64,000 nt of DNA from Gammaproteobacteria bacterium. Lineage in GTDB: Bacteria; Pseudomonadota; Gammaproteobacteria; Burkholderiales; Gallionellaceae. Of this stretch, positions 1 through 64,000 are shown piece after piece. The DNA is taken from contig JAHIZO010000009.1 of assembly GCA_018814405.1 (NCBI GenBank), forward strand, positions 124,001-188,000, written 5' to 3'. Position 1 is the stretch's first letter. Each line of letters opens with the position of its first letter. Both the position numbers and the translations under genes were made by a program. Under the pieces are notes generated by a model. The model saw nothing but the letters and a program-made list of their open reading frames with translations. It ran no database searches and was not told the DNA's origin.

Positions 1-1575
1 ATCAAAGAACGTCCACTTGGAATCGCCTTCGCAGGCGAGGATGTGGGTGGCGATACGGTCGAGGAACCAGCGATCGTGGGAGATGACGGCGACGCAGCCG
101 GCGAATTCCAGCAGTGCGTCTTCGAGTGCGCGCAGGGTTTCCACGTCGAGGTCGTTGGAGGGTTCGTCTAGCAGCAGGACGTTGCCACCGGCGATGAGTG
201 TTTGCGCCAGGTGCAGGCGGCCGCGTTCACCACCGGAGAGTTGGCCGACGAGTTTTGCCTGGTCACCGCCTTTGAAGTTGAAGCGGCCGATGTAGGCGCG
301 CGCCGGGGTCTCATATTTGCCGACGGTGAGAATGTCGTTGCCGCCGGAGATGGCGTCGAACACGGTCTTGTCGTTTTGCAGTGAGTCACGCGCCTGGTCG
401 ATGTGGGCGACCTTCACGGTTTGGCCGATCTTGATGGTGCCGCTGTCCGGTTGTTCTTTGCCGGTGATCATGCGGAACAGTGTGGATTTACCGGCACCGT
501 TGGGGCCGATGATGCCGACGATGGCACCGGGCGGGATCTTGAAGCTGAGGTCGTCGATGAGCAGTCGGTCGCCGTAGGCTTTGCTGACGTTCTCGAATTC
601 GATGACTTCGTTACCCAGACGATCACCGACGGGGATGAAGATCTCTTGCGTTTCGTTACGCGCTTGGTGTTCTTGCGAGTTCAGTTCTTCGAAGCGTGCG
701 ATACGCGCTTTGGATTTTGCCTGACGTGCTTTGGGGTTCTGGCGTACCCATTCCAATTCCTGCTTCATGGCTTTTGAATGCGCATCGAGTTGCTTCTGTT
801 CTTGTGCCAGTCGCTCGCCCTTCTGCTCCAGCCAGCTGGAGTAGTTTCCCTTCCACGGGATGCCGTGGCCACGGTCGAGCTCCAAAATCCATTCGGCGGC
901 ATTGTCGAGGAAGTAACGATCATGGGTGACGGCGACCACGGTGCCGGGGAAGCGCACTAGGAATTGTTCCAGCCATTCCACCGATTCTGCATCGAGGTGG
1001 TTGGTGGGTTCGTCGAGCAGCAGCATGTCAGGCTTTTCCAGCAGCAGTTTGCACAGCGCCACGCGGCGCTTCTCACCACCGGACAAGTTCTTAACCACGG
1101 CATCCCACTCCGGCAGACGCAGCGCATCGGCGGCGATCTCCATCTGATGTTCGGTATCGCTACCGCTTGCGGTGATGATGTCTTCCAGACGCGCTTGCTC
1201 GGCGGCGAGTGCGTCGAAGTCGGCATCTTCTTCGGCATAGGCGGCATAGACCGCGTCCAACTTGGCTTGTGCTTCCATCACTTCGCCCAATGCGGATTCG
1301 ACTTCTTGGCGCACGGTCTTCTCGGGATCGAGCACCGGTTCCTGCGGCAGGTAACCGATCTTGATGTTGGGCAGGTGCTGCACCTCGCCATCGTATTCTT
1401 TGTCTTCCTGCGCCATGATGCGCAGTACGGTGGATTTACCCGAGCCGTTCAGACCGAGCAGGCCGATCTTGGCGCCGGGGAAGAAGCTGAGGGAGATGTC
1501 TTTGATGATCTGACGCTTGGGAGGGACGATCTTGCTCACGCGGAGCATGGACATTACATATTGACCTTGTGCCAT
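1..1575 (-). CDS. ettA: Energy-dependent translational throttle protein EttA (ABC-F ATPase), 3' end cut by window edge
   Basis: Ribosome-associated ABC-F ATPase. In this family EttA binds the ribosomal E site and couples translation to ATP/ADP status; it is not a transporter. 525 codons are visible from an ATG at 1575, and the family is about 555 residues, so roughly 30 C-terminal residues lie outside the window. Seen: first Walker A GLNGSGKS at residues 41-48, signature LSGGEKRR, Walker B LLLLDEPTNHLD; a second cassette with GPNGAGKS and a second LSGGE; and the sequence ACEGDSKWTFFD close to the visible end, typical of EttA rather than Uup or YheS. There are no membrane segments. The neighbour on the right is unrelated, and the 79-base gap shows no strong terminator. 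Confidence 0.94.
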   Translation of the reverse strand, partial: MAQGQYVMSMLRVSKIVPPKRQIIKDISLSFFPGAKIGLLGLNGSGKSTVLRIMAQEDKEYDGEVQHLPNIKIGYLPQEPVLDPEKTVRQEVESALGEVMEAQAKLDAVYAAYAEEDADFDALAAEQARLEDIITASGSDTEHQMEIAADALRLPEWDAVVKNLSGGEKRRVALCKLLLEKPDMLLLDEPTNHLDAESVEWLEQFLVRFPGTVVAVTHDRYFLDNAAEWILELDRGHGIPWKGNYSSWLEQKGERLAQEQKQLDAHSKAMKQELEWVRQNPKARQAKSKARIARFEELNSQEHQARNETQEIFIPVGDRLGNEVIEFENVSKAYGDRLLIDDLSFKIPPGAIVGIIGPNGAGKSTLFRMITGKEQPDSGTIKIGQTVKVAHIDQARDSLQNDKTVFDAISGGNDILTVGKYETPARAYIGRFNFKGGDQAKLVGQLSGGERGRLHLAQTLIAGGNVLLLDEPSNDLDVETLRALEDALLEFAGCVAVISHDRWFLDRIATHILACEGDSKWTFFD

Positions 1576-1654
1576 TTGCTTGTGCTTTCTTTGCTTGGTG
1601 ATGATTCGAAAAGGTGGCGTAGCTTACCGCATGGCGGGCCTGCCGCCCACCGGC

Positions 1655-2845
1655 TTAGGCGGGCAACAACAGATATACGCCCAGCCCGACCATCACCAGA
1701 CCGCTCATCAGTTTGAGCAGTCGCCCTTCCTTTTCCTGCAAACGGCGCTGGCTGAGCGTATAGACGCCGACCGCGAGGATGAACAGGTCGTCCAGCATGT
1801 AGGCGACGTCGTACAACAGCAGATAGCCGTAGTAGCTCGCCCCGTCCAGTTCCTGCAGGGTAAGGATGCGCGTGAACAGTGCGGGGAAGCCGGAGGTGCA
1901 CATCAGCTCGACGATCTGCACCAGCACACCGAGCACGATGGTGGCGAGAATGGCGGCGGCGAGATCCTTGGCCTGCAGGATGCCACGGATGCGCTGGTAG
2001 ATGCCGGGTTTAGCCGATTGGGGAATGGATAACGATAGCCCGCGCCCGAAGGCGAAGAAGTCTTTGAGGTTGAGCGCACCGGCGAACAGCGCCAATGACG
2101 CGATGACGATCTCCGAGATGCGCGACAGCCCGACCAGCAGGAACAGATTGAGCCAGGCCGCGAGGAACAGGAAGTAGGCGATGCCCTGCACCGCCACGAA
2201 GGTGCCCGCCACGGCGAACATGCGCTTGCGGTCATTGAGCGGTGCCAGCAAGGAGAGCATCAGCAGCAACACCCACATCGAGCAGGGATTGAAACCGTCC
2301 AGCAGGCCCAGCGTGAGGGTGAACAGCGGCAGGCCGACCTGTTGCAGCGCAAGCGTGTGGCCGAACAACTGCAGCGTGTAGTCGCGCGGCGCTTCACGCA
2401 CTTCGTCACCGCACGTATCGGGCTCATCTGAATCGCAACTCAGGCTATCCATGGCCTCGGCAGCGGGGTCACCCGCTGCCAAGAGGTCGAGGATGAGGCG
2501 GTCGGTGGCGGCTTCCGTGGAATAGCCGACGACCAGCTGCCCGCGTACTAGGAAGGTCGGCACGCGCACCGCACCGCCATTCTGTTGGGCGATCTGTTGC
2601 AGGCGCTGCATGGCGGCGGGTTGCTGCGACACATCGCGGATGACGATGCGCAGCTCGGGGCGGCGTTGTACGAGCTGTGCGAGGAATGTCTTGGCCTGCC
2701 CGCAATGCGGACAGCCCTGCTGCACGAAGACTTCGATGTCCGGCGCTTGTGCGGCGTCTGCCTTGGCACCCACGACCACCCACAGCAGCAGGACTATCGC
2801 CAGCAGCCCCTGTAATGATCTGCCCAATCTTTTCTCCCTTTCCAT
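1655..2845 (-). CDS. Periplasmic glutaredoxin/thioredoxin-like domain fused to a DsbD/CcdA-type membrane domain
   Basis: Likely thiol-disulfide relay protein of the envelope. Start chosen at the ATG at 2845 because it begins a clean signal peptide (basic start, hydrophobic core at residues 11-27, possible cleavage near residue 31); the frame can be extended upstream to 2950 but that part is not signal-like. Residues 35-115 look like a glutaredoxin/thioredoxin fold with a CPHC redox motif at 45-48. From about residue 170 there are six or more hydrophobic helices, starting with GFNPCSMW and later LMCTSGFP, the paired membrane cysteines expected of the DsbD/CcdA electron-transfer domain. 396 aa. 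By inference, electrons pass from the cytoplasm through the membrane cysteines to the CPHC domain. The substrate is unknown. The gene stands alone. Confidence 0.75.
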   Translation of the reverse strand: MEREKRLGRSLQGLLAIVLLLWVVVGAKADAAQAPDIEVFVQQGCPHCGQAKTFLAQLVQRRPELRIVIRDVSQQPAAMQRLQQIAQQNGGAVRVPTFLVRGQLVVGYSTEAATDRLILDLLAAGDPAAEAMDSLSCDSDEPDTCGDEVREAPRDYTLQLFGHTLALQQVGLPLFTLTLGLLDGFNPCSMWVLLLMLSLLAPLNDRKRMFAVAGTFVAVQGIAYFLFLAAWLNLFLLVGLSRISEIVIASLALFAGALNLKDFFAFGRGLSLSIPQSAKPGIYQRIRGILQAKDLAAAILATIVLGVLVQIVELMCTSGFPALFTRILTLQELDGASYYGYLLLYDVAYMLDDLFILAVGVYTLSQRRLQEKEGRLLKLMSGLVMVGLGVYLLLPA

Positions 2846-3044
2846 GCTTGAAACGCCCTGCAGAGTGTATCCCTTCGGGTGTGCAATGCCATCCCCTGCC
2901 GACCCACCCTGATTCGCGGGAAAATAATGTTGATTGCTCCTTGCAATCATAATCTTATAGGAGAAGAATAGATTCCCCCCATCGCACTCGTATTCACTGA
3001 GTGTGCCGTTTTATGACCGTGTTCTTTTTAACAAGGAGGGCGTC

Positions 3045-3242
3045 ATGAACATGCAAGAGTTACACAATATCGCCAAGTCACGCGGCATCCGGCCCGAGCA
3101 TATGTACAAGGTCGAACTGATTCGTACCATCCAGCACGCCGAAGGAAATTTCGACTGTTTTGCCACAGCCAAGAATGGCCAGTGCGACCAGATGGGTTGC
3201 AGCTGGCGAGAGGATTGTCTCAAGACGTCTCCCCCTCACTGA
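3045..3242 (+). CDS. Small SAP/Rho-N-like domain protein with four cysteines
   Basis: 65-aa protein. Start at the ATG at 3045 is fixed by a strong Shine-Dalgarno AAGGAGGG at 3033-3040; an upstream in-frame start at 3003 has none. Residues 3-31 resemble the helix-extended-helix SAP/Rho N-terminal fold (LHNIAKSRGI, then a second amphipathic helix), which often binds nucleic acid. The C-terminal half holds Cys38, Cys47, Cys52 and Cys58 (motifs FDCF, CDQMGC, WREDCL), a spacing that suggests a small metal site. I recognise it as a conserved small proteobacterial family usually labelled SAP domain-containing protein; no function is established. It is followed 46 bases later by another Cys-motif protein, likely on one transcript. 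Confidence 0.75.
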   Translation: MNMQELHNIAKSRGIRPEHMYKVELIRTIQHAEGNFDCFATAKNGQCDQMGCSWREDCLKTSPPH

Positions 3243-3288
3243 ACCCATATGGCAACTAGGTGGTGACTGCATATACAAGGAGATCATC

Positions 3289-3783
3289 ATGTCCAAACAT
3301 CCCCCCGGTTTCAATCTCGTCCGTCGCGACCAACTGATGCAAGAAGCGGTGCACGACAGCTACCAGAGCAAAGGCAAGCCCACCGAACCGGCACGCTGCC
3401 CGGATTGCGGGGCCGTGTTCCATAGTGGACGCTGGCAATGGCTGGACGCCCCCGCAGGCGCACAAGCGATCGTGTGCCCGGCTTGCCAGCGCATTCGCGA
3501 TGAATTCCCCGCGGGCTTCCTTTCTTTGAGCGGAGATTTTCTGGCGGCACACGAGGCGGAGATCCGGCAGCTGATCAGCAACCATGAAGATAAAGAAAAA
3601 ACCGAGCACCCTTTACAGCGCGTGATGGACATCGAGGATACGGCCGACGGTCTGATGGTGACCACCACCGACATGCATCTGGCGCGCGGCATCGGCGAGG
3701 CGATCCATCATGCCTATCAGGGCGAACTGGAGTTTCACTACAACCCTGACCAGAATCTGTTGCGGGTGAGCTGGGCGCGTTGA
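3289..3783 (+). CDS. BCAM0308-like conserved protein with a zinc-ribbon-like N-terminal domain
   Basis: 164 aa from the ATG at 3289, preceded by AAGGAG at 3278-3283; the reading frame is open further upstream but that part overlaps the previous gene. Two CxxC pairs, CPDC at 37-40 and CPAC at 63-66, flank the sequence HSGRWQW and look like a zinc ribbon. The C-terminal half (about 100-164) has a mixed alpha/beta pattern with MVTTTDMHLARGIGEAI. It resembles the family named BCAM0308 in databases, sometimes mislabelled ATPase; I see no Walker motif. Function unknown. Same strand and close spacing to the small SAP-like gene suggest co-expression. Confidence 0.72.
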   Translation: MSKHPPGFNLVRRDQLMQEAVHDSYQSKGKPTEPARCPDCGAVFHSGRWQWLDAPAGAQAIVCPACQRIRDEFPAGFLSLSGDFLAAHEAEIRQLISNHEDKEKTEHPLQRVMDIEDTADGLMVTTTDMHLARGIGEAIHHAYQGELEFHYNPDQNLLRVSWAR

Positions 3784-3810
3784 ACGGACGGGGAAAGTCC
3801 TATCTATTAG

Positions 3811-3909
3811 GCCGTCATACCGGCGAAGGCCGGTATCCAGTCAATTAAACAAACAGTGCAACGCACTGGCATAACGGCATATTCAATAAAACCGCTGGAT
3901 TCCGGCCTT
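3811..3909. repeat. Short palindromic (REP/MITE-like) element between convergent genes
   Basis: An inner hairpin, ATACCGGC-GAAG-GCCGGTAT, sits at 3818-3837. The arm AAGGCCGGTATCCAG (3826-3840) is repeated in inverted form, one mismatch, as CTGGATTCCGGCCTT at 3895-3909, about 55 bases away. Inverted pairs of this type, starting GTCAT and ending TCCAG, are common dispersed intergenic repeats in proteobacteria. The right arm almost touches the stop codon of the Lon-like gene at 3912. It could also act as a bidirectional transcript end between the convergent genes. Only one copy is present in this window. Confidence 0.55.
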
Positions 3910-3911
3910 CC

Positions 3912-6320
3912 CTAGTCTTCTTTCTTGTGGTGCCCTGATTCCTGACACGCGTGATGGAATGCCAGCAGCGTCTGCTGGGCGTGGCCCAACACACTGCCTT
4001 GCGGATATTCGCCTTCTTCGTCCGCCACGCCCGCCGGTAGGCCGGTGAGGAGCTCGATACCTTCGCTCACATGTTCTGCGGTGTAGATGTGGAACAGCCC
4101 TTGATCCACTGCATCGATCACTTTGCGTGACAGCATCAGGTGGCGGCGGTTGCGGTGCGGCATCAACACCCCCTGACTGCCGTCCAGCCCCGCCGCCACA
4201 CATATCTGAAAGTAGCCTTCTATCTTTTCGTTGAGCCCGCCCACCGGCAATATCTCACCGTGCTGGTTGACTGCACCGGTGACCGCGATGCCCTGCTTGA
4301 TCGGCAGACCGGAGAGCGAAGACAGCAGGGTATATAGCTCAGCACAGGATGCCGAGTCGCCCTCCACGCCGTTGTATTCCTGCTCGAACACGATGGAGGC
4401 GTTGAAATTGAGCGGCGCGTTATGGGCGAACAGGGCGGAAAGATAGTTCTGCAAGATGAACACACCCTTGTCGTGGATGGGGCCGGACATTTCAACTTCG
4501 CGTTCGATGTTGAGCAGGCCGTCTTCACCGGCAAAGGTGCGCGCGGTGAGCCGCACCGGGAAGCCGAAGCGGTATTCGCCCAAGTCGATCTGCGTCAGCG
4601 CGTTCATCTGCCCGACTTTCGCACCATGCACATCGACCAACAGATCACCCTCGGCGAAGGCCTCGTGCATACGCTGCTCGGAGTAGTCATGGCGCTTGAT
4701 GCGCGCGGCCAGCGCGGTATCGACATCGCCCACCTCGACCAAGCGACCGTTCCTCGCGGAACACACTAAAGCACTTTCCACCACCAAGGTTTCGATGCGT
4801 GCAAAGTTGGCACTCTGGCGCGACTGGTCGTCGACGACGCGGTGCGCGTCTTCCAGCAGACGGCCCATGGCGGCTGCAGTGAAATGCGGCAGGCCGCGTT
4901 GTTTACAAGCATTGGCGACGAAGATGGAGGTGGCATGGCGCGTCTCTGCGCTGGCATAGAAACTGCCAGCGAAATCCACCTTGACCTGGAAGTGGCGCGC
5001 GAACTCGGGATCGTTGTCCTGCATCTCGTAATACTGATCGCGTGAGCCGATGAGGATGATCTTGATGTCCACGTCCACGGCCTCCGGTTCCAGCGAGACG
5101 GTGGCGATGGGGGTGAAGGATGTGCCCGGTTCTTCGATCTGCAAACGTCCGCTGCGCAACAGGCGGCGCAGTTTCTCCCATACCAAACCATCCACCAACA
5201 GATCGCGCAGATGCAACATGAGGAAACCGCCGTGCGCCTTGTGCAGACTGCCGGCGCGGATGCGTGAGAAGTCGGTCATCAGCACGTCGTTCTCGGACTG
5301 GTATTCGATACTGCCGAACAACACGCGGTGCATGGGATTGTCTTCAACGATCACCGGCGCGCCGGTGAGGCCGTCGTTGTCCACCACCAGATTGACGCGA
5401 TAGCGCGATACCACTTTGGTGAGCGCTTCCACGCGGATGTCGTCGTCGCTGGCCAAGGGCTCGAACAGTTCCAGCCTGTCCAATACATCGCGTGAGACTT
5501 GGTCCAGATAGGCACCGAGTTTGACAGAGTCTTTGATCTGCTTCCTCAGCGCGGCGCGTATCTCTTGCAGTTCGTGATCCAACAGCGGCTTCACCACCTG
5601 TCGCCGCAGGGCGGACAGCGCGTCGTCTTTCTTGCGTCCCATGGCGAGTGTCTTGTCGAAATACAGGCTGATCTCGGCACGCAGCTCCACTTCGGCTTGA
5701 TCGATCTTGGCGCGCGTCTCTTTGGGCAACGCCAGCATTTCGTCTTCGGTCAGCGCTTTCCCTTTTGCATTGCGATAGGTGAACACCATGTGACCGCTGT
5801 CGCGGTGCAGCGTGAAATCACGCTGCTCGGCGGAGGCGTCGAGCGCGGCGTATTCCTTGGCTTCTTCCGTCTTGTATTCGTTCTCGATGCGCTCGCTCTC
5901 GGTCTTGAAGTCCTGGCCGTTCAGACGGAGCGGGATCTCTTTGATCAGCGTCTTCAACAGTTGCGTCATCAGCTGGCGCAATTGCCGCCCCTGCCCGGCA
6001 GGCAGGCGCAGGGCCAGCGGCCGTTCCGGTACATCGAAGTTGTGCAGGTAGCACAGGTCTGGCGGCACTGGACGGGTGGCGGCGACCTTCTCCATCGCGC
6101 CCTTGAGCAAAGAAGCACGGCCACTGCCGACCTCTCCCAGCACGAACAAGTTGTAGTCCGGCTGCGCCATCTGCAAGCCGAACTGGGCGGCCATCTCGGC
6201 GCGCTCTTGACCGATCCAGGGCAAAGGCAGATCGAGCAACTCGGAGGTATCTGCAAAACCGAGTGAGTCGGCTTGAATGGAAAGGCGAAGTTCGGCGGGT
6301 GTCAGGCTGGGTGTGGGCAT
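3912..6320 (-). CDS. Lon-like AAA+ ATP-dependent protease (AAA_32/Lon_C, LonB-like cytosolic type)
   Basis: 802 aa, typical length for the proteobacterial Lon-like family that pairs an unusual AAA domain with a C-terminal Lon protease domain. The N-terminal P-loop-like motif GEVGSGRA is at residues 62-69, with Arg in place of the usual Lys, which I believe is common in this family. A long charged helical insertion lies at about 130-270. The Lon-type Ser-Lys dyad is visible: Ser656 in GDSAS and Lys699 in GGLNEK. It lacks the N-terminal Lon substrate domain, so it is distinct from the canonical lon at 20926-23334. It lies 12 bases downstream of alanine dehydrogenase and is probably translated from the same message. 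Substrates unknown. Confidence 0.88.
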   Translation of the reverse strand: MPTPSLTPAELRLSIQADSLGFADTSELLDLPLPWIGQERAEMAAQFGLQMAQPDYNLFVLGEVGSGRASLLKGAMEKVAATRPVPPDLCYLHNFDVPERPLALRLPAGQGRQLRQLMTQLLKTLIKEIPLRLNGQDFKTESERIENEYKTEEAKEYAALDASAEQRDFTLHRDSGHMVFTYRNAKGKALTEDEMLALPKETRAKIDQAEVELRAEISLYFDKTLAMGRKKDDALSALRRQVVKPLLDHELQEIRAALRKQIKDSVKLGAYLDQVSRDVLDRLELFEPLASDDDIRVEALTKVVSRYRVNLVVDNDGLTGAPVIVEDNPMHRVLFGSIEYQSENDVLMTDFSRIRAGSLHKAHGGFLMLHLRDLLVDGLVWEKLRRLLRSGRLQIEEPGTSFTPIATVSLEPEAVDVDIKIILIGSRDQYYEMQDNDPEFARHFQVKVDFAGSFYASAETRHATSIFVANACKQRGLPHFTAAAMGRLLEDAHRVVDDQSRQSANFARIETLVVESALVCSARNGRLVEVGDVDTALAARIKRHDYSEQRMHEAFAEGDLLVDVHGAKVGQMNALTQIDLGEYRFGFPVRLTARTFAGEDGLLNIEREVEMSGPIHDKGVFILQNYLSALFAHNAPLNFNASIVFEQEYNGVEGDSASCAELYTLLSSLSGLPIKQGIAVTGAVNQHGEILPVGGLNEKIEGYFQICVAAGLDGSQGVLMPHRNRRHLMLSRKVIDAVDQGLFHIYTAEHVSEGIELLTGLPAGVADEEGEYPQGSVLGHAQQTLLAFHHACQESGHHKKED

Positions 6321-6332
6321 ATTGGTTTTTTC

Positions 6333-7448
6333 TTATTCAAGCATTGATTCTGCGGGATGGTATTCCATACCGAAGGCTTCGGCGACTTTGCGGTGCGTGA
6401 CTTTACCCGCGATGATGTTCAATCCGCTGAGCAAGGCCGGCGATTGCTTCAACGCTTCGCGATAACCTTTGTTCGCCAGTTGCAGCACGTAAGGCAAGGT
6501 GGCATTGGTCAACGCCAAGGTGGAGGTCACCGGCACACCGCCCGGCATGTTGGCCACGGCGTAGTGCACCACACCGTCCACGATGTAAGTCGGATCCTCG
6601 TGCGTGGTCGGCCGTGTGGTTTCTATGCAGCCGCCCTGATCGACAGCGACATCGACGATGACTGCACCTTTGCGCATCAGCTTGAGGTCTTCCATGCGGA
6701 TCAGTTTCGGGGCGACGGCACCGGGGATCAACACGGCACCGATGACCAGATCGGCATCGGCGATCTGCGCCAGTATCTGATGACGGTCTGAGAACAGCAA
6801 TTGCACATTGGCCGGCATGACATCACTCAAGTAACGCAGGCGTTGCAGCGAGACATCGAGCATGACCACATGCGCCCCCATGCCAGCGGCGATCTTGGCG
6901 GCACTGACGCCGACCACGCCTGCACCGAGCACGACTACTTTGGCTGGTGCGACACCGGGCACACCACCCAGCAGGATGCCGCGACCTCCGTGCAGTTTTT
7001 CCAGATACTTCGCGCCTTCCTGTGCCGCCATGCTGCCTGCCACCTCCGACATCGGGGTGAGCAAGGGGAGTTCGCGCGAAGGGAGTTCGACCGTCTCGTA
7101 GGCGATGCAGATGGCACCGGAAGCGAGGTGCGCCTGCGTGAGGCGTTCGCTGGCTGCGAAATGAAAATAGGTGAAGATGATCTGGCCGGGGCGGATGCGT
7201 TTCCATTCCGCCTCGATAGGCTCCTTCACTTTGACGATCAGGTCTGCCGCTGCCCACACCGCATCGGCATCTGCCGCGATCTGTGCACCTGCCGACTGAT
7301 AGGCTGCGTCGTCAAATCCGCTGCCGTTTCCTGCGCCTGTTTGCACCAGCACGGTATGTCCGCTGGCGACCAGTGCCTCGACTCCGGCCGGCACCAGCGA
7401 CACGCGGTTCTCGTTCGTCTTGATCTCTTTGGGTACGCCTACTCTCAT
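6333..7448 (-). CDS. ald: Alanine dehydrogenase
   Basis: NAD-dependent reductive amination of pyruvate to L-alanine, or the reverse; cytosolic. 371 aa, normal for the family. Residues known from the Mycobacterium enzyme are in register: Arg15 (ENRVSL), Lys75 and His96 (TYFHFAAS). The nucleotide-binding glycine motif VVVLGAGVVGVSAAK is near residue 170. The C-terminal part has the sequence MPGGVPVTSTLALTNATLPY seen in alanine dehydrogenases. The Lon-like protease follows after 12 bases, an unusual partner. The start at 7448 is the family start (MRVGVPKEIK). Confidence 0.96.
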   Translation of the reverse strand: MRVGVPKEIKTNENRVSLVPAGVEALVASGHTVLVQTGAGNGSGFDDAAYQSAGAQIAADADAVWAAADLIVKVKEPIEAEWKRIRPGQIIFTYFHFAASERLTQAHLASGAICIAYETVELPSRELPLLTPMSEVAGSMAAQEGAKYLEKLHGGRGILLGGVPGVAPAKVVVLGAGVVGVSAAKIAAGMGAHVVMLDVSLQRLRYLSDVMPANVQLLFSDRHQILAQIADADLVIGAVLIPGAVAPKLIRMEDLKLMRKGAVIVDVAVDQGGCIETTRPTTHEDPTYIVDGVVHYAVANMPGGVPVTSTLALTNATLPYVLQLANKGYREALKQSPALLSGLNIIAGKVTHRKVAEAFGMEYHPAESMLE

Positions 7449-7507
7449 GGATCGACCTCTGTACGGTGAAGTACGCGCGCTGCGCGAGATGGGGACAGTA
7501 TAGGCTG

Positions 7508-7969
7508 TCAGGCGATGCGTTCACCCACTTGTGCTACGGCATACCAGGCGTTCAGCTCGGCGGCCGTGCGGCCCTTGCCCCACTCCGCCACGTCTGCCTC
7601 CGCGATGGGCGCATACGGGCCGTGCTTCACTTCGAAAATGACCGCGCCGGCATCGCGCGACAGCACGGCATGCCAGCCACCGGCAGGAATTTCGAGCACG
7701 CTGCTGTCTTCGCCCAGCTCTGCGCGCTCGGTGACAGTGCCTGCATCGTCAAACACCAGCACGGTGAAGCGGCCTTTCAGCGCAGTCAGCACTTCCCAGG
7801 TGTGCGGGTGGCGATGCGGCAGGATGAGGGTATCCGGTTCCATGGCGATAGCCAGACGCTGGATGGGATCGGCAAGGTCGGTATGCAGGTTGCTATTCAT
7901 GCGCAGGCGCGGCGATCGCTGCGCCAATTGACCGAGATCGGCCAGATTGTTGGTAGTGAGTCTTTTCAA
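7508..7969 (-). CDS. WbuC-family cupin-fold protein
   Basis: 153 aa from a TTG start at 7969, chosen because AGGAG sits six bases upstream and because the family begins with a short leader before the RSPRLRMNSNLH segment; the open frame runs on to 8149 but that part is low-complexity and overlaps the promoter of the next gene. The cupin metal motif PHRHPHTWE (residues about 55-63) and a later EVKHGPY histidine are visible. WbuC-like proteins occur near surface polysaccharide genes, but their reaction is not settled, and no polysaccharide genes lie nearby here. An ATG at Met25 of this frame would remove a conserved segment. Confidence 0.8.
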   Translation of the reverse strand: MKRLTTNNLADLGQLAQRSPRLRMNSNLHTDLADPIQRLAIAMEPDTLILPHRHPHTWEVLTALKGRFTVLVFDDAGTVTERAELGEDSSVLEIPAGGWHAVLSRDAGAVIFEVKHGPYAPIAEADVAEWGKGRTAAELNAWYAVAQVGERIA

Positions 7970-8030
7970 GGTTCGCTCCTGTTCGGGATGGCACATTCTA
8001 CCGAAACCCTTCGCCGCGGTAGGCTTTGCT

Positions 8031-8058
8031 TTGAGGCTGGAGCTTCTACCTATAGAAT
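8031..8058 (+). promoter_or_regulatory. Possible sigma-70 promoter giving a leaderless message for the outer-membrane-like gene
   Basis: TTGAGG (8031-8036) and TAGAAT (8053-8058) are separated by 16 bases. The expected transcription start would fall at or next to the ATG at 8065, and no Shine-Dalgarno sequence precedes that ATG. This is a motif match only. Confidence 0.3.
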
Positions 8059-8064
8059 CCAGCC

Positions 8065-8982
8065 ATGACCCTGAACCTGCGCTATTTCCTGTTTTCAGCC
8101 CTCGCCGCTCTGGCATTCGGGACTGCTCAAGCACAGGAAGAAGCGGCACATGCCGAGTTCGTTTACGAGTTCGATCCGTACTACACCAACGCGGGCTACA
8201 ACATCCCGCTCACGGACAAACCTATCCCCACCATCGAATCAGGCAGCGAAGCGGTGATCTATCGCGAGTTGATCAAGGATTCTTTTATTCCGCGCTATAT
8301 GACGCTGGAGGCCAGCCTGTATCCGATGCCGATAATGGGCACTTGGCTGAAGACCCATCATCGCGGCTTTTACGATAGCGCGGCGATAGGCAAGAATTTC
8401 AACATTATCGAATCTCTGACCGCCGGTTTTCAGGAGCCGTGGGCGGTGTCGCTGTTCTTCGGCAACGTGGCGAAGTTGAAGCGCCCCGGAGAGAAACGCA
8501 TCGGTAACAACTACGGCTACACCGGCTATCTGTTCAGCATGGGCGAGAAGCACATCAAGAACAACCTCATGGTGGAGGACCACTGGTTCGAACTGGAATG
8601 GAAGATCAAGGGCCAGCTCGATTACACCGACAAGAAGCTTTCCTGGAGCTTCCGTGGCGGCGCCAAGTTCCACAACAACGTCGAAGTGAACGACGTGTAT
8701 TACGTCGCGCTTTCGCGCAGCAACACCGAATTGCACTCACCAGGCCTCGACTGGCTGGACAACACCACCGCCGATTTTCGTGTGCACTTCCTGCAACAGT
8801 CCGGCAAATTGGTGCGCGCAGAGTTGATCGTCGGCAAGAAACTGCCGCTGCCCGAAAAAGACTACACCCCGACACTCAGTGCCGGTTTCATCTGGACCAG
8901 CCCGTACGAATATGCCGGTAGTCTGCGCAGCATCACCGACGACACGCTGACGTTCGTGATACGTCCCTCCATCGAATTCTAA
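8065..8982 (+). CDS. Predicted outer-membrane beta-barrel-like protein, unknown function
   Basis: 305 aa. Residues 1-23 form a signal peptide (hydrophobic core, then AQA before QEEAAH). The mature part is rich in aromatic residues and alternating polar/hydrophobic strands, and the last residue is Phe (RPSIEF), the usual outer-membrane beta-barrel ending. I do not recognise a named family. The stop is 12 bases before the amidotransferase-like gene, so the two are probably co-transcribed. There is no ribosome binding site in front of the ATG. The neighbour suggests a link to osmolyte metabolism or surface stress, but that is guesswork. Confidence 0.62.
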   Translation: MTLNLRYFLFSALAALAFGTAQAQEEAAHAEFVYEFDPYYTNAGYNIPLTDKPIPTIESGSEAVIYRELIKDSFIPRYMTLEASLYPMPIMGTWLKTHHRGFYDSAAIGKNFNIIESLTAGFQEPWAVSLFFGNVAKLKRPGEKRIGNNYGYTGYLFSMGEKHIKNNLMVEDHWFELEWKIKGQLDYTDKKLSWSFRGGAKFHNNVEVNDVYYVALSRSNTELHSPGLDWLDNTTADFRVHFLQQSGKLVRAELIVGKKLPLPEKDYTPTLSAGFIWTSPYEYAGSLRSITDDTLTFVIRPSIEF

Positions 8983-8994
8983 AGAACAATCACT

Positions 8995-10791
8995 ATGTGC
9001 GGCCTGTGCGGCGAACTACGCTTCGATAAACAAACACCCGACCACGACCGGCTGATGCGCATGACCGATGCGCTGATCAAGCGCGGGCCGGATGCTTCCG
9101 GTGTGTATGCCGACGGCCCGCTCGCCTTCGGTCATCGCCGTCTGTCCATCATCGACCTGTCGGATCGTTCGCGCCAACCGATGGTGGACGAAGCACTGCA
9201 TCTGACACTGGTGTTCAACGGCACCCTCTACAACTACCGCGAACTGCGCGCCGAGTTGCAGGAGATGGGATATGAGTTCTTCTCCGACGGCGACAGCGAA
9301 GTCATCCTCAAGGCCTATCATGTCTGGGGCGAACATTGCGTGACGCACTTCTACGGCATGTTCGCCTTCGCCATCTGGGACCAGCGCGACCACACGCTGT
9401 TCATGGCGCGCGACCGCTTCGGCATCAAACCTTTTTATTACACGCTGGACAGCGCCTCGCTGCGCTTCGCTTCCAGCACGCAAGCCCTGCTGGCAGGCGG
9501 CGGCATCGACACCAGCATCGACCCGATAGCCTTACACCACCACCTCACGCTGCACTCCTCTGTCCCTGCACCGCGCACCCTGCTCAACGGTATCCGCAAG
9601 TTGCCGCAAGCGCACTGGATGCGCATCTCGGCGAAGGGTGACATAGAACTAAAACGTTACTGGGAATTGGACGCGACCCGTCCCGATGTCGCTCTGAGCG
9701 AACAAGACTGGCTCAACGCCACGCGCCATGTGTTGAAGAAGGTGGTGGAACGCCATCGCCTGGCAGCCGATGTGCCGGTGGGCGTGCTGCTCTCGGGCGG
9801 ACTGGATTCCAGTTTGATCGTCGCACTGCTGGCCGACCACGTGCCCGACCTGCGCACCTTCTCCATCGGCTTTGAAGACCTAGGCGGTGATGCAGAGAAA
9901 GGCGATGAGTTCGAATATTCCGATCAGGTGGTGGCGCGTTACCACACGCAACATCACAAAATGCTCATCCCCAACAGCGAAGTATTGAAGCGTCTGCCGG
10001 AAGCTGTGCGCAGCATGTCCGAGCCGATGGTGAGCCAAGACAACATCGCCTTCTATCTGCTCGCGGAACAAGTATCGAAAGATGTGAAAGTGGTGCTGGC
10101 CGGACAAGGTGCGGACGAAGTGTTTGCGGGCTACTTCTGGTATCCGAAGATGGATGAAGCTGGAGGCGATGCACTGGACAAATTCCGCAACCACTACTTC
10201 GACCGCGACCACGCCGAATATCTCGAGACCGTGAGCGACGCCTACCGCACGGAAGATGTCACCAGCGAATTGGTCGCGAGAGAATTATCCAAACCAAATG
10301 CCGATGAATTCCTCGATCAGGTGTTGCGCTTCGACGTGAGCACACTAGTGGTGGACGATCCGGTGAAGCGTATGGACAACCAGAGCATGGCCTGGGGACT
10401 GGAAGCCCGCGTGCCCTTCCTGGACCACGAACTGGTCGAACTTGCCGCCAAGATGCCACCCTCGCTGCGCCTCAAAGAAGGCGGCAAGTTCCCGCTCAAA
10501 GCCATCGCGCGCGGCCTCATCCCCGACAGCGTCATCGACCGCCCTAAAGGCTACTTTCCCGTACCCGCCCTCAAATATGTGCGCGGTGAGTTCCTGCAAT
10601 TCATGCGCGACATCCTGCTCTCCGAAGCCTGCCTGAAACGCGGTCTGTTCAATCAAGCCTACGTAGAGAAACTGCTCGCAGAACCGGAGTCGCACTTCAC
10701 CAGATTGAACGGCAGCAAGTTGTGGCATCTGGCGCTGTTGGAGTATTGGCTGCAGTTGAACGTGGATCCCTGCTCAGAAGCTACTTCTTAA
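8995..10791 (+). CDS. N-acetylglutaminylglutamine amidotransferase-type asparagine synthase paralogue
   Basis: 598 aa. N-terminal class II glutamine amidotransferase domain with nucleophile Cys2 (MCGLCGELRF) and RGPDASG; C-terminal asparagine-synthase domain with the PP-loop SGGLDSS at residues 267-273. Overall wording (GHRRLSIIDLSDRSRQPMV, a VPAPRTLL segment, GLEARVPFLDHELVE) is closest to my memory of the NAGGN amidotransferase (AsnO type), which amidates the dipeptide osmolyte N-acetylglutaminylglutamine. That enzyme normally sits beside its dipeptide synthetase Ngg; no Ngg is visible here. Plain asparagine synthase is the alternative. The last 11 bases overlap the convergent lipocalin gene. 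Confidence 0.82.
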   Translation: MCGLCGELRFDKQTPDHDRLMRMTDALIKRGPDASGVYADGPLAFGHRRLSIIDLSDRSRQPMVDEALHLTLVFNGTLYNYRELRAELQEMGYEFFSDGDSEVILKAYHVWGEHCVTHFYGMFAFAIWDQRDHTLFMARDRFGIKPFYYTLDSASLRFASSTQALLAGGGIDTSIDPIALHHHLTLHSSVPAPRTLLNGIRKLPQAHWMRISAKGDIELKRYWELDATRPDVALSEQDWLNATRHVLKKVVERHRLAADVPVGVLLSGGLDSSLIVALLADHVPDLRTFSIGFEDLGGDAEKGDEFEYSDQVVARYHTQHHKMLIPNSEVLKRLPEAVRSMSEPMVSQDNIAFYLLAEQVSKDVKVVLAGQGADEVFAGYFWYPKMDEAGGDALDKFRNHYFDRDHAEYLETVSDAYRTEDVTSELVARELSKPNADEFLDQVLRFDVSTLVVDDPVKRMDNQSMAWGLEARVPFLDHELVELAAKMPPSLRLKEGGKFPLKAIARGLIPDSVIDRPKGYFPVPALKYVRGEFLQFMRDILLSEACLKRGLFNQAYVEKLLAEPESHFTRLNGSKLWHLALLEYWLQLNVDPCSEATS

Positions 10792-11359
10792 CGATCTCAC
10801 ACAATGGCTCCCTGCCTGAGGGGCCACCAGCCTGAACAGTCGTCAGCAATGCACATGTGTCATAGCCGTTCTCGCGCATGCGTGCCTCGATCGCAACGAT
10901 ATCTTCTCTTTCCAGAACTGGCTTTCTTGCCAGTATCCACGCATAGGTCCTGTCCGGATGTCCGACGACTGCATAGCGATAGTCCCGCGCCAGGTCGATC
11001 ACCCAGTAATCACCACCCAGAAAGTACAGCCAGCCAAACAGTTTGACGAAGGTCACTTCCAGTTTGGCGCGACTGAGTTCATCGACCACTCTGGCGCGAC
11101 CTTGTGCCACTGAACGTTCGCCATTCTCTGTCATACAGCTGTTGGTGACGGCGATGGCTTTGCCGTCCATCGCGTATTCGGCCATCGCATCACTCACACA
11201 TTGCCGCTGAAAGAACTGCGGGATGCTGGCGATTTCATACCACTTGCCCAGATAGCGTTGCAGGTCGACTTGTTCCACTGTGGACAAAGGCGCTGCAACG
11301 GCAGAACCTGTCATGAATATGAGCGACCACATCCATTTCACTAGCTTTACGTTATGCAT
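10781..11359 (-). CDS. blc: Lipocalin family protein (Blc-like)
   Basis: 192 aa. Residues 1-23 are a signal peptide (core WSLIFMTGSAVAA). The lipocalin signature GKWYEIAS starts at residue 38, and the Blc-like segments DYWVIDL, DYRYAVVGHPDRTYAWILAR follow. Bacterial lipocalins bind fatty acids or lysophospholipids in the envelope under stress; most are lipoproteins, but no lipobox cysteine is evident at the cleavage site, so this one may be soluble in the periplasm. A strong ribosome binding site AAAGGAGGAG precedes the ATG. The gene overlaps the end of the converging amidotransferase gene by 11 bases. Confidence 0.9.
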   Translation of the reverse strand: MHNVKLVKWMWSLIFMTGSAVAAPLSTVEQVDLQRYLGKWYEIASIPQFFQRQCVSDAMAEYAMDGKAIAVTNSCMTENGERSVAQGRARVVDELSRAKLEVTFVKLFGWLYFLGGDYWVIDLARDYRYAVVGHPDRTYAWILARKPVLEREDIVAIEARMRENGYDTCALLTTVQAGGPSGREPLCEIVKK

Positions 11360-11425
11360 ATCTCCTCCTTTATCCGACTCACATCATGTATCGATGCAAC
11401 ATAGCAGAATGCAGCGCACTTCAAT

Positions 11426-11460
11426 AAAAAAGCCGCACCGATCAATCGGTGCGGCTTTTT
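11426..11460 (-). terminator. Rho-independent terminator of the ccm operon
   Basis: Near-perfect hairpin, AAAAAGCCGCACCGAT paired with ATCGGTGCGGCTTTTT, flanked by T-runs in both directions. It lies 17 bases past the ccmI stop and upstream of the lipocalin promoter. Confidence 0.88.
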
Positions 11461-11476
11461 CGTCATGCCATGGCAT

Positions 11477-12736
11477 TTACTCCACGACGTGATCGATCTT
11501 TAACTTCACGTTCTTGGTACCCGGCTTGACGGTGATGCTGAAGCCTTCGGCATCGCCCGCTTGCGGCATGGCAGTACCAGCCTTGGAGATGCGGCCCACC
11601 ACCACGACTTCGTCGAAGTTGGAGAGCTTCATCTGCGGGGCCATGGCCATGTTGTCATCCAGCTCGAAGTCCAGCGGCAGGTCAGCCACGCGCATGCGCA
11701 CGATGGCGAGCGGCATCTTGGGACCTTGGGCCGCGCGGGCCAGCACGAACAGTGTATCGTCCGGACTGTACTTACCCTGCAGCTTGGCATCGAGCGTGAC
11801 GCGGCCGGTGATGCGTTCTTTTCCGGATGCGGCGCTTGCCGTCTGTTCAGGCGGTGCGATCTGCTCCAGCGACGGTGCTACCTTGCCGCCGCTCTTCATG
11901 TGCGACAGCAATTGGCGTGCTTCGCTGATGCCGCCCTGAATCGCCATGGCGTCTTCTCCACCCGGCGGCAATTGCTGGAGCAGTTTCTCCCAGTGTTTGA
12001 TGGCTACCGCGAAGTCACCGCGCTCCATAGCGGCAGAACCGGCCAGTGCCAGCGCCTTCATATGGTTCGGGTCGAGTGCCAATGCTTTGTTGATGTACTC
12101 GGTCGGCTTGCCGCGCAATGTCTGGCCGATGGCCATCGCCTTTGCGTCGGCATAGTCGGCCCATACCCAGGCTTCGTCACCGACCAGCTTGGTGAGTTTC
12201 TCATACATCTTGGCGGCATCGGCGAAACGGTCCACATCCATATAGCTGCGTGCCAGCATCACCAAAGCTTCGCCGTCCTGATCGTTGGCTTCGACACGCT
12301 TCTCCAACGCGCTGATGCCGTTGTCGGTATGCACTGCGCCCCCCATGCTGTTCATTCCGGCATGCGGATTTGCAGGGGCCATGGCGCTGGGTTCTCCCAC
12401 AAGGAAGTAGGTGCCGATGGAAAAGATAGGCAACAGCACAGCCAACACGATGGCCACGATCTTGTAGCTGCCCGCTGTCGCGGTGGCAGCTTCCGGAACG
12501 ACTTCTTCCAGCACGCGTGTTTCGAGTTCGCGTTTACCTTGCTCGTAGAGCTCGGGAGTGAGCAGACCGTTCTTCAGGTCGGCATCCATCTCGGAGATCT
12601 GATCGCGCAGGATCTCAAGGTTGGCGGCATCACGCGCCACGGCGTTGCTCTTGGGCGCACCGCGCCACAGCGGGTAGACGATGAATACGATGGCAAGGGC
12701 GACCAGCGCCGCGCTGAGGAACCAGAACAGAGTCAT
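11477..12736 (-). CDS. ccmI: Cytochrome c maturation protein CcmI (apocytochrome chaperone)
   Basis: Binds the C-terminus of apocytochrome c and delivers it to the CcmF/H haem ligation complex on the periplasmic face. 419 aa. First membrane helix at residues 3-22, a cytoplasmic loop with DQISEMDADLKNGLL, second helix at about 91-112, then a periplasmic TPR-rich region at about 140-270 and a beta-rich C-terminal domain. This full-length two-domain form fuses the parts that are split in some species. Last gene of the ccm operon; its ATG overlaps the ccmH stop by 4 bases (ATGA). A strong terminator follows. Confidence 0.93.
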   Translation of the reverse strand: MTLFWFLSAALVALAIVFIVYPLWRGAPKSNAVARDAANLEILRDQISEMDADLKNGLLTPELYEQGKRELETRVLEEVVPEAATATAGSYKIVAIVLAVLLPIFSIGTYFLVGEPSAMAPANPHAGMNSMGGAVHTDNGISALEKRVEANDQDGEALVMLARSYMDVDRFADAAKMYEKLTKLVGDEAWVWADYADAKAMAIGQTLRGKPTEYINKALALDPNHMKALALAGSAAMERGDFAVAIKHWEKLLQQLPPGGEDAMAIQGGISEARQLLSHMKSGGKVAPSLEQIAPPEQTASAASGKERITGRVTLDAKLQGKYSPDDTLFVLARAAQGPKMPLAIVRMRVADLPLDFELDDNMAMAPQMKLSNFDEVVVVGRISKAGTAMPQAGDAEGFSITVKPGTKNVKLKIDHVVE

Positions 12737-13194
12737 GATTTGTCTTCTTCGTTAAGTAGGGTGGCTGCGCGCTGGTGCGCTTCAGGCGTCAGGTTGGCTT
12801 CGGGTACGGTCTCGCGGCGCTGGCGCAACTGAAAGAACAGACCGAGTCCGGCTACCAGCAACAGGGCGAACGGGCCGAACCACAACAACATGGTGTAGCT
12901 CTTCATCGGTGGGTCGTACAGCACGAAGTCGCCATAACGCGAGACGAGATAGTCGACGATCTCATCGTTGCTCATCCCTTTCTGCATCAACTCGCGCACT
13001 TCGCGGCGCAGGTCTTCCGCCAGTTCGGCATGCGAGCTGGCCAATGATTCGTTCTGGCACACCAGACAGCGCAGCTTCTCGGCCAGCACGATCATGCGTT
13101 TTTCCAGCTCAGGATTCTCGGCCATGTCCTGCGCCTCACCCGCGAAGGAGAAGGTAGGCAACAGACAGAACAACAGGATCAGTATCTTTTTCAT
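12733..13194 (-). CDS. ccmH: Cytochrome c maturation protein CcmH (thiol-disulfide component)
   Basis: Periplasmic membrane-anchored thioredox protein that reduces the apocytochrome CXXCH cysteines for haem attachment. 153 aa: signal peptide at 1-18 (cleavage after FAG or SFA), the conserved LRCLVCQN motif with Cys43 and Cys46, helix AELAEDLRREVRELM, then a membrane anchor at about 103-124. ATGA overlaps link it to ccmG upstream and ccmI downstream. The short form matches the N-terminal half of E. coli CcmH; the C-terminal half is supplied here by ccmI. Confidence 0.95.
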   Translation of the reverse strand: MKKILILLFCLLPTFSFAGEAQDMAENPELEKRMIVLAEKLRCLVCQNESLASSHAELAEDLRREVRELMQKGMSNDEIVDYLVSRYGDFVLYDPPMKSYTMLLWFGPFALLLVAGLGLFFQLRQRRETVPEANLTPEAHQRAATLLNEEDKS

Positions 13195-13718
13195 TGTTTT
13201 TGCAGCTCCGCGACTAGAGGCAATATCTTCTCGCTCAGATTCTGCTGATTGACAGGACCGATCTGTTTGTAGCGGATGACGCCTTGTTTATCGATGACGT
13301 AGGTTTCCGGCACGCCGTACACGCCGTAGTCGATGCCGATGCGCCCTTCGCGATCCATCACGCTCAGCACGTAGGGATCACCACCGCGCGCCAGCCACAT
13401 CTTGCCGTCCTCGGGCTTGTCTTTGTAGTCCAGGCCGTAGATCGGCACGATGTTCTGCTGCGACAGTGCCATCAGCACCGGGTGTTCTTCACGGCAGGAG
13501 ACACACCAGGATGCCCACACGTTGAGCAGCCAGACCTTGCCTTTCATGTCGGCCGTCGAGAATTGTTTATTATCGCTATGCAACTGCGGCAGGGTGAAAG
13601 CCGGAGCGGGTTTGTCGATCAACGGCGACGGTACTTCACGCGGGTTCAGGCCGAGGCCGACGAACAGGAAGCCTGCGAGTACGATGAAGATGACCAGCGG
13701 TAACAGGAAACGCATCAT
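13191..13718 (-). CDS. ccmG: Thiol:disulfide interchange protein CcmG/DsbE
   Basis: Membrane-tethered periplasmic thioredoxin-like reductant for cytochrome c assembly. 175 aa, one N-terminal signal anchor at 5-23, then a thioredoxin fold with active site WCVSC (Cys72 and Cys75) and the CcmG-type acidic segment GVYGVPETYVIDKQG containing the cis-proline. It overlaps ccmF upstream and ccmH downstream by ATGA. Confidence 0.95.
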   Translation of the reverse strand: MMRFLLPLVIFIVLAGFLFVGLGLNPREVPSPLIDKPAPAFTLPQLHSDNKQFSTADMKGKVWLLNVWASWCVSCREEHPVLMALSQQNIVPIYGLDYKDKPEDGKMWLARGGDPYVLSVMDREGRIGIDYGVYGVPETYVIDKQGVIRYKQIGPVNQQNLSEKILPLVAELQKQ

Positions 13719-15694
13719 GCTGTCTGCTCCTCCATAGTTTTCGGGTTTGTCTTCTCGGTCTTGCGAGCCTTGATGCGGTAGCGACGGTCAGTCACTGCGA
13801 GTATGCCGCCCAGTGCCATCAGCAGACAGCCTGCCCAGATCCAGTCGACGAAGGGTTTGAGGTAGATACGCACAGCCCAGGCTTCACTGTTGGGAATGGG
13901 CTCACCCAGCGAGACGTACAGGTCGCGCAGGAAGCCGGTGTCGATGGCGGCTTCTGTCATCGGCATACCTGACGCGTTGTACTGACGCTTCTCCGGATGC
14001 AGCACGGTCAGTGGCTTGCCATCTTTACTGACGCTGACGATACCGCGCGCGGCGACATAGTTCGGGCCTTCTTCTTCTGTCACACCGTCGAAACGGAACA
14101 CGTAGCCGCTGGTGGTCAGCGTGTCGCCGACATCCATGCGCACATCACGCTCGCTCTCGTAGCCCTTCACCAGCGTGACGCCGATGATGAACACGGCGAT
14201 GCCGAGGTGGGCCAGTTGCATGCCGTAGTAGCTGCGCGTCGGCACCTTGAGACGCTGCATGAAGCTGCCTTCGTTGCCCATACGTCGTTTCAGATCGAGG
14301 AATCCGGTGGTGATGACCCAGGCTGCCAGCAGGATGCCCAGACCGATCATCGGCGTCCATTCACCCATTACCAGCGGCAGCAGGATGGCAATCACCATGC
14401 TGGCTGCCAATGCCCAACGCACACGCATCCAAATATCAGGCAGGCTGGCTTTCTTCCAGCGCGCCACAGGACCCAAGCCCATCATCATCACCAGCGGCAC
14501 CATCAGCGGCACGAACACGGTATTGAAGTATGGCGGACCGACCGACAGCTTGCCGAAGCCGAGTGCGTCCATGAACAGCGGATACAGTGTGCCGAGGAAC
14601 ACGGAAGCGGAGGCGACTGAAAGCAATACGTTGTTGCTCAGCAGCATCGATTCGCGCGAGATGATGTCGAACTTACCGCCCAGACCGACCTTGGGCGCAC
14701 GCCAGGCGAACAACAGCAACGAAGCGCCGATCACGATCACCAAGAAGGCCAAAATAAAGATACCGCGCTCGGGATCAGTCGCGAAGGCATGCACCGATGT
14801 CAGTACGCCGGAACGCACGAGGAAGGTACCGAGCAGCGACAGCGAGAAAGCGGCGATGGCGAGCAACACGGTCCAGCTCTTGAACGCGCCACGCTTCTCG
14901 GTGACGGCCAGCGAGTGGATCAGCGCAGTGCCGACCAGCCAAGGCATGAAGGAAGCATTCTCGACCGGATCCCAGAACCACCAGCCGCCCCAACCCAATT
15001 CGTAATATGCCCACCAGCTACCGAGTGCGATACCGACGGTCATGAACACCCAGGCGATGGTCGTCCACGGACGCGACCAGCGCGCCCAGGTGGAATCCAG
15101 CTTGCCGCCCAGCAATGCGGACAGGGCGAACGCGAAGGCCACGGAGAAGCCGACGTAACCCATGTACAACATCGGCGGGTGGATCACCAAACCCGGGTCT
15201 TGCAACAGCGGGTTCAGATCGCGACCATCCAGTGCGGCAGGAATCAGACGATCGAAGGGATCGGAAGTGAACAACATGAACAGCAGGAAGCCGACCGAGA
15301 CCAGACCCATCACGCCCAGCACACGTGCCACCATCTCCTGCGGCAGGTGTTTGCTGAACATGGCGACGGCGAACGTCCACACTGTGAGGATGAAGGCCCA
15401 CAACAGCAACGAACCTTCGTGGCCGCCCCACACCGCCGCCACACGATAGGCGACCGGCAGTTGCGAGTTGGAATGCTGCGCGACATACAGCACCGAGAAG
15501 TCGTTGACGATGAAGGCGTAGGTGAGGCAGGCAAAGGCGATGCCGACGAACACGAACTGCCCGGTCGCCAGCGTACGTGCTGTGCCCATCAACACCTCGT
15601 TGCCGCGTGCCGCACCGTAGATGGGCAATACCCCTTGAACGATGGCGATGAATAGTGCGACGACGAGTGCGAAATTACCGATCTCTGGAATCAT
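13715..15694 (-). CDS. ccmF: Haem lyase subunit CcmF
   Basis: Large membrane protein that takes haem from CcmE and ligates it to apocytochrome c. 659 aa, with about fifteen hydrophobic helices. The tryptophan-rich WWD haem-handling motif (GWGGWWFWDPVENASFMPWL) is at roughly residues 232-252, and conserved histidines lie in neighbouring loops. The periplasmic domain at about 510-610 precedes the last helix. Overlaps ccmG by ATGA; ccmE ends 17 bases upstream. Confidence 0.96.
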   Translation of the reverse strand: MIPEIGNFALVVALFIAIVQGVLPIYGAARGNEVLMGTARTLATGQFVFVGIAFACLTYAFIVNDFSVLYVAQHSNSQLPVAYRVAAVWGGHEGSLLLWAFILTVWTFAVAMFSKHLPQEMVARVLGVMGLVSVGFLLFMLFTSDPFDRLIPAALDGRDLNPLLQDPGLVIHPPMLYMGYVGFSVAFAFALSALLGGKLDSTWARWSRPWTTIAWVFMTVGIALGSWWAYYELGWGGWWFWDPVENASFMPWLVGTALIHSLAVTEKRGAFKSWTVLLAIAAFSLSLLGTFLVRSGVLTSVHAFATDPERGIFILAFLVIVIGASLLLFAWRAPKVGLGGKFDIISRESMLLSNNVLLSVASASVFLGTLYPLFMDALGFGKLSVGPPYFNTVFVPLMVPLVMMMGLGPVARWKKASLPDIWMRVRWALAASMVIAILLPLVMGEWTPMIGLGILLAAWVITTGFLDLKRRMGNEGSFMQRLKVPTRSYYGMQLAHLGIAVFIIGVTLVKGYESERDVRMDVGDTLTTSGYVFRFDGVTEEEGPNYVAARGIVSVSKDGKPLTVLHPEKRQYNASGMPMTEAAIDTGFLRDLYVSLGEPIPNSEAWAVRIYLKPFVDWIWAGCLLMALGGILAVTDRRYRIKARKTEKTNPKTMEEQTA

Positions 15695-15711
15695 GCTGGC
15701 GCTTTCTAAAT

Positions 15712-16176
15712 TTATTTGGTGGCGGGAGTTGCGTTGCCGGAAGCGGCTTTGGCGTCTTCAGCTTTCTGGATCGCATCCATGGCTTCGGGCGGCATGTAGT
15801 TCTCGTCATGCTTGGCCAGCACTTCTTCGGCCTCGAATATATTGTCGGCATTCAACTTGCCCTGTGCGACCACACCTTTACCTTCCTTGAACAGGTCGGG
15901 CAGGATGCCCTTGTATACCACCTCCATGGCATTGGTCGTATCGGTGATCTTGAAGTGTACGGTCAGGCCGTCTTGCTGACGCTGCACACTGCCCTCTTCC
16001 ACCATACCGCCGATTCGGAAGTTGCGGGCTTGCGGTGCTTCCTTGTTATAGACCTGGGTCGGTGTGAAATACAGGCTGACGTTGTTCTTCAAAGCGAACA
16101 GCACCAGCCCGACTGCAGCCGCAACTAAGGCAACGCCTACCAGTATCCATGTGAATCGTTTCTGTCTGGGTGTCAT
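15712..16176 (-). CDS. ccmE: Haem chaperone CcmE
   Basis: Periplasmic haem carrier that binds haem covalently through a histidine before handing it to CcmF. 154 aa. N-terminal membrane anchor at about 8-28, OB-fold domain at 45-120, and the diagnostic motif AKHDENY with His123 and Tyr127. A flexible Ala-rich tail ends the protein. Its ATG overlaps the ccmD stop (ATGA). Confidence 0.96.
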   Translation of the reverse strand: MTPRQKRFTWILVGVALVAAAVGLVLFALKNNVSLYFTPTQVYNKEAPQARNFRIGGMVEEGSVQRQQDGLTVHFKITDTTNAMEVVYKGILPDLFKEGKGVVAQGKLNADNIFEAEEVLAKHDENYMPPEAMDAIQKAEDAKAASGNATPATK

Positions 16177-16340
16177 GCTGCTTCTCCGTCATCGTTCATC
16201 AAGCGCAATTGGCGCAAAGCTTGTTTCCTTCTGTTGCGCACCATGGCGACCTCGATCAGAAACACCAACAGTGTCAGGCCATATGAGCCCCACACGTAGA
16301 ACGCGTAGCCGTTCATGTAGAAGAATTCGGACATGCTCAT
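16173..16340 (-). CDS. ccmD: Haem exporter accessory protein CcmD
   Basis: 55-aa single-span membrane protein that stabilises the CcmABC-CcmE complex and helps release holo-CcmE. Start at the ATG at 16340, which overlaps the ccmC stop (ATGA). Residues 4-13 give the family motif FFYMNGYAFYVW; the membrane helix runs from about 16 to 33 and is followed by a basic stretch (RNRRKQ). It can be mistaken for the tail of a longer open frame running upstream through ccmC in another phase. Confidence 0.92.
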   Translation of the reverse strand: MSMSEFFYMNGYAFYVWGSYGLTLLVFLIEVAMVRNRRKQALRQLRLMNDDGEAA

Positions 16341-17074
16341 TGTTTCACCTCCGGCAATTCCTTGACCCACTGCGTGTTCGCTTCGCGCTCGAGGATGATG
16401 CTGCGTACACGTGACAAGCCCATCGCGATGGCATACAGCCAACAGGCGACCAGTACAGTGAACATGGATTGCTGCATGGCGACATGCATGCTGGTGCCGG
16501 TCATCTTGATGGTTGCGCCCTGATGCAGGGTGTTCCACCACTGCACGGAGTAATAGATGATGGGCACGTTCACCGAACCGACGATGGCGAGCAAGGCGCT
16601 GGCCTTGTCGGCACGGCGCGGGTCTTCTATGGAAGCCTGCAGCGCGATGAAGCCAAGATAGAGGAACAGCAGGATCAGTTCGGAAGTCAGACGCGCATCC
16701 CACACCCACCAGGCACCCCACATCGGCTTGCCCCACAGCGCGCCGGTCCACAGCGAGATGAGCGCAAACAGGGCGCCGGTCGGCGCCAGTGCGGAAGCCA
16801 TCATGGAAGAGAGTCGGGTCTTGAAGATCAGGCCGAGGGCGGCATAGCCGGCCATGATGAGGTAGAGGAACATGGACAGGATGGAGGCCGGCACATGGAT
16901 GAAGATGATGCGGTAGGCCTCGCTCTGTATCGCGTCGGTCGGTGCGACGAAGAAGCCGATATAAAGTCCGACTGCGAACAGCAATGCTGCAGGCCATGCG
17001 AACCAGGGAGTCAGTTTTCCCGCCAAACCGTAGAAGGTGGAGGGAGCAGAATATTTAAACCAGTTGATCGCCAA
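16337..17074 (-). CDS. ccmC: Haem ABC transporter-associated membrane protein CcmC
   Basis: 245-aa polytopic membrane protein with six hydrophobic helices. It carries the WWD haem-binding motif (WGAWWVWDARLTSELIL) at about residues 113-130. With CcmB, CcmA and CcmD it loads haem onto CcmE in the periplasm. Upstream of it ccmB ends 6 bases away; downstream it overlaps ccmD by 4 bases. Confidence 0.95.
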   Translation of the reverse strand: MAINWFKYSAPSTFYGLAGKLTPWFAWPAALLFAVGLYIGFFVAPTDAIQSEAYRIIFIHVPASILSMFLYLIMAGYAALGLIFKTRLSSMMASALAPTGALFALISLWTGALWGKPMWGAWWVWDARLTSELILLFLYLGFIALQASIEDPRRADKASALLAIVGSVNVPIIYYSVQWWNTLHQGATIKMTGTSMHVAMQQSMFTVLVACWLYAIAMGLSRVRSIILEREANTQWVKELPEVKQ

Positions 17075-17080
17075 TCTTCA

Positions 17081-17764
17081 TCACTCCATCGAAATTCGCA
17101 ACGCTTGGGCTGCCACAAAAGGCGAGAACACCAGCGCAAACAACAAGAACGCACCCAACAACGACAAATTGGATGCCGCGTCCATACCACCACTAACTGC
17201 CTCGACTGCACCCGCACCAAAGATCAGCACAGGGATCGTCAGCGGCAACACCAGCAATGACACCAGTACACCGCCACCGCGCAAACCCAAGGTCAGCGCC
17301 GCGCCGACCGCACCGATCATGCTCAGCACCGGCGTACCCAACAGCAAAGCCAGCATCAACACACCGATCGCATCTGCAGGCATGTCGAACTGCAGACCCA
17401 GCACCGGTGCGATCAACACCAGCGGCAGACCGGACAACATCCAGTGTGCAACGATCTTGCCCAGCACCATCACGGTCAGCGATTGCGGCGCCAACATCAT
17501 CTGTTCCAGCGTGCCGTCGATATGGTCTGCCGAGAACATGCGCGGCAACGACAACATCGATGACAGCAAAGCCGCGACCCACAACACACCACCGGCCATC
17601 TTGCGCAACATATCCGGCTCCGGCCCTACGCCCAGCGGGAACAGACTGACCACCATCACGAAGAAGATCAGTGTGGTCAGCACGTCAGCACGACGACGCA
17701 TCGCCAGCAACAGATCACGCCTGATCACCAAACCCAATAAACCGAACACGGTGAGACGGCTCAT
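17081..17764 (-). CDS. ccmB: Haem exporter membrane subunit CcmB
   Basis: 227 aa, six membrane helices, the permease partner of the CcmA ATPase. The sequence RMFSADHIDGTLEQMMLAP in the first periplasmic/cytoplasmic loop is characteristic of CcmB. The start codon (ATG at 17764) overlaps the stop of a 34-codon reading frame that fills the space after ccmA, and the gene ends 6 bases before ccmC. Confidence 0.95.
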   Translation of the reverse strand: MSRLTVFGLLGLVIRRDLLLAMRRRADVLTTLIFFVMVVSLFPLGVGPEPDMLRKMAGGVLWVAALLSSMLSLPRMFSADHIDGTLEQMMLAPQSLTVMVLGKIVAHWMLSGLPLVLIAPVLGLQFDMPADAIGVLMLALLLGTPVLSMIGAVGAALTLGLRGGGVLVSLLVLPLTIPVLIFGAGAVEAVSGGMDAASNLSLLGAFLLFALVFSPFVAAQALRISME

Positions 17765-17865
17765 GACTGCAGCGCCTCCGACACGTTACTGGCGCAGCCA
17801 GCCGTTTGCGGGAGGAGGCGCCATGCTGTCATTCCTTCATCCTTTACTTCCACGCAACTCGTCAT
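17761..17865 (-). CDS. Candidate 34-aa small protein bridging ccmA and ccmB
   Basis: Reading frame of 34 codons plus stop that I read directly from the minus strand. Its ATG (17865) overlaps the ccmA stop as ATGA, and its own TGA overlaps the ccmB ATG, again as ATGA. It fills exactly the only wide gap of the operon and repeats the coupling seen at five other junctions. No Shine-Dalgarno is obvious at its start, so it would rely on re-initiation. The product (starts MTSCVEVKDEG, ends NVSEALQS) has two cysteines, no membrane helix, and no similarity I recognise. It could be a translational bridge rather than a functional protein; a 35-codon open stretch can also arise by chance. Confidence 0.4.
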   Translation of the reverse strand: MTSCVEVKDEGMTAWRLLPQTAGCASNVSEALQS

Positions 17866-18491
17866 GACAGCAACAACTCCCGTGTTTCGATACCCGCCAC
17901 ATGCAAAGGTTGATGCGTGGTAAATATCGCCATGCCGCCGTTCGACAGATGTTCTCCAATAAGTTCCTGCATGAGGTCGACTGCCCCCACATCAAGTGCG
18001 GTCAAAGGCTCATCCAATATCCACAAAGCGGCATCGACCACCAGCAAGCGACTCAGTGCAACACGGCGTCGCTGACCTTGTGAGAGCACGCGCACCGGCA
18101 GATGTTCCTTGCGGCGCAACCCCATGCGGCGCAGTGCATCCAGCGCAGATTTCTCGCTCAACTGCACACCGGCCAGGCCAGCTGTCAGCAGCAGATTCTC
18201 CAGCGCACTCAATTCATCCTTGATCGCGTTCAGGTGACCGAGATAGCAAGTCTGCGCGTGGAAATCCTCGTCCCATTCTTCGACATTGCGTCCACACCAG
18301 TGCACCGCACCGGCGACCGGTTGCACGAAGCCGCACAATGCGCGCAGCAAGGTCGTCTTGCCCTTGCCGTTCTCGCCCTGCACCTGCATCAGTTCACCCC
18401 CGGAGAGCGTGAAGCTGAGACCGCTGAACAGGCGATGGTCGCCACGTTCACAGGCCAGATCGATCACTTCCAGTATCGGGGATGCTTGCAT
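17862..18491 (-). CDS. ccmA: Haem exporter ATP-binding subunit CcmA
   Basis: ABC ATPase whose ATP hydrolysis releases holo-CcmE from CcmC. Start at the ATG at 18491 with AGGAT just upstream gives 209 aa, the family length; the frame stays open to 18575 but adds a tail unlike CcmA. Seen: Walker A GENGKGKT at residues 39-46 (Lys in the slot usually Ser/Ala), signature LSQGQRRRVALSRL, Walker B LWILDEPL, and a C-terminal TTHQPL switch histidine. First gene of the ccm operon, with a perfect -10 box about 40 bases upstream. Confidence 0.94.
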   Translation of the reverse strand: MQASPILEVIDLACERGDHRLFSGLSFTLSGGELMQVQGENGKGKTTLLRALCGFVQPVAGAVHWCGRNVEEWDEDFHAQTCYLGHLNAIKDELSALENLLLTAGLAGVQLSEKSALDALRRMGLRRKEHLPVRVLSQGQRRRVALSRLLVVDAALWILDEPLTALDVGAVDLMQELIGEHLSNGGMAIFTTHQPLHVAGIETRELLLS

Positions 18492-18528
18492 GGATCCTGC
18501 GGTTCGGCTCAATAAAAATGAACGCGGG

Positions 18529-18534
18529 ATTATA
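18529..18534 (-). promoter_or_regulatory. -10 box of the probable ccm operon promoter
   Basis: Minus-strand TATAAT lies 38 bases before the ccmA start and just past the ppiD terminator. No good -35 hexamer is found 16-18 bases further upstream, so it may need an activator. Confidence 0.4.
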
Positions 18535-18596
18535 TACGATAGCGCCCACCCCATGCGCCGCCCCTTGACCGCCATTCCCTAAGGCTTTGCACAATG

Positions 18597-18623
18597 AAAA
18601 ACGCCGCTCGGTGAGCGGCGTTT
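18597..18623 (-). terminator. Rho-independent terminator after ppiD
   Basis: Hairpin AAACGCCGCTC-GGT-GAGCGGCGTTT (18599-18623), followed on the minus strand by a T-run. It lies 23 bases past the ppiD stop and insulates the ccm promoter. Confidence 0.85.
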
Positions 18624-18645
18624 CTGTTCAGACCTAAAAACTTGA

Positions 18646-20535
18646 TCAATTCGGGCTCTCGTCGACAAAAGCCTTCATCGTGATATCCGCACCCGATTTG
18701 GCGTTTGCCAGATAGGCGGACAGCAGCGCCTCGCCGGTGACCTGACGCATCTGCTGCGTATAGCGTTCACGCTTGGCCGGATCGATGTTCTCTACATCCT
18801 TGACTGCATCGATACGTGCGATGACATAACCGTTCTTTGCATCCACCACGCCCACATAGGCAGGCAGCTTGCCGGTATCGGCCAGGAATATCTGGTGTGT
18901 CAGTGACGGATCGAGATCGGAGCGCTGCGAACGCGACAGCTTCAGGGCTGTCTTCCAGACCATCTTGCGCTGCTCGCCAGCCTGCAAAGCAGCCAGCGTC
19001 TGCTTGCCCTGCTCTTCCGCTGCCTGCAATGCAGCTTGATGCTGCAACAACTTGCGGATACCGGAAGCCACTTCTTCGTATGGACGCACCGAAGCAGGTT
19101 GATGTGATGTGACATGGGCAGCCAGCAGGGTGTTCGGCTTCACTTCAACCGCAGCGGTATTACGCTTGTTCTTTACGGCATCTTCAGAGAAGACGGCTTG
19201 CATCACTTTGGCTGTCCACAGGTCACCGGGTTGCTGATCACGGCTCAACCATTGACCCGACACCACTTTGGCCCCGACCAGTTCGGCAGCAGGCTGCAGA
19301 CTGTCGCTCTGTTCATACACCGTGTCATTGAAACGTTCCGCGAGTTCGGCGAATTTGTCCGCCGCTTGTTGCGCACGCAGACGCTGCTCGATCAGTGCGC
19401 TCACTTCTTTCAGCGGCTGCGCTTTGGAAGGCTCGACCGCAGTCACCTTGATGATGTGATAACCGAAATCGGTCTGCACCAGATCGCTGACCTGGCCGAC
19501 CTTCATCGAGAACACCGCCTCGTCGAACGGCTTGACCATCATGCCGCGAGCGAACATACCCAGATCACCGCCATTCGCTGCCGAACCGGGGTCTTGCGAA
19601 CTCTCTTTGGCCAAAGCCGCGAATTTGGAGGGCGCCGCTTTCACATCCGCCAGCAGTTGCTCGGCCTTTGCCTTTGCAGCCTGCTTTTCAGCATCGCTCG
19701 CTTGCGTGGCGACCGAGATCAGGATGTGTGAAGCCTGACGCTGCTCCAGGGTACTGAACTCGTTCAGATGCTCGTCGTAATAGCGTTTCACTTCTGCTTC
19801 CGTCGGATCGATCTTGTCTGCCAAGGCATCGGCAGAGAACACCACATAATCAACTTGTGCACGCTCCGGCAACTCGAACTGCTGAGGATTTTGCTCGTAG
19901 TACTGCTGCGCATCGGCATCCGCCACGACTGCATTCTTCAGGAAGACATCCAGACCGAGCGTCGCGACAGAAACCACACGCTGCTGCTCGTTGAGACGGA
20001 TCAATGTGTCGGCAGTCGTATCCGCCGCAAAGCCGTTCTGCGCATACGCATCGGTCAATTGGCGATTGAGGATGTCCTGACGCACACGATATTCGAACAG
20101 TTCCGGCGACATGCCCTGTACTCGCAAGGCTGCCTCGTAGGACTGCTTGTCGAAACGGCCGTCCTTCTGGAATGCGCCGACACCGGCGATGATCTGGGCG
20201 ATCTGCTCGTCGCTCACCATCAAACCTTCTTCCTTGGCTTTCTCCAGCAACAGATGCTGCGTAGCCAGACCTTCCAAAACGGAACGCTTGATCTCGGCGC
20301 GATCGAACAAGGCGGGATCGAAGTTCTCCCCAGCCAGCTCTTGCATGCGACGACGCTGCTGCATCAGCGCATCCTCGAATTCTGCCTGACCGATCTGCTT
20401 CCCGTTCACCGTCGCCATCACGCCGACATCTCCGGAATTCTGATAGGAATCTACGCCCCACAATGCGAAAGGCAAAATGATGAGCGCTAGTACGACCTGT
20501 ACTACACGCTTTCTTTCATGCACGAAATCGAACAT
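18646..20535 (-). CDS. ppiD: Membrane-anchored periplasmic folding factor PpiD (SurA_N/parvulin)
   Basis: Periplasmic chaperone bound to the inner membrane, helping exported proteins leave the Sec translocon. Start at the ATG at 20535 gives 629 aa beginning [10 protein letters not shown], with a single membrane helix at about 12-30 ([18 protein letters not shown]), just like PpiD. A SurA-N-like helical region covers 35-200. A parvulin rotamase domain covers about 260-360 ([31 protein letters not shown]). The remaining C-terminal part is helical. Monocistronic, ending in a hairpin terminator; the tRNA operon terminator lies just upstream. Confidence 0.92.
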
Positions 20536-20582
20536 AGCGACACCTGTTTCAATAGACGAATGCGAATATCGCATTACATATG

Positions 20583-20609
20583 AAAAAAGGCGAACTTTCG
20601 TTCGCCTTT
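20583..20609 (-). terminator. Terminator of the tRNA-Val/tRNA-Asp operon
   Basis: Hairpin AAAGGCGAAC-TTTC-GTTCGCCTTT followed on the minus strand by six Ts, directly after the CCA end of tRNA-Asp. Confidence 0.85.
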
Positions 20610-20612
20610 GTT

Positions 20613-20689
20613 TGGCGGAGTGGACGGGACTCGAACCCGCGACCCCCGGCGTGACAGGCCGGTATTCTAACCAACTGAACTACCACTCC
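20613..20689 (-). tRNA. tRNA-Asp (GTC)
   Basis: 77 bases including an encoded CCA end. Acceptor stem GGAGTGG/CCACTCC, D-arm AGTTCAGTTGGTTAGA, anticodon loop CTGTCAC giving anticodon GTC, T-arm GGTTCGAGTCC. Second gene of a two-tRNA transcript. Confidence 0.97.
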
Positions 20690-20720
20690 ATAAACTTTTA
20701 CTACTCATCCACCATGTCAC

Positions 20721-20796
20721 TGGTGGGTGCTGACGGGTTCGAACCGCCGACCATCGCCTTGTAAGGGCGGTGCTCTACCAGCTGAGCTAAGCACCC
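20721..20796 (-). tRNA. tRNA-Val (TAC)
   Basis: 76 bases with encoded CCA. Acceptor stem GGGTGCT/AGCACCC, D-arm AGCTCAGCTGGTAGAG, anticodon loop CTTACAA giving anticodon TAC, T-arm GGTTCGAACCC. First gene of the transcript that continues into tRNA-Asp 31 bases later. Confidence 0.97.
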
Positions 20797-20810
20797 CTGG
20801 AAAGCGGCGC

Positions 20811-20838
20811 ATTATACAGAAAGTTTTCTTTTTGCCAA
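20811..20838 (-). promoter_or_regulatory. Sigma-70 promoter of the tRNA-Val/Asp operon
   Basis: Minus-strand TTGGCA (20833-20838), 16-base spacer, perfect TATAAT (20811-20816), then a GC-rich discriminator GCGCCGC as in stringently controlled stable-RNA promoters. Predicted start about 8 bases before tRNA-Val. Confidence 0.8.
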
Positions 20839-20878
20839 CGACCGCGCGCAAAAAAACTTTCACTGGTTCGTACTGCCA

Positions 20879-20921
20879 AACAAATACGCGGCGGCGATGT
20901 TCTCGCCGCCGCGTATTTGTT
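20879..20921 (-). terminator. Strong hairpin after lon
   Basis: Perfect 19-base-pair stem (20879-20897 with 20903-20921) around a 5-base loop, 5 bases past the lon stop. It is followed only by a short T-run (TTT), so termination is likely but not textbook. Confidence 0.75.
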
Positions 20922-20925
20922 CAGA

Positions 20926-23334
20926 TCAATGCTTGACTGCAGCCGGTGTGGTTGCGTCAACGATCGCCGGGGCAGCCGCATCAGCTGCCACCTCCGGCAA
21001 CGGTTCCGGCTTGCGCTCCAAAGCGATCTCCAGCACCTGCTCGATCCACTTCACGGGGTGGATATCGAGCTTGTTCTTCACATTGTCCGGAATCTCCACC
21101 AGATCTTTCACATTCTCTTCCGGAATCAGCACGACCTTGATACCGCCGCGCTGTGCCGCCAGCAACTTTTCTTTCAAGCCGCCGATCGGCAGCACCTCGC
21201 CACGCAGGGTGATCTCGCCGGTCATCGCCACATCGGCGCGCACCGGGATGTCGGTCAGAGCAGACACCATGGCGGTGCAGATGCCGATACCGGCACTCGG
21301 GCCATCCTTGGGTGTCGCACCTTCCGGCAAGTGGATGTGCAAATCTTTCTTCTCGTAGAAGCTCTCCGGGATACCCAGTGTGCGCGCACGACGACGGACG
21401 ACGCTCAGCGCAGCCTGGATGGACTCCTGCATCACTTCACCCAACTTGCCGGTAGTGGTGGTCTTGCCCTTGCCCGGCAGCACCGCCGTCTCGATGGTCA
21501 GCAATTCTCCGCCGACTTCAGTCCATGCCAGACCGGTGACCTGACCGACCTGGTTGTTCTTCTCGGCGATACCGTAACTGTAACGACGCACGCCCAGATA
21601 CTTGTCCAGATTACGTGCCGTGACCGTGACCTTCTTCGCCTCGCCTTTGATCAGCAGGGCCTTCACGATCTTGCGGCAGATCTTGGACAGCTCACGTTCC
21701 AGTCCGCGCACACCAGCCTCGCGCGTGTAGTAACGCAGGATGTCGCGAATCGCGCTCTCGGAGACGCTGGCCTCTTCCGGCTTCAGACCGCTGTTCTTGA
21801 TCGCTTTGGGCAACAGATAACGAGTCGCGATATTGACCTTCTCGTCTTCCGTGTAACTCGACACATGGATCACTTCCATACGGTCGAGCAGCGGGCCGGG
21901 GATGTTCATGCTGTTGGAAGTGGCGACGAACATCACGTCGGACAGGTCGTATTCGACCTCGACATAGTGGTCGACGAAAGTATGGTTCTGCTCTGGATCG
22001 AGCACCTCCAGCAACGCAGATGACGGATCGCCACGGAAGTCCATGCCCATCTTGTCCACTTCATCCAGCAGGAACAGCGGGTTCTTCACCGCGACCTTGC
22101 TCATGTTCTGCAGGATCTTGCCCGGCATGGAACCGATGTAGGTACGGCGGTGACCACGTATCTCGGATTCGTCGCGCACACCGCCCAGCGACATGCGCAC
22201 GAACTTGCGGTTGGTGGCACGTGCGATGGATTGACCCAGCGATGTCTTACCCACGCCCGGAGGGCCGACCAAGCAGAGGATAGGCGCCTTCATCTTGTCC
22301 ACACGCTGCTGCACGGCCAGATATTCGACGATGCGTTCTTTTACTTTGTCCAGACCATAGTGATCCGCTTCCAGAATGTCTTCGGCATGCTTGAGATCGG
22401 TATCGATCTTGGTCTTCTTCTTCCACGGCAGACCGATCAGCACATCGATATAGTTGCGCACCACGGTCGCCTCGGCAGACATGGGTGACATCAGACGCAG
22501 CTTCTTCAATTCAGCTTCGGCTTTGGCGCGCGCATCCTTGGGCATGTGCGCAGCCTTGATCTTCTTCTCGACCTCTTCAATGTCGGCACCGTCCTCGCCC
22601 TCGCCCAGTTCTTTCTGGATGGCTTTGACTTGCTCGTTCAGGTAGTACTCGCGCTGACTCTTCTCCATCTGGCGCTTGACGCGGCCGCGGATGCGCTTCT
22701 CGACCTGCATGATGTCCAGCTCGGCTTCCAGCAGGCCCAGCAGATGCTCCAGACGCTTGCGTACGTCGAAGATCTCCAGCACTTCCTGTTTCTGCTCCAG
22801 CTTGAGTGGCAGGTGTGCCGCAATGGTGTCGGCCAGACGGCCGGCATCGTCGATACCCGCCAGCGAAGTCAGTATCTCCGGCGGAATCTTCTTGTTCAGT
22901 TTGACGTATTGATCGAACTGGCTGATCAGCGCACGGCGCATCGCCTCGGCTTCGCTGTCAGGATGCTCGTCCACTGGGATCGCCTCGATGCTGGCATCCA
23001 GATGCGATTTATCGTCGAACACATCGATCACACGGGCGCGCTGCGTACCTTCCACCAGCACTTTGACAGTGCCATCTGGCAGCTTGAGCATCTGCAGGAT
23101 ATTGGCGATGCTGCCGATGCGGTAGATATCTTCGGTGGCCGGTTCGTCCTTGGCTGCAGATTTCTGCGCGACCAGCACGATACTCTTGCCCGCTTCCATC
23201 GCGGCCTCAAGTGCCTTGATGGACTTGGCGCGACCGACGAACAACGGGATGACCATGTGCGGAAATACCACTACGTCGCGCAAAGGCAACAGCGGGTACT
23301 GGTCTGAAGGAGGCTTGTTTTCGAGTTCGGTCAT
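20926..23334 (-). CDS. lon: ATP-dependent protease La (Lon)
   Basis: Cytosolic AAA+ protease for misfolded and regulatory proteins. 802 aa from the ATG at 23334; a GTG start at 23370 would add 12 residues and neither has a strong ribosome binding site. N-terminal Lon substrate domain ([21 protein letters not shown]), AAA+ module with Walker [12 protein letters not shown] near residue 355, and the protease domain with catalytic Ser in DGPSAGIGI near 678 and Lys in [10 protein letters not shown]. The Ala/Pro-rich C-terminus is variable. It follows clpX by 81 bases in the tig-clpP-clpX-lon order common to proteobacteria. Confidence 0.97.
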
Positions 23335-23415
23335 GGCAGTCACTTCGCTATAAAAGGTTGTGTTCGCCACATTGGGCCGGGGCCGAATAAATCAACCCCT
23401 CCCATTACATGGATT

Positions 23416-24675
23416 TCATGCAGCTTTGGGGGTATCCGCGTACATCACGATAGGCTGTATCTCGCCTGCTCCGTTCTCATCCAACACCACTTTATCGACA
23501 TTCTCAGCAGTTGGCAGATCGAACATGGTATCCAGCAGCGCCAGTTCCAGGATAGAGCGCAGGCCACGCGCACCGGTCTTGCGTGCCAGCGCTTTCTTGG
23601 CGATGGCGTTCAGCACGCCCTCGCGGAACTCTAGCTCGACACCTTCCATCGCAAACAGTTTTTGATATTGCTTGGTCAGCGCGTTCTTCGGTTCGGACAG
23701 GATCTTGATCAGCGCAGCTTCATCTAGGCCTTCCAATGTCGCCACTACCGGCAAACGGCCGACGAACTCAGGAATCAGACCAAATTTGATCAGATCTTCC
23801 GGCTCGACCAGACTGAATGTCTTGCCAACATCCTTTTCGTCATCGCGCTTGGCCACGTTGGCGGAGAAACCGATACCGGCTTTCTCGGAACGATTGCGAA
23901 TCACCTTCTCCAAGCCGTCGAACGCGCCGCCGCATACGAACAGGATGTTGGAGGTGTCCACTTGCAGGAACTCTGTGTTCGGATGCTTGCGTCCACCCTG
24001 CGGCGGGATCGATGCCTTGGTTCCTTCGATCAGCTTGAGCAGTGCCTGCTGCACACCCTCGCCCGACACGTCACGCGTGATGGAAGGGTTATCCGACTTG
24101 CGCGAGATCTTGTCGATCTCGTCGATGTAGACGATGCCGCGCTGGGCTTTCTCCACATCGTAATCGCAGGCTTGCAGCAATTTCTGGATGATGTTCTCTA
24201 CATCTTCACCGACGTATCCGGCCTCAGTCAACGTTGTGGCATCTGCCATCACGAACGGCACATTCAACAGACGGGCCAGCGTCTGTGCCAGCAAAGTCTT
24301 GCCGGAACCGGTCGGACCGATCAGCAAGATGTTGCTCTTCGACAGCTCAACACCATCGTCATCGTTCTTGTGATTCAAACGCTTGTAGTGGTTATAGACC
24401 GCAACCGAGAGGATCTTCTTCGCCGTCGGCTGGCCGATCACATACTCGTCCAGTCGTGCGCAGATCTCATGCGGTGTCGGCAGTTCCTTCTTCTCGGCAT
24501 TCTCGCCGCCGATGGCATTCTGCGTTTCCTCACGGATGATGTCATTGCACAACGAGATGCATTCGTCACAGACGAACACCGATGGTCCGGCGATCAGCTT
24601 CTTCACCTCATGCTGGCTCTTGCCACAGAAGGAGCAATACAACAGCTTCTCACCCTTGTTATTTTCCGATGTCAT
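23416..24675 (-). CDS. clpX: ATP-dependent Clp protease ATP-binding subunit ClpX
   Basis: Hexameric AAA+ unfoldase that feeds substrates to ClpP. 419 aa. Zinc-binding domain with Cys14, Cys17, Cys36 and Cys39; Walker A GPTGSGKT near residue 117; pore loop GYVGEDVE; Walker [11 protein letters not shown]; and the ClpP-binding IGF-type loop region. 43 bases downstream of clpP, on the same strand. Confidence 0.97.
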
Positions 24676-24718
24676 CTTTATACCTCCATGCCGGTTACTC
24701 GGCAGTCAGTCTTTCTAA

Positions 24719-25345
24719 TCAAGCTCGTTTATCCAAGACCTTGTCGATCAAACCATATTCCATCGCCTCATTCGCCGGCAGGAAATTGTCGCGCTCGCTA
24801 TCGCGTGCGATCTCTTCCACCGTGCGACCGGTATGTTCGGCCATCAGCTTATACAGTTGCTCGCGCAGGCTCAGAATGTATTTGGCGTGGATCTCGATAT
24901 CGCTCGCCTGGCCCTGGAATCCGCCCAACGGCTGATGGATCATCACAGTGGAGTTAGGTAAAGCGAAACGCTTGCCCTTCTCACCCGCCTGCAACAGGAA
25001 TGCCCCCATCGAAGCGGCCATGCCGATACACATGGTAGAGACCTGCGGCTTGATGAACTGCATCGTGTCGTAGATCGCCATACCGGCGGAGATCGAACCG
25101 CCGGGCGAGTTGATGTACAGATGGATATCCTTTTCAGGGTTCTCCGACTCTAGGAACAGCAACTGCGCCACCACCAGATTCGCCACGTGATCATTGATCG
25201 GGCCAACCAAGAAGATGATCCGCTCCTTCAGCAGACGCGAGTAGATGTCGTAGGCGCGCTCGCCACGACCACTGGTCTCGACGACCATCGGGACCAAGCC
25301 CGAATCCTGCGGTTCCATCATGTCGCTGAGTGCGCCGTACGTCAT
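24719..25345 (-). CDS. clpP: ATP-dependent Clp protease proteolytic subunit ClpP
   Basis: Serine protease that forms the 14-mer degradation chamber. Start at the ATG at 25345, two bases after the tig stop, giving 208 aa; the longer open frame overlaps tig and is not ClpP-like. Catalytic triad Ser112 (GMAASMGAF), His137 (MIHQPLGG) and Asp186 (RDSERDNF). The short N-terminal stretch before VPMVVE is the usual propeptide. Translation is probably coupled to tig. Confidence 0.97.
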
Positions 25346-25347
25346 TT

Positions 25348-26649
25348 TCAGTTCCCCATCAATTCGTTCAGTTTGACTTCTTGATCTGCCACCTTGGCAC
25401 CCGCCATCACCCAAGCGACAACATTGTCCTCCAACGCCAGATTCTCGAGTTCCTGCATGCGAGCAGGCTCAGCTCGGTACCAGCTACGCACTTCGTCCGG
25501 ATGTTCAAAGCTCTGGGCATATTCTTCGATCAAAGCTTCGACCTGCGCCGGTGTAGCTTTCAGGTCTTGTTGCTTCACAAGTTCAGCAAGAATCAGGCCA
25601 AGCTTCACGCGGGACTCTGCACGCTCCAGGAACATCTCAGCCGGCAGCTTCATACCCTTTGGGATCTTCATGCCGCGAGATTCCATATCGCGCACTGCCT
25701 GCTCCATCAAACGCTGTGCTTCGCCTTGCAGCAAGGATGTCGGCACGTCCAGCTGAGCCACTTTGAGCAGCACTGCCATCACGCTTTCCTTGTTGCGCAC
25801 CTTGACCCGGCGTTGCGCTTCACGACTGACATTGTCGCGAATCTCTTGTCGGAACTTCTCCACATCACCGTCAGCTACGCCGACGGATTTTACGAAGTCG
25901 GCATCGACTGCTGGCAGCTCCGGCTCTTCCACTTTATGCACCGTGATGGTGAAAGTGACTTGTTTACCCGCCACATCCTTGCCGTGGTAATCCTCGGGGA
26001 AAGTCATGTCAAAGGACTTGGTCTCGCCTGCCTTGCAACCGACGAGGGCGTTCTCGAAGTCGGCCAGCATGCGGCCGGAACCCAGCACCACTTGGAAATC
26101 CTTGGCAGAACCGCCTTCGAACGGCTCACCGTTCAAAGTACCGGTGAAATCGACGAACAATTGGTCGTCGTTCTTTGCGCCACGCTTCACTGCCTTGTAA
26201 ACCGCACGCTGCTTGCGCAGGGTATTAACGGTGTCCTCAACATCGTCTTCGCTCAAAGTGAACGCCACGCGTGTGAGGCTCTCGCCGGAGATGTCGCCGA
26301 TAACAACTTGAGGATAGACCTCGAACGTCGCACTGAACTCGATCTCGGGTGCTTTCAGGTCGGTAGTCTTGATCTCGAACTGGGGATAACCGGCCACATC
26401 CAGCTTGTTGGCGATCGCGGCTTCAGCGAACGAGCGCTGCAGGGATTCACCCAGCACTTCTTGTTGCACGGAATCGCCATATTGTTGCTCCAGCACTTTG
26501 ATCGGTGCCTTGCCGGGGCGGAAACCCGCGACTTTGGCTGTGCGGCCAAGGCGCTTCAAGCGGCTCTCAACCTCGGTACGGATCTGTTGCTGCGGGATAG
26601 TTGCGGTCAGACGGCGCTGCAGGCCGGTCAGAGTTTCTACGTTGGACAT
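25348..26649 (-). CDS. tig: Trigger factor
   Basis: Ribosome-bound chaperone with peptidyl-prolyl isomerase activity. 433 aa. N-terminal ribosome-binding domain with the signature-like [17 protein letters not shown] near residues 42-58, an FKBP-type domain at about 160-245 ([16 protein letters not shown]), and the helical C-terminal arm domain. First gene of the tig-clpP-clpX run; the 87 bases between it and glgP hold no clear terminator. Confidence 0.97.
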
Positions 26650-26736
26650 ACTGATTCCTTCAAATATAGGGAGACATACGACAATTGAGTCGCTGCGAAT
26701 GATACATCAAAGCGGATAAAACGACCTTACCCCGCG

Positions 26737-29241
26737 TCAGGCCTCATGCGGCGGGATGTGCGACAGCCCCCACACATCACGGTTGTATTCCATGATGGTG
26801 CGGTCGCTGGAGAACTTGCCGCTGGTCGCCGTATTGATGATGCTCATACGGGTCCAGTTCTCTTGATCACGGTAGGCCTCAGCCACGCGTTGCTGGGCAT
26901 CCACATAGCCGCGGAAGTCAGCCACGGTCAACCAAGGGTCATGCGGATTGAGGATGGCATCAAGGATGGGCTGGAACAAGCCGGGCGCAAACAGATTGAA
27001 ATGGTTACAGCGCAGCAGTTCGACCACCCGCTGCAGATCCTTGTCAGCCGCCACGATGGCAGACGGGTCATAGTGGCCACGGGTCGCATCCACCTCTTCC
27101 GCGGTCAGGCCGAACAGGAAGAAGTTGTCATCGCCCGCCTCTTCTCGGATTTCGATATTGGCACCATCCAGCGTACCGATGGTCAGCGCGCCGTTCATCA
27201 TGAACTTCATGTTGCCGGTGCCGGAGGCCTCTTTGCCCGCAGTCGAGATCTGCTCAGACAACTCGGCCGCAGGACAGATCACTTCCATCGCGGATACACG
27301 ATAGTCTGGCAGGAACGCCAGTTGCAGCAGGCCCTTGGTGTCCGGATCCTGATTGATCACTTCCGCTACAGCGCTGACCAGATGAATGATCTGCTTGGCC
27401 ATCGCATAGCCCGGTGCGGCTTTGCCACCGATCAGCACACAGCGCGGCGTCCAGTCTTTGGTGTCGCCATTCTTGATGCGGTCATACAGGTGGATGACAT
27501 GTAACACATTGAGCAACTGGCGCTTGTATTCATGGATACGCTTGACCTGCACGTCGAACAGCGCGGAAGTGTCGAACTCGACGCCGCAGTCGCGCTGCAC
27601 CATCTCGGCTAGACGCTGCTTGTTGTTGTGCTTGATGCTGCGCCACTTGACACGGAATGCCTTGTCTTCGACATGATCCAGCAAGCCCTTAAGTTGCGAC
27701 AGATCGGTACGCCACTCGTCCCCGATGGTGTTATCGATCAACGCACTCAATTCCGGATTACTGGAGGCCATCCAGCGGCGCGGCGTCACACCGTTGGTCT
27801 TGTTGTTGAATTTCTCCGGCCACATCTCGTAGAAGTCATGGAACAGTTGTTGTTGCAGCAACGCGGAATGCAGAGCGGCCACACCGTTCACCGAATGACA
27901 GGCCACCACCGCCAGATAAGCCATACGCACGTGCGGCTCATGCCCCTCCTCGATGATGGACATGCGGCGCTGACGCGACACATCACCCGGCCAGCGCAGA
28001 GAGACCTGCTCCATGAAGCGGGCATTGATCTCGTAGATGATTTCCAGCAAACGCGGCAACAGTCGTCCGAACATCCCCACCGACCACTTCTCCAGCGCTT
28101 CAGGCAACAAGGTATGGTTGGTATAGGCCATGGTCTGAGAAGTGATCTTCCATGCTTCGCCCCAGGACAAGCCATGCTCATCCATCAGCAAGCGCATCAA
28201 TTCGGCGACTGCACAGGTCGGGTGCGTATCGTTCAACTGGAACGCGTTCTTCTCGGCGAACTGTTTGAAATCCTGACCATTCCTGCGCACCCAGTGGTTC
28301 AGGATGTCCTGCAGGCTGGCCGAGGCCAGAAAGTATTGCTGACGCAGACGCAGTTCTTTGCCGTTCTCGCTTGCATCGTTGGGATACAGCACCATGGTGA
28401 TGTGCTCGGCCGCATTCTTGGCTGCTACCGCTTCGGTGTAACTGCCTGCATTGAATTCTTCCAGATTGAATTCTTCGGTCGCCGTCGATTTCCACAAACG
28501 CAAAGTGTTCACCGTCCCGTTCTGATAACCGGGGATAGGCATATCGAACGGCAAAGCCATCACATCCTGGGTATCCACCCAGCGCACATGCAGCTTGCCG
28601 GTCGCATCGGTGAACATCTCGCTGCGTCCGCCGAACTTGACGCGCACCGCATGCTCGGGACGCTCCACTTCCCAAGGATTACCGTTACGCAACCAGTGAT
28701 CCGGGTCTTCCACTTGTTTGCCGTGTTCCAAACGCTGGCGGAACATGCCGTATTCATAACGCAAGCCGTAGCCGGTCACCGGCAATTGCAGGGTGGCGCA
28801 ACTGTCGAGGAAGCAGGCCGCCAAGCGTCCCAGACCACCATTACCGAGTCCTGCGTCGCTTTCCTGTTCCTGCACATCTTCCAGCTCCACACCGAAATTG
28901 CGCATCGCATCAGCGGTCTCCTGCTCCATATCCATATTGAGCATGGCATTGCCCATCGCGCGCCCCATCAGGAATTCCAGCGACAGGTAATAAGCTTGCT
29001 TGCAGTCCGACTCATCATGCGCGCGTTGGGTGTGGCGCCAGCGCTCTATCAAGCGGTCACGCAGCGCGTGGGCCAAAGAGGAATAGACGGGATGGCCCGA
29101 GATCGTCTCTTTCCCCCAACCCAAGGTGTGACTGAAATAGCGACGGAAATCTTCCATGACGCTGATCGCATCGTTGCCCAAAGGGGGCATGCTCATGATG
29201 CTGTGATGTTTTTGAATGAAGGTTTTGCTGGGAGTGTTCAC
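26737..29241 (-). CDS. glgP: Glycogen/maltodextrin phosphorylase
   Basis: PLP enzyme that releases glucose-1-phosphate from alpha-1,4-glucan ends. 834 aa from a GTG at 29241 preceded by AGGA; the first residues before MSMPPLGND are of uncertain value. Family landmarks: NGGLGRLAACFLDS in the N-terminal half, KRIHEYKRQLLN, and the PLP lysine in GNMKFMMNGALTIGTLDGAN near the C-terminus. Last gene of the glycogen operon, 100 bases after the GH57 gene, so it could also have a promoter of its own, though I found no good one. Confidence 0.95.
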   Translation of the reverse strand: MNTPSKTFIQKHHSIMSMPPLGNDAISVMEDFRRYFSHTLGWGKETISGHPVYSSLAHALRDRLIERWRHTQRAHDESDCKQAYYLSLEFLMGRAMGNAMLNMDMEQETADAMRNFGVELEDVQEQESDAGLGNGGLGRLAACFLDSCATLQLPVTGYGLRYEYGMFRQRLEHGKQVEDPDHWLRNGNPWEVERPEHAVRVKFGGRSEMFTDATGKLHVRWVDTQDVMALPFDMPIPGYQNGTVNTLRLWKSTATEEFNLEEFNAGSYTEAVAAKNAAEHITMVLYPNDASENGKELRLRQQYFLASASLQDILNHWVRRNGQDFKQFAEKNAFQLNDTHPTCAVAELMRLLMDEHGLSWGEAWKITSQTMAYTNHTLLPEALEKWSVGMFGRLLPRLLEIIYEINARFMEQVSLRWPGDVSRQRRMSIIEEGHEPHVRMAYLAVVACHSVNGVAALHSALLQQQLFHDFYEMWPEKFNNKTNGVTPRRWMASSNPELSALIDNTIGDEWRTDLSQLKGLLDHVEDKAFRVKWRSIKHNNKQRLAEMVQRDCGVEFDTSALFDVQVKRIHEYKRQLLNVLHVIHLYDRIKNGDTKDWTPRCVLIGGKAAPGYAMAKQIIHLVSAVAEVINQDPDTKGLLQLAFLPDYRVSAMEVICPAAELSEQISTAGKEASGTGNMKFMMNGALTIGTLDGANIEIREEAGDDNFFLFGLTAEEVDATRGHYDPSAIVAADKDLQRVVELLRCNHFNLFAPGLFQPILDAILNPHDPWLTVADFRGYVDAQQRVAEAYRDQENWTRMSIINTATSGKFSSDRTIMEYNRDVWGLSHIPPHEA

Positions 29242-29341
29242 GATATTTTTCCTGCGATGTGGATGTTGCGAGAAGCGGGGATTCTATCAAATAGCCCTCC
29301 CCAATCCCCCTTGCATCAGTATTGAATTGATTCGATAGGCC

Positions 29342-31081
29342 TTATTCGGAGCGACGCATGGTGCCACCTGCCGCAGGAGTGCCGCCGCCGATACTGATGA
29401 CATGCCCCAGATCGACCGGTGGTTTCAACTTGAGCAGGCGATACAGATTGCTCAGATTCTTGCGGAACAGCACATCGAACGAAGAGACGCTTTGCGCCGA
29501 GTTGTAATCGCCGAACCACCAGAACCAGTCCGAACCTTCGCAGTCGGCCAGTTGCTCGGTTGCCAACTTGAGTTCTTCGGCATTCAGACGCCCGCTGTTG
29601 GCAACGATGTCGTAACTGCGTTTGGCCTCGCACAACAGGTCCCAGCCGCGATTTTTGTCCGGCGACCCGATCCAGGTGCTGAAAGTGCCGTACACCCAGC
29701 TGCCCGCGACCATCTGCTTCAGCTTGCCGCTCCTGCTGCGGCTCTTGCCTTTCTCCAGATTGTGGGACACATCATTGAAGGACGTGGTGCTGATGAAGGG
29801 GTGATCCTCCAGCAACGCATACAGTTCTGACAGGAAGTAATAGCCGTTATACGGGTAGTACTCCCACGCGTTCTCGCCGTCCAGGATCACGGATACGACC
29901 GGGTCGTGATCGCCGTGTGAATGTTTATATATATCTTCCAGTTGATGCACGAAGTCAGCCGCCGCATCATCCCCTTTCCATTTCGCATATTCAAAACCGA
30001 TGCGATCAGACAGATGATCGTCGCGGAAGAAGCAATATACCGGCTTGCCCGTATCCTCCAGCACATAGGGCTGGTACAGGTATTCCGATTTATCCGGCAA
30101 TGGACTGCCGTTCAATTCCCTTTGCAGACTGTTCGCCAGCACCGCCTGTCCGGTCGCGGTCCACTTGCAGCCGTGCTCGCCCAGCAACTTCACCGTGGCA
30201 CGCGACAGGCTGCCCTCGGATGGCCACATACCGTTCGGCTTGCTGCCGAAGTTCTGCTGGTGACTTTCCACCGCTTTGTTCAGGTGAGCCTGTGCTCGAC
30301 GCAAGCCGCCGGGGTAATTGTTGGCACCCTGCGGCAATGGCGCATTCGGCTCGCTCTCGCGCGTCGTGTTGAAATCGAGCAGCAACGGCAGGATCGGGTG
30401 ATTGTATGGCGTGGTCGATATCTCGACCTGGCCACGCTCGGACAAGGCACGGTAACGCGGAATGATGCCGGCGATCATCTCACCGATCAGCGTGAACAAC
30501 TCCATACGCTCTTCAAAGGTGAACTGCGCCCCCTTGGTCATCAGTCTCGCGACCAGTTCGCTTTCGCGTCGCACGCTCTCGCCAGTCCATACCAAGTGGT
30601 ACCACACCAACAGATCGGCCAGATATTGCCCGGAGAGATAGGTCACACTTTCTCGCCCACGCTCTTCCACCATCTTCTGCAGATCGAACAAGTGCTGGTA
30701 GGCACGATACGGTTGCAACATCTTGGTATGGTTACTCTTGAAACAACTGTCCAAAATATGCAGTCGCTCCTCGTCACCCAGAGAATCAAGATCCTCACGG
30801 CATAACATCTTCAGCAATCCGTCACGTATCTCACCTGACTGAAACTGTTGCCCGTAGTCCTGCAGCTGTTCGACCAGAATCGGAACGAAGTTCACCACGG
30901 CACGCAGTTTGGGATGCTGCTCCAGATGATAGGCCATGTCGGTGTAATCCTTCATGGCATGCAGATAGGTCCACGGCAGGGTGAACTCGCCCGTGAGGTA
31001 ATCACGATAATCCGGCTGGTGCATATGCCAGCAGAACACCAGCTTCAGTTTCTTTTCGGTTTTTTTCTTGCGATGCGGCAT
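29342..31081 (-). CDS. Glycoside hydrolase family 57 alpha-glucan enzyme
   Basis: 579 aa. GH57 hallmarks: HMHQPDYR at residues 19-26, WPSEGSLS near 286 with the likely catalytic Glu, and DGENAWEYY near 400 with the likely acid Asp. Members include alpha-amylases, 4-alpha-glucanotransferases and branching enzymes; the arrangement fits an alpha-amylase/glucanotransferase, and a true GlgB is already present. Cytosolic (no signal peptide; it starts with a Lys-rich stretch). It lies 24 bases after glgC in the glycogen operon, so a role in glycogen or maltodextrin trimming is inferred. Confidence 0.88.
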   Translation of the reverse strand: MPHRKKKTEKKLKLVFCWHMHQPDYRDYLTGEFTLPWTYLHAMKDYTDMAYHLEQHPKLRAVVNFVPILVEQLQDYGQQFQSGEIRDGLLKMLCREDLDSLGDEERLHILDSCFKSNHTKMLQPYRAYQHLFDLQKMVEERGRESVTYLSGQYLADLLVWYHLVWTGESVRRESELVARLMTKGAQFTFEERMELFTLIGEMIAGIIPRYRALSERGQVEISTTPYNHPILPLLLDFNTTRESEPNAPLPQGANNYPGGLRRAQAHLNKAVESHQQNFGSKPNGMWPSEGSLSRATVKLLGEHGCKWTATGQAVLANSLQRELNGSPLPDKSEYLYQPYVLEDTGKPVYCFFRDDHLSDRIGFEYAKWKGDDAAADFVHQLEDIYKHSHGDHDPVVSVILDGENAWEYYPYNGYYFLSELYALLEDHPFISTTSFNDVSHNLEKGKSRSRSGKLKQMVAGSWVYGTFSTWIGSPDKNRGWDLLCEAKRSYDIVANSGRLNAEELKLATEQLADCEGSDWFWWFGDYNSAQSVSSFDVLFRKNLSNLYRLLKLKPPVDLGHVISIGGGTPAAGGTMRRSE

Positions 31082-31105
31082 AGGTGAATTAAGTTCTCTA
31101 TTGAA

Positions 31106-32389
31106 TTATCTGACGTGATGGATGGACTGCCCCAGCATGTCCGGCGTGACCAGTGTGATACCGCCCTTGGAAACGTGGAAACGCTTGGCATCTTCCTCGC
31201 GATTGAAACCGATACTCATACCGTCCGGTATCTCGCAGCGATTATCCAACACCACGCGATTCAGTTTCACGTCGCGCCCGATACGACAGCCGGATAAGAT
31301 AACGGAATCCGTCACTTCGCTACGTTCACCGACACGCACGTCGGAGAACAGTACGGTGTGAAAGACGCGGGCACCGCTGATGATATCGCCACCCGACACC
31401 ATGGAATCGATGGCCTCGCCACGCCGCCCGTCTTCGTTGAACACGAACTTGGCCGGCGGCAATTGCTCCTGATAGGTCCAGATCGGCCAAGTCTTGTCAT
31501 ACAGATCAAGATCAGGCACCACATCCACCATCTCCATATTGGCTTCCCAGTAAGCATCGATAGTTCCCACATCGCGCCAATAGGCTCCGCCGGACTCAGT
31601 GATGCCCACACAGCTCTTCTCGAAGCGATGTGCATACACACGATAGCGCTCGATCATATAAGGGATGATGTCGTGACCGAAGTCATGTGTGGATGACTTG
31701 GTGTCGGCATCGCGCACCAGTTGCTCGTAAAGGAATTTGGCATTGAAGACATAGATACCCATGCTAGCCAGAGCGCGCCCCGGTTTGCCGGGCACCTCGG
31801 TCGGATTGGCCGGTTTCTCGTCGAACTTCATGACACGATCTTCCTCGCCCACGGTCATCACACCGAAGCCGGTCGCCTCTTCCACCGGCACTTCGATACA
31901 GCCCACAGTCATATCGGCTTCGCTCTGCACGTGGGCAGCCAGCATCTCGCCGTAGTCCATCTTGTAGATGTGGTCGCCAGCCAGGATGACGATGTATTCC
32001 GGGTTGTAGCCACGCAAGATGTCGATGTTCTGGAACACCGCATCCGCCGTACCGCGATACCACTCTTCCTGTATGCGTTGTTGCGCCGGCAGCAAAGCAA
32101 CGAACTCGTTGAACTCACCACGCAGAAAACCCCAGCCCTTCTGGATGTGTTCGATCAGGGTGTGCGCCTTGTACTGGGTGACCACGCCGACACGGCGTAT
32201 GCCCGAGTTGATGCAGTTGGACAAAGGGAAGTCGATGATGCGGAACTTGCCGCCGAACTGTACGGCCGGTTTGGCATTCCAGTCGGTCATGTTATGCAGA
32301 CGACTACCCCGCCCGCCCGCCAATATCAAGGCAACGGTGTTCTTGGTGAGCGCGCTGATAAAACGTGGTGATTGCGAATCCTGTGCCAT
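31106..32389 (-). CDS. glgC: Glucose-1-phosphate adenylyltransferase
   Basis: Makes ADP-glucose, the committed step of bacterial glycogen synthesis, and is normally allosterically controlled. 427 aa. Nucleotide-binding LAGGRGSRL with [20 protein letters not shown], the GTADAVFQN substrate loop, and a C-terminal left-handed beta-helix with [15 protein letters not shown]-like repeats. 15 bases after glgA, in the same operon. Confidence 0.96.
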
Positions 32390-32404
32390 GTTGCTCTCCC
32401 TCTT

Positions 32405-33850
32405 TTATTGATCCTGCTTTGCCATTGATGCTTTGTATAGCTCTAAATACAGTTGTGCACTGTGACGCCAACTGACGTCTTTTTTCATACCATTCAGCTG
32501 TATGCGTCGGAATGCAGGCGCATCGCGATAACATTCGATCGCCCATTTGATGGTTTGCTGCAACGCGGCCACACCGGGATCGTCGAACACGAAACCGGTA
32601 CCACCGTCCAAACTGGCGTTGGTCACCGAATCGGCCAGTCCGCCGGTACGGCGCACCACCGGTGGCGTGCCGTAGCGCATGCCGTACATCTGGTTCAGAC
32701 CGCACGGCTCGAAACGGGACGGCATCAGGAAGATATCCGCGCCCGCCATGATCTGGTGCGACAAAGGTTCGTCGAATCGTGTCGTGACCGACACCCGGCC
32801 GGCATAGCGCTGCGCCAATAGCTGATAGCGCCGCTCAAACTCTGCATCGCCACTGCCCAACACCGCCAATTGTGCGCCGCTGTCCAGCAAGATCGGCAGA
32901 CATTCCAGCAACAGGTCCAATCCCTTTTGATAAGTCAGGCGGCTGACCACACCCAGCAACGGTGCTTGTGCATCCACTTCCAACCCCAAGCGCTGCTGCA
33001 AAGCTTGCTTCACCTGCGCTTTGCCTGAGAGGTCCTGCTCGTCGTAATGGGCCGACAGATGCGGATCGGTCGCGGGATTCCATTCGTCCTCATCGATACC
33101 GTTGAGGATGCCGCTGACTTGCGCACTGCGCACCGTCAGCAAGCCCTGCATGCCATAGCCCATCTCCGTCGCCTGTATCTCGTGCGCATAGGTCGGGCTG
33201 ACCGTGACGATGCGGTCGGCGTATTGCAGTCCGGCCTTAAGGAAAGACAGGTGCCCGTGGAACTCCACACCGTGCATGTGATACAGCGATTGCGGCAGGT
33301 GCAGATGCTTCGCCCATTCGTGGTCGAAGTTACCCTGGAAGGCGATGTTATGGATCGCCATCACGGTCTTGGCATGGGGCTCCTGCTCCAGATGCAGATA
33401 CGCGGGCACAAGACCTGTCTGCCAATCGTTGCAATGCATCAACTCCGCTTGCCAGTTCACCGGCGATGAGCTGCTGCCCAACATCGCGGCTACGCGCGAC
33501 AGCAGACCGAAACGCATCGGATTGTCCGGCCAGTCGCCCCCCAGGTGATACTGGTATGGCCCGGCCACTCGGCAATAATAGTGCGGTGCATCCAGCACAT
33601 ATAAAGGCACACCGGTCACCGGCATCTTTGCACTCAGCAGACGAACCTCCGCCTGATCCTCGAATGGCTTGAAGGTGGCGACCACCTTCTTGCTCTTCAG
33701 CGCATCAAGCACTTGTGTATAGCCCGGCAGCAGCACGCGCACGTCCTGACCCAGCGCCTGCAAAGCAGCCGGCAACGAGGCGCTGACGTCGGCCAATCCG
33801 CCGGTCTTGATCAGCGGGTGCATTTCGGAAGTGGCGAACAGGATGCGCAT
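32405..33850 (-). CDS. glgA: Glycogen synthase (ADP-glucose, GT5)
   Basis: Elongates alpha-1,4-glucan from ADP-glucose. 481 aa. The ADP-glucose loop KTGGLADV begins at Lys15; the C-terminal GT-B domain carries LMPSRFEPCGLNQMYGMRYG with the catalytic Glu. The start is the normal family start (MRILFATSEM). It lies 4 bases after pgi, so the two are translationally coupled. Confidence 0.96.
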   Translation of the reverse strand: MRILFATSEMHPLIKTGGLADVSASLPAALQALGQDVRVLLPGYTQVLDALKSKKVVATFKPFEDQAEVRLLSAKMPVTGVPLYVLDAPHYYCRVAGPYQYHLGGDWPDNPMRFGLLSRVAAMLGSSSSPVNWQAELMHCNDWQTGLVPAYLHLEQEPHAKTVMAIHNIAFQGNFDHEWAKHLHLPQSLYHMHGVEFHGHLSFLKAGLQYADRIVTVSPTYAHEIQATEMGYGMQGLLTVRSAQVSGILNGIDEDEWNPATDPHLSAHYDEQDLSGKAQVKQALQQRLGLEVDAQAPLLGVVSRLTYQKGLDLLLECLPILLDSGAQLAVLGSGDAEFERRYQLLAQRYAGRVSVTTRFDEPLSHQIMAGADIFLMPSRFEPCGLNQMYGMRYGTPPVVRRTGGLADSVTNASLDGGTGFVFDDPGVAALQQTIKWAIECYRDAPAFRRIQLNGMKKDVSWRHSAQLYLELYKASMAKQDQ

Positions 33851-33854
33851 GGAT

Positions 33855-35507
33855 TTATTGCCTGATTGTTTTGTAATGATTGATCAACCCGTTGGTCGAC
33901 GCATCGTGCGAACTCACCGCCTGTGCATCGCGCAACTCCGGCAAGATATGCGAGGCCAGTTGTTTGCCCAACTCCACACCCCACTGGTCGTAGGAGTTCA
34001 CGTTCCAGATCACGCCTTGCACGAATATCTTGTGTTCGTACAAAGCAATCAAACGGCCAAGCGTTCTCGGCGTGAGGCGCTCGAACATGATGGAATTGGT
34101 CGGCTTGTTGCCGGTGAATACTTTGTGCGGCAACAACATCTCGATATCCGCCGCAGCCATGCCAGTCGCTTCAAGCTCGGCACGTGCCTCGGCCTCGCTC
34201 TTGCCCTTCATCAAGGCTTCGGTCTGCGCAAAATAATTGGAAAGCAAGGTCGCATGATGTTCGCCGAGCGGATGCTGGCTATTCGCCGGTGCGATGAAAT
34301 CCGCAGGGATCATCTGCGTTCCCTGATGGATCAGCTGGTAATAGGCATGCTGGCCGTTGGTGCCGGTACCGCCCCACAGGATAGGGCCGGTGGCGTAATC
34401 CACGGCATGGCCCTGTCGGTCCACGCGTTTGCCGTTGCTCTCCATATCGGCCTGCTGGAAATAGGCGGTGAAATATTCCAGCGACTGATCGTAGGGCAGC
34501 ATGGCGATGGAGGCCGCATCATGGAAATTGCGATACCACACACCCAGCATCGCCAGAATCACAGGCATGTTCTGTTCCAGCGGCGCGGTACAGAAATGCT
34601 CGTCCATATCATTGCCACCCTGCAGCAATTCCTCAAAGCGATCCATGCCGACATACAGCGCGATGGACAGACCGATAGCTGACCACAACGAATAACGTCC
34701 GCCGACCCAGTCGGAGAACTCGAACATATTGTTGGGATCGATGCCGAACGCTTTGACCGCAGACGCATTGGTGGAAAGCGCCACGAAATGTTTGGCGACG
34801 TGCGCCTCCTCGACCGCGCGGGCCAACAACCAGTCGCGCGCCGAACGGGCATTCATCAGCGTCTCTTGCGTGGTAAAGGTCTTGGAAGCGACGATGAACA
34901 GAGTGGTCTCAGGGTTCAGCGTAGCAAGCTTGGTGGCGATATCCGCACCGTCGACATTGGACACGAAATGCGCACGCAACTCAGGAGAGGCGTAGGGTTG
35001 CAAAGCCTGACACACCATCAACGGTCCCAAATAGGAACCGCCGATGCCGATATTCACCACATCGGTGATGCGCTTGCCGCTATAGCCACGCCACACACCG
35101 TTACGCACACTATTGGTGAACAGACGCATCTTCTCCATCACATAACGGACGCCCGGCAACACATCTTTTCCGTCCACCATGACCGGCGCATGATCCGCGA
35201 CCGTGGCTGCGCGCAAAGCGGTATGTAGTACCGCGCGCCCTTCGGTGAAGTTGATCTTGTCACCGGCGAACATGCGATCACGCATGCCGGAAACATCGGC
35301 CTGCTCGGCCAATGCCATCAGGCGCGACATCGTCTCGCCGTTGATCAGGTTCTTCGAGTAATCCAGCAGCAGATCGTCGAAACGCAGCGAAAAGTTCTCA
35401 AATCGCTTTGCATCGTCAGCAAATGCCTGTCGCAATGAAAAGCCCTGTAACGATGATCGGTGTTCCTGCAGCGCCTGCCATGCCGGAGATTGCGTTAATT
35501 GAGACAT
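33855..35507 (-). CDS. pgi: Glucose-6-phosphate isomerase
   Basis: Interconverts glucose-6-phosphate and fructose-6-phosphate, joining gluconeogenesis to glycogen synthesis. 550 aa, the long proteobacterial type. Signatures: [39 protein letters not shown] and the C-terminal [18 protein letters not shown]. Its place inside the glycogen operon, between glgB and glgA, suggests that carbon from fructose-6-phosphate is channelled into storage. Confidence 0.97.
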
Positions 35508-35556
35508 ATCCTGAACCCTGCCTGATCTTGTTATACCTATTGGTCTTATGCCTGCA

Positions 35557-37728
35557 TCAACTCATCCGCTGCAATACGACCCCCGCCATCGGCGGCAATG
35601 TCACATTAATGGACTGCTGCATGCCGTTGCATTCGACATCGTTCGTATACATGCCGAAGCCGTTGCCCATATTGCTGCCACCGTAATAATGTGAATCGCT
35701 GTTGAATATCTCTCGGTAGCCCCCTTTTTGCGGCACACCGATGCAATAGTTCTCGCGCGGAACAGGCGTGAAGTTCAGCGCCACGATCACTTCCGAACCG
35801 TCACGTGCAAATCGACGATAGACGAGTATCGACTGATCGGCATTATTGCAATCGATCCAGTCAAAACCTTCATGCGAGAAATCCAGCTCATGCAGTGCCG
35901 GCACATCGCGGTACAGCAAATTCAGATCGCGCACCACAGACTTGATGCCGCTATGCTCAGCGCGATCCAGTAGATACCAGTCGATCTCACTCCCGACTTT
36001 CCACTCCTGCCCCTGTGCGATCTCGTTACCCATGAAGTTGAGCTTCTTGCCGGAGATCGTCATCTGATAGGTGAACAGCAGACGCAGGTTGGCGAACTTC
36101 TGCCAACCGTCACCCGGCATCTTGTCCAGCAGCGAGTGTTTGCCGTGCACCACTTCGTCATGCGAGAAAGGCAGCAAGAAGTTCTCGGTATAGGCATACA
36201 ACTGGCCAAAGGTCAGCATATTCTGGTGATAACGGCGATGCACCGGATCGTGCTTGATGTAGGCCAGCGTATCGTTCATCCAGCCCATGTTCCATTTCAT
36301 GGAAAAGCCGAGGCCACCCAGATAGGTCGGCCGTGACACCATCGGCCACGAAGTGGATTCCTCGGCGATGGTCAGCGTGCCGGGGAAATGCTCGTGCGTC
36401 ATCACGTTCAGCTGGCGGAAAAAGTCCACCGCTTCGATGTTCTCGCGGCCGCCGAATTTGTTCGGCAACCATTGACCCGCTTCGCGCGAGTAATCCAGAT
36501 ACAACATGGAGGCCACCGCATCCACACGCAGACCGTCGATATGGAATTCCCGCAGCCAGAAGTAAGCATTGGTCAGCAGGAAGTTACGCACCTCGTTGCG
36601 GCCATAGTTGAAGATCAACGTGCCCCAGTCCTGATGCTCACCCAGACGCGGGTCTTCGTGTTCGTACAAGGCCGTGCCATCAAAGTGTGCAAGCGCCCAG
36701 CTGTCTTTCGGAAAGTGCGCCGGCACCCAGTCAAGCAGCACGCCTATGCCCGCCAAGTGGCAGCAGTCGACGAAATAGCGGAAGTCGTCCGGCGTGCCGA
36801 AACGGCTGGTGACACCGAAATAGCCGGTGGTCTGATAGCCCCATGATTCATCCAGCGGGTGTTCACTGACCGGCATCAGTTCGATGTGCGTAAAACCCAT
36901 CTCCTGCACGTATGGCACCAGACTGTCTGCCAGTTCGCGGAAGTTATAGAAACGACCATCCCAATGCCGCTTCCAGGAACCCGCATGCACCTCATACACA
37001 TTGAGCGGCTTATGCTGCCAGTCGGCCTCAGCTCGCTGCTTCATCCACGCATCATCGCGCCAGTCATGGTTCGCCAGCGAAACCACGCGCGAAGCTGTGC
37101 CCGGCCGCATCTCAAAACTGAAACCATAGGGATCGGTCTTGGTCAGCAAGGCACCGTTGTGGCGGCTGCGAATCTCGAACTTGTACAACTCGCCAAGTCC
37201 GATATCAGGGATGAATATCTCCCATATACCGCTACTACCCAAAGAACGCATCGGATGCACGCGTCCATCCCAGCCGTTGAAATCGCCCACCACACTGACG
37301 CGCTCCGCATTCGGTGCCCACACCGCAAAGCGCACGCCCCACACCCCCTGCAGCTCCATATGGTGAGAGCCGAGTGTGCGATAGGCTTGCTGCAGCGTAC
37401 CTTCGGAGAACAGATGCAGATCATGCTCACTGATGCTGCTACCAAAGGTAAACGCATCATGCACTTCCAGCAGATGATTAAAATAGTTCAGGCGCAGGCG
37501 ACAAGGCGTCGGCAAAGGCTGTTTGCCATGCCATACGAACAATCCTGCCGCATCGACACGTTCTAGTTGAAGCCAAGCCTTACCATCGAACACCGACACT
37601 TCGGTGGCATAAGGCTGGAACACTCGGAATACGTATTCAGATTTGGATTGATGCAACCCCAAGTAGGAAAAAGGGTCATGGTGACGCGCTTCTAGTACGG
37701 CGCGCTTATTCTGGCTTTCGTTCGACAT
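35557..37728 (-). CDS. glgB: 1,4-alpha-glucan branching enzyme (GH13)
   Basis: Introduces alpha-1,6 branches. 723 aa: N-terminal carbohydrate-binding modules (one CBM48, with [21 protein letters not shown]), a GH13 barrel with nucleophile Asp near residue 403 ([15 protein letters not shown]), catalytic Glu in [11 protein letters not shown] and [13 protein letters not shown], and a C-terminal beta domain. First gene of the glycogen operon, with a good promoter directly upstream and CAGGAG before the ATG. Confidence 0.96.
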
Positions 37729-37746
37729 TTATCGCTCCTGTGCCGC

Positions 37747-37775
37747 AATATAGCCTTTAAAGGCCGGCACGACAA
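37747..37775 (-). promoter_or_regulatory. Glycogen operon promoter with a palindrome in its spacer
   Basis: Minus-strand TTGTCG (37770-37775), 17-base spacer, TATATT (37747-37752), 19 bases before the glgB start. The spacer contains a perfect 12-base palindrome, GCCTTTAAAGGC at 37753-37764, a possible repressor or activator site. Confidence 0.6.
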
Positions 37776-37816
37776 CGTGAACATAGGAATATAGTTAAAA
37801 CTCGAAGGGATATATC

Positions 37817-37901
37817 TGGTGCGAAAGGAGAGACTCGAACTCTCACGCCTTGCGGCGCTGGAACCTAAATCCAGTGCGTCTACCAATTCCGCCACTTTCG
37901 C
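37817..37901 (-). tRNA. tRNA-Leu (TAG)
   Basis: 85 bases with encoded CCA and the long variable arm of class II tRNAs (CGCCGCAAGGCG region). Acceptor stem GCGAAAG/CTTTCGC, anticodon loop with TAG. No terminator is obvious between it and the glgB promoter. Confidence 0.96.
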
Positions 37902-37932
37902 ATTCGAAGCAGGTCGACTTCGAGGGGCGCGG

Positions 37933-37960
37933 ATTATAACCGAGCGATCCTCATTTTGCA
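37933..37960 (-). promoter_or_regulatory. Probable promoter of tRNA-Leu
   Basis: Minus-strand TGCAAA (37955-37960), 16-base spacer, perfect TATAAT (37933-37938), then a GC-rich discriminator. The -35 end overlaps the last codons of the acuI-like gene. Confidence 0.5.
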
Positions 37961-38949
37961 GCGCAATCAACCACCGCCCGTCCATGCGCTTTGCCTGCGA
38001 TCAATTGCTCGCAAGCTTGCGGCAACTCGCTCAACGTAATCGTATGGGCGATCTTATCCAGTCCGGCCGGGCGCAGATCGGAAGCCAGTCTGCCCCACAA
38101 TTGCTTGCGCAGCAGCATCACGGTCGCAGCCGAATCCACTCCGAGCAGCTTCACACCGCGCAGAATGAAAGGGAATACCGAGGTATTCAAGGCAGCACCA
38201 CCCGCATTGCCATAACTGGCGATCGCACCTTCCAATTGCATGGTACGCGTCAACCAGGCCAAAGCATCGCCCCCCACCCCGTCCAGCGCTCCCGCCCACA
38301 TAGCTTTTTCAAGAGGTCGCGTGCTTTGCATATCGACACTGCTGCGCAACAAAATCTCGCTGGCGCCCAGACTCTTAAGGTAGTCCTGCTCGCTTTCCTT
38401 GCCGGTCAGCGCCACCACGTGATACCCCAGTTGCGCCAGCATCTGCACAGCCAGACTGCCCACTCCGCCGGTCGCGCCGGTGACGATCACCTTGCCTTTG
38501 TCCGGCGTCACATCGTTCTGTTCCAGCCTATGGATCGCCAGCGCTGCAGTGAACCCCGCCGTCCCCAGCGCCATCGCTTCAAACAATGTCAGCCCGATCG
38601 GCAAGGGCACCACCCAGTCCGCAGGCACGCGCGCGTATTCCGCGAAACCTCCATCATGCGCCACACCCATGTCATAACCGGTGACCAGCACCGAATCGCC
38701 AGCGTTGAAACGCGAATCAGCAGAACTCTCAACGATGCCCGCGACATCCACACCACCCACACATGGAAAACGGCGTATCACTTTGCCGGCCCCTGTCGCG
38801 GCCAATGCATCCTTGTAGTTGACACCGGAATGATGGACGCGAATGACGACCTCGCCTGCGTCAAGATCGTTCAGCGTCAGGTCGACCAGCCTGCCCTGAG
38901 ACTTGCCATTCTCGTCAAAAATACGGAAAGCGCGGAAAGTAGCCTTCAT
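37951..38949 (-). CDS. acuI: AcuI/YhdH-type acrylyl-CoA reductase (medium-chain dehydrogenase family, zinc-free)
   Basis: 332 aa NADPH-dependent quinone-oxidoreductase-like enzyme; the YhdH/AcuI branch reduces acrylyl-CoA to propionyl-CoA. N-terminal GroES-like domain with HHSGVNYKDALAATG and GGVDVAGIV; nucleotide-binding GATGGVGSLAVQM near residue 155, followed by TGKESEQDYLKSLGA, the YhdH wording. It follows sucB by 12 bases, in the place where lpd often stands, and so may be transcribed with the TCA operon. A link with propionate or DMSP metabolism is not otherwise supported here. Confidence 0.85.
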   Translation of the reverse strand: MKATFRAFRIFDENGKSQGRLVDLTLNDLDAGEVVIRVHHSGVNYKDALAATGAGKVIRRFPCVGGVDVAGIVESSADSRFNAGDSVLVTGYDMGVAHDGGFAEYARVPADWVVPLPIGLTLFEAMALGTAGFTAALAIHRLEQNDVTPDKGKVIVTGATGGVGSLAVQMLAQLGYHVVALTGKESEQDYLKSLGASEILLRSSVDMQSTRPLEKAMWAGALDGVGGDALAWLTRTMQLEGAIASYGNAGGAALNTSVFPFILRGVKLLGVDSAATVMLLRKQLWGRLASDLRPAGLDKIAHTITLSELPQACEQLIAGKAHGRAVVDCAAK

Positions 38950-38962
38950 AGATAACTAGTCC

Positions 38963-40150
38963 TCATAGATCCAGCAACACCAGTCCCGGCATCTCCAGAT
39001 ATTCCTTTATCGCAACCAAGAACTGCACCGCTTCGCGGCCGTCGATGATGCGGTGGTCGTAGGAGACTGCCAGATAGTTCATCGGACGGATGACGACCTG
39101 TCCGTTCTCAGCCACCGGACGCTCTTTGGTGGCGTGGATGCCGAGGATGGCACTCTGCGGCGGATTGATGATGGGCGTGGACAGCATGGAACCGAACACA
39201 CCGCCGTTGGTGATGGAGAAGGTGCCGCCGGATAATTCTTCCATACCGATCTTGCCGTCCTTGGCACGGGCGGCGAAGTCTGCGATGCGGCGCTCGATAT
39301 CCGCGAAAGACAGCTTGTCCGCGTCACGGATGATGGGCACCACCAGTCCGCGTTCGCTGCCGATGGCAACGCCAATATCGAAGTAGTTGTGGTACAGCAC
39401 ATCGGTACCGTCGACCGATGCGTTGACGACCGGGAATTTCTTCAGTGCATGCACCGCCGCTTTGACGAAAAAGGAAGAGAAGCCAAGCTTCACACCATGC
39501 TTCTTCTCGAACACATCCTTGTAGCGGCTGCGCAACTCCATCACCGGCTGCATATTCACTTCATTGAAAGTGGTGAGGATGGCGGCGTTCGCCTGTGACT
39601 GTAGCAGACGCTCGGCGATGCGCTGGCGGATGCGCGTCATCGGCACGCGCTGCTCGGTGCGATCTTCGCCTGTAGTCGTTACAGACACAGCTGCGGGTGC
39701 CGCTGCAGCAGCAGGCTTCCCCTGAACCGCACTCAACACATCTTCTTTGGTGACCAGACCGTGCTTTCCACTACCTTTCAAACTCGCCGCATCCACTTCG
39801 TGCTCATGCGCCAATTTGCGCGCAGAGGGAGATACCGCTGCAGGGGCTTCTGCTTTGGCGACTGGGTCCGCAGCCACTGCCGGCTCGGCTGCAGAGGGTT
39901 TTGCTGTTGCGGCTGAGTCTATCTGTGCGATGACCTCGCCGCTCACCACCTGCGATCCGCCTTCCTTGAGAATGCGGCTCAGCACGCCGCTCTTGATCGC
40001 GGGCAGTTCTAGTACCACCTTGTCGGTCTCGATGTCGATCAGGTTCTCGCCTTCACTGACTTGCTCGCCGACTTTCTTGTTCCAGGTCAGCAGCGTCGCT
40101 TCGGAGACGGACTCGGAAAGTTGCGGGACTTTGACTTCAATGATGCTCAT
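38963..40150 (-). CDS. sucB: 2-oxoglutarate dehydrogenase E2, dihydrolipoyl succinyltransferase
   Basis: Core of the 2-oxoglutarate dehydrogenase complex. 395 aa. Lipoyl domain with Lys44 in ETDKVVLE; Ala/Pro-rich linker; peripheral subunit-binding domain ([21 protein letters not shown]); catalytic domain ending with [13 protein letters not shown], including the active-site His and Asp. The ATG lies inside the end of sucA (14-base overlap). No E3 gene (lpd) follows. Confidence 0.97.
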
Positions 40151-43010
40151 AGTGATGTACTCCTGGTCGGTTCTTGACGTCCAGATCGGGGCGGAAGGCG
40201 GCCTCGATCACTGCTTTCTGTTGTTCGTTATGGATGGCGAGATAGCCGGCAGCCGGTGAGGCCGAGGAAGGTCTCAGTGCGTAATCAAGACGCATGCCTT
40301 TGCGCATCTGGCGCAGCAGATAATGCTGGATGCGGTGCCATGCGCCCTGATTGCCCGGCTCCTCCTGACACCAGACGACTTCGGTCGCGTCCGGGTAGGC
40401 GGCAACTTGCGCGGCAAACTCATCGTGCGGGAAAGGATAGAGCTGCTCGATACGAATGATCGCCATGTCTTGAATGCCGCGCTCGGTGCGCCCTTTGATC
40501 AGGTCGTAATACACCTTGCCGCTACAGGCGATGATGCGACGCACTTTGCTGGCATCCAAACTATCCACTTCCGGGATCACGGCGAGGAAGCCGCCGTGCG
40601 TCAGATCTTCTAACGGCGAGGAAGCATCCTTGCTGCGCAACAGACTCTTGGGCGTGAACACGATCAGCGGCTTGCGTGTCGGTCGCACCATCTGGCGGCG
40701 CAAGAGATGGAATATCTGCGCCGAGTTGGAGGGGATGCACACTTGAATGTTGTAGTCCGCGCATAGTTGCAGATAGCGCTCGATGCGGGCGGAAGAGTGC
40801 TCCGGCCCTTGGCCCTCGTAACCGTGCGGCAGCAGCATGGTAAGGCCGTTCAATCTGCCCCACTTCGCTTCGCCGGACGTGATGAACTGGTCGATGACGA
40901 CTTGGGCACCATTGGCAAAATCGCCAAACTGCGCCTCCCAAACAGTCAAAGTCTCGGGCTCTGCCGTGGCAAAACCATACTCATAGCCAAGCACGGCAGC
41001 TTCGGACAGAATGGAATTGATGACTACGAAGTCCGACTGATCAGGCTCAAGCTTCTGCAACGGCGTGAAATATCCCTTGTCCCATTGCGTGCGGTTCTGG
41101 TCATGCCATACAGCGTGGCGATGGAAGAAAGTGCCGCGTTCGCAATCTTCACCTGACAGGCGTACTGCATAGCCTTCGGTGAGCAAAGTGGCATAAGCCA
41201 AGTTCTCAGCCATGCCCCAGTCCAGCGGCAGCTCGCCCTTGCCCATGGCGACACGGTCGTTCACGATCTTCTGCACGCGCGAATGCAATGTGAAGCCTTC
41301 CGGCACATCCGTCAGTCGCTCGGCCAGTTGTTGCAAACGCTCCAGCGAAACGCCGGTATCGAGCGGGATATTCCACGGCACATCGCCACGGTACTTGGCC
41401 CAGCTCACGCCGTATTCGAAGTGGTAGTCCGGTATCACTTTGGCGATCGGGCTGCGCCCTTCGTCCAGCGCAGTTCGATAGTCGGCGATCATCGCCTCCG
41501 GCTCACCTGCTTCGATCACACCGGACTCCACCAGTTTCTGCCCGTACAAAGCCCGCATGCCGGGGTGCTTGTTGATGTAGCTATACATGAACGGCTGGGT
41601 GACCAGCGGCTCATCTTGTTCGTTGTGTCCCAGTTTTCGGAAGCACACCATATCGATCACAACATCCTTGCTGAACTGCTGGCGGAAATCGAAAGCAAGT
41701 TCGGTCACCATCAACACAGCTTCAGGGTCATTGCCATTAACGTGAAATACGGGTGCCTCGACCATCTTCGCTACGTCAGTGCAATACTGGGAAGAACGTG
41801 CATCCTGTGCCAGCGAGGTCGTAAATCCGATCTGGTTATTGATGACGATATGGACGGTACCGCCGGTCTTATAACCGCGCGTCTGGGAAAGATTGAACGT
41901 TTCCTGATTCACGCCCTGCCCTGCAAAAGCGGCATCGCCGTGCAGCAAGATCGGCAGCACTTCTTTTCCTTTGAGGTCCTTGCGACGATGCTGACGTGCG
42001 CGCACCGATCCTTCCACCACCGGATTGACGATCTCCAGATGCGAAGGGTTGAAAGCAAGCGTGACGTGCATGGGGCCGCCCGGCGTATCGATGTCGGACG
42101 AGAATCCCTGGTGATATTTCACGTCGCCGGAAGTCAGGTGCTCGTGATGGATGCCTTCGAACTCGGCAAACAGATTCTTGGGCTGTTTACCCAAGGTGTT
42201 CACCAACACATTCAGACGTCCACGGTGTGCCATACCAATGACGGATTCCTTCACCCCCTGCTTGCCCGCGCGTTGCAACAGGTGATGTAGCAGCGGTATC
42301 AGCGTCTCACCGCCTTCCAGAGAAAAACGTTTCTGCCCGACATATTTGGTATGCAGGTAACGCTCCAGCCCTTCCGCGGCAGTGAGGTGGGAAAGGATGG
42401 CGCGGCGCGTCTCGGCCGGATAATCCGGCAAGCCCTGCTCACCCTCCAGTCGCGACTGTATCCAGCGTTTCTGTGTCACATTATTGATGTACATGTATTC
42501 CGCACCGACGCTGCCGCAGTAGATGCGGCGCAAACGTTGCAGAATATCGCGCAGAGTCATACGCGCACCGCCCACCAGCGAGCCGGTATTGAACAAGGTG
42601 TTCATGTCCGATTCGGAAAGGTTGTAGTAGGACGGATTCAGTTCGGCGACCTCGGGCTTCACATGGCGCGCGAGTGGATCCAGATCGGCGGCACGCACAC
42701 CAAGGAATCGATGAGCATTGATCAGTTGCAACACCGAAGCTTGCTTGCGCATCTCGTCGGTTTGCGCGACAGACGGCTGTGCTGTTGCAGCGGCGTTGAG
42801 TGCCAATCCTTGGCGGATCGGCGAATGGGCTACGTCGGCATGCGCCCCAGTCGACTGCAGCTTGGCGAAATAATCGCGCCATTCCGGCGGCACGCTGCCG
42901 GGATCGCGCAGATAGTCTTCATACAATCCCTCGATGAACACATTGTTGCCGCCGAACAGCGGTGAGCTGTCTTGCATCACTTGCAGGTAACTGCTCTCGG
43001 GGGCGGTCAT
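40137..43010 (-). CDS. sucA: 2-oxoglutarate dehydrogenase E1
   Basis: Thiamine-diphosphate enzyme decarboxylating 2-oxoglutarate. 957 aa, typical. N-terminal segment [25 protein letters not shown]/Mg region [18 protein letters not shown], and transketolase-like pyrimidine domain near [21 protein letters not shown]. Its presence indicates an oxidative TCA cycle, which many obligate autotrophs lack at this step. It is 11 bases after gltA and overlaps sucB. Confidence 0.97.
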
Positions 43011-43021
43011 CGTCTATCCGA

Positions 43022-44314
43022 TCAGCGTTTATTCACCGGCACGAAATCGCGACGCTCCGCGCCACGGTATAACTGGCGCGGGCGGCCGATCTTCTGCTCG
43101 ACATCGGCCACCATCTCGTTCCACTGCGACACCCAGCCAATGGTGCGTGCCACGGCGAAGATCACGGTGAACATATTGGTCGGGATGCCGATGGCGCGCA
43201 GCACGATACCGGAATAGAAATCGACATTCGGGTACAGCTTGCGCTCGATGAAGTACGGATCGTTCAGCGCGGTCTTCTCCAGCTCCATCGCCAGCTCGAA
43301 CAGTTTGTTGTTCTCCAGCTTGAGTTCCTTCAGCACCTCGTAACATGTCTCGCGCATCACCTTGGCGCGCGGATCCATGTTCTTGTAGACGCGATGACCG
43401 AAACCCATCAGACGGTATTTCTTGTCTTTCACGCCCTGCACATATTCCGCCACGCGTGACACATCACCGATCTCTTCCAGCATCTTCAGCGCGGCCTCAT
43501 TGGCCCCGCCGTGCGCCGGACCCCACAAGGCAGCAATACCAGAAGCGATACAGGCGAAGGGATTGGCGCCACTGGAACCGGCCAGTCGCACGGTAGAAGT
43601 GGAGGCGTTCTGCTCGTGATCCGCATGCAGGATCAGGATGCGTTCCAGTGCGCGCACCAAGATGGGATTGGGCACGTATTCCTCGGCCGGCGTGGAAAAC
43701 ATCATGTACAGGAAGTTCTCCACATAGGAGAACTTGTTCTTCGGATAGACGAAGGGCTCGCCCACGTTGTATTTGTACGCCATGGCCGCGATGGTCGGCA
43801 CTTTGGCCAACAGACGATGGGCGGACACCACACGGTGTTGCGGATTATTGATGTCGAGCGAGTCGTGATAGAAAGCCGACAGCGCGCCGACCACGCCCAC
43901 CATCACCGCCATCGGGTGTGCATCGCGACGGAAGCCATTGAGGAAGCGTGCCAACTGATCATGCACCATGGTATGGCGCGTGATGTTGCTGATGAACTCT
44001 GCTTTCTGTTCCGCATCCGGCAACTCACCATTCAACAGCAGATGGCAGACTTCGAGAAAGTCGGAGTTTTCCGCCAACTGCTCAATAGGATAGCCGCGGT
44101 AATACAGCAAACCCTCATCACCATCGATGAACGTGATCTCGGAGATACAGCTGGAAGTGGAAAAGAATGCAGGATCGTAGGTGAACAAACCGACTTTTCC
44201 CAGATTACGGATGTCGATCACATCCGGACCCAAAGTACCTTTCAGTATTGGTAACTCCAGCGTGCGCCCGTCATCCAGCGTTAATGTTGCGATACGATTG
44301 GTTTCCATATTCAT
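43022..44314 (-). CDS. gltA: Citrate synthase (hexameric type)
   Basis: Condenses acetyl-CoA and oxaloacetate. 430 aa from the ATG at 44314, preceded by AGAGGGGAAGAG; another start upstream would overlap sdhE. It has the N-terminal extension with [19 protein letters not shown] typical of NADH-sensitive Gram-negative enzymes, then [22 protein letters not shown] and the catalytic [13 protein letters not shown]. Between sdhE and sucA in the TCA operon. Confidence 0.97.
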
Positions 44315-44325
44315 CTCTTCCCCTC

Positions 44326-44574
44326 TCAAACCTGTTTTAACCATTCCAGCACTTCGCGCTGTCGCGCCTGCTCCGGCGCTTTATCACCGCGCACCAGATC
44401 CCATAGATCAGTGTCCGGCAGGTCCAGCAATTCATCAAAAGCTTCCCGCTGCTGCGCGTCCAATTGCGCATATCGCTGCTCGACGAAACGCCCCAACAAG
44501 ATATCCATTTCAAGCATGCCACGCCGGCAACGCCAGCGCACCCGCTCCAGAAAAACCGGATCGACAGACGGCAT
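44326..44574 (-). CDS. sdhE: FAD assembly factor SdhE
   Basis: 82-aa protein that helps attach FAD covalently to SdhA. It carries the family motif [15 protein letters not shown] (residues about 15-29). 13 bases after sdhB and 11 before gltA, so it is an operon member next to its client enzyme. Confidence 0.94.
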
Positions 44575-44587
44575 CAGAATCGCATCC

Positions 44588-45289
44588 TTATACCATCCTC
44601 TTTACCATCATGTCCTTGATCTTGCCGATCGCTTCCGTCGGGTTCAATTCCTTGGGACAGACATCTACGCAGTTCATGATGGTATGACAACGGAACAAGC
44701 GATACGGGTCTTCCAGATTATCCAATCGCGCGGCAGTATCCTGATCGCGCGTGTCTGCAAGAAAACGGTAAGCCTGCAACAACCCAGACGGCCCCACGAA
44801 CTTGTCCGGATTCCACCAGAACGAAGGACAGGCGGTCGTACAACATGCGCACAGGATGCATTCATACAAGCCATCCAGTTCAGCCCTGTCTTCGGGTGAC
44901 TGCAAACGCTCGGTCTCGGGCGGCGGGTCGTTATTCACCAGATACGGCTTGATTGAATGGTATTGTTTGAAGAACTGGGTCATATCCACGATCAAGTCGC
45001 GAATCACCGGCAATCCAGGCAAGGGGCGTATCTCGATCGGCTGTTTGAGCGACGACAATGGCGTGATGCATGCCAGTCCGTTGCGACCGTTGATGTTCAT
45101 CGCATCCGAACCACACACCCCTTCGCGACAGGATTTACGGAATCCCAGACTGTCGTCCTGCTGACGCAGCAGCATCAATGCGTCGAGCAACATGGCATCG
45201 CCCGCCTGCAAGTCAAGATCGAAGTCCTGCATATAAGGTGCGTTGTCGGCTTCCGGGTTGTAGCGATAGATTTTAAAACGAAGGGACAT
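44588..45289 (-). CDS. sdhB: Succinate dehydrogenase iron-sulfur subunit
   Basis: Carries electrons from FAD to quinone through 2Fe-2S, 4Fe-4S and 3Fe-4S clusters. 233 aa. The first cluster site is Cys54, Cys59, Asp62 and Cys74, with Asp in the third position as in E. coli. The next motif is CILCACCTTACPSFWW (from Cys144), then CHTIMNCVDVCPKELNP. Its ribosome binding site GGAGAAGAG lies inside the end of the preceding 32-codon reading frame. Confidence 0.97.
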   Translation of the reverse strand: MSLRFKIYRYNPEADNAPYMQDFDLDLQAGDAMLLDALMLLRQQDDSLGFRKSCREGVCGSDAMNINGRNGLACITPLSSLKQPIEIRPLPGLPVIRDLIVDMTQFFKQYHSIKPYLVNNDPPPETERLQSPEDRAELDGLYECILCACCTTACPSFWWNPDKFVGPSGLLQAYRFLADTRDQDTAARLDNLEDPYRLFRCHTIMNCVDVCPKELNPTEAIGKIKDMMVKRMV

Positions 45290-45291
45290 GA

Positions 45292-45390
45292 TTACTCTTC
45301 TCCGTAAATCATCATGGCCACACTGAGTTTCAGTGCAGGCTCATATCGGTGAAGCCGATGTGAAGCGTAGCGGCCGCAACTAAACTTCAT
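45292..45390 (-). CDS. Candidate 32-aa small protein between sdhA and sdhB
   Basis: Read directly from the minus strand: ATG at 45390, TAA at 45294-45292, 32 codons. AGGAG (45401-45397) stands exactly six bases before the ATG and overlaps the sdhA stop, a canonical signal. The frame ends two bases before the sdhB ATG, so it fills the whole 110-base gap. The peptide begins MKFSCGRYASHRLHRYEP and ends MMIYGEE; it is basic at the start, has no clear membrane helix, and resembles nothing I know. A hairpin inside it (CATATCGG/CCGATGTG, 45350-45370) could instead make this a processing or attenuation element. Confidence 0.45.
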   Translation of the reverse strand: MKFSCGRYASHRLHRYEPALKLSVAMMIYGEE

Positions 45391-45399
45391 CGCGTTCTC

Positions 45400-47163
45400 C
45401 TAGTAGACCCGCGCCTTGAGCGGGAAGGTTTCCACGGTAAGTGGCTTCAGTCGCACCGGCTTGTAATCCAAACGCCTGTCTTCGCTGAAATACAGCGAGT
45501 GCTTGAGCCAACTCTTGTCGTCGCGATCAGGGAAATCTTCGCGCGCATGCGCACCGCGACTTTCCTTGCGCGCCTCGGCAGCGGTCATGGTGGCCTGCGC
45601 CACTTCGATCAGGTTGTCCAACTCCAGTGCTTCGACACGCGCCGTGTTGAACACTTTGCTCTTGTCTTTGATCTCTGTCGTTTTCACACGTTCGGCGACT
45701 TCGCGGATCTTGCTCACGCCTTCCGCCAACAGATCAGGGAAGCGGAACACGCCGCAATGCGTTTGCATCACTTTGCGCATCGCATCACCCACATCGCCAA
45801 CACGCTCGCCATTCTTCTGGTCTTCCAGTCTCGCCAATCGTGCCAGCGGACGGTCCGCCGCATCCGCCGGCAGCGGCTTGTGATTCGGATTGGCCTTCAG
45901 GTCTTCGATGACTTGTCGCGCAGCAGAACGACCGAACACGATCAAGTCCAGCAATGAGTTGCAGCCAAGCCGGTTCGCACCGTGCACCGACACACAGGCA
46001 CACTCACCTACCGCGTAGAAGCCCTGCACCACCACATCCGGGCCGGTTCCCTGCGGCGCAACGACTTGCCCGTGATAGTTGGTCGGTATACCGCCCATCA
46101 TGTAGTGCGCGGTGGGCACGACAGGAATGGGGGCCTTGGATGGATCGACATGCGCGAATTTGAGTGCGATATCGCGGATGCCGGGCAGACGGTGACGGAT
46201 CACTTCATCGCCCAGATGGTCGAGCTTGAGCAGCACGTGATCGCCATGCGGGCCGCAACCGCGCCCTTCTTTGATCTCGGTCGCCATCGCGCGCGACACC
46301 ACATCGCGGCTGGCCAAGTCTTTCGCGGTCGGTGCATAACGCGGCATGAAGCGTTCGCCATCCTTGTTCACCAGAAAGCCGCCTTCACCACGTACACCTT
46401 CGGTGATCAGCACACCCGCGCCATGCACACCAGTCGGATGGAACTGGAAGAATTCCATGTCTTCAAGCGGAATGCCGGCGCGTGCCGCCATGCCGAGCCC
46501 ATCCCCGGTATTGATATAGGCATTGGTGCTGGCGGAGAAGATGCGACCCGCACCGCCGGTGGCGAACAGGGTTGCACGCGCTTCCAGAATCATCACCTCT
46601 GATGTTTCGATCTCCATCGCCACCACGCCCAGCACGTCACCATCCTGATCACGGATCAAGTCGAGCGCCATCCATTCCACGAAGAAGTTGGTGTTGGCTT
46701 TGACATTCTGCTGGTAAAGCGTGTGCAGCAAAGCATGGCCAGTACGGTCGGCCGCCGCGCAGGCGCGCGGCACCGGGTTCTTGCCGTAGTCCTGCATGTG
46801 TCCGCCGAACGGACGCTGATAGATCTTGCCGCTATCGAGCCGGTCGAACGGCATGCCGAAATGCTCCAACTCGTACACCACTTCCGGTGCAGCACGGCAC
46901 ATGTATTCGATGGCGTCCTGGTCCCCCAAATAATCGGAACCTTTCACGGTGTCGTACATATGCCAGAGCCAGTTGTCTTCGTTCACATTGCCCAGCGAAG
47001 CCGCAATACCGCCCTGCGCGGCGACGGTGTGCGAACGCGTGGGGAATACTTTGGACAGTACCGCGACCTTCAGACCCGCGTGTGAAAGTGTCAGCGCTGC
47101 ACGCATGCCGGCACCGCCCGCGCCGACCACGACCACATCGAATGTTCTTTTCGTCAATGCCAT
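45400..47163 (-). CDS. sdhA: Succinate dehydrogenase flavoprotein subunit
   Basis: Oxidises succinate to fumarate. 587 aa. FAD-binding [14 protein letters not shown] near the start, covalent-FAD His45 in [11 protein letters not shown], substrate motif [21 protein letters not shown], and the Arg-containing [16 protein letters not shown]. Its ATG shares one base with the sdhD stop (TGATG). Confidence 0.97.
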
Positions 47164-47510
47164 CAGAGACCCCAGAGGATTTGCACTGCCCAGATCACAT
47201 ACGCGATCAAAGACAGTATGACCAACACATGGATCAGCAAGCGGACACTGGCCGGCTTCACGTAATCCATCACGATGTCACGCACGCCTATCCATGCGTG
47301 ATAAAAAAGGCTGAGCAGGAACAACAGCGTGAAAATCCGCATCAGGCTGCCCGAGAACAATTCGGTCCATACGTCATAGCCGAAGGCTGGCTGCAACAAC
47401 ACCCAACCCGCAATAACCAAAATATAGACTGCCATCAACACAGCAGTGACACGCTGCGTCAACCAGTCGCGTAGTCCGTAATGCGCGCCGGTCACGATAC
47501 GGTTCACCAT
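47163..47510 (-). CDS. sdhD: Succinate dehydrogenase membrane anchor subunit SdhD
   Basis: 115 aa with three membrane helices. The segment [18 protein letters not shown] contains the haem/quinone-site residues expected of SdhD. Overlaps sdhC by 7 bases and sdhA by one. Confidence 0.92.
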
Positions 47511-47878
47511 AGCTTTACTCCCAGAACAACAGTCAATGCCAAGCTCACCGCCATCACCCAGCGACTACTGGCGCGTGCACCGGACAATCCGTGCAGCAGA
47601 TGGAGATCTATCGCCAGATAACGCAGACCCGCACAGAAATGATGCAGGAAAGCCCACATCAAGCCAATCAACGCCAGTTTCACCAGCGCATGATCCAGAT
47701 ACTCAGCGAGGTTGGTATATGTCTCGATGGAGCGCAGACTCTGGTCGAGCATGGCGAGCAACAAGGGCAAAGCCAAGAACAGGATCGCGCCGGAAACGCG
47801 GTGCAGAATGGAAACGAAGCCGGGCAGCGGCAACTTGATTTTATGCAGTGCAAGATGTTTGGGGCGTGTCTTGTTCAT
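47504..47878 (-). CDS. sdhC: Succinate dehydrogenase cytochrome b556 subunit SdhC
   Basis: 124 aa, three membrane helices. N-terminal motif KIKLPLPGFVSILHRVSGAIL with the quinone-site Ser/Arg, and a haem-ligand histidine region LHHFCAGLRYLAIDLH. First gene of the sdh-gltA-suc operon; upstream, 172 bases of divergent intergenic space contain an inverted repeat. Confidence 0.93.
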   Translation of the reverse strand: MNKTRPKHLALHKIKLPLPGFVSILHRVSGAILFLALPLLLAMLDQSLRSIETYTNLAEYLDHALVKLALIGLMWAFLHHFCAGLRYLAIDLHLLHGLSGARASSRWVMAVSLALTVVLGVKLW

Positions 47879-47938
47879 GTCTTATTCCACTACCAAAATC
47901 GAGGGCCAATCTTACACCCGAAGCGTCAGGTTTAGATA

Positions 47939-47967
47939 TCAATACGACCACCACCGATGAGTATTGA
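47939..47967. promoter_or_regulatory. Inverted repeat in the sdhC / winged-helix regulator intergenic region
   Basis: TCAATAC (47939-47945) and GTATTGA (47961-47967) are perfect 7-base arms whose centres are 22 bases apart, about two helical turns, as for a dimeric regulator. Located between the divergent sdhC and winged-helix genes, it is a candidate operator for either. Confidence 0.4.
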
Positions 47968-48050
47968 ATTTCCCAATAAGGATGATTAGCGGCCAAAATG
48001 ACATGCAATCCACCTTGCCATAACCGTACATTAGATGAAAATGCAACGCC

Positions 48051-48386
48051 ATGACCGCCTTCAAAAAACTAAAAACAATCAGGGAATTCGAGAAGGTTCG
48101 TATGCCGCACCTGCGCTCTCACGAAGATTTCGACATCGTGATCGAGGTCGGCTATTACGAAGATATGGGAAAACCATTGACGTTCAAGTGTCTGCTATTG
48201 ATGGGGATCTCTTCCGTCTCGACTGTCCAGCGGCGGGTGCATACACTGGTCGAGGAAGGCATCATCACGCGCACCCGCAGCGAAAGCGACCGGCGTAGCA
48301 TCGAGCTCGGCGTATCCAGCCAGACGCGCAAACTGATAGATCGCTACGTCAAGATGCTGCACACCCACGTAACGAAGCCAACTTGA
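48051..48386 (+). CDS. Small winged-helix (MarR-like) transcriptional regulator
   Basis: 111 aa. The central part, SSVSTVQRRVHTLVEEGIITRTRSESDRRSIELG (about 61-95), has the recognition helix and wing layout of MarR proteins, including the Asp-Arg-Arg turn of the wing. It is shorter than most MarR proteins, so the dimerisation helices are reduced. There is no clear ribosome binding site before the ATG at 48051. It is divergent from sdhC and may control the TCA operon or its own operon; that is inference from position. The next small gene starts two bases after its stop. Confidence 0.68.
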   Translation: MTAFKKLKTIREFEKVRMPHLRSHEDFDIVIEVGYYEDMGKPLTFKCLLLMGISSVSTVQRRVHTLVEEGIITRTRSESDRRSIELGVSSQTRKLIDRYVKMLHTHVTKPT

Positions 48387-48387
48387 T

Positions 48388-48624
48388 ATGCTCATCAACC
48401 AAGCCGAATTCCATAGCAAGGAAGCGATCAAACAGCACGTGGTGCATGCACTAAGTGCCTATGGCGTAGTGGAGAGTATCCATATCCTGGAACCGGCCCC
48501 CAGTAATCCCGTGCTTCTCATCCTCGCCACGATGATCGATATGGAACAAGCCCGTATTGCCTCCAGTTCACTCGGTCTCCGCTCTTTCGGACACAAATCG
48601 CTGATCATCCCCATCTCGCAGTAG
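48388..48624 (+). CDS. Small conserved-looking protein of unknown function
   Basis: 78 aa, starting two bases after the regulator's stop, which argues that it is real and co-translated. No signal peptide, no cysteines, no repeated motif; it has an alpha-beta-alpha-beta flavour with a hydrophobic stretch [13 protein letters not shown] at about 39-51. I do not recognise a family. It sits between a regulator and malate dehydrogenase. Confidence 0.5.
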
Positions 48625-48700
48625 CATTCCCAAACGCTTTCTTCCGCTGCACAAGGAACACTGGCAGAATACCTGCCACACCCACCCGCAGGAGGAAACC

Positions 48701-49693
48701 ATGAAAGCGCCCGTCCGTGTCACCATCACCGGAGCAGCAGGTCAGATCGGTTACAACATGCTCTTCCGAATTGCGAACGGCGATATGCTGGGTCGTGAAC
48801 AACCCGTCATCCTGCAATTGCTAGATATCACCCCCGCGCAACAAGCACTGCGCGGCGTTGCGATGGAGTTGGAAGATTGCGCATTCCCCATGCTGCAGCA
48901 AGTCATCACCACCGACGATCCTCGCGTAGCGTTCCGAGATACTGAAGTCGTCCTCATGGTCGGTGCCCGTCCGCGCAGCAAGGGCATGGAACGCAAGGAT
49001 CTGCTTGAAGCTAACGGCGCCATTTTCTCTGAACAAGGGCGCATCCTGAATGAAGTTGCAGCACGCCATGTGAAGGTATTGGTCGTCGGCAACCCAGCCA
49101 ACACCAATGCTTTGATCGCGATGAAAAACGCGCCCGACCTCGACCCGCGCAACTTCACCGCGATGATGCGCCTTGATCACAACCGCGCCATCACTCAAGT
49201 TTCACTAAAGCTGTTCCAGCCGATCCAAGACATCAAGAAGATGGTCGTCTGGGGAAATCACTCCGGCACACAATATCCCGACCTGTCGCATGCGGAGATC
49301 CGCGGTCGCAATGTGATCGACGTTCTGAAGCAGAACAATTGGGAAGATTGGATCGAAAGTGATTTTATCCCCACGGTGCAGAAGCGCGGCGCCGCCGTGA
49401 TCGAAGCACGCGGCCTTTCCAGCGCAGCCAGCGCAGCCAATGCAGCGATCAGCCATATACATGACTGGATGCTACGTTCTCACCACAACGACTGGGTCAC
49501 GATGAGTGTGCCATCCGACGGCAGCTATGGCATCCCAGAAGGTGTGATGTACGGATTCCCTGTAATCTGCCGTAACGGGCATTACACGATCGTGCAGGGA
49601 TTGCCTATCACTGAGCTGGGACGCAAACACATGATGGACAGCCATAAAGAGCTGATGGAAGAACGTTCTCACGTGACACATTTGCTGGGTTGA
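48701..49693 (+). CDS. mdh: Malate dehydrogenase (NAD)
   Basis: Oxidises malate to oxaloacetate. 330 aa, the long LDH-like MDH common in betaproteobacteria. [20 protein letters not shown] at the nucleotide site, [19 protein letters not shown] with substrate arginines, [12 protein letters not shown], and the catalytic His in [13 protein letters not shown] strong GCAGGAGG stands before the ATG. Transcribed opposite to the sdh-suc operon. Confidence 0.97.
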
Positions 49694-49705
49694 GAAGCGA
49701 CTACA

Positions 49706-49737
49706 CCTGAATACCCCTAAACTTTATGGGATTCAGG
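49706..49737 (+). terminator. Possible mdh terminator hairpin
   Basis: CCTGAAT(A)CCC pairs with GGGATTCAGG around an A/T-rich loop, 13 bases after the mdh stop. No T-run follows, so it may only stabilise the mRNA end. Confidence 0.35.
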
Positions 49738-49782
49738 CCGATAGTGGCTCTACAACGCAAGGCTTCAGGGGGGAAGAACGGC

Positions 49783-51873
49783 ATGCAAAATAAGAACGCG
49801 TACGTCTCGCAAAAAGAAGAATCGTTCCCAGCTGGAACGGTTCTTATTTCCAAGACCGACACCAAGGGCATCATCACTTATGTGAATGATGCTTTCGTGC
49901 ACATCTCCGGTTATTCTCGCGAAGAGTTGATCGGCAAAAGTCACAACATCGTACGCCACCCGGATATGCCACCCCAGGCATTCAAGTGGTTGTGGGACAC
50001 CCTCAAGGACGAACATCCTTGGCGCGGATTCGTCAAGAACCGCTGCAAAAACGGGGATCACTACTGGGTGCACGCCACTGTAGCCCCCATCATCGAAAAT
50101 AGTGCCATTACGGGTTATGTCTCGGTTCGACGCCCTCCATCGCGTGAAGAGATCGCCGCTACCGATTCGCTGTATGCAGAGTTGCGCAACAGCAATCAAC
50201 AGATAGTTTCCGCTTATGAGCGCTACAAATTCAAGAACTGGTCGCTTACTTCCAAGTTGCAGTTCCTGATCCAGATGTCTCTAGTGATAGTGTTGGCTGG
50301 CGCACAATTGTTCGTCTCTTCCAACCTGCGCGAAGAATCAAGAATCCTTGCAGAAGAAAAAGGGGCTCAAGTCGCTAACGAGATCATCGACGGCGCCAAC
50401 CTGTTAATGGTCACCGGCCAAATCAGCGAAGCTGAAAATCGCAAGCTACTTCTCCACAAAGTCACTACCGGCGTGAATATCAAATCGGCTCAACTGGTTC
50501 GTGCTCAACCGGTTATCGATCTATATGGCGCAGGCTTGCCTGAAGAAAGTATCAAAGATGAAGCTCAACGTGAGGCTATAGCGCTCAAGAAATCCATCAT
50601 TAGCTACGGCAATGATATTCAGGGAAAACCATTCCTGCGTGTAATCACCCCCTATGCGGCCAGCAAGGACTTCCACGGCACAGACTGTACCGGCTGCCAC
50701 CAGACGGAAGAAGGCGCCATACTCGGCGCTTCGGATGTCATGATAGATCTCGCCCCCGACTACGCTCGCATCAACCATATGGAGATGCAGACCATCCTCG
50801 GCCAAGTCGCTCTGCATGTCTTCTTGTATTTTTTCATCGGCTTCTGCGTCAAACGTTACGTTCGCCAGCCAGCTGCTGCCGTGCGCAGTGAGTTCCGCAA
50901 CATCATGGAAGGCAATCTGGACGGTCAGCTCGATATCTCCACTCGTGATGAGATGGGGCAGTTACTGTGCGAGATCCAGACCATGCAGACCTATTTGCGC
51001 ACCACGGTGGATGAAATTGTCACCCCCGTGAAAAAGATACAGGGACGCATCACGGAAATGGATCAGCGCGTGAGCACAGTGGCCGACAACGCCATGATCG
51101 AACGTGACAACATCCAGCAAATCACCCGCACCATGGAACAGTTCAGCCAGTCAGTGGAAGAAGTCTCGCACATGGCGAATGATTCCCTGCAGGATGCCAA
51201 AGCCATGCAGCGCGTCGTGGAAGAGAACAACCGCAACATGGAACTGAGCATCGAAGCGACCGGCGAGGTCGCCAGCACGGTGCAATCTTCCAGCAAGACG
51301 ATCTCTGATCTGGGGCAAGCCATCCAGCGCATCGGTGTCATCGCCGACACCATCAAAGAGATCGCCGACCAGACCAACCTGCTGGCACTTAATGCAGCCA
51401 TCGAAGCGGCTCGCGCTGGGGAACAGGGGCGCGGCTTTGCAGTTGTCGCAGATGAAGTGCGCAAGCTGGCCGAACGTACTGCGAACAGTACGACCGACAT
51501 CACGCGCAACATCGGCGAGATCACTGCCATCTCCGACACGGCAGTGAGCTCCATGGAGCACTCCGTCAGCAAAGTGAGTCAGAGCATAGACCTGATACGC
51601 AAGAATGGGGACGGCCTGAAAGAGATCATGAGCGCCTCGGTCAATGTCGCCTCACGCGTCGACCACATTGCCAAGGCATCCAGTGACCAGACAGCTGCAG
51701 GCAAACAAGTGGCCGAAAGTCTGGAGCGCATCACGGCCTTGGTTGAACACAACGCCAGCTCCTCGTCAGAAGCTAAGGCATCCGCTGAAGAACTGGCGAA
51801 GTCGGCTATCGAATTGCGCAAAGCCGGCTATCCATTGACCAAGTGCGGCATGGAAGAAAACAGCAAGGATTGA
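49783..51873 (+). CDS. PAS-domain methyl-accepting chemotaxis protein with a periplasmic c-type haem motif
   Basis: 696 aa from the ATG at 49783 (GGGGGGAAG upstream; an in-frame start at 49726 lacks one). Cytoplasmic N-terminal Aer-like PAS domain at about 15-120 ([34 protein letters not shown]). Membrane helix at about 157-178. Periplasmic domain to about 335 with CTGCH at residues 302-306, a covalent haem-attachment site. Second helix at about 338-355, HAMP, then the signalling domain with hairpin tip [20 protein letters not shown]. Likely senses redox state, oxygen or nitric oxide at the haem, possibly also through the PAS domain. The ccm operon in this window could mature it. Confidence 0.9.
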
Positions 51874-51878
51874 GGCAC

Positions 51879-51906
51879 GGTCAGGCAAATCATTCCTTGC
51901 CTGACC
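51879..51906 (+). terminator. Hairpin after the chemoreceptor gene
   Basis: Perfect 10-base-pair stem GGTCAGGCAA/TTGCCTGACC with an 8-base loop, six bases past the stop. A weak T-containing tail follows. It separates the chemoreceptor from the AmmeMemoRadiSam genes. Confidence 0.55.
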
Positions 51907-51955
51907 TCCGTTTGCGTCCTATGCTGACAACATGCAGTCCCTCATAGGGGTCGCC

Positions 51956-52756
51956 ATGTTGAACATACGTCCGCCAGCTGTAGCCGGCACCTTCTATCCA
52001 GCCGATGCAAATATCCTGACCAAGGATCTGCGAACGATGCTGGCTAGTCACCCTGACACAGGGCTCGCCCCCAAGGCGCTGATCGTGCCACATGCCGGCT
52101 ATATATATTCGGGGGCCATTGCCGCCAGTGCATATGCCAGTCTGCGTCCTGTCGCCTCACACATCCGCCGCGTGGTCTTGCTCGGTCCTACCCATCGCAT
52201 CGCGGTACGCGGCTTGGCAATGCCCGATGCCGACACCTTCGCGACACCGCTAGGGCCAATCAGCTTGGATACGGAAGCGATGTCAGCCATTTCATCCCTG
52301 CCCCAGATCACAGTCAGCGCCGCAGCCCACGCTTTCGAGCACTCACTAGAAGTCCAGCTTCCTTTCCTGCAAATGGTGCTGCACGATTTCACCCTGCTGC
52401 CACTGGCAGTGGGCAATGCCAGCGCCGAGGAAGTCTTTGAAGTACTGCAAAAGCTTTGGGGCGGCGAAGAGACGCTGATCGTGATCAGCTCCGATCTTTC
52501 CCACTATCTGCCCTACGAAGTATCCCGACTGGTAGACCACAAGACCGCGCAGGACATCCTCAAGCTGCGCCCCAGCATCACGCATGACGAGGCATGCGGT
52601 GCCACACCGATCAATGGCCTACTGCTGTCCGCGCGGGCGCACCACCTTACGCCGCATCTGCTCGACCTGCGTAACTCCGGCGACACTGCCGGTCCGCGCG
52701 ATGGTGTGGTCGGCTATGCAGGCTTTGCCTTTTGCGAGGAGAAGAACCATGGATGA
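51956..52756 (+). CDS. amrB: AmmeMemoRadiSam system protein B (Memo-like)
   Basis: 266 aa from the ATG at 51956, which has AGGGG five bases upstream. Memo fold related to class III extradiol dioxygenases: His46 (VPHAGYIYSG), His80 (GPTHRI) and Cys214 (EACGATPI) line up with the metal-site-like residues of human MEMO1; a further SSDLSHYLPY histidine is present. The biochemical role in bacteria is not established. It overlaps the next gene by 8 bases, and the three genes form a tight operon. Confidence 0.92.
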   Translation: MLNIRPPAVAGTFYPADANILTKDLRTMLASHPDTGLAPKALIVPHAGYIYSGAIAASAYASLRPVASHIRRVVLLGPTHRIAVRGLAMPDADTFATPLGPISLDTEAMSAISSLPQITVSAAAHAFEHSLEVQLPFLQMVLHDFTLLPLAVGNASAEEVFEVLQKLWGGEETLIVISSDLSHYLPYEVSRLVDHKTAQDILKLRPSITHDEACGATPINGLLLSARAHHLTPHLLDLRNSGDTAGPRDGVVGYAGFAFCEEKNHG

Positions 52757-53309
52757 AAAGCAACATGGATTGACTTTACTGCGGCTGGCGCGCGCCGCCA
52801 TCGCCCACGAGTTTGGCTTCGATTCGCACGATCTGCCACGCATCGATTGGCTGGAGCAAGACGGCGCAACCTTTGTAACATTGAACCTGCATGGCCGTTT
52901 GCGCGGTTGCATAGGTAGTCTGGAAGCACACCGTGCGCTGATCGACGATGTGCGCCACAACGCTATTGCGGCCGCATTCAATGATCCGCGCTTCCCGCCG
53001 CTAAGCCGCGAAGAGTTCGCCGAGGTGACAATAGAGGTATCCCTGCTTGCCCCTCCCGAACCGATCCGCTTCAGCAGCGAAAGTGACGTATTGGCCCAAC
53101 TCCATCCCGGCCAGGATGGCGTGATCCTTGAATATGGCCACAGCCGCGCCACCTATCTACCTCAGGTATGGGCGCAATTGCCCGAACCGGCGGACTTCAT
53201 AAGCAACCTGAAAGAGAAGGCGGGGCTGCCTGCCGATTTCTGGTCTGACGACATCCGCATCTCCCGCTACAGCGTGCGCAAATACAGTGAAGGAGCCTCT
53301 GATGGATGA
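52749..53309 (+). CDS. amrA: AmmeMemoRadiSam system protein A (AMMECR1-like)
   Basis: 186 aa from the ATG at 52749, inside the end of the Memo-like gene. It carries the family motif LRGCIGSLE at residues 51-59, then FNDPRFPPLSREEF and IEVSLLAPPEPI, and ends with the usual YSVRKYSE. AMMECR1 proteins have an invariant Cys in this motif but no proven activity. Its last 8 bases overlap the radical SAM gene. Confidence 0.92.
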   Translation: MDEKQHGLTLLRLARAAIAHEFGFDSHDLPRIDWLEQDGATFVTLNLHGRLRGCIGSLEAHRALIDDVRHNAIAAAFNDPRFPPLSREEFAEVTIEVSLLAPPEPIRFSSESDVLAQLHPGQDGVILEYGHSRATYLPQVWAQLPEPADFISNLKEKAGLPADFWSDDIRISRYSVRKYSEGASDG

Positions 53310-54393
53310 ACCGATCAGCATCGAAGAACGCTATCCAGCCAGATACTGGCACCTGCTCGATGACGGACGTATCCAGTGTGACCTGTGTCCGCGTGACTGC
53401 AAGCTAAAAGAGGGCCAGCGCGGTGCCTGCTTCGTCAGAGGGCGCATCAATGATGCGATGGTGCTCACCACCTATGGACGAAGTTCCGGTTTCTGCGTAG
53501 ACCCTATCGAGAAGAAACCGCTCAATCACTTCTATCCCGGCAGCAGCATCCTGTCGTTCGGTACGGCAGGATGCAATCTGGCCTGCAAGTTCTGCCAGAA
53601 CTGGGATATCTCCAAGGCACGCAATTTCGACAAGCTCGCTGACCAGGCCTCTCCTGAAGCGATTGCCAGCACCGCACTTGAGCTGGAGTGCAGGAGCGTG
53701 GCATTCACCTATAACGATCCGGTGATCTTTGCCGAGTATGCGATGGATGTGGCGGATGCTTGCCATGCGGTGGGTATAAGCACCGTCGCTGTGACAGCTG
53801 GCTATATCCATGCGCAGCCACGAAACGACTTCTTCACCAAGATGGATGCAGCCAACGTGGATCTCAAATCATTTACCGACGCGTTCTATTTCAAACAGAC
53901 CGGAGCGCATCTGCAACCGGTGCTGGAAACGCTGCAGTACTTATGCAAGGAAACCGATGTGTGGGTGGAGCTGACTACGCTATTGATCCCGGGGCACAAC
54001 GACAGTGCGCATGAGATCGGCAAGATGTGCGAATGGATTACAAAAGAACTCGGGCAGGATGTACCGCTGCATTTCACCGCCTTCCATCCCGATTACAAGA
54101 TGACGAACATTACGGCTACGCCCGCCTCGAAACTATCAGAAGCGCGACACATAGGCCAGGCAGCGGGCTTGCATCATGTCTATACGGGTAACGTGCACGA
54201 CACGAGTGGCGGAACGACGTACTGCGCGCACTGTACGCAAGCGCTCATCGTGCGTGATTGGTATGACATCCGTGACTACCAACTCACCGCGCAAGGAAAA
54301 TGTCCGCATTGCGGCAGCCCACTCGCCGGTCGCTTCGGAAAGTATGAAAGTCAGTTCGGGATGAAGCGTATTCCGATCAACATCGGACGCTGA
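53302..54393 (+). CDS. amrS: AmmeMemoRadiSam system radical SAM enzyme
   Basis: 363 aa from the ATG at 53302 (AGGAG six bases upstream). Radical SAM motif CNLACKFC with Cys91, Cys95 and Cys98 to bind a 4Fe-4S cluster. An N-terminal Cys cluster (Cys26, 29, 33, 43; CDLCPRDC) and a C-terminal CxxC pair (YCAHC, CPHCGSP) give further probable metal sites. The family resembles pyruvate formate-lyase activating enzymes (AMP-like PflA relatives), and the substrate is unknown. Third gene of the operon, with every junction overlapping, which suggests a complex of fixed stoichiometry. Confidence 0.93.
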   Translation: MDEPISIEERYPARYWHLLDDGRIQCDLCPRDCKLKEGQRGACFVRGRINDAMVLTTYGRSSGFCVDPIEKKPLNHFYPGSSILSFGTAGCNLACKFCQNWDISKARNFDKLADQASPEAIASTALELECRSVAFTYNDPVIFAEYAMDVADACHAVGISTVAVTAGYIHAQPRNDFFTKMDAANVDLKSFTDAFYFKQTGAHLQPVLETLQYLCKETDVWVELTTLLIPGHNDSAHEIGKMCEWITKELGQDVPLHFTAFHPDYKMTNITATPASKLSEARHIGQAAGLHHVYTGNVHDTSGGTTYCAHCTQALIVRDWYDIRDYQLTAQGKCPHCGSPLAGRFGKYESQFGMKRIPINIGR

Positions 54394-54403
54394 ACTCTCA
54401 GCC

Positions 54404-55876
54404 TTAGATCAATGAGACCTGCGTCTCACCAGGAATATCGTCGCAGAACTTTTCTGCAACGGCTGCGAATTCATGCTTGATCTTTTTGAAAACCTCGACG
54501 ATATCCGGATCGAAATGCTTGCCACTGCCTTCCTCGATGACTTTCACGACATCGTCGTGAAGGACTGCATTTTTGTACACGCGCCGAGAGGCCACTGCAT
54601 CGTAGACATCCGCCACCGCCATCAATCTGGCTGATATGGGTATGTCATCGCCCTTTAACCCGAACGGGTAGCCGCTACCGTCCCACTTCTCATGATGGCT
54701 GACTGCGATCTGCCGGGCGATGCGCAAGAAGTGGCTGCGGATGTTGACCTCATTCTCGGCTGCCGCGATGGCATTCCCCCCCAATAATGCGTGCTGCTTC
54801 ATGATCTCGAACTCTTCCTCGGTCAGCTTGCTCGGTTTCAGCAGGATATGATCCGGAATGCCTACTTTCCCCACATCGTGCAACGGTGCCAGTTTGAACA
54901 GCAGTTCGATGTTCTCTTCGTTCAGAAAATCTCTGAACCTGGGATGATCTCGCAAGTGCAGCGCCAACAGGCGAACATAGTGCTGTGTGCGCTTGATGTG
55001 GTTGCCAGTCTCGTTGTCACGCGTCTCGGCCAGGGAGGAAAGCGCGAGTATGGTCGCATCCTTGATCAGACTGATCTCCTCCGTCCGTTGCCGCAATTGC
55101 GAGGTGCGTTCTCGCACCATATTCTCCAGGCCTTCTTCATGCTCCCGCAATTCCGCATTCGCCTGCTCCAGGCTGGCGCGCGCGTCTTCAGTCGCATTCC
55201 TTTGTGCCTCCAGCTCAAGCAATAAGGCACTGTTCTCGAAGCGCTGCTGCAGCACCTGAAGGTAATTACGTGACACCACCCTGCCGGCAAACAATACAAC
55301 CAGATTGAACAGCAGCAGCATACCGGCGATCTTCCAGTGCACAGCATCGTTCTCGCTGGCCACGCGCAACATCAACGGCACCATGATGCCGGCAAGATAA
55401 GAAATTGAAGCGGGCGGGTGTACCGGATTCAGGGTGATCGCCACAGCAACCAACCCGGTCATGATGCTGATCATCATGCCTTGGTTAAGCAGGTCGGCAG
55501 GAAAGAAGATCACGGCGGCAAGCCCCCATAGCAAGCCGGAGATCAAAGCGAAGTAAGTGAAATGCTGATGCCAGTCATGACAATCTTCGAGCGTCCTCAG
55601 GCGATGCCGGAATTGCAGCCACTTGGCCAGCTCGACCAGATGCAAGCCCAATGAAGCGCAAAGCCACAGCACCATCGCATCCTGATGGCCCTGCTCCCAA
55701 TATAACCAGACGAACAGAAGCTGCATGCCCATCTGCCCCAGCACCATCGCCGGAAACATCTCCATACGGGTACGCAACTGTTCTCTGAGTATCTTCAGAT
55801 CGTCCGGATCCAGCGAGAATCCCCAGTCGAACCAATTCAGACGAAGGTGCTTGGACTGTTTTGTTGAGATATCCAT
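54404..55876 (-). CDS. Membrane HD-GYP domain protein (predicted c-di-GMP phosphodiesterase)
   Basis: 490 aa from the ATG at 55876, preceded by GGAG. Six hydrophobic helices between about 42 and 200 form a membrane sensor region without a large periplasmic domain; a coiled coil runs from about 205 to 270; the HD-GYP domain fills the rest, with HD at 333-334 ([11 protein letters not shown]), HHEKWDG at 394-400 and GYP at 402-404. The full HD-GYP motif supports phosphodiesterase activity toward c-di-GMP. The CZB-type gene lies 60 bases upstream on the same strand, suggesting joint transcription. It converges with the AmmeMemoRadiSam operon. Confidence 0.9.
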
Positions 55877-55936
55877 GATCGACTCCAAACAGGAAGGCTC
55901 CCCGAAGGGAATTCCCATTAGTCAAAAGGATGTAAC

Positions 55937-56359
55937 CTAGGCCATCTCGAATGCCAGATGCAGCTTGGCAAGATTCGACTGGTAACGATCCGATGCGTCC
56001 TTGAAGAATCGGCTACCGCGCACGATGGCCATAGCGGCCTCGCGCTTTCCCAGATCGACCAGCATCAAAGCCTGAGAGGCGGCCTCGTGAAACTCATAGC
56101 AACTCTCTTGGAGATCATTCAGCAAATTCACATCCGAGCAATGCTTACCACCCTCACCGTACAACCATTTGCCGACCAAACAGCCTTCACAACACTCATC
56201 AGGGATGTCCGGTTTTACACTCGAATAACCCTGAACATACGCCTCCACCTGAAAGCGCTGATTGATATGTTGCTGAATAGCGCGAATGCCGTCGAAGCGT
56301 TCTATTGCGACTGATGGGACGGAGTGATATTGAGCCGAACTGCTGATCTGTTTCCACAT
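55937..56359 (-). CDS. Free-standing CZB-type (chemoreceptor zinc-binding) protein
   Basis: 140 aa, mostly one CZB four-helix domain. Motif CLVGKWLYGEGGKH (from Cys60) and HEAASQALML (from His91) match the CxLGKWLY and HxxFH-like elements of CZB domains. Aligned on those, the metal ligands would be His31, Cys60, position 87 and His91; position 87 is Cys, where DgcZ-type domains have His. Extra cysteines are at 56, 57 and 74. CZB domains bind zinc tightly and inhibit attached signalling modules. Here it precedes an HD-GYP gene by 60 bases. Confidence 0.75.
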   Translation of the reverse strand: MWKQISSSAQYHSVPSVAIERFDGIRAIQQHINQRFQVEAYVQGYSSVKPDIPDECCEGCLVGKWLYGEGGKHCSDVNLLNDLQESCYEFHEAASQALMLVDLGKREAAMAIVRGSRFFKDASDRYQSNLAKLHLAFEMA

Positions 56360-56433
56360 GATGCGCCTCCTGCAAAAGACCAGATTGGAGGGTCATACTG
56401 CGCGGAGGTGGCGGCCATTACAATATGCCGAAT

Positions 56434-56464
56434 GGCCTATATCTCGGCCTATGCAACAGCCTAT
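56434..56464. repeat. Three GCCTAT repeats spaced exactly 12 bases apart
   Basis: GGCCTAT (56434), GGCCTAT (56446) and AGCCTAT (56458) lie in the 137 bases between the ATP-grasp gene and the CZB gene, in the expected promoter region of the latter. The fixed spacing is close to one helical turn plus, and could bind a regulator side by side. Confidence 0.3.
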
Positions 56465-56496
56465 ATACAGTAGCTATCCTGTTGATTAAATAGAAA

Positions 56497-57738
56497 TCAT
56501 GAAATTACTCGCACCAGCGCGAAGCCCCCTCCCGGCGTGCGGAAATTGGTGGTTTGTCCCTGATAGAGGCGGGCTGCGATCATTTGGATAGTGCCGGCAT
56601 AGACGTAACAACGCACATCGTATTTCAACGAAACGGACTCGTCGATCAGGCAAACTTTCCGCTCGCCGGGTAGCGCCAAACGTTGCGCGATGTAATCGGC
56701 TTGCATCACTTCTTCGAACACGCGCTTGGTCATCTTGTCGCCGCGATAAGTCCCTTTGCTGCCGTAACCACTCACCGGTTTGAAGAACCATTCCTTGCGA
56801 ACCGACCACCAATGTTCCGCATCTTCGGCCCGTACTATCTCAGTGTGCGGGATGCCCTGCTGTAAAGTCTGGATGACTTCATTGGCCAACCCTGCCGTTC
56901 GTAACGCTTCAGCATCAGTCAGCCAGGCCAACTTGCGCTTGTCTGCATATTTCGCGTGATGCGCAGGCCCCGGCGTCAGCACCACTTGATGCCGCAGCCA
57001 TGCTTCACGCAAGTGCGAATAGCGACTCAGATCAAAATCCGTGAGCCGGTTATAGATGAGATCGATGCGCCGTCCCTCACAGTACAAACCGTCTTCTTGC
57101 GCTGTCAGTTGTACCGGATCGGCAATGAATGCGGCAAGACCGGCGCGTTCGAACATCTGTTTCGTCAGCAAGAATTCAGGATAGAGATATTGCGATTCGG
57201 GTTGCTCATCGACGATGGCGATCGTCTGCAACGGTGTGTCACCGCGCACCAAGCGCCATTCATTGAGGAACATCTCGGTGAATGTGTGTTCAAGCGCTGT
57301 CGCACCTACCGGCTCCCCGTACAGGTTCGCAGTTCGTTGGCTATCGACCAGCAGCGCATTCAGCAGAGCGCCGCCTGCATTGGTGTTGATCTCGATCAGA
57401 TGAACACCCTGCGCATTCAGATGGAAGTCGTAACCGTAGAACACCCCGAGCGGAGCGTTGTTTTCTGATGCGCCGAACGCCTGCTCCGCCGCCGCAATGA
57501 CTTGCTGCATCTGCTGCAACTGCAGGTCGCTGATGAATACCGGTGCCGATGCGAACAGGTGTGGGCAACGTTCGCTCACCAAGCCATACCAGTCTTCACC
57601 TTGCGCCTTCAGCGCGCTGTGCAAGGCTTCGACGTCCATACCTGCCCAATCTAGGCACTCGCCGTTCAGGTGTGCGATGAAGTCCTGATCGACATCAAAA
57701 TGTTCCCTTACCATATCCTGCGACACCGCATCAACCAC
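56497..57738 (-). CDS. ATP-grasp family protein, function unknown
   Basis: 413 aa. A GTG start at 57738 overlaps the stop of the previous gene by 8 bases; an ATG at 57714 is the alternative. ATP-grasp features: VHLIEINTNAGGALLNALL near residue 114 with the metal-binding E-x-N, and KPVSGYGSKGTYRGDKMT (about 317-334) as the nucleotide lysine/glycine loop. Such enzymes join a carboxylate to an amine or thiol. It is not a match to GshB, RimK or the NAGGN synthetase. No signal peptide. Last gene of the thiolase-MFS-chalcone-isomerase-ATP-grasp run. Confidence 0.75.
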   Translation of the reverse strand: MVDAVSQDMVREHFDVDQDFIAHLNGECLDWAGMDVEALHSALKAQGEDWYGLVSERCPHLFASAPVFISDLQLQQMQQVIAAAEQAFGASENNAPLGVFYGYDFHLNAQGVHLIEINTNAGGALLNALLVDSQRTANLYGEPVGATALEHTFTEMFLNEWRLVRGDTPLQTIAIVDEQPESQYLYPEFLLTKQMFERAGLAAFIADPVQLTAQEDGLYCEGRRIDLIYNRLTDFDLSRYSHLREAWLRHQVVLTPGPAHHAKYADKRKLAWLTDAEALRTAGLANEVIQTLQQGIPHTEIVRAEDAEHWWSVRKEWFFKPVSGYGSKGTYRGDKMTKRVFEEVMQADYIAQRLALPGERKVCLIDESVSLKYDVRCYVYAGTIQMIAARLYQGQTTNFRTPGGGFALVRVIS

Positions 57739-58294
57739 CGAGCATCGCCTTCTTCAGGTCATCCTGTGCCGGCTTGTTGCCCAGCCATATCTTCAGCAAC
57801 GCGCGCTTGAACACAGCCCCGGCGATGTTGCCGTACACCTTACCGTTCAAACTGATCTGCGTGCCGCCGGCCGGCTGGTAATCGAGCGTGATGACGTCGC
57901 CCTGTTTTGCTTCGCCGATCTCGTTGAAGATGTCGGCCATCAGCTTAAGTTGCGCCTTCATGGCCTTCAATTCAGCACCATCATGGTTCGCCTGAATCGC
58001 TTCATTGAATGCGCCATACAACTTCTTGCTGCCCAGATCGCGCAACATATGCATCGCGATACGCTGCGGATGCTCATCGGCGATCACCATATCTGCCGAA
58101 GTCTGTTTCTGCGGCAGATAAAGCGCACCGACATAGACCTTGAAGAACCATTTGGTGCGGACACCCGCGCCGTTCAGCACCAGTGTCTGTGTCCCGACCT
58201 GTGCCGAATCACTCACTTTCGCGCCTGCCAATTCAAGCGCCGACAACGGCATACTCGCCAGCAACAGCAACCCCAATATCGCGATACGTCTCAT
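57731..58294 (-). CDS. Periplasmic chalcone-isomerase-fold protein
   Basis: 187 aa from the ATG at 58294 (AGGGGTGAGC upstream; a GTG at 58300 is possible). Signal peptide at 1-19 ending in PLSA or so. The chalcone-isomerase-like fold is recognisable from the KVYVGALYLPQKQTSA segment, the ADEHPQRIAMHMLRDL segment and GGTQISLNGKVYG. Bacterial members lack proven isomerase activity; some bind fatty acids. Overlaps the MFS and ATP-grasp genes. Confidence 0.82.
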   Translation of the reverse strand: MRRIAILGLLLLASMPLSALELAGAKVSDSAQVGTQTLVLNGAGVRTKWFFKVYVGALYLPQKQTSADMVIADEHPQRIAMHMLRDLGSKKLYGAFNEAIQANHDGAELKAMKAQLKLMADIFNEIGEAKQGDVITLDYQPAGGTQISLNGKVYGNIAGAVFKRALLKIWLGNKPAQDDLKKAMLGG

Positions 58295-58296
58295 GC

Positions 58297-59499
58297 TCAC
58301 CCCTGTTCAGGTATACGAGTACGCAGTTTAGCACCGCGCCAGCCCAGAACGATCATTGCCAGCACGCAGATGATCGCACCACTGTAGAACGTGCTGGCGG
58401 CACCCAACGTCTGCCACAACAACCCGGCCAGTACACTCGCCAGCAGCATGGCCAACCCGCTCATCAGATTGAAAAAACCGAAGGCAGTGCCGCGCAGATC
58501 GGCAGGTGCAGTGTCTGCCACCATGCGCGCCAACAAGCCTTGTGTGATACCCAGATGCATCCCCCAAAGTCCCACGCCGAGCACGACGAACCACCAATGC
58601 CCGTCCACCGCCAGCACCAGATCCGCACCGATCAAGAGCAGCAATCCCCATACCAACAATTTGGTATGGCTCACGCTATCGGAAAGTTTGCCGAACGGGT
58701 ACGCCGTGGCAGCGTAGATCAGATTCATCGCCACCATCACCAGTGGCACGAAGGCGACAGGCACGCCACTCTGCTCGGCACGCAACACCAGGAACGCCTC
58801 ACTGAATCGCGCCAGAGTGAACACTGCACCGAAACCGACCACCCACCAATAGGCACTACCCAGTCGGCGCAGATTCTCGCGTTTGATCGGATTGACTTGC
58901 TTGCTCGATGCCGCCTTGGGTTCGCGCACACCGAACAGCAGTAACAGAACCGCCAGCACGCCGGGGATCACCGCCACCCAGAACACGGCGCGGAAATCGT
59001 TCGCCCACAGCAGCATCAAGCCCACTGCCAGCAAAGGCCCGAGGAATGCGCCCACGGTATCCAGCGATTGGCGCAGCCCGAAAGCCGCACCACGCACTGA
59101 AGGCGGTGTGATATCGGTGAGCAACGCATCGCGCGGCGCACCGCGTATGCCTTTGCCGATGCGATCGGTGAGCCGCGCGGCGAGGATCATGCCGCCCCCC
59201 TGCGCCAATGCGAACATCGGCTTGGTCAGTGCACCCAGTCCATAGCCCAGCAATGCCAGGCCTTTGCGCTTGCCAAGGTAATCGCTCAGCGCACCGGAGA
59301 AAACCTTCACCATCAGCGCAGTGGATTCAGCCAGCCCCTCGATCACACCGACCGACAGCACGCTCAAGCCCAACGTTGAGACCATGAACAAAGGCAACAG
59401 GCTATGGATCATCTCGGACGAGACATCCATCAACAGGCTGACGAAACCGAGCACCCACACGCCGCGCGGGATGCGTGACGAATGAATCTTATCGTTCAT
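58297..59499 (-). CDS. Major facilitator superfamily transporter
   Basis: 400 aa, about twelve membrane helices. Motif-A-like sequence SGALSDYLGKRKGLALLGYG in the loop between helices 2 and 3, and DRIGKGIRGAPRDALLTDI after helix 4; the second half has AYPFGKLSDSVSHTKLLVWG. Substrate unknown; several relatives are labelled as drug or sugar exporters. It starts 15 bases after the thiolase stop and its stop overlaps the start region of the chalcone-isomerase-fold gene. Confidence 0.85.
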   Translation of the reverse strand: MNDKIHSSRIPRGVWVLGFVSLLMDVSSEMIHSLLPLFMVSTLGLSVLSVGVIEGLAESTALMVKVFSGALSDYLGKRKGLALLGYGLGALTKPMFALAQGGGMILAARLTDRIGKGIRGAPRDALLTDITPPSVRGAAFGLRQSLDTVGAFLGPLLAVGLMLLWANDFRAVFWVAVIPGVLAVLLLLFGVREPKAASSKQVNPIKRENLRRLGSAYWWVVGFGAVFTLARFSEAFLVLRAEQSGVPVAFVPLVMVAMNLIYAATAYPFGKLSDSVSHTKLLVWGLLLLIGADLVLAVDGHWWFVVLGVGLWGMHLGITQGLLARMVADTAPADLRGTAFGFFNLMSGLAMLLASVLAGLLWQTLGAASTFYSGAIICVLAMIVLGWRGAKLRTRIPEQG

Positions 59500-59514
59500 C
59501 TTGGAATAGCAGGT

Positions 59515-60714
59515 TTACAGCGCCTCGAACACACCCGCAGCACCCATGCCGGTGCCGATACACATCGTCACCATGCCGTATTTCTGTTTGCGACGGCGCA
59601 AACCGTGCAACAGCGTGGCCGTGCGGATCGCACCGGTCGCCCCGAGCGGGTGACCGAGGGCGATGGCACCACCCAGCGGATTGACGATGTCCGGGTTCAG
59701 ACCCACATCGCCGATCACCGCCAGCGACTGAGCTGCGAAAGCCTCATTCAACTCGATCCAGTCCATATCGTTGAGCGACAGCCCGACCTGTTTCAATACG
59801 CGCGGGATCGCCTCCTTCGGCCCGATGCCCATGATCTCCGGCGGCACGCCAGCCACACTGAAACCGTGGAACTTGCCGATGGGTGTCAGGTTGTAGCGCT
59901 TCAATGCAGCCTCTGAACACAGCAGCACCGCGCCCGCCCCGTCAGACATCTGCGAACTGTTACCCGCAGTGACCGAACCCTTCTGCGCAAACACCGTCCG
60001 CAGTTTCCCCAATGCTTCCAGCGACGTATCGGCGCGCGGGCCCTCATCCTGAGACACTATGCGCGTCTTCACATTCACGTTGCGGCTGTTCATATCCGGC
60101 ACATGTTCGCTCAAGTCAAAAGGGGTGATCTCATCGTTGAATTCACCGCTCTTGATCGCCGCCATGGCACGCTGATGGCTTTGTAAGGCAAAGGCATCCT
60201 GCGCCTCGCGCGACACCTTCCAGCGCTCTGCCACCTTCTCCGCCGTCAGTCCCATGCCGTAGGCGATGCCATAGCGTTCATCCTGCTCGAAGATGGCCGG
60301 ATTGAACGCCACCTTGTTGCCCATCATCGGCACCATGCTCATGCTTTCCACGCCGGCTGCCAGCATCACATCGGCTTCGCCCAAGCGGATGCGATCCGCC
60401 GCCATCGCCACTGCCTGCACACCGGAAGAACAGAAACGGTTCACGGTCATGCCCGGCACCGTGTTCGGTATACCCGCCAGCAGCAGCGCGATGCGCGCCA
60501 CGTTCATGCCCTGCTCCGCCTCCGGCATCGCGCAGCCCACGATCACATCACCGATACTGGCCGGATCGAGCGAGGGCGCCTGTGCCAGCGAGCTCTTCAG
60601 CACATGGGACAGCAGATCATCGGGACGGGTGTTGCGGAACATGCCACGCGGTGCTTTGCCGACCGGCGTGCGCGTGGCAGCGACGATATAGGCTTCCTGA
60701 ACTTGTTTGCTCAT
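59515..60714 (-). CDS. fadA: Acetyl-CoA C-acyltransferase (thiolase)
   Basis: 399 aa. Acylated Cys95 in [10 protein letters not shown], His in [14 protein letters not shown], and the second Cys in [14 protein letters not shown]. Size and the [12 protein letters not shown] segment fit the degradative 3-ketoacyl-CoA thiolase group that pairs with FadN-like multifunctional proteins. A partner gene of that type is 1.1 kb upstream. A promoter with a palindrome over its -10 box precedes it. Confidence 0.9.
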
Positions 60715-60751
60715 GGCGGGCTCCCTCAGATGAAGTTAGCTTGCAAGGTGT

Positions 60752-60787
60752 CTGACGCATCATACGTCAGCCTTACATCATGGTAAA
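60752..60787 (-). promoter_or_regulatory. Thiolase promoter overlapped by a 19-base palindrome
   Basis: Minus-strand TTTACC (60782-60787), 17-base spacer, TATGAT (60759-60764). The -10 box lies within an imperfect palindrome, CTGACG-N7-CGTCAG (60752-60770, 8 of 9 pairs matching), a likely operator position for a fatty-acid-type repressor. Confidence 0.5.
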
Positions 60788-60796
60788 TCCAAGGAC

Positions 60797-60835
60797 AAAA
60801 ACAAACGCCCCCTCACAGGAGGGGGCGTTTGTTTT
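60797..60835 (-). terminator. Terminator of the carbonic anhydrase gene
   Basis: Hairpin with 5'-arm AAAACAAACGCCCCCT and matching arm AGGGGGCGTTTGTTTT, followed on the minus strand by a T-run; 36 bases past the stop of the carbonic anhydrase gene. Confidence 0.85.
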
Positions 60836-60870
60836 AAGCGCGGTACGTTGCCGCACCGTTGTGTCAGTTA

Positions 60871-61686
60871 TTACTTGATCTCGGACAACAGTGCCGGAGT
60901 CTTCACCAGTTGGCGTACGCCGTGTGCGTGATCCTCCTCATACTTGTTGCCCTTGCACCATTCGCCAACAGTCTTGATGTTCACCTTGGCACACTGCGGG
61001 CGCACACTCCAAGTCACCTGATACTCGGAACAAGCGCTTTCGTTGTACTTGGGACCGGTAGTAGAACCCATGAACTCAACAGGCTTGCCGGTATCGGTCG
61101 GCAATGCTGCAGCAGATTGGATCTGATTGAAATCCAGACCACCTTCAGCCACCAGCGTGTAAACCTGAGTCTCTACACGCAGCTCAGGATTGGCACACTT
61201 GGCTGAGACGCAAGAACCGAGGCCCTTGCCGCCGGGCACGTCACAAGTCGTATGGACATAGTGCACTTCGATCGTGTCGCCGGGAACCAGATCACCGTGC
61301 GCGCTCTTACAAACGCCCTCACCGTGCCAAGCCATTTCTGCCTTGCTCAGCTTCTTGCTGAGGTTGCACTGATAACCGCTACCGTAACCTTCGTGGCCTT
61401 CACCGGCAAAGATAGAGAAATCCTTGGCCTTGTGTTCAGCGTTCTCGTGGAAGTGGATGTTGCACAGATGCATATCGGACGCCGCAGGGGCCGCCTTGAA
61501 TGTCACCTTGTTATCGCCCTTCTTGCTATCGATATCGCGCGGTGTCTGCGGGCCGAAACCGGTACATGCCGGCGCGGCTGCTTCGTGTCCATGCGCATCA
61601 TGGCCGTGATCGCTTGCGAATGCGCTGCCCGAAGCCAGCCCCAACACCAATACCAAACCTACATAACTCTCCCTGAGTCTTGTCAT
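60871..61686 (-). CDS. Delta-class carbonic anhydrase, periplasmic
   Basis: 271 aa. Signal peptide at 1-24 (cleavage near AFA), then a His/Asp-rich stretch DHGHDAHGHE, then the delta-CA motif NIHFHENAEHK with probable zinc ligands His78, His80 and His85. Several cysteines elsewhere (CNLSKKL, CKSAHG, CSEYQV, CAKV) may form disulfides. Hydrates CO2 reversibly; in the periplasm it could supply bicarbonate or CO2 to uptake systems. AAAGGTGAG before the ATG. Flanked by beta-oxidation genes but ending in its own terminator, so it is probably transcribed alone. Confidence 0.82.
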   Translation of the reverse strand: MTRLRESYVGLVLVLGLASGSAFASDHGHDAHGHEAAAPACTGFGPQTPRDIDSKKGDNKVTFKAAPAASDMHLCNIHFHENAEHKAKDFSIFAGEGHEGYGSGYQCNLSKKLSKAEMAWHGEGVCKSAHGDLVPGDTIEVHYVHTTCDVPGGKGLGSCVSAKCANPELRVETQVYTLVAEGGLDFNQIQSAAALPTDTGKPVEFMGSTTGPKYNESACSEYQVTWSVRPQCAKVNIKTVGEWCKGNKYEEDHAHGVRQLVKTPALLSEIK

Positions 61687-61832
61687 TTGCGTCTCACCTT
61701 TAATGATCGTTTGAAATGTACAGCTTATTTTTATGTGATTGCGAGCAGTGCGATTCCGGCGCAGGATTCTACAATCAATCTGGCGAAGGATGGGGCGCGT
61801 TAGAAATGACTAATATTCCCAACATTAATAGC

Positions 61833-64000
61833 TCAATTCCGCAACGGCTTCCCGCTCTTCAACATATGCTCGATGCGCGCCTGCGTCTTGTCGGTTGCGA
61901 GCAGCTCCATGAAGTGTTTGATCTCCAGGTCGAGCAACCATTGTTCGTCCACGAGTGAGCCCGCTTCCACATCACCCCCGCACAAGGTATCCGCGACGCG
62001 ACAGCCGATGGCGTAATCGTGCTCGGAAATGAAACCGCCCTCCAGCATGTTGACCATGGCAGCTTTCAGTGTCGCGATGCCGGTGCGACCGGCGACAGCG
62101 ATCTGGCGCTGGTGTAGCGGCGGACGGTAGGTGGTGGCGTTGAGTGCTTTGGCTTCTTGCTTGGCGATGTGCAGCAGTTCGAACTTGTTCATCACGATGC
62201 GGTCGCTCTGTCTCAGATAGCCCATCTCGCGTGCCAGCTCTGCGCTCTTGGCGACTTCGCCCATGGCGATGTGCTGGAAGTAGCGGCGCACGTAGGGGAA
62301 GATATCCACGCGATTGTCGCTGCTGAAATTGTGCGCTTCGTTCGACGCGCGCTGCGCCATCTCCTTGCAGCCGCCACCGGCGGGCAGCAAGCCCACACCG
62401 ACTTCGACCAGACCGATATAGCTTTCCACTGTGGCGACGATGCGCGAGCAATGGATGGAGAATTCGCAGCCGCCGCCGAGGGCGAGACCGTCCACCGCTG
62501 CGATGGTAGGGATCTGCGCGTATTTCAATCGCATCGATGTCTGCTGAAACTTGGCGACCACTTCTTGCACTCGAGGCACGTTGCCGGTGGCGGCATTGAG
62601 GATGTCCCCCACGCCACCGCCGCCCGCCGCAGTGTATTTGACGCGATTCACCGCACCCTTGAGTTTGCCGAACAAGCCGGTGTCCGGTGTCTCCTGCACG
62701 CCCTGCATCAGCTGCAGCAGGTTCGCGCCCGCCGAGAACGGCGGCTCACTCTGCCACAGGATGAGCGCGGAGAAATGCGCCTCGGCTTCATCCACCGCGC
62801 GCAGCACGCCGTCCAGCACTTCGTTGCTGACGGTGTGCATCTTGGTCTTGAAACTGAGGATGGCGATGTCGTCGCCGGTGTGCCACATACGCACTTCGTC
62901 GGTCTCGAACACGGTCTCGCCGTAATTGCGTATCTCACCCAGCAGATGGTCCGGATAGTCCTGCCGCAGGTAGACAGAAAGTTGCGGACGCGGCTGCATG
63001 GCACGCGTGGCGGGAGCATAAGAGCCCTGCGCAGTGTGCACACCCTCACGGCCGGATTCGGTGACCCACGGGGGCAGCGGGCTGTCTGCCATCGCCTTGC
63101 CGGCGGCGATATCTTCCGCGATCCAGCCTGCGACCTGCTGCCAGCCGGCCGCCTGCCAGATCTCGAACGGGCCGCTGTCCCAGCCGAAGCCCCAGCGCAC
63201 GGCGAAGTCCAGATCGCGCGCGTTGTTGGCGATGGCTTCCAGATTCAGCGCGCAGTAGTGGAACACGTCGCGGAAGGTGGCCCACAGGAACTGCGCCTGC
63301 GGATGCTGGCTGTTGCGCAGCCCGGCCAGTTTTTTGGCCCAGTCGCGTTCGCGCAGGATGGCTTTCACACCGTCATCCACCTTCGCATCTGAGAGTTTGT
63401 ATTCGCGCGTGTGCAGATCGAGCACGTGGATCTCCTTGCCGATCTTCTGGTAGATACCGCGCCTGGTCTTCTGTCCCAGCGAGCCCTGATCGACCAGATA
63501 CTGGAACCAGCTCGGCAGTTCGAAGTGCTGGTGCCACGGGTCTTCGGTGAGGTTCTCGCGCATGGTATTGACCACGTGCGCGAACACATCCAGTCCCACC
63601 ACATCCAGCGTGCGGAAGGTGGCGCTCTTGGGGCGACCGAGATAACGCCCGGTCAGCGCATCCACCATATCGAAACCAAGCTCGAAGGCGGCGGCATGAT
63701 GTTTGGTAGCGAGCATGGAGAACACACCGATGCGGTTGGCGATGAAGTTGGGCGTGTCTTTGGCGCGCACCACGCCCTTGCCCAGCGTGGAGACGAGGAA
63801 GGTCTCCAAGTCATTCAGCAGCAACAACTCGGTGCCCGCACACGGGATCAACTCGACCAGATGCATATAGCGTGGCGGGTTGAAAAAATGGATGCCGCAG
63901 AAACGGTGGCGCAGGTTCTCGGGAAACGCCTCGGCCAGCGTGTTGATGGACAGGCCGGAGGTGTTGGTGGCGAAGATGGCGTTCGCATTCACGAACGGTG
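61833..64000 (-). CDS. 3-hydroxyacyl-CoA dehydrogenase / enoyl-CoA hydratase fusion (FadN-like), 5' end outside window
   Basis: Beta-oxidation enzyme; 722 codons are visible and the true start lies beyond the right edge. The dehydrogenase part comes first: FATNTSGLSI and HFFNPPRYMHLVELI (catalytic His), then the C-terminal dehydrogenase domains, then an enoyl-CoA hydratase/isomerase domain in the last third (AVDGLALGGGCEFSIHCSR). This order, dehydrogenase before hydratase, is the reverse of E. coli FadB and matches FadN-like proteins of about 800 aa. The frame passes through the right edge with a GTG codon at 63992, which is not the start. It likely works with the thiolase gene. Confidence 0.9.
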   Translation of the reverse strand, partial: PFVNANAIFATNTSGLSINTLAEAFPENLRHRFCGIHFFNPPRYMHLVELIPCAGTELLLLNDLETFLVSTLGKGVVRAKDTPNFIANRIGVFSMLATKHHAAAFELGFDMVDALTGRYLGRPKSATFRTLDVVGLDVFAHVVNTMRENLTEDPWHQHFELPSWFQYLVDQGSLGQKTRRGIYQKIGKEIHVLDLHTREYKLSDAKVDDGVKAILRERDWAKKLAGLRNSQHPQAQFLWATFRDVFHYCALNLEAIANNARDLDFAVRWGFGWDSGPFEIWQAAGWQQVAGWIAEDIAAGKAMADSPLPPWVTESGREGVHTAQGSYAPATRAMQPRPQLSVYLRQDYPDHLLGEIRNYGETVFETDEVRMWHTGDDIAILSFKTKMHTVSNEVLDGVLRAVDEAEAHFSALILWQSEPPFSAGANLLQLMQGVQETPDTGLFGKLKGAVNRVKYTAAGGGGVGDILNAATGNVPRVQEVVAKFQQTSMRLKYAQIPTIAAVDGLALGGGCEFSIHCSRIVATVESYIGLVEVGVGLLPAGGGCKEMAQRASNEAHNFSSDNRVDIFPYVRRYFQHIAMGEVAKSAELAREMGYLRQSDRIVMNKFELLHIAKQEAKALNATTYRPPLHQRQIAVAGRTGIATLKAAMVNMLEGGFISEHDYAIGCRVADTLCGGDVEAGSLVDEQWLLDLEIKHFMELLATDKTQARIEHMLKSGKPLRN

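Follow-up and report, generated by a model that had tools for sequence, protein, structure and literature searches.

Organization of the amr locus

The window (the whole stretch of 64,000 nucleotides that was analysed) carries at 51956–54393 three forward-strand genes, amrB, amrA and amrS, each of which overlaps the next. The genes, their junctions and the immediate neighbours are as follows.

49786..51873, + strand: PAS-HAMP chemoreceptor gene, its end separated from amrB by 82 bases (Pfam PAS, HAMP, MCPsignal)
51956..52756, + strand: amrB, Memo-family protein of 266 residues (TIGR04336 266 bits, cut-off 26; Pfam Memo 172 bits)
52749..52756, + strand: amrB/amrA overlap of 8 bases, ATGGATGA, with a Shine-Dalgarno-like GAGGAG upstream at 52736-52741
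52749..53309, + strand: amrA, AMMECR1-domain protein of 186 residues (TIGR04335 202 bits, cut-off 99; Pfam AMMECR1 165 bits)
53302..53309, + strand: amrA/amrS overlap of 8 bases, ATGGATGA, with a Shine-Dalgarno-like GAAGGAG upstream at 53289-53295
53302..54393, + strand: amrS, radical SAM enzyme of 363 residues (TIGR04337 630 bits, cut-off 220; Pfam Radical_SAM 53 bits)
54404..55918, − strand: HD-domain gene, convergent, 10 bases past amrS (ORF and Pfam); no fourth amr gene stands at the locus

Each protein scores above the curated NCBIfam cut-off of its family, the genes are adjacent, and the CxxxCxxC motif is present in AmrS; the profile scores exclude a chance similarity. The complete AmmeMemoRadiSam module with overlaps at both junctions that the initial annotation described is thus confirmed, and the triad is a canonical, ordinary system of a kind already named and widespread. 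The stops of amrB and amrA fall inside the first 8 bases of the following gene. Mechanically called starts lie further upstream (51932, 52584 and 53287, respectively), and the shorter starts were adopted because they lie near the beginnings of the family profiles. The assembly (2,378,963 bases, 10 contigs) holds a single copy each of amrS, amrB and amrA. Among the controls, Methanosarcina acetivorans matched each of the three profiles. A search of 51400-54900 returned no sigma-70-like promoter, where shuffled sequences averaged 1.9, and no Rfam family was found in 48000-58000.

The AmrB metal site and the AmrA motif

Conservation was scored over all loci with a sufficiently long domain match other than those of the second type described below, i.e. 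67 rows for AmrB and AmrA and 90 rows for AmrS, the latter group taking in three class-3 rows. Positions in AmrB were related to human MEMO1 by alignments in which the chain positions are offset from the published numbering by a constant 3.

52091..52093, + strand: AmrB His46, aligned with MEMO1 iron ligand H49 (invariant, 67/67 rows)
52193..52195, + strand: AmrB His80, aligned with MEMO1 iron ligand H81 (invariant, 67/67 rows)
52595..52597, + strand: AmrB Cys214, aligned with MEMO1 iron ligand C244 (66/66 rows having a residue there)
52908..52910, + strand: AmrA Cys54, in the LRGCIG motif (67/67 rows, and 10/10 second-type rows)

The second-type rows of AmrB also keep H46 (8/8), H80 (8/8) and C214 (6/6), and E128, H129, D180 and H183 are likewise invariant in 67/67 rows. 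In the available part of its report, MEMO1 binds iron through H49, H81 and C244, its counterparts of D180 and H183 are not metal ligands, and the authors detected no dioxygenase activity (PMC11081632). AmrB accordingly retains a predicted His-His-Cys iron site of the Memo kind (H46, H80 and C214) and lacks the His-His-Glu site of LigB-type enzymes, in which Glu stands in place of Cys214. The dioxygenase-type metal residues attributed to AmrB are therefore partly upheld: the two histidines are common to the dioxygenases, whereas the third ligand is not. As for AmrA, the human mutation G177D, reported to cause disease, falls in the LRGCIG motif of AMMECR1 (PMC5502304, available part). Two genomes of the window's family carry a tandem amrA pair before amrS (G072:C29 and G095:C81).

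Cysteine clusters and predicted fold of AmrS

AmrS has the three cysteine clusters previously assigned to it.

53377..53430, + strand: N-terminal cluster C26/C29/C33/C43 (C26, C33 and C43 in 90/90 rows; C29 in 34/34 rows)
53572..53595, + strand: radical SAM motif CxxxCxxC, C91/C95/C98 (90/90 rows)
54223..54312, + strand: C-terminal cluster C308/C311/C334/C337 (90/90 rows)

Substitutions are few: C29 is replaced by Ser in the three class-3 rows, and C311 is lost in 11/11 second-type rows. The class-3 rows (L073, L074 and L075) represent a third class of AmrS of about 500 residues, with no amrA or amrB match inside the sequence stretch examined. The predicted AmrS core has pyruvate formate-lyase activase as its closest solved structures, by a clear margin among the families listed, with RlmN, TYW1, QueE and lipoyl synthase ranking lower; in the model, the core thus appears to fold like this activase. 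AmrS nevertheless misses the cut-offs of the activase families (TIGR02493, 57.8 versus 231.75 bits; TIGR02494, 56.9 versus 174.35 bits).

Two irregular reading frames were discarded. In 10 of the 11 second-type rows a single in-frame TGA might have denoted a selenocysteine AmrS; it is the natural stop, one residue past ..GVW, and the profile match runs beyond it when the TGA is translated through. A 1038-residue AmrS frame in L136, whose first 679 residues have no Pfam match, was taken as a chance open frame.

Gene order and co-occurrence of the three genes

A scan of GTDB gave at least 589 confirmed relatives, of which the best 80 were analysed, so that the sample leans to near relatives. Among these 80 loci, amrB, amrA and amrS follow one another on one strand in 36, and a fused amrB-amrA gene precedes amrS in 11; amrB and amrA diverge from amrS in 14 (2 of them fused), and amrS comes before amrB/amrA in 1. 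In 8 it is found alone with flanks of at least 2.5 kb each, in 5 it is alone with short flanks, and just one of amrA and amrB was seen in the remaining 5. AmrB is thus fused to AmrA in 13 of the best 80 of at least 589 relatives, and AmrS to either of them in 0/80. Among the 13 genomes without amrA or amrB at the amrS locus, amrB lies elsewhere in 11; two plasmid records searched alongside gave none.

A and B therefore look like one unit and S like a separable partner, which argues against the fixed three-way stoichiometry that had been proposed from the overlaps. The model of a Memo-AMMECR1 fusion has a pLDDT of 89.5 and a pTM of 0.66, and because of the latter value no interface between the domains is claimed.

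Across 150 genomes of the window's family, all three genes are present in 89, none in 52 and a mixed set in 9, counted irrespective of kinship; the individual genes exceed their cut-offs in 92 (amrS), 96 (amrB) and 92 (amrA) genomes. The mixed sets comprise amrS fragments (G092 and G120), an amrB fragment (G132), other incomplete sets (G101, G117, G123 and G148), B and A without S (G022), and S alone in a genome that is 100% complete (G039). Genomes of the same genus that are 94-99% complete (G046, G063 and G069) also lack the triad. This pattern of gain and loss as a set, which is new here, provides good support for a joint function of AmrB, AmrA and AmrS, as had been anticipated. The association is looser in a second Pseudomonadota class, where 39 of 48 genomes have amrS and amrB, 7 amrB only, 1 amrS only and 1 neither (amrS being scored by a match at 1e-60, and 6 of the 7 amrB-only genomes being less than 80% complete); amrB is frequently distant from amrS there.

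Flanking genes and origin of the locus

We surveyed the neighbourhoods of amrS for the conserved fourth gene that had been suggested as a possible substrate. An alpha/beta hydrolase gene directly 3′ of amrS is present at 22 of the 80 GTDB loci (the best of at least 589 relatives) and at 19 of 31 loci of the family (2 of the 19 as weak remnants only), and at 0/30 other loci of the phylum. In total 46 of the 150 family genomes carry it, 8 of them without an amrS above cut-off (G018, G022, G047, G076, G079, G107, G110 and G117), and no match was found in the window genome. The hydrolase is therefore a loose neighbour in a minority of loci and not a core fourth gene; in a second gene cluster at its position the catalytic Ser and His are, by eye, apparently lost. 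No conserved small ORF was found near canonical amrS in the 80 GTDB loci (again the best of at least 589) and 7 others. Where small ORFs cluster beside amrS (in at least 4 loci), their strand and placement suggest shadow frames of the hydrolase gene; the two remaining clusters, at least about 2 kb upstream of amrS, were rejected as substrates.

Chemoreceptor genes comparable to the one before amrB occur near amr genes in 6 other loci, 4 of them second-type; in the window's own chemoreceptor (49786-51873), the sensor part holds a CTGCH (CxxCH) motif, which we take to resemble c-type haem sensors. A phosphoribosyltransferase gene on the opposite strand follows the amrS-hydrolase pair in L006, L017, L103, L111, L118 and a few more. 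A functional link to ispD/ispF was rejected: these neighbours are encoded on the opposite strand, for the most part in a single order, and are therefore taken as synteny.

The triad does not appear to derive from a mobile element, as the phage collection gave no match and GC at 52-55 kb (0.54-0.60) is inside that of the surroundings (0.52-0.61); any match at all was seen in 20 plasmid records, 4 of them covering at least 80% of the query. In the AmrS tree, the window shares a branch of 13 rows (support 100) with Gallionella and Nitrosomonadaceae, so that its organism is probably related to Gallionella. Partial amrS sequences were seen on plasmids of a Methylocystis and of a methanotrophic Mycobacterium (L084:8001-8876, 80% of the query, and L085:8001-8720, 66%), for which the plasmid gene table, itself incomplete, has no gene entry. 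In L101 and L102, whose records bear the names Chitinophaga and Halobacteria, amrS is 71-72% identical to the window's, probably through misbinning.

A second-type system with a small Tat peptide

A second class of AmrS (AmrS2; 367-397 bits) occurs in 11 of 299 genomes of the phylum, all within one 48-genome Pseudomonadota class, and its 11 rows form a single branch of the tree (support 99). At these loci (L062:5998-10052 and L063-L072) amrS2 is followed by a small ORF and a gene for fused Memo and AMMECR1 domains (only AMMECR1 in L066). The ORF, of 47-91 codons, begins in the amrS2 stop in 11/11 loci, with an overlap of 4 bases in ten and of 1 base in L066, and has a twin-arginine pair in 11/11. 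The NCBIfam Tat-signal model matches 5 of the 11 peptides at E up to 0.1, 1 of 3 tested scoring over its cut-off, and family profile searches gave no good fit to other families. The tail consensus in the best-conserved members is roughly E-x-x-L-x-E-A-D-F-Y-x-P-H-x-L-A-G; over the last 12 codons, the five most intact tails differ pairwise by 49 synonymous versus 28 non-synonymous changes, a comparison biased by the picking of intact tails, the other six being less alike. The chance of each frame being open ranges from 0.013 to 0.239; because single frames could be open by chance, the case for the peptide is made by its constant position, the twin-arginine pair and the tail.

The Memo-AMMECR1 protein of the second type appears to be exported, judging by a signal-peptide-like hydrophobic start recognized by eye in 10/10 visible loci; canonical fusions of the same class (L282, L283 and L285-L287) have no such start (5/5), and AmrS2 itself starts almost directly with the cysteine motif. 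A gene for a Gate-domain membrane protein follows the seemingly exported Memo-AMMECR1 gene, either immediately or with a chemoreceptor or another gene in between, at 13 of 31 loci, and is present at 7 of the 11 second-type loci. Six loci (L268, L269, L270, L274, L276 and L277) have a seemingly exported Memo-AMMECR1 or Memo gene and then the Gate-domain gene with no adjoining amrS2, and their 900 bases upstream hold no Tat-like ORF.

A profile of the peptide gives strong matches (E ≤6.6e-14) only in the 11 amrS2 genomes of 299, from which it was built and which are hence no independent test, and weak matches (best 2.2e-5) in 72 others. No match to the peptide model was found among 20 scored of 26 first-look candidates in the window genome. 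Two genomes of a single genus, without amrS2, have peptide-like tails just before the exported gene (L280:3021-3143 and the corresponding position in L281), with no clear Tat motif. These related tails weaken the tie between tail and AmrS2, and the tail may go with the Memo-AMMECR1 protein and not with AmrS. In a Chloroflexota-phylum set (151 genomes, 44 with a match), the rows nearest the second type are L230 and L231; no second-type peptide follows amrS within 450 bases at L230, and the L231 contig ends there.

The arrangement suggests that AmrS of the second type acts first, on a peptide that is still cytosolic, and that AmrB/AmrA follow once it has been exported. The sequence of events put forward for the triad, radical SAM first and Memo later, fits this system elsewhere; for the window it would follow by analogy. 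It is nonetheless quite possible, if short of likely, that the Tat peptide is a partner subunit or export escort of Memo-AMMECR1 and not a substrate of AmrS2, in which case it would say nothing on canonical systems. Small Tat proteins in formate dehydrogenase regions provide a precedent, one of the peptides weakly matching TIGR02811 below its cut-off, and the tails at L280 and L281 point the same way. Against this, the strong peptide matches are confined to the amrS2 genomes, with the circularity given above, the six exported-gene loci with no adjoining amrS2 show no Tat-like ORF, and the peptide start overlaps the amrS2 stop.

Proposed pathway and alternatives

Conservation of Memo and AMMECR1 extends from prokaryotes to humans; we know of no established reaction for either protein. 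That the bacterial reaction is not established, as the initial annotation held, agrees with the literature searched, where the system appears in the available text only as the label of a gene, in a table or a legend. No published activity of AmmeMemoRadiSam was found there, which is weak evidence as most subscription journals are omitted.

The gene identities, the overlaps, the conserved residues, the gain and loss as a set and the predicted fold class of the AmrS core are direct results of the analysis. Beyond these we infer, tentatively and with somewhat less than even confidence, a three-gene pathway for one modification, in which AmrS acts on a peptide or protein and AmrB/AmrA then act on the product. 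AmrS would use SAM and its iron-sulphur clusters to abstract a hydrogen from a peptide or protein residue, installing the first change, and AmrB (His-His-Cys iron) and AmrA (LRGCIG cysteine) would act as one unit on the product of AmrS by oxidation, hydrolysis or rearrangement. A peptide substrate is favoured by two descriptions in the available part of the sources: Memo-like proteins that carry a fused RiPP recognition element (PMC12710340), and peptide-processing systems that contain a radical SAM domain akin to the one found in Memo-AMMECR1 systems (PMC7159879). The pathway as a whole is opposed by the absence of a conserved small ORF near canonical amrS in the loci surveyed and of a second-type peptide match among the window-genome candidates scored, by the tails at L280 and L281, by the imperfect co-occurrence (G039, G022 and the 48-genome class) and by the occurrence of Memo and AMMECR1 in eukaryotes, which to our knowledge lack AmrS. 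Because no peptide gene lies nearby, the canonical substrate would be encoded elsewhere or be of another nature.

Extending the peptide pathway to all AmmeMemoRadiSam systems gives a fuller account that we regard as rather unlikely. AmrS2 would modify the C-terminal tail of the 47-91 residue Tat peptide in the cytosol, the Tat pathway would export the peptide because it is already modified, and, beyond the inner membrane, the exported Memo-AMMECR1 fusion would complete the product. The window's triad and other canonical ones would perform the same chemistry on a peptide or protein whose gene lies elsewhere.

It is plausible enough, though not probable, that the substrate is instead an RNA base, a lipid-type isoprenoid or a small molecule, in a pathway of which AmrS and AmrB/AmrA would be two enzymes. 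Canonical triads without a nearby peptide gene are compatible with this. So are the AmrS fold matches to RlmN, TYW1, QueE and lipoyl synthase, albeit ranked below pyruvate formate-lyase activase, and the Gate (nucleoside recognition) domain of the protein encoded after the exported gene at 13/31 loci. A 2019 family survey is also said to have linked Memo to base and isoprenoid modification. Nevertheless, the top fold match, by a clear margin, acts on a protein glycine, the second-type operon holds a translationally coupled peptide gene, and the ispD/ispF neighbours lie on the opposite strand, mostly in one order.

An improbable variant is that AmrB and AmrA work mainly as a pair that handles iron for AmrS or its product and do not catalyse a second step; the invariance of the AmrB ligands and the binding of iron by MEMO1 through the equivalent residues, with no dioxygenase activity detected, are consistent with it. 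The invariance of E128, H129, D180 and H183 in 67/67 rows goes beyond the needs of binding; the MEMO1 equivalents of D180 and H183 bind no metal (PMC11081632, available part), and the second-type Memo seems exported whereas AmrS2 starts almost directly at its cysteine motif. That AmrS is the activase of a glycyl radical enzyme, with A and B as accessories, is very improbable in spite of the nearest solved structures, since it scores far under the activase cut-offs (57.8 of 231.75 bits for TIGR02493).

Comparison with known systems

The nearest solved structures to the AmrS core are those of pyruvate formate-lyase activating enzyme (PDB 3CB8 and 8FO0), from which AmrS differs by the extra residues 1-59 and 296-363, each with four conserved Cys, and by its scores under the activase cut-offs. 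Human MEMO1 (PDB 7KQ8) is homologous to nearly all of AmrB (E 6.6e-49, 17-row profile) with identical iron ligands, and carries insertions relative to AmrB; we know of no AmrS partner of MEMO1 in humans. LigB-type extradiol dioxygenases share the two His ligands and the fold, as reported for MEMO1 in the available part of PMC11081632, but have Glu as third ligand where AmrB has Cys. The structures 1WSC, 1VAJ and 1ZQ7, whose entries are named hypothetical proteins, are homologous to most of AmrA. These three are presumably archaeal.

From the AmmeMemoRadiSam system itself (TIGR04335, TIGR04336 and TIGR04337) the window differs in nothing essential, the alpha/beta hydrolase found after amrS in many near relatives being absent, and it shares the three proteins above cut-off, adjacent and in the B-A-S order. 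The window triad is an ordinary member of a known yet unsolved system, and the useful lead lies outside the window. Evidence that bacterial Memo and AMMECR1 belong to one pathway with a radical SAM enzyme, together with a candidate peptide substrate in a relative, would make the question of the reaction testable.
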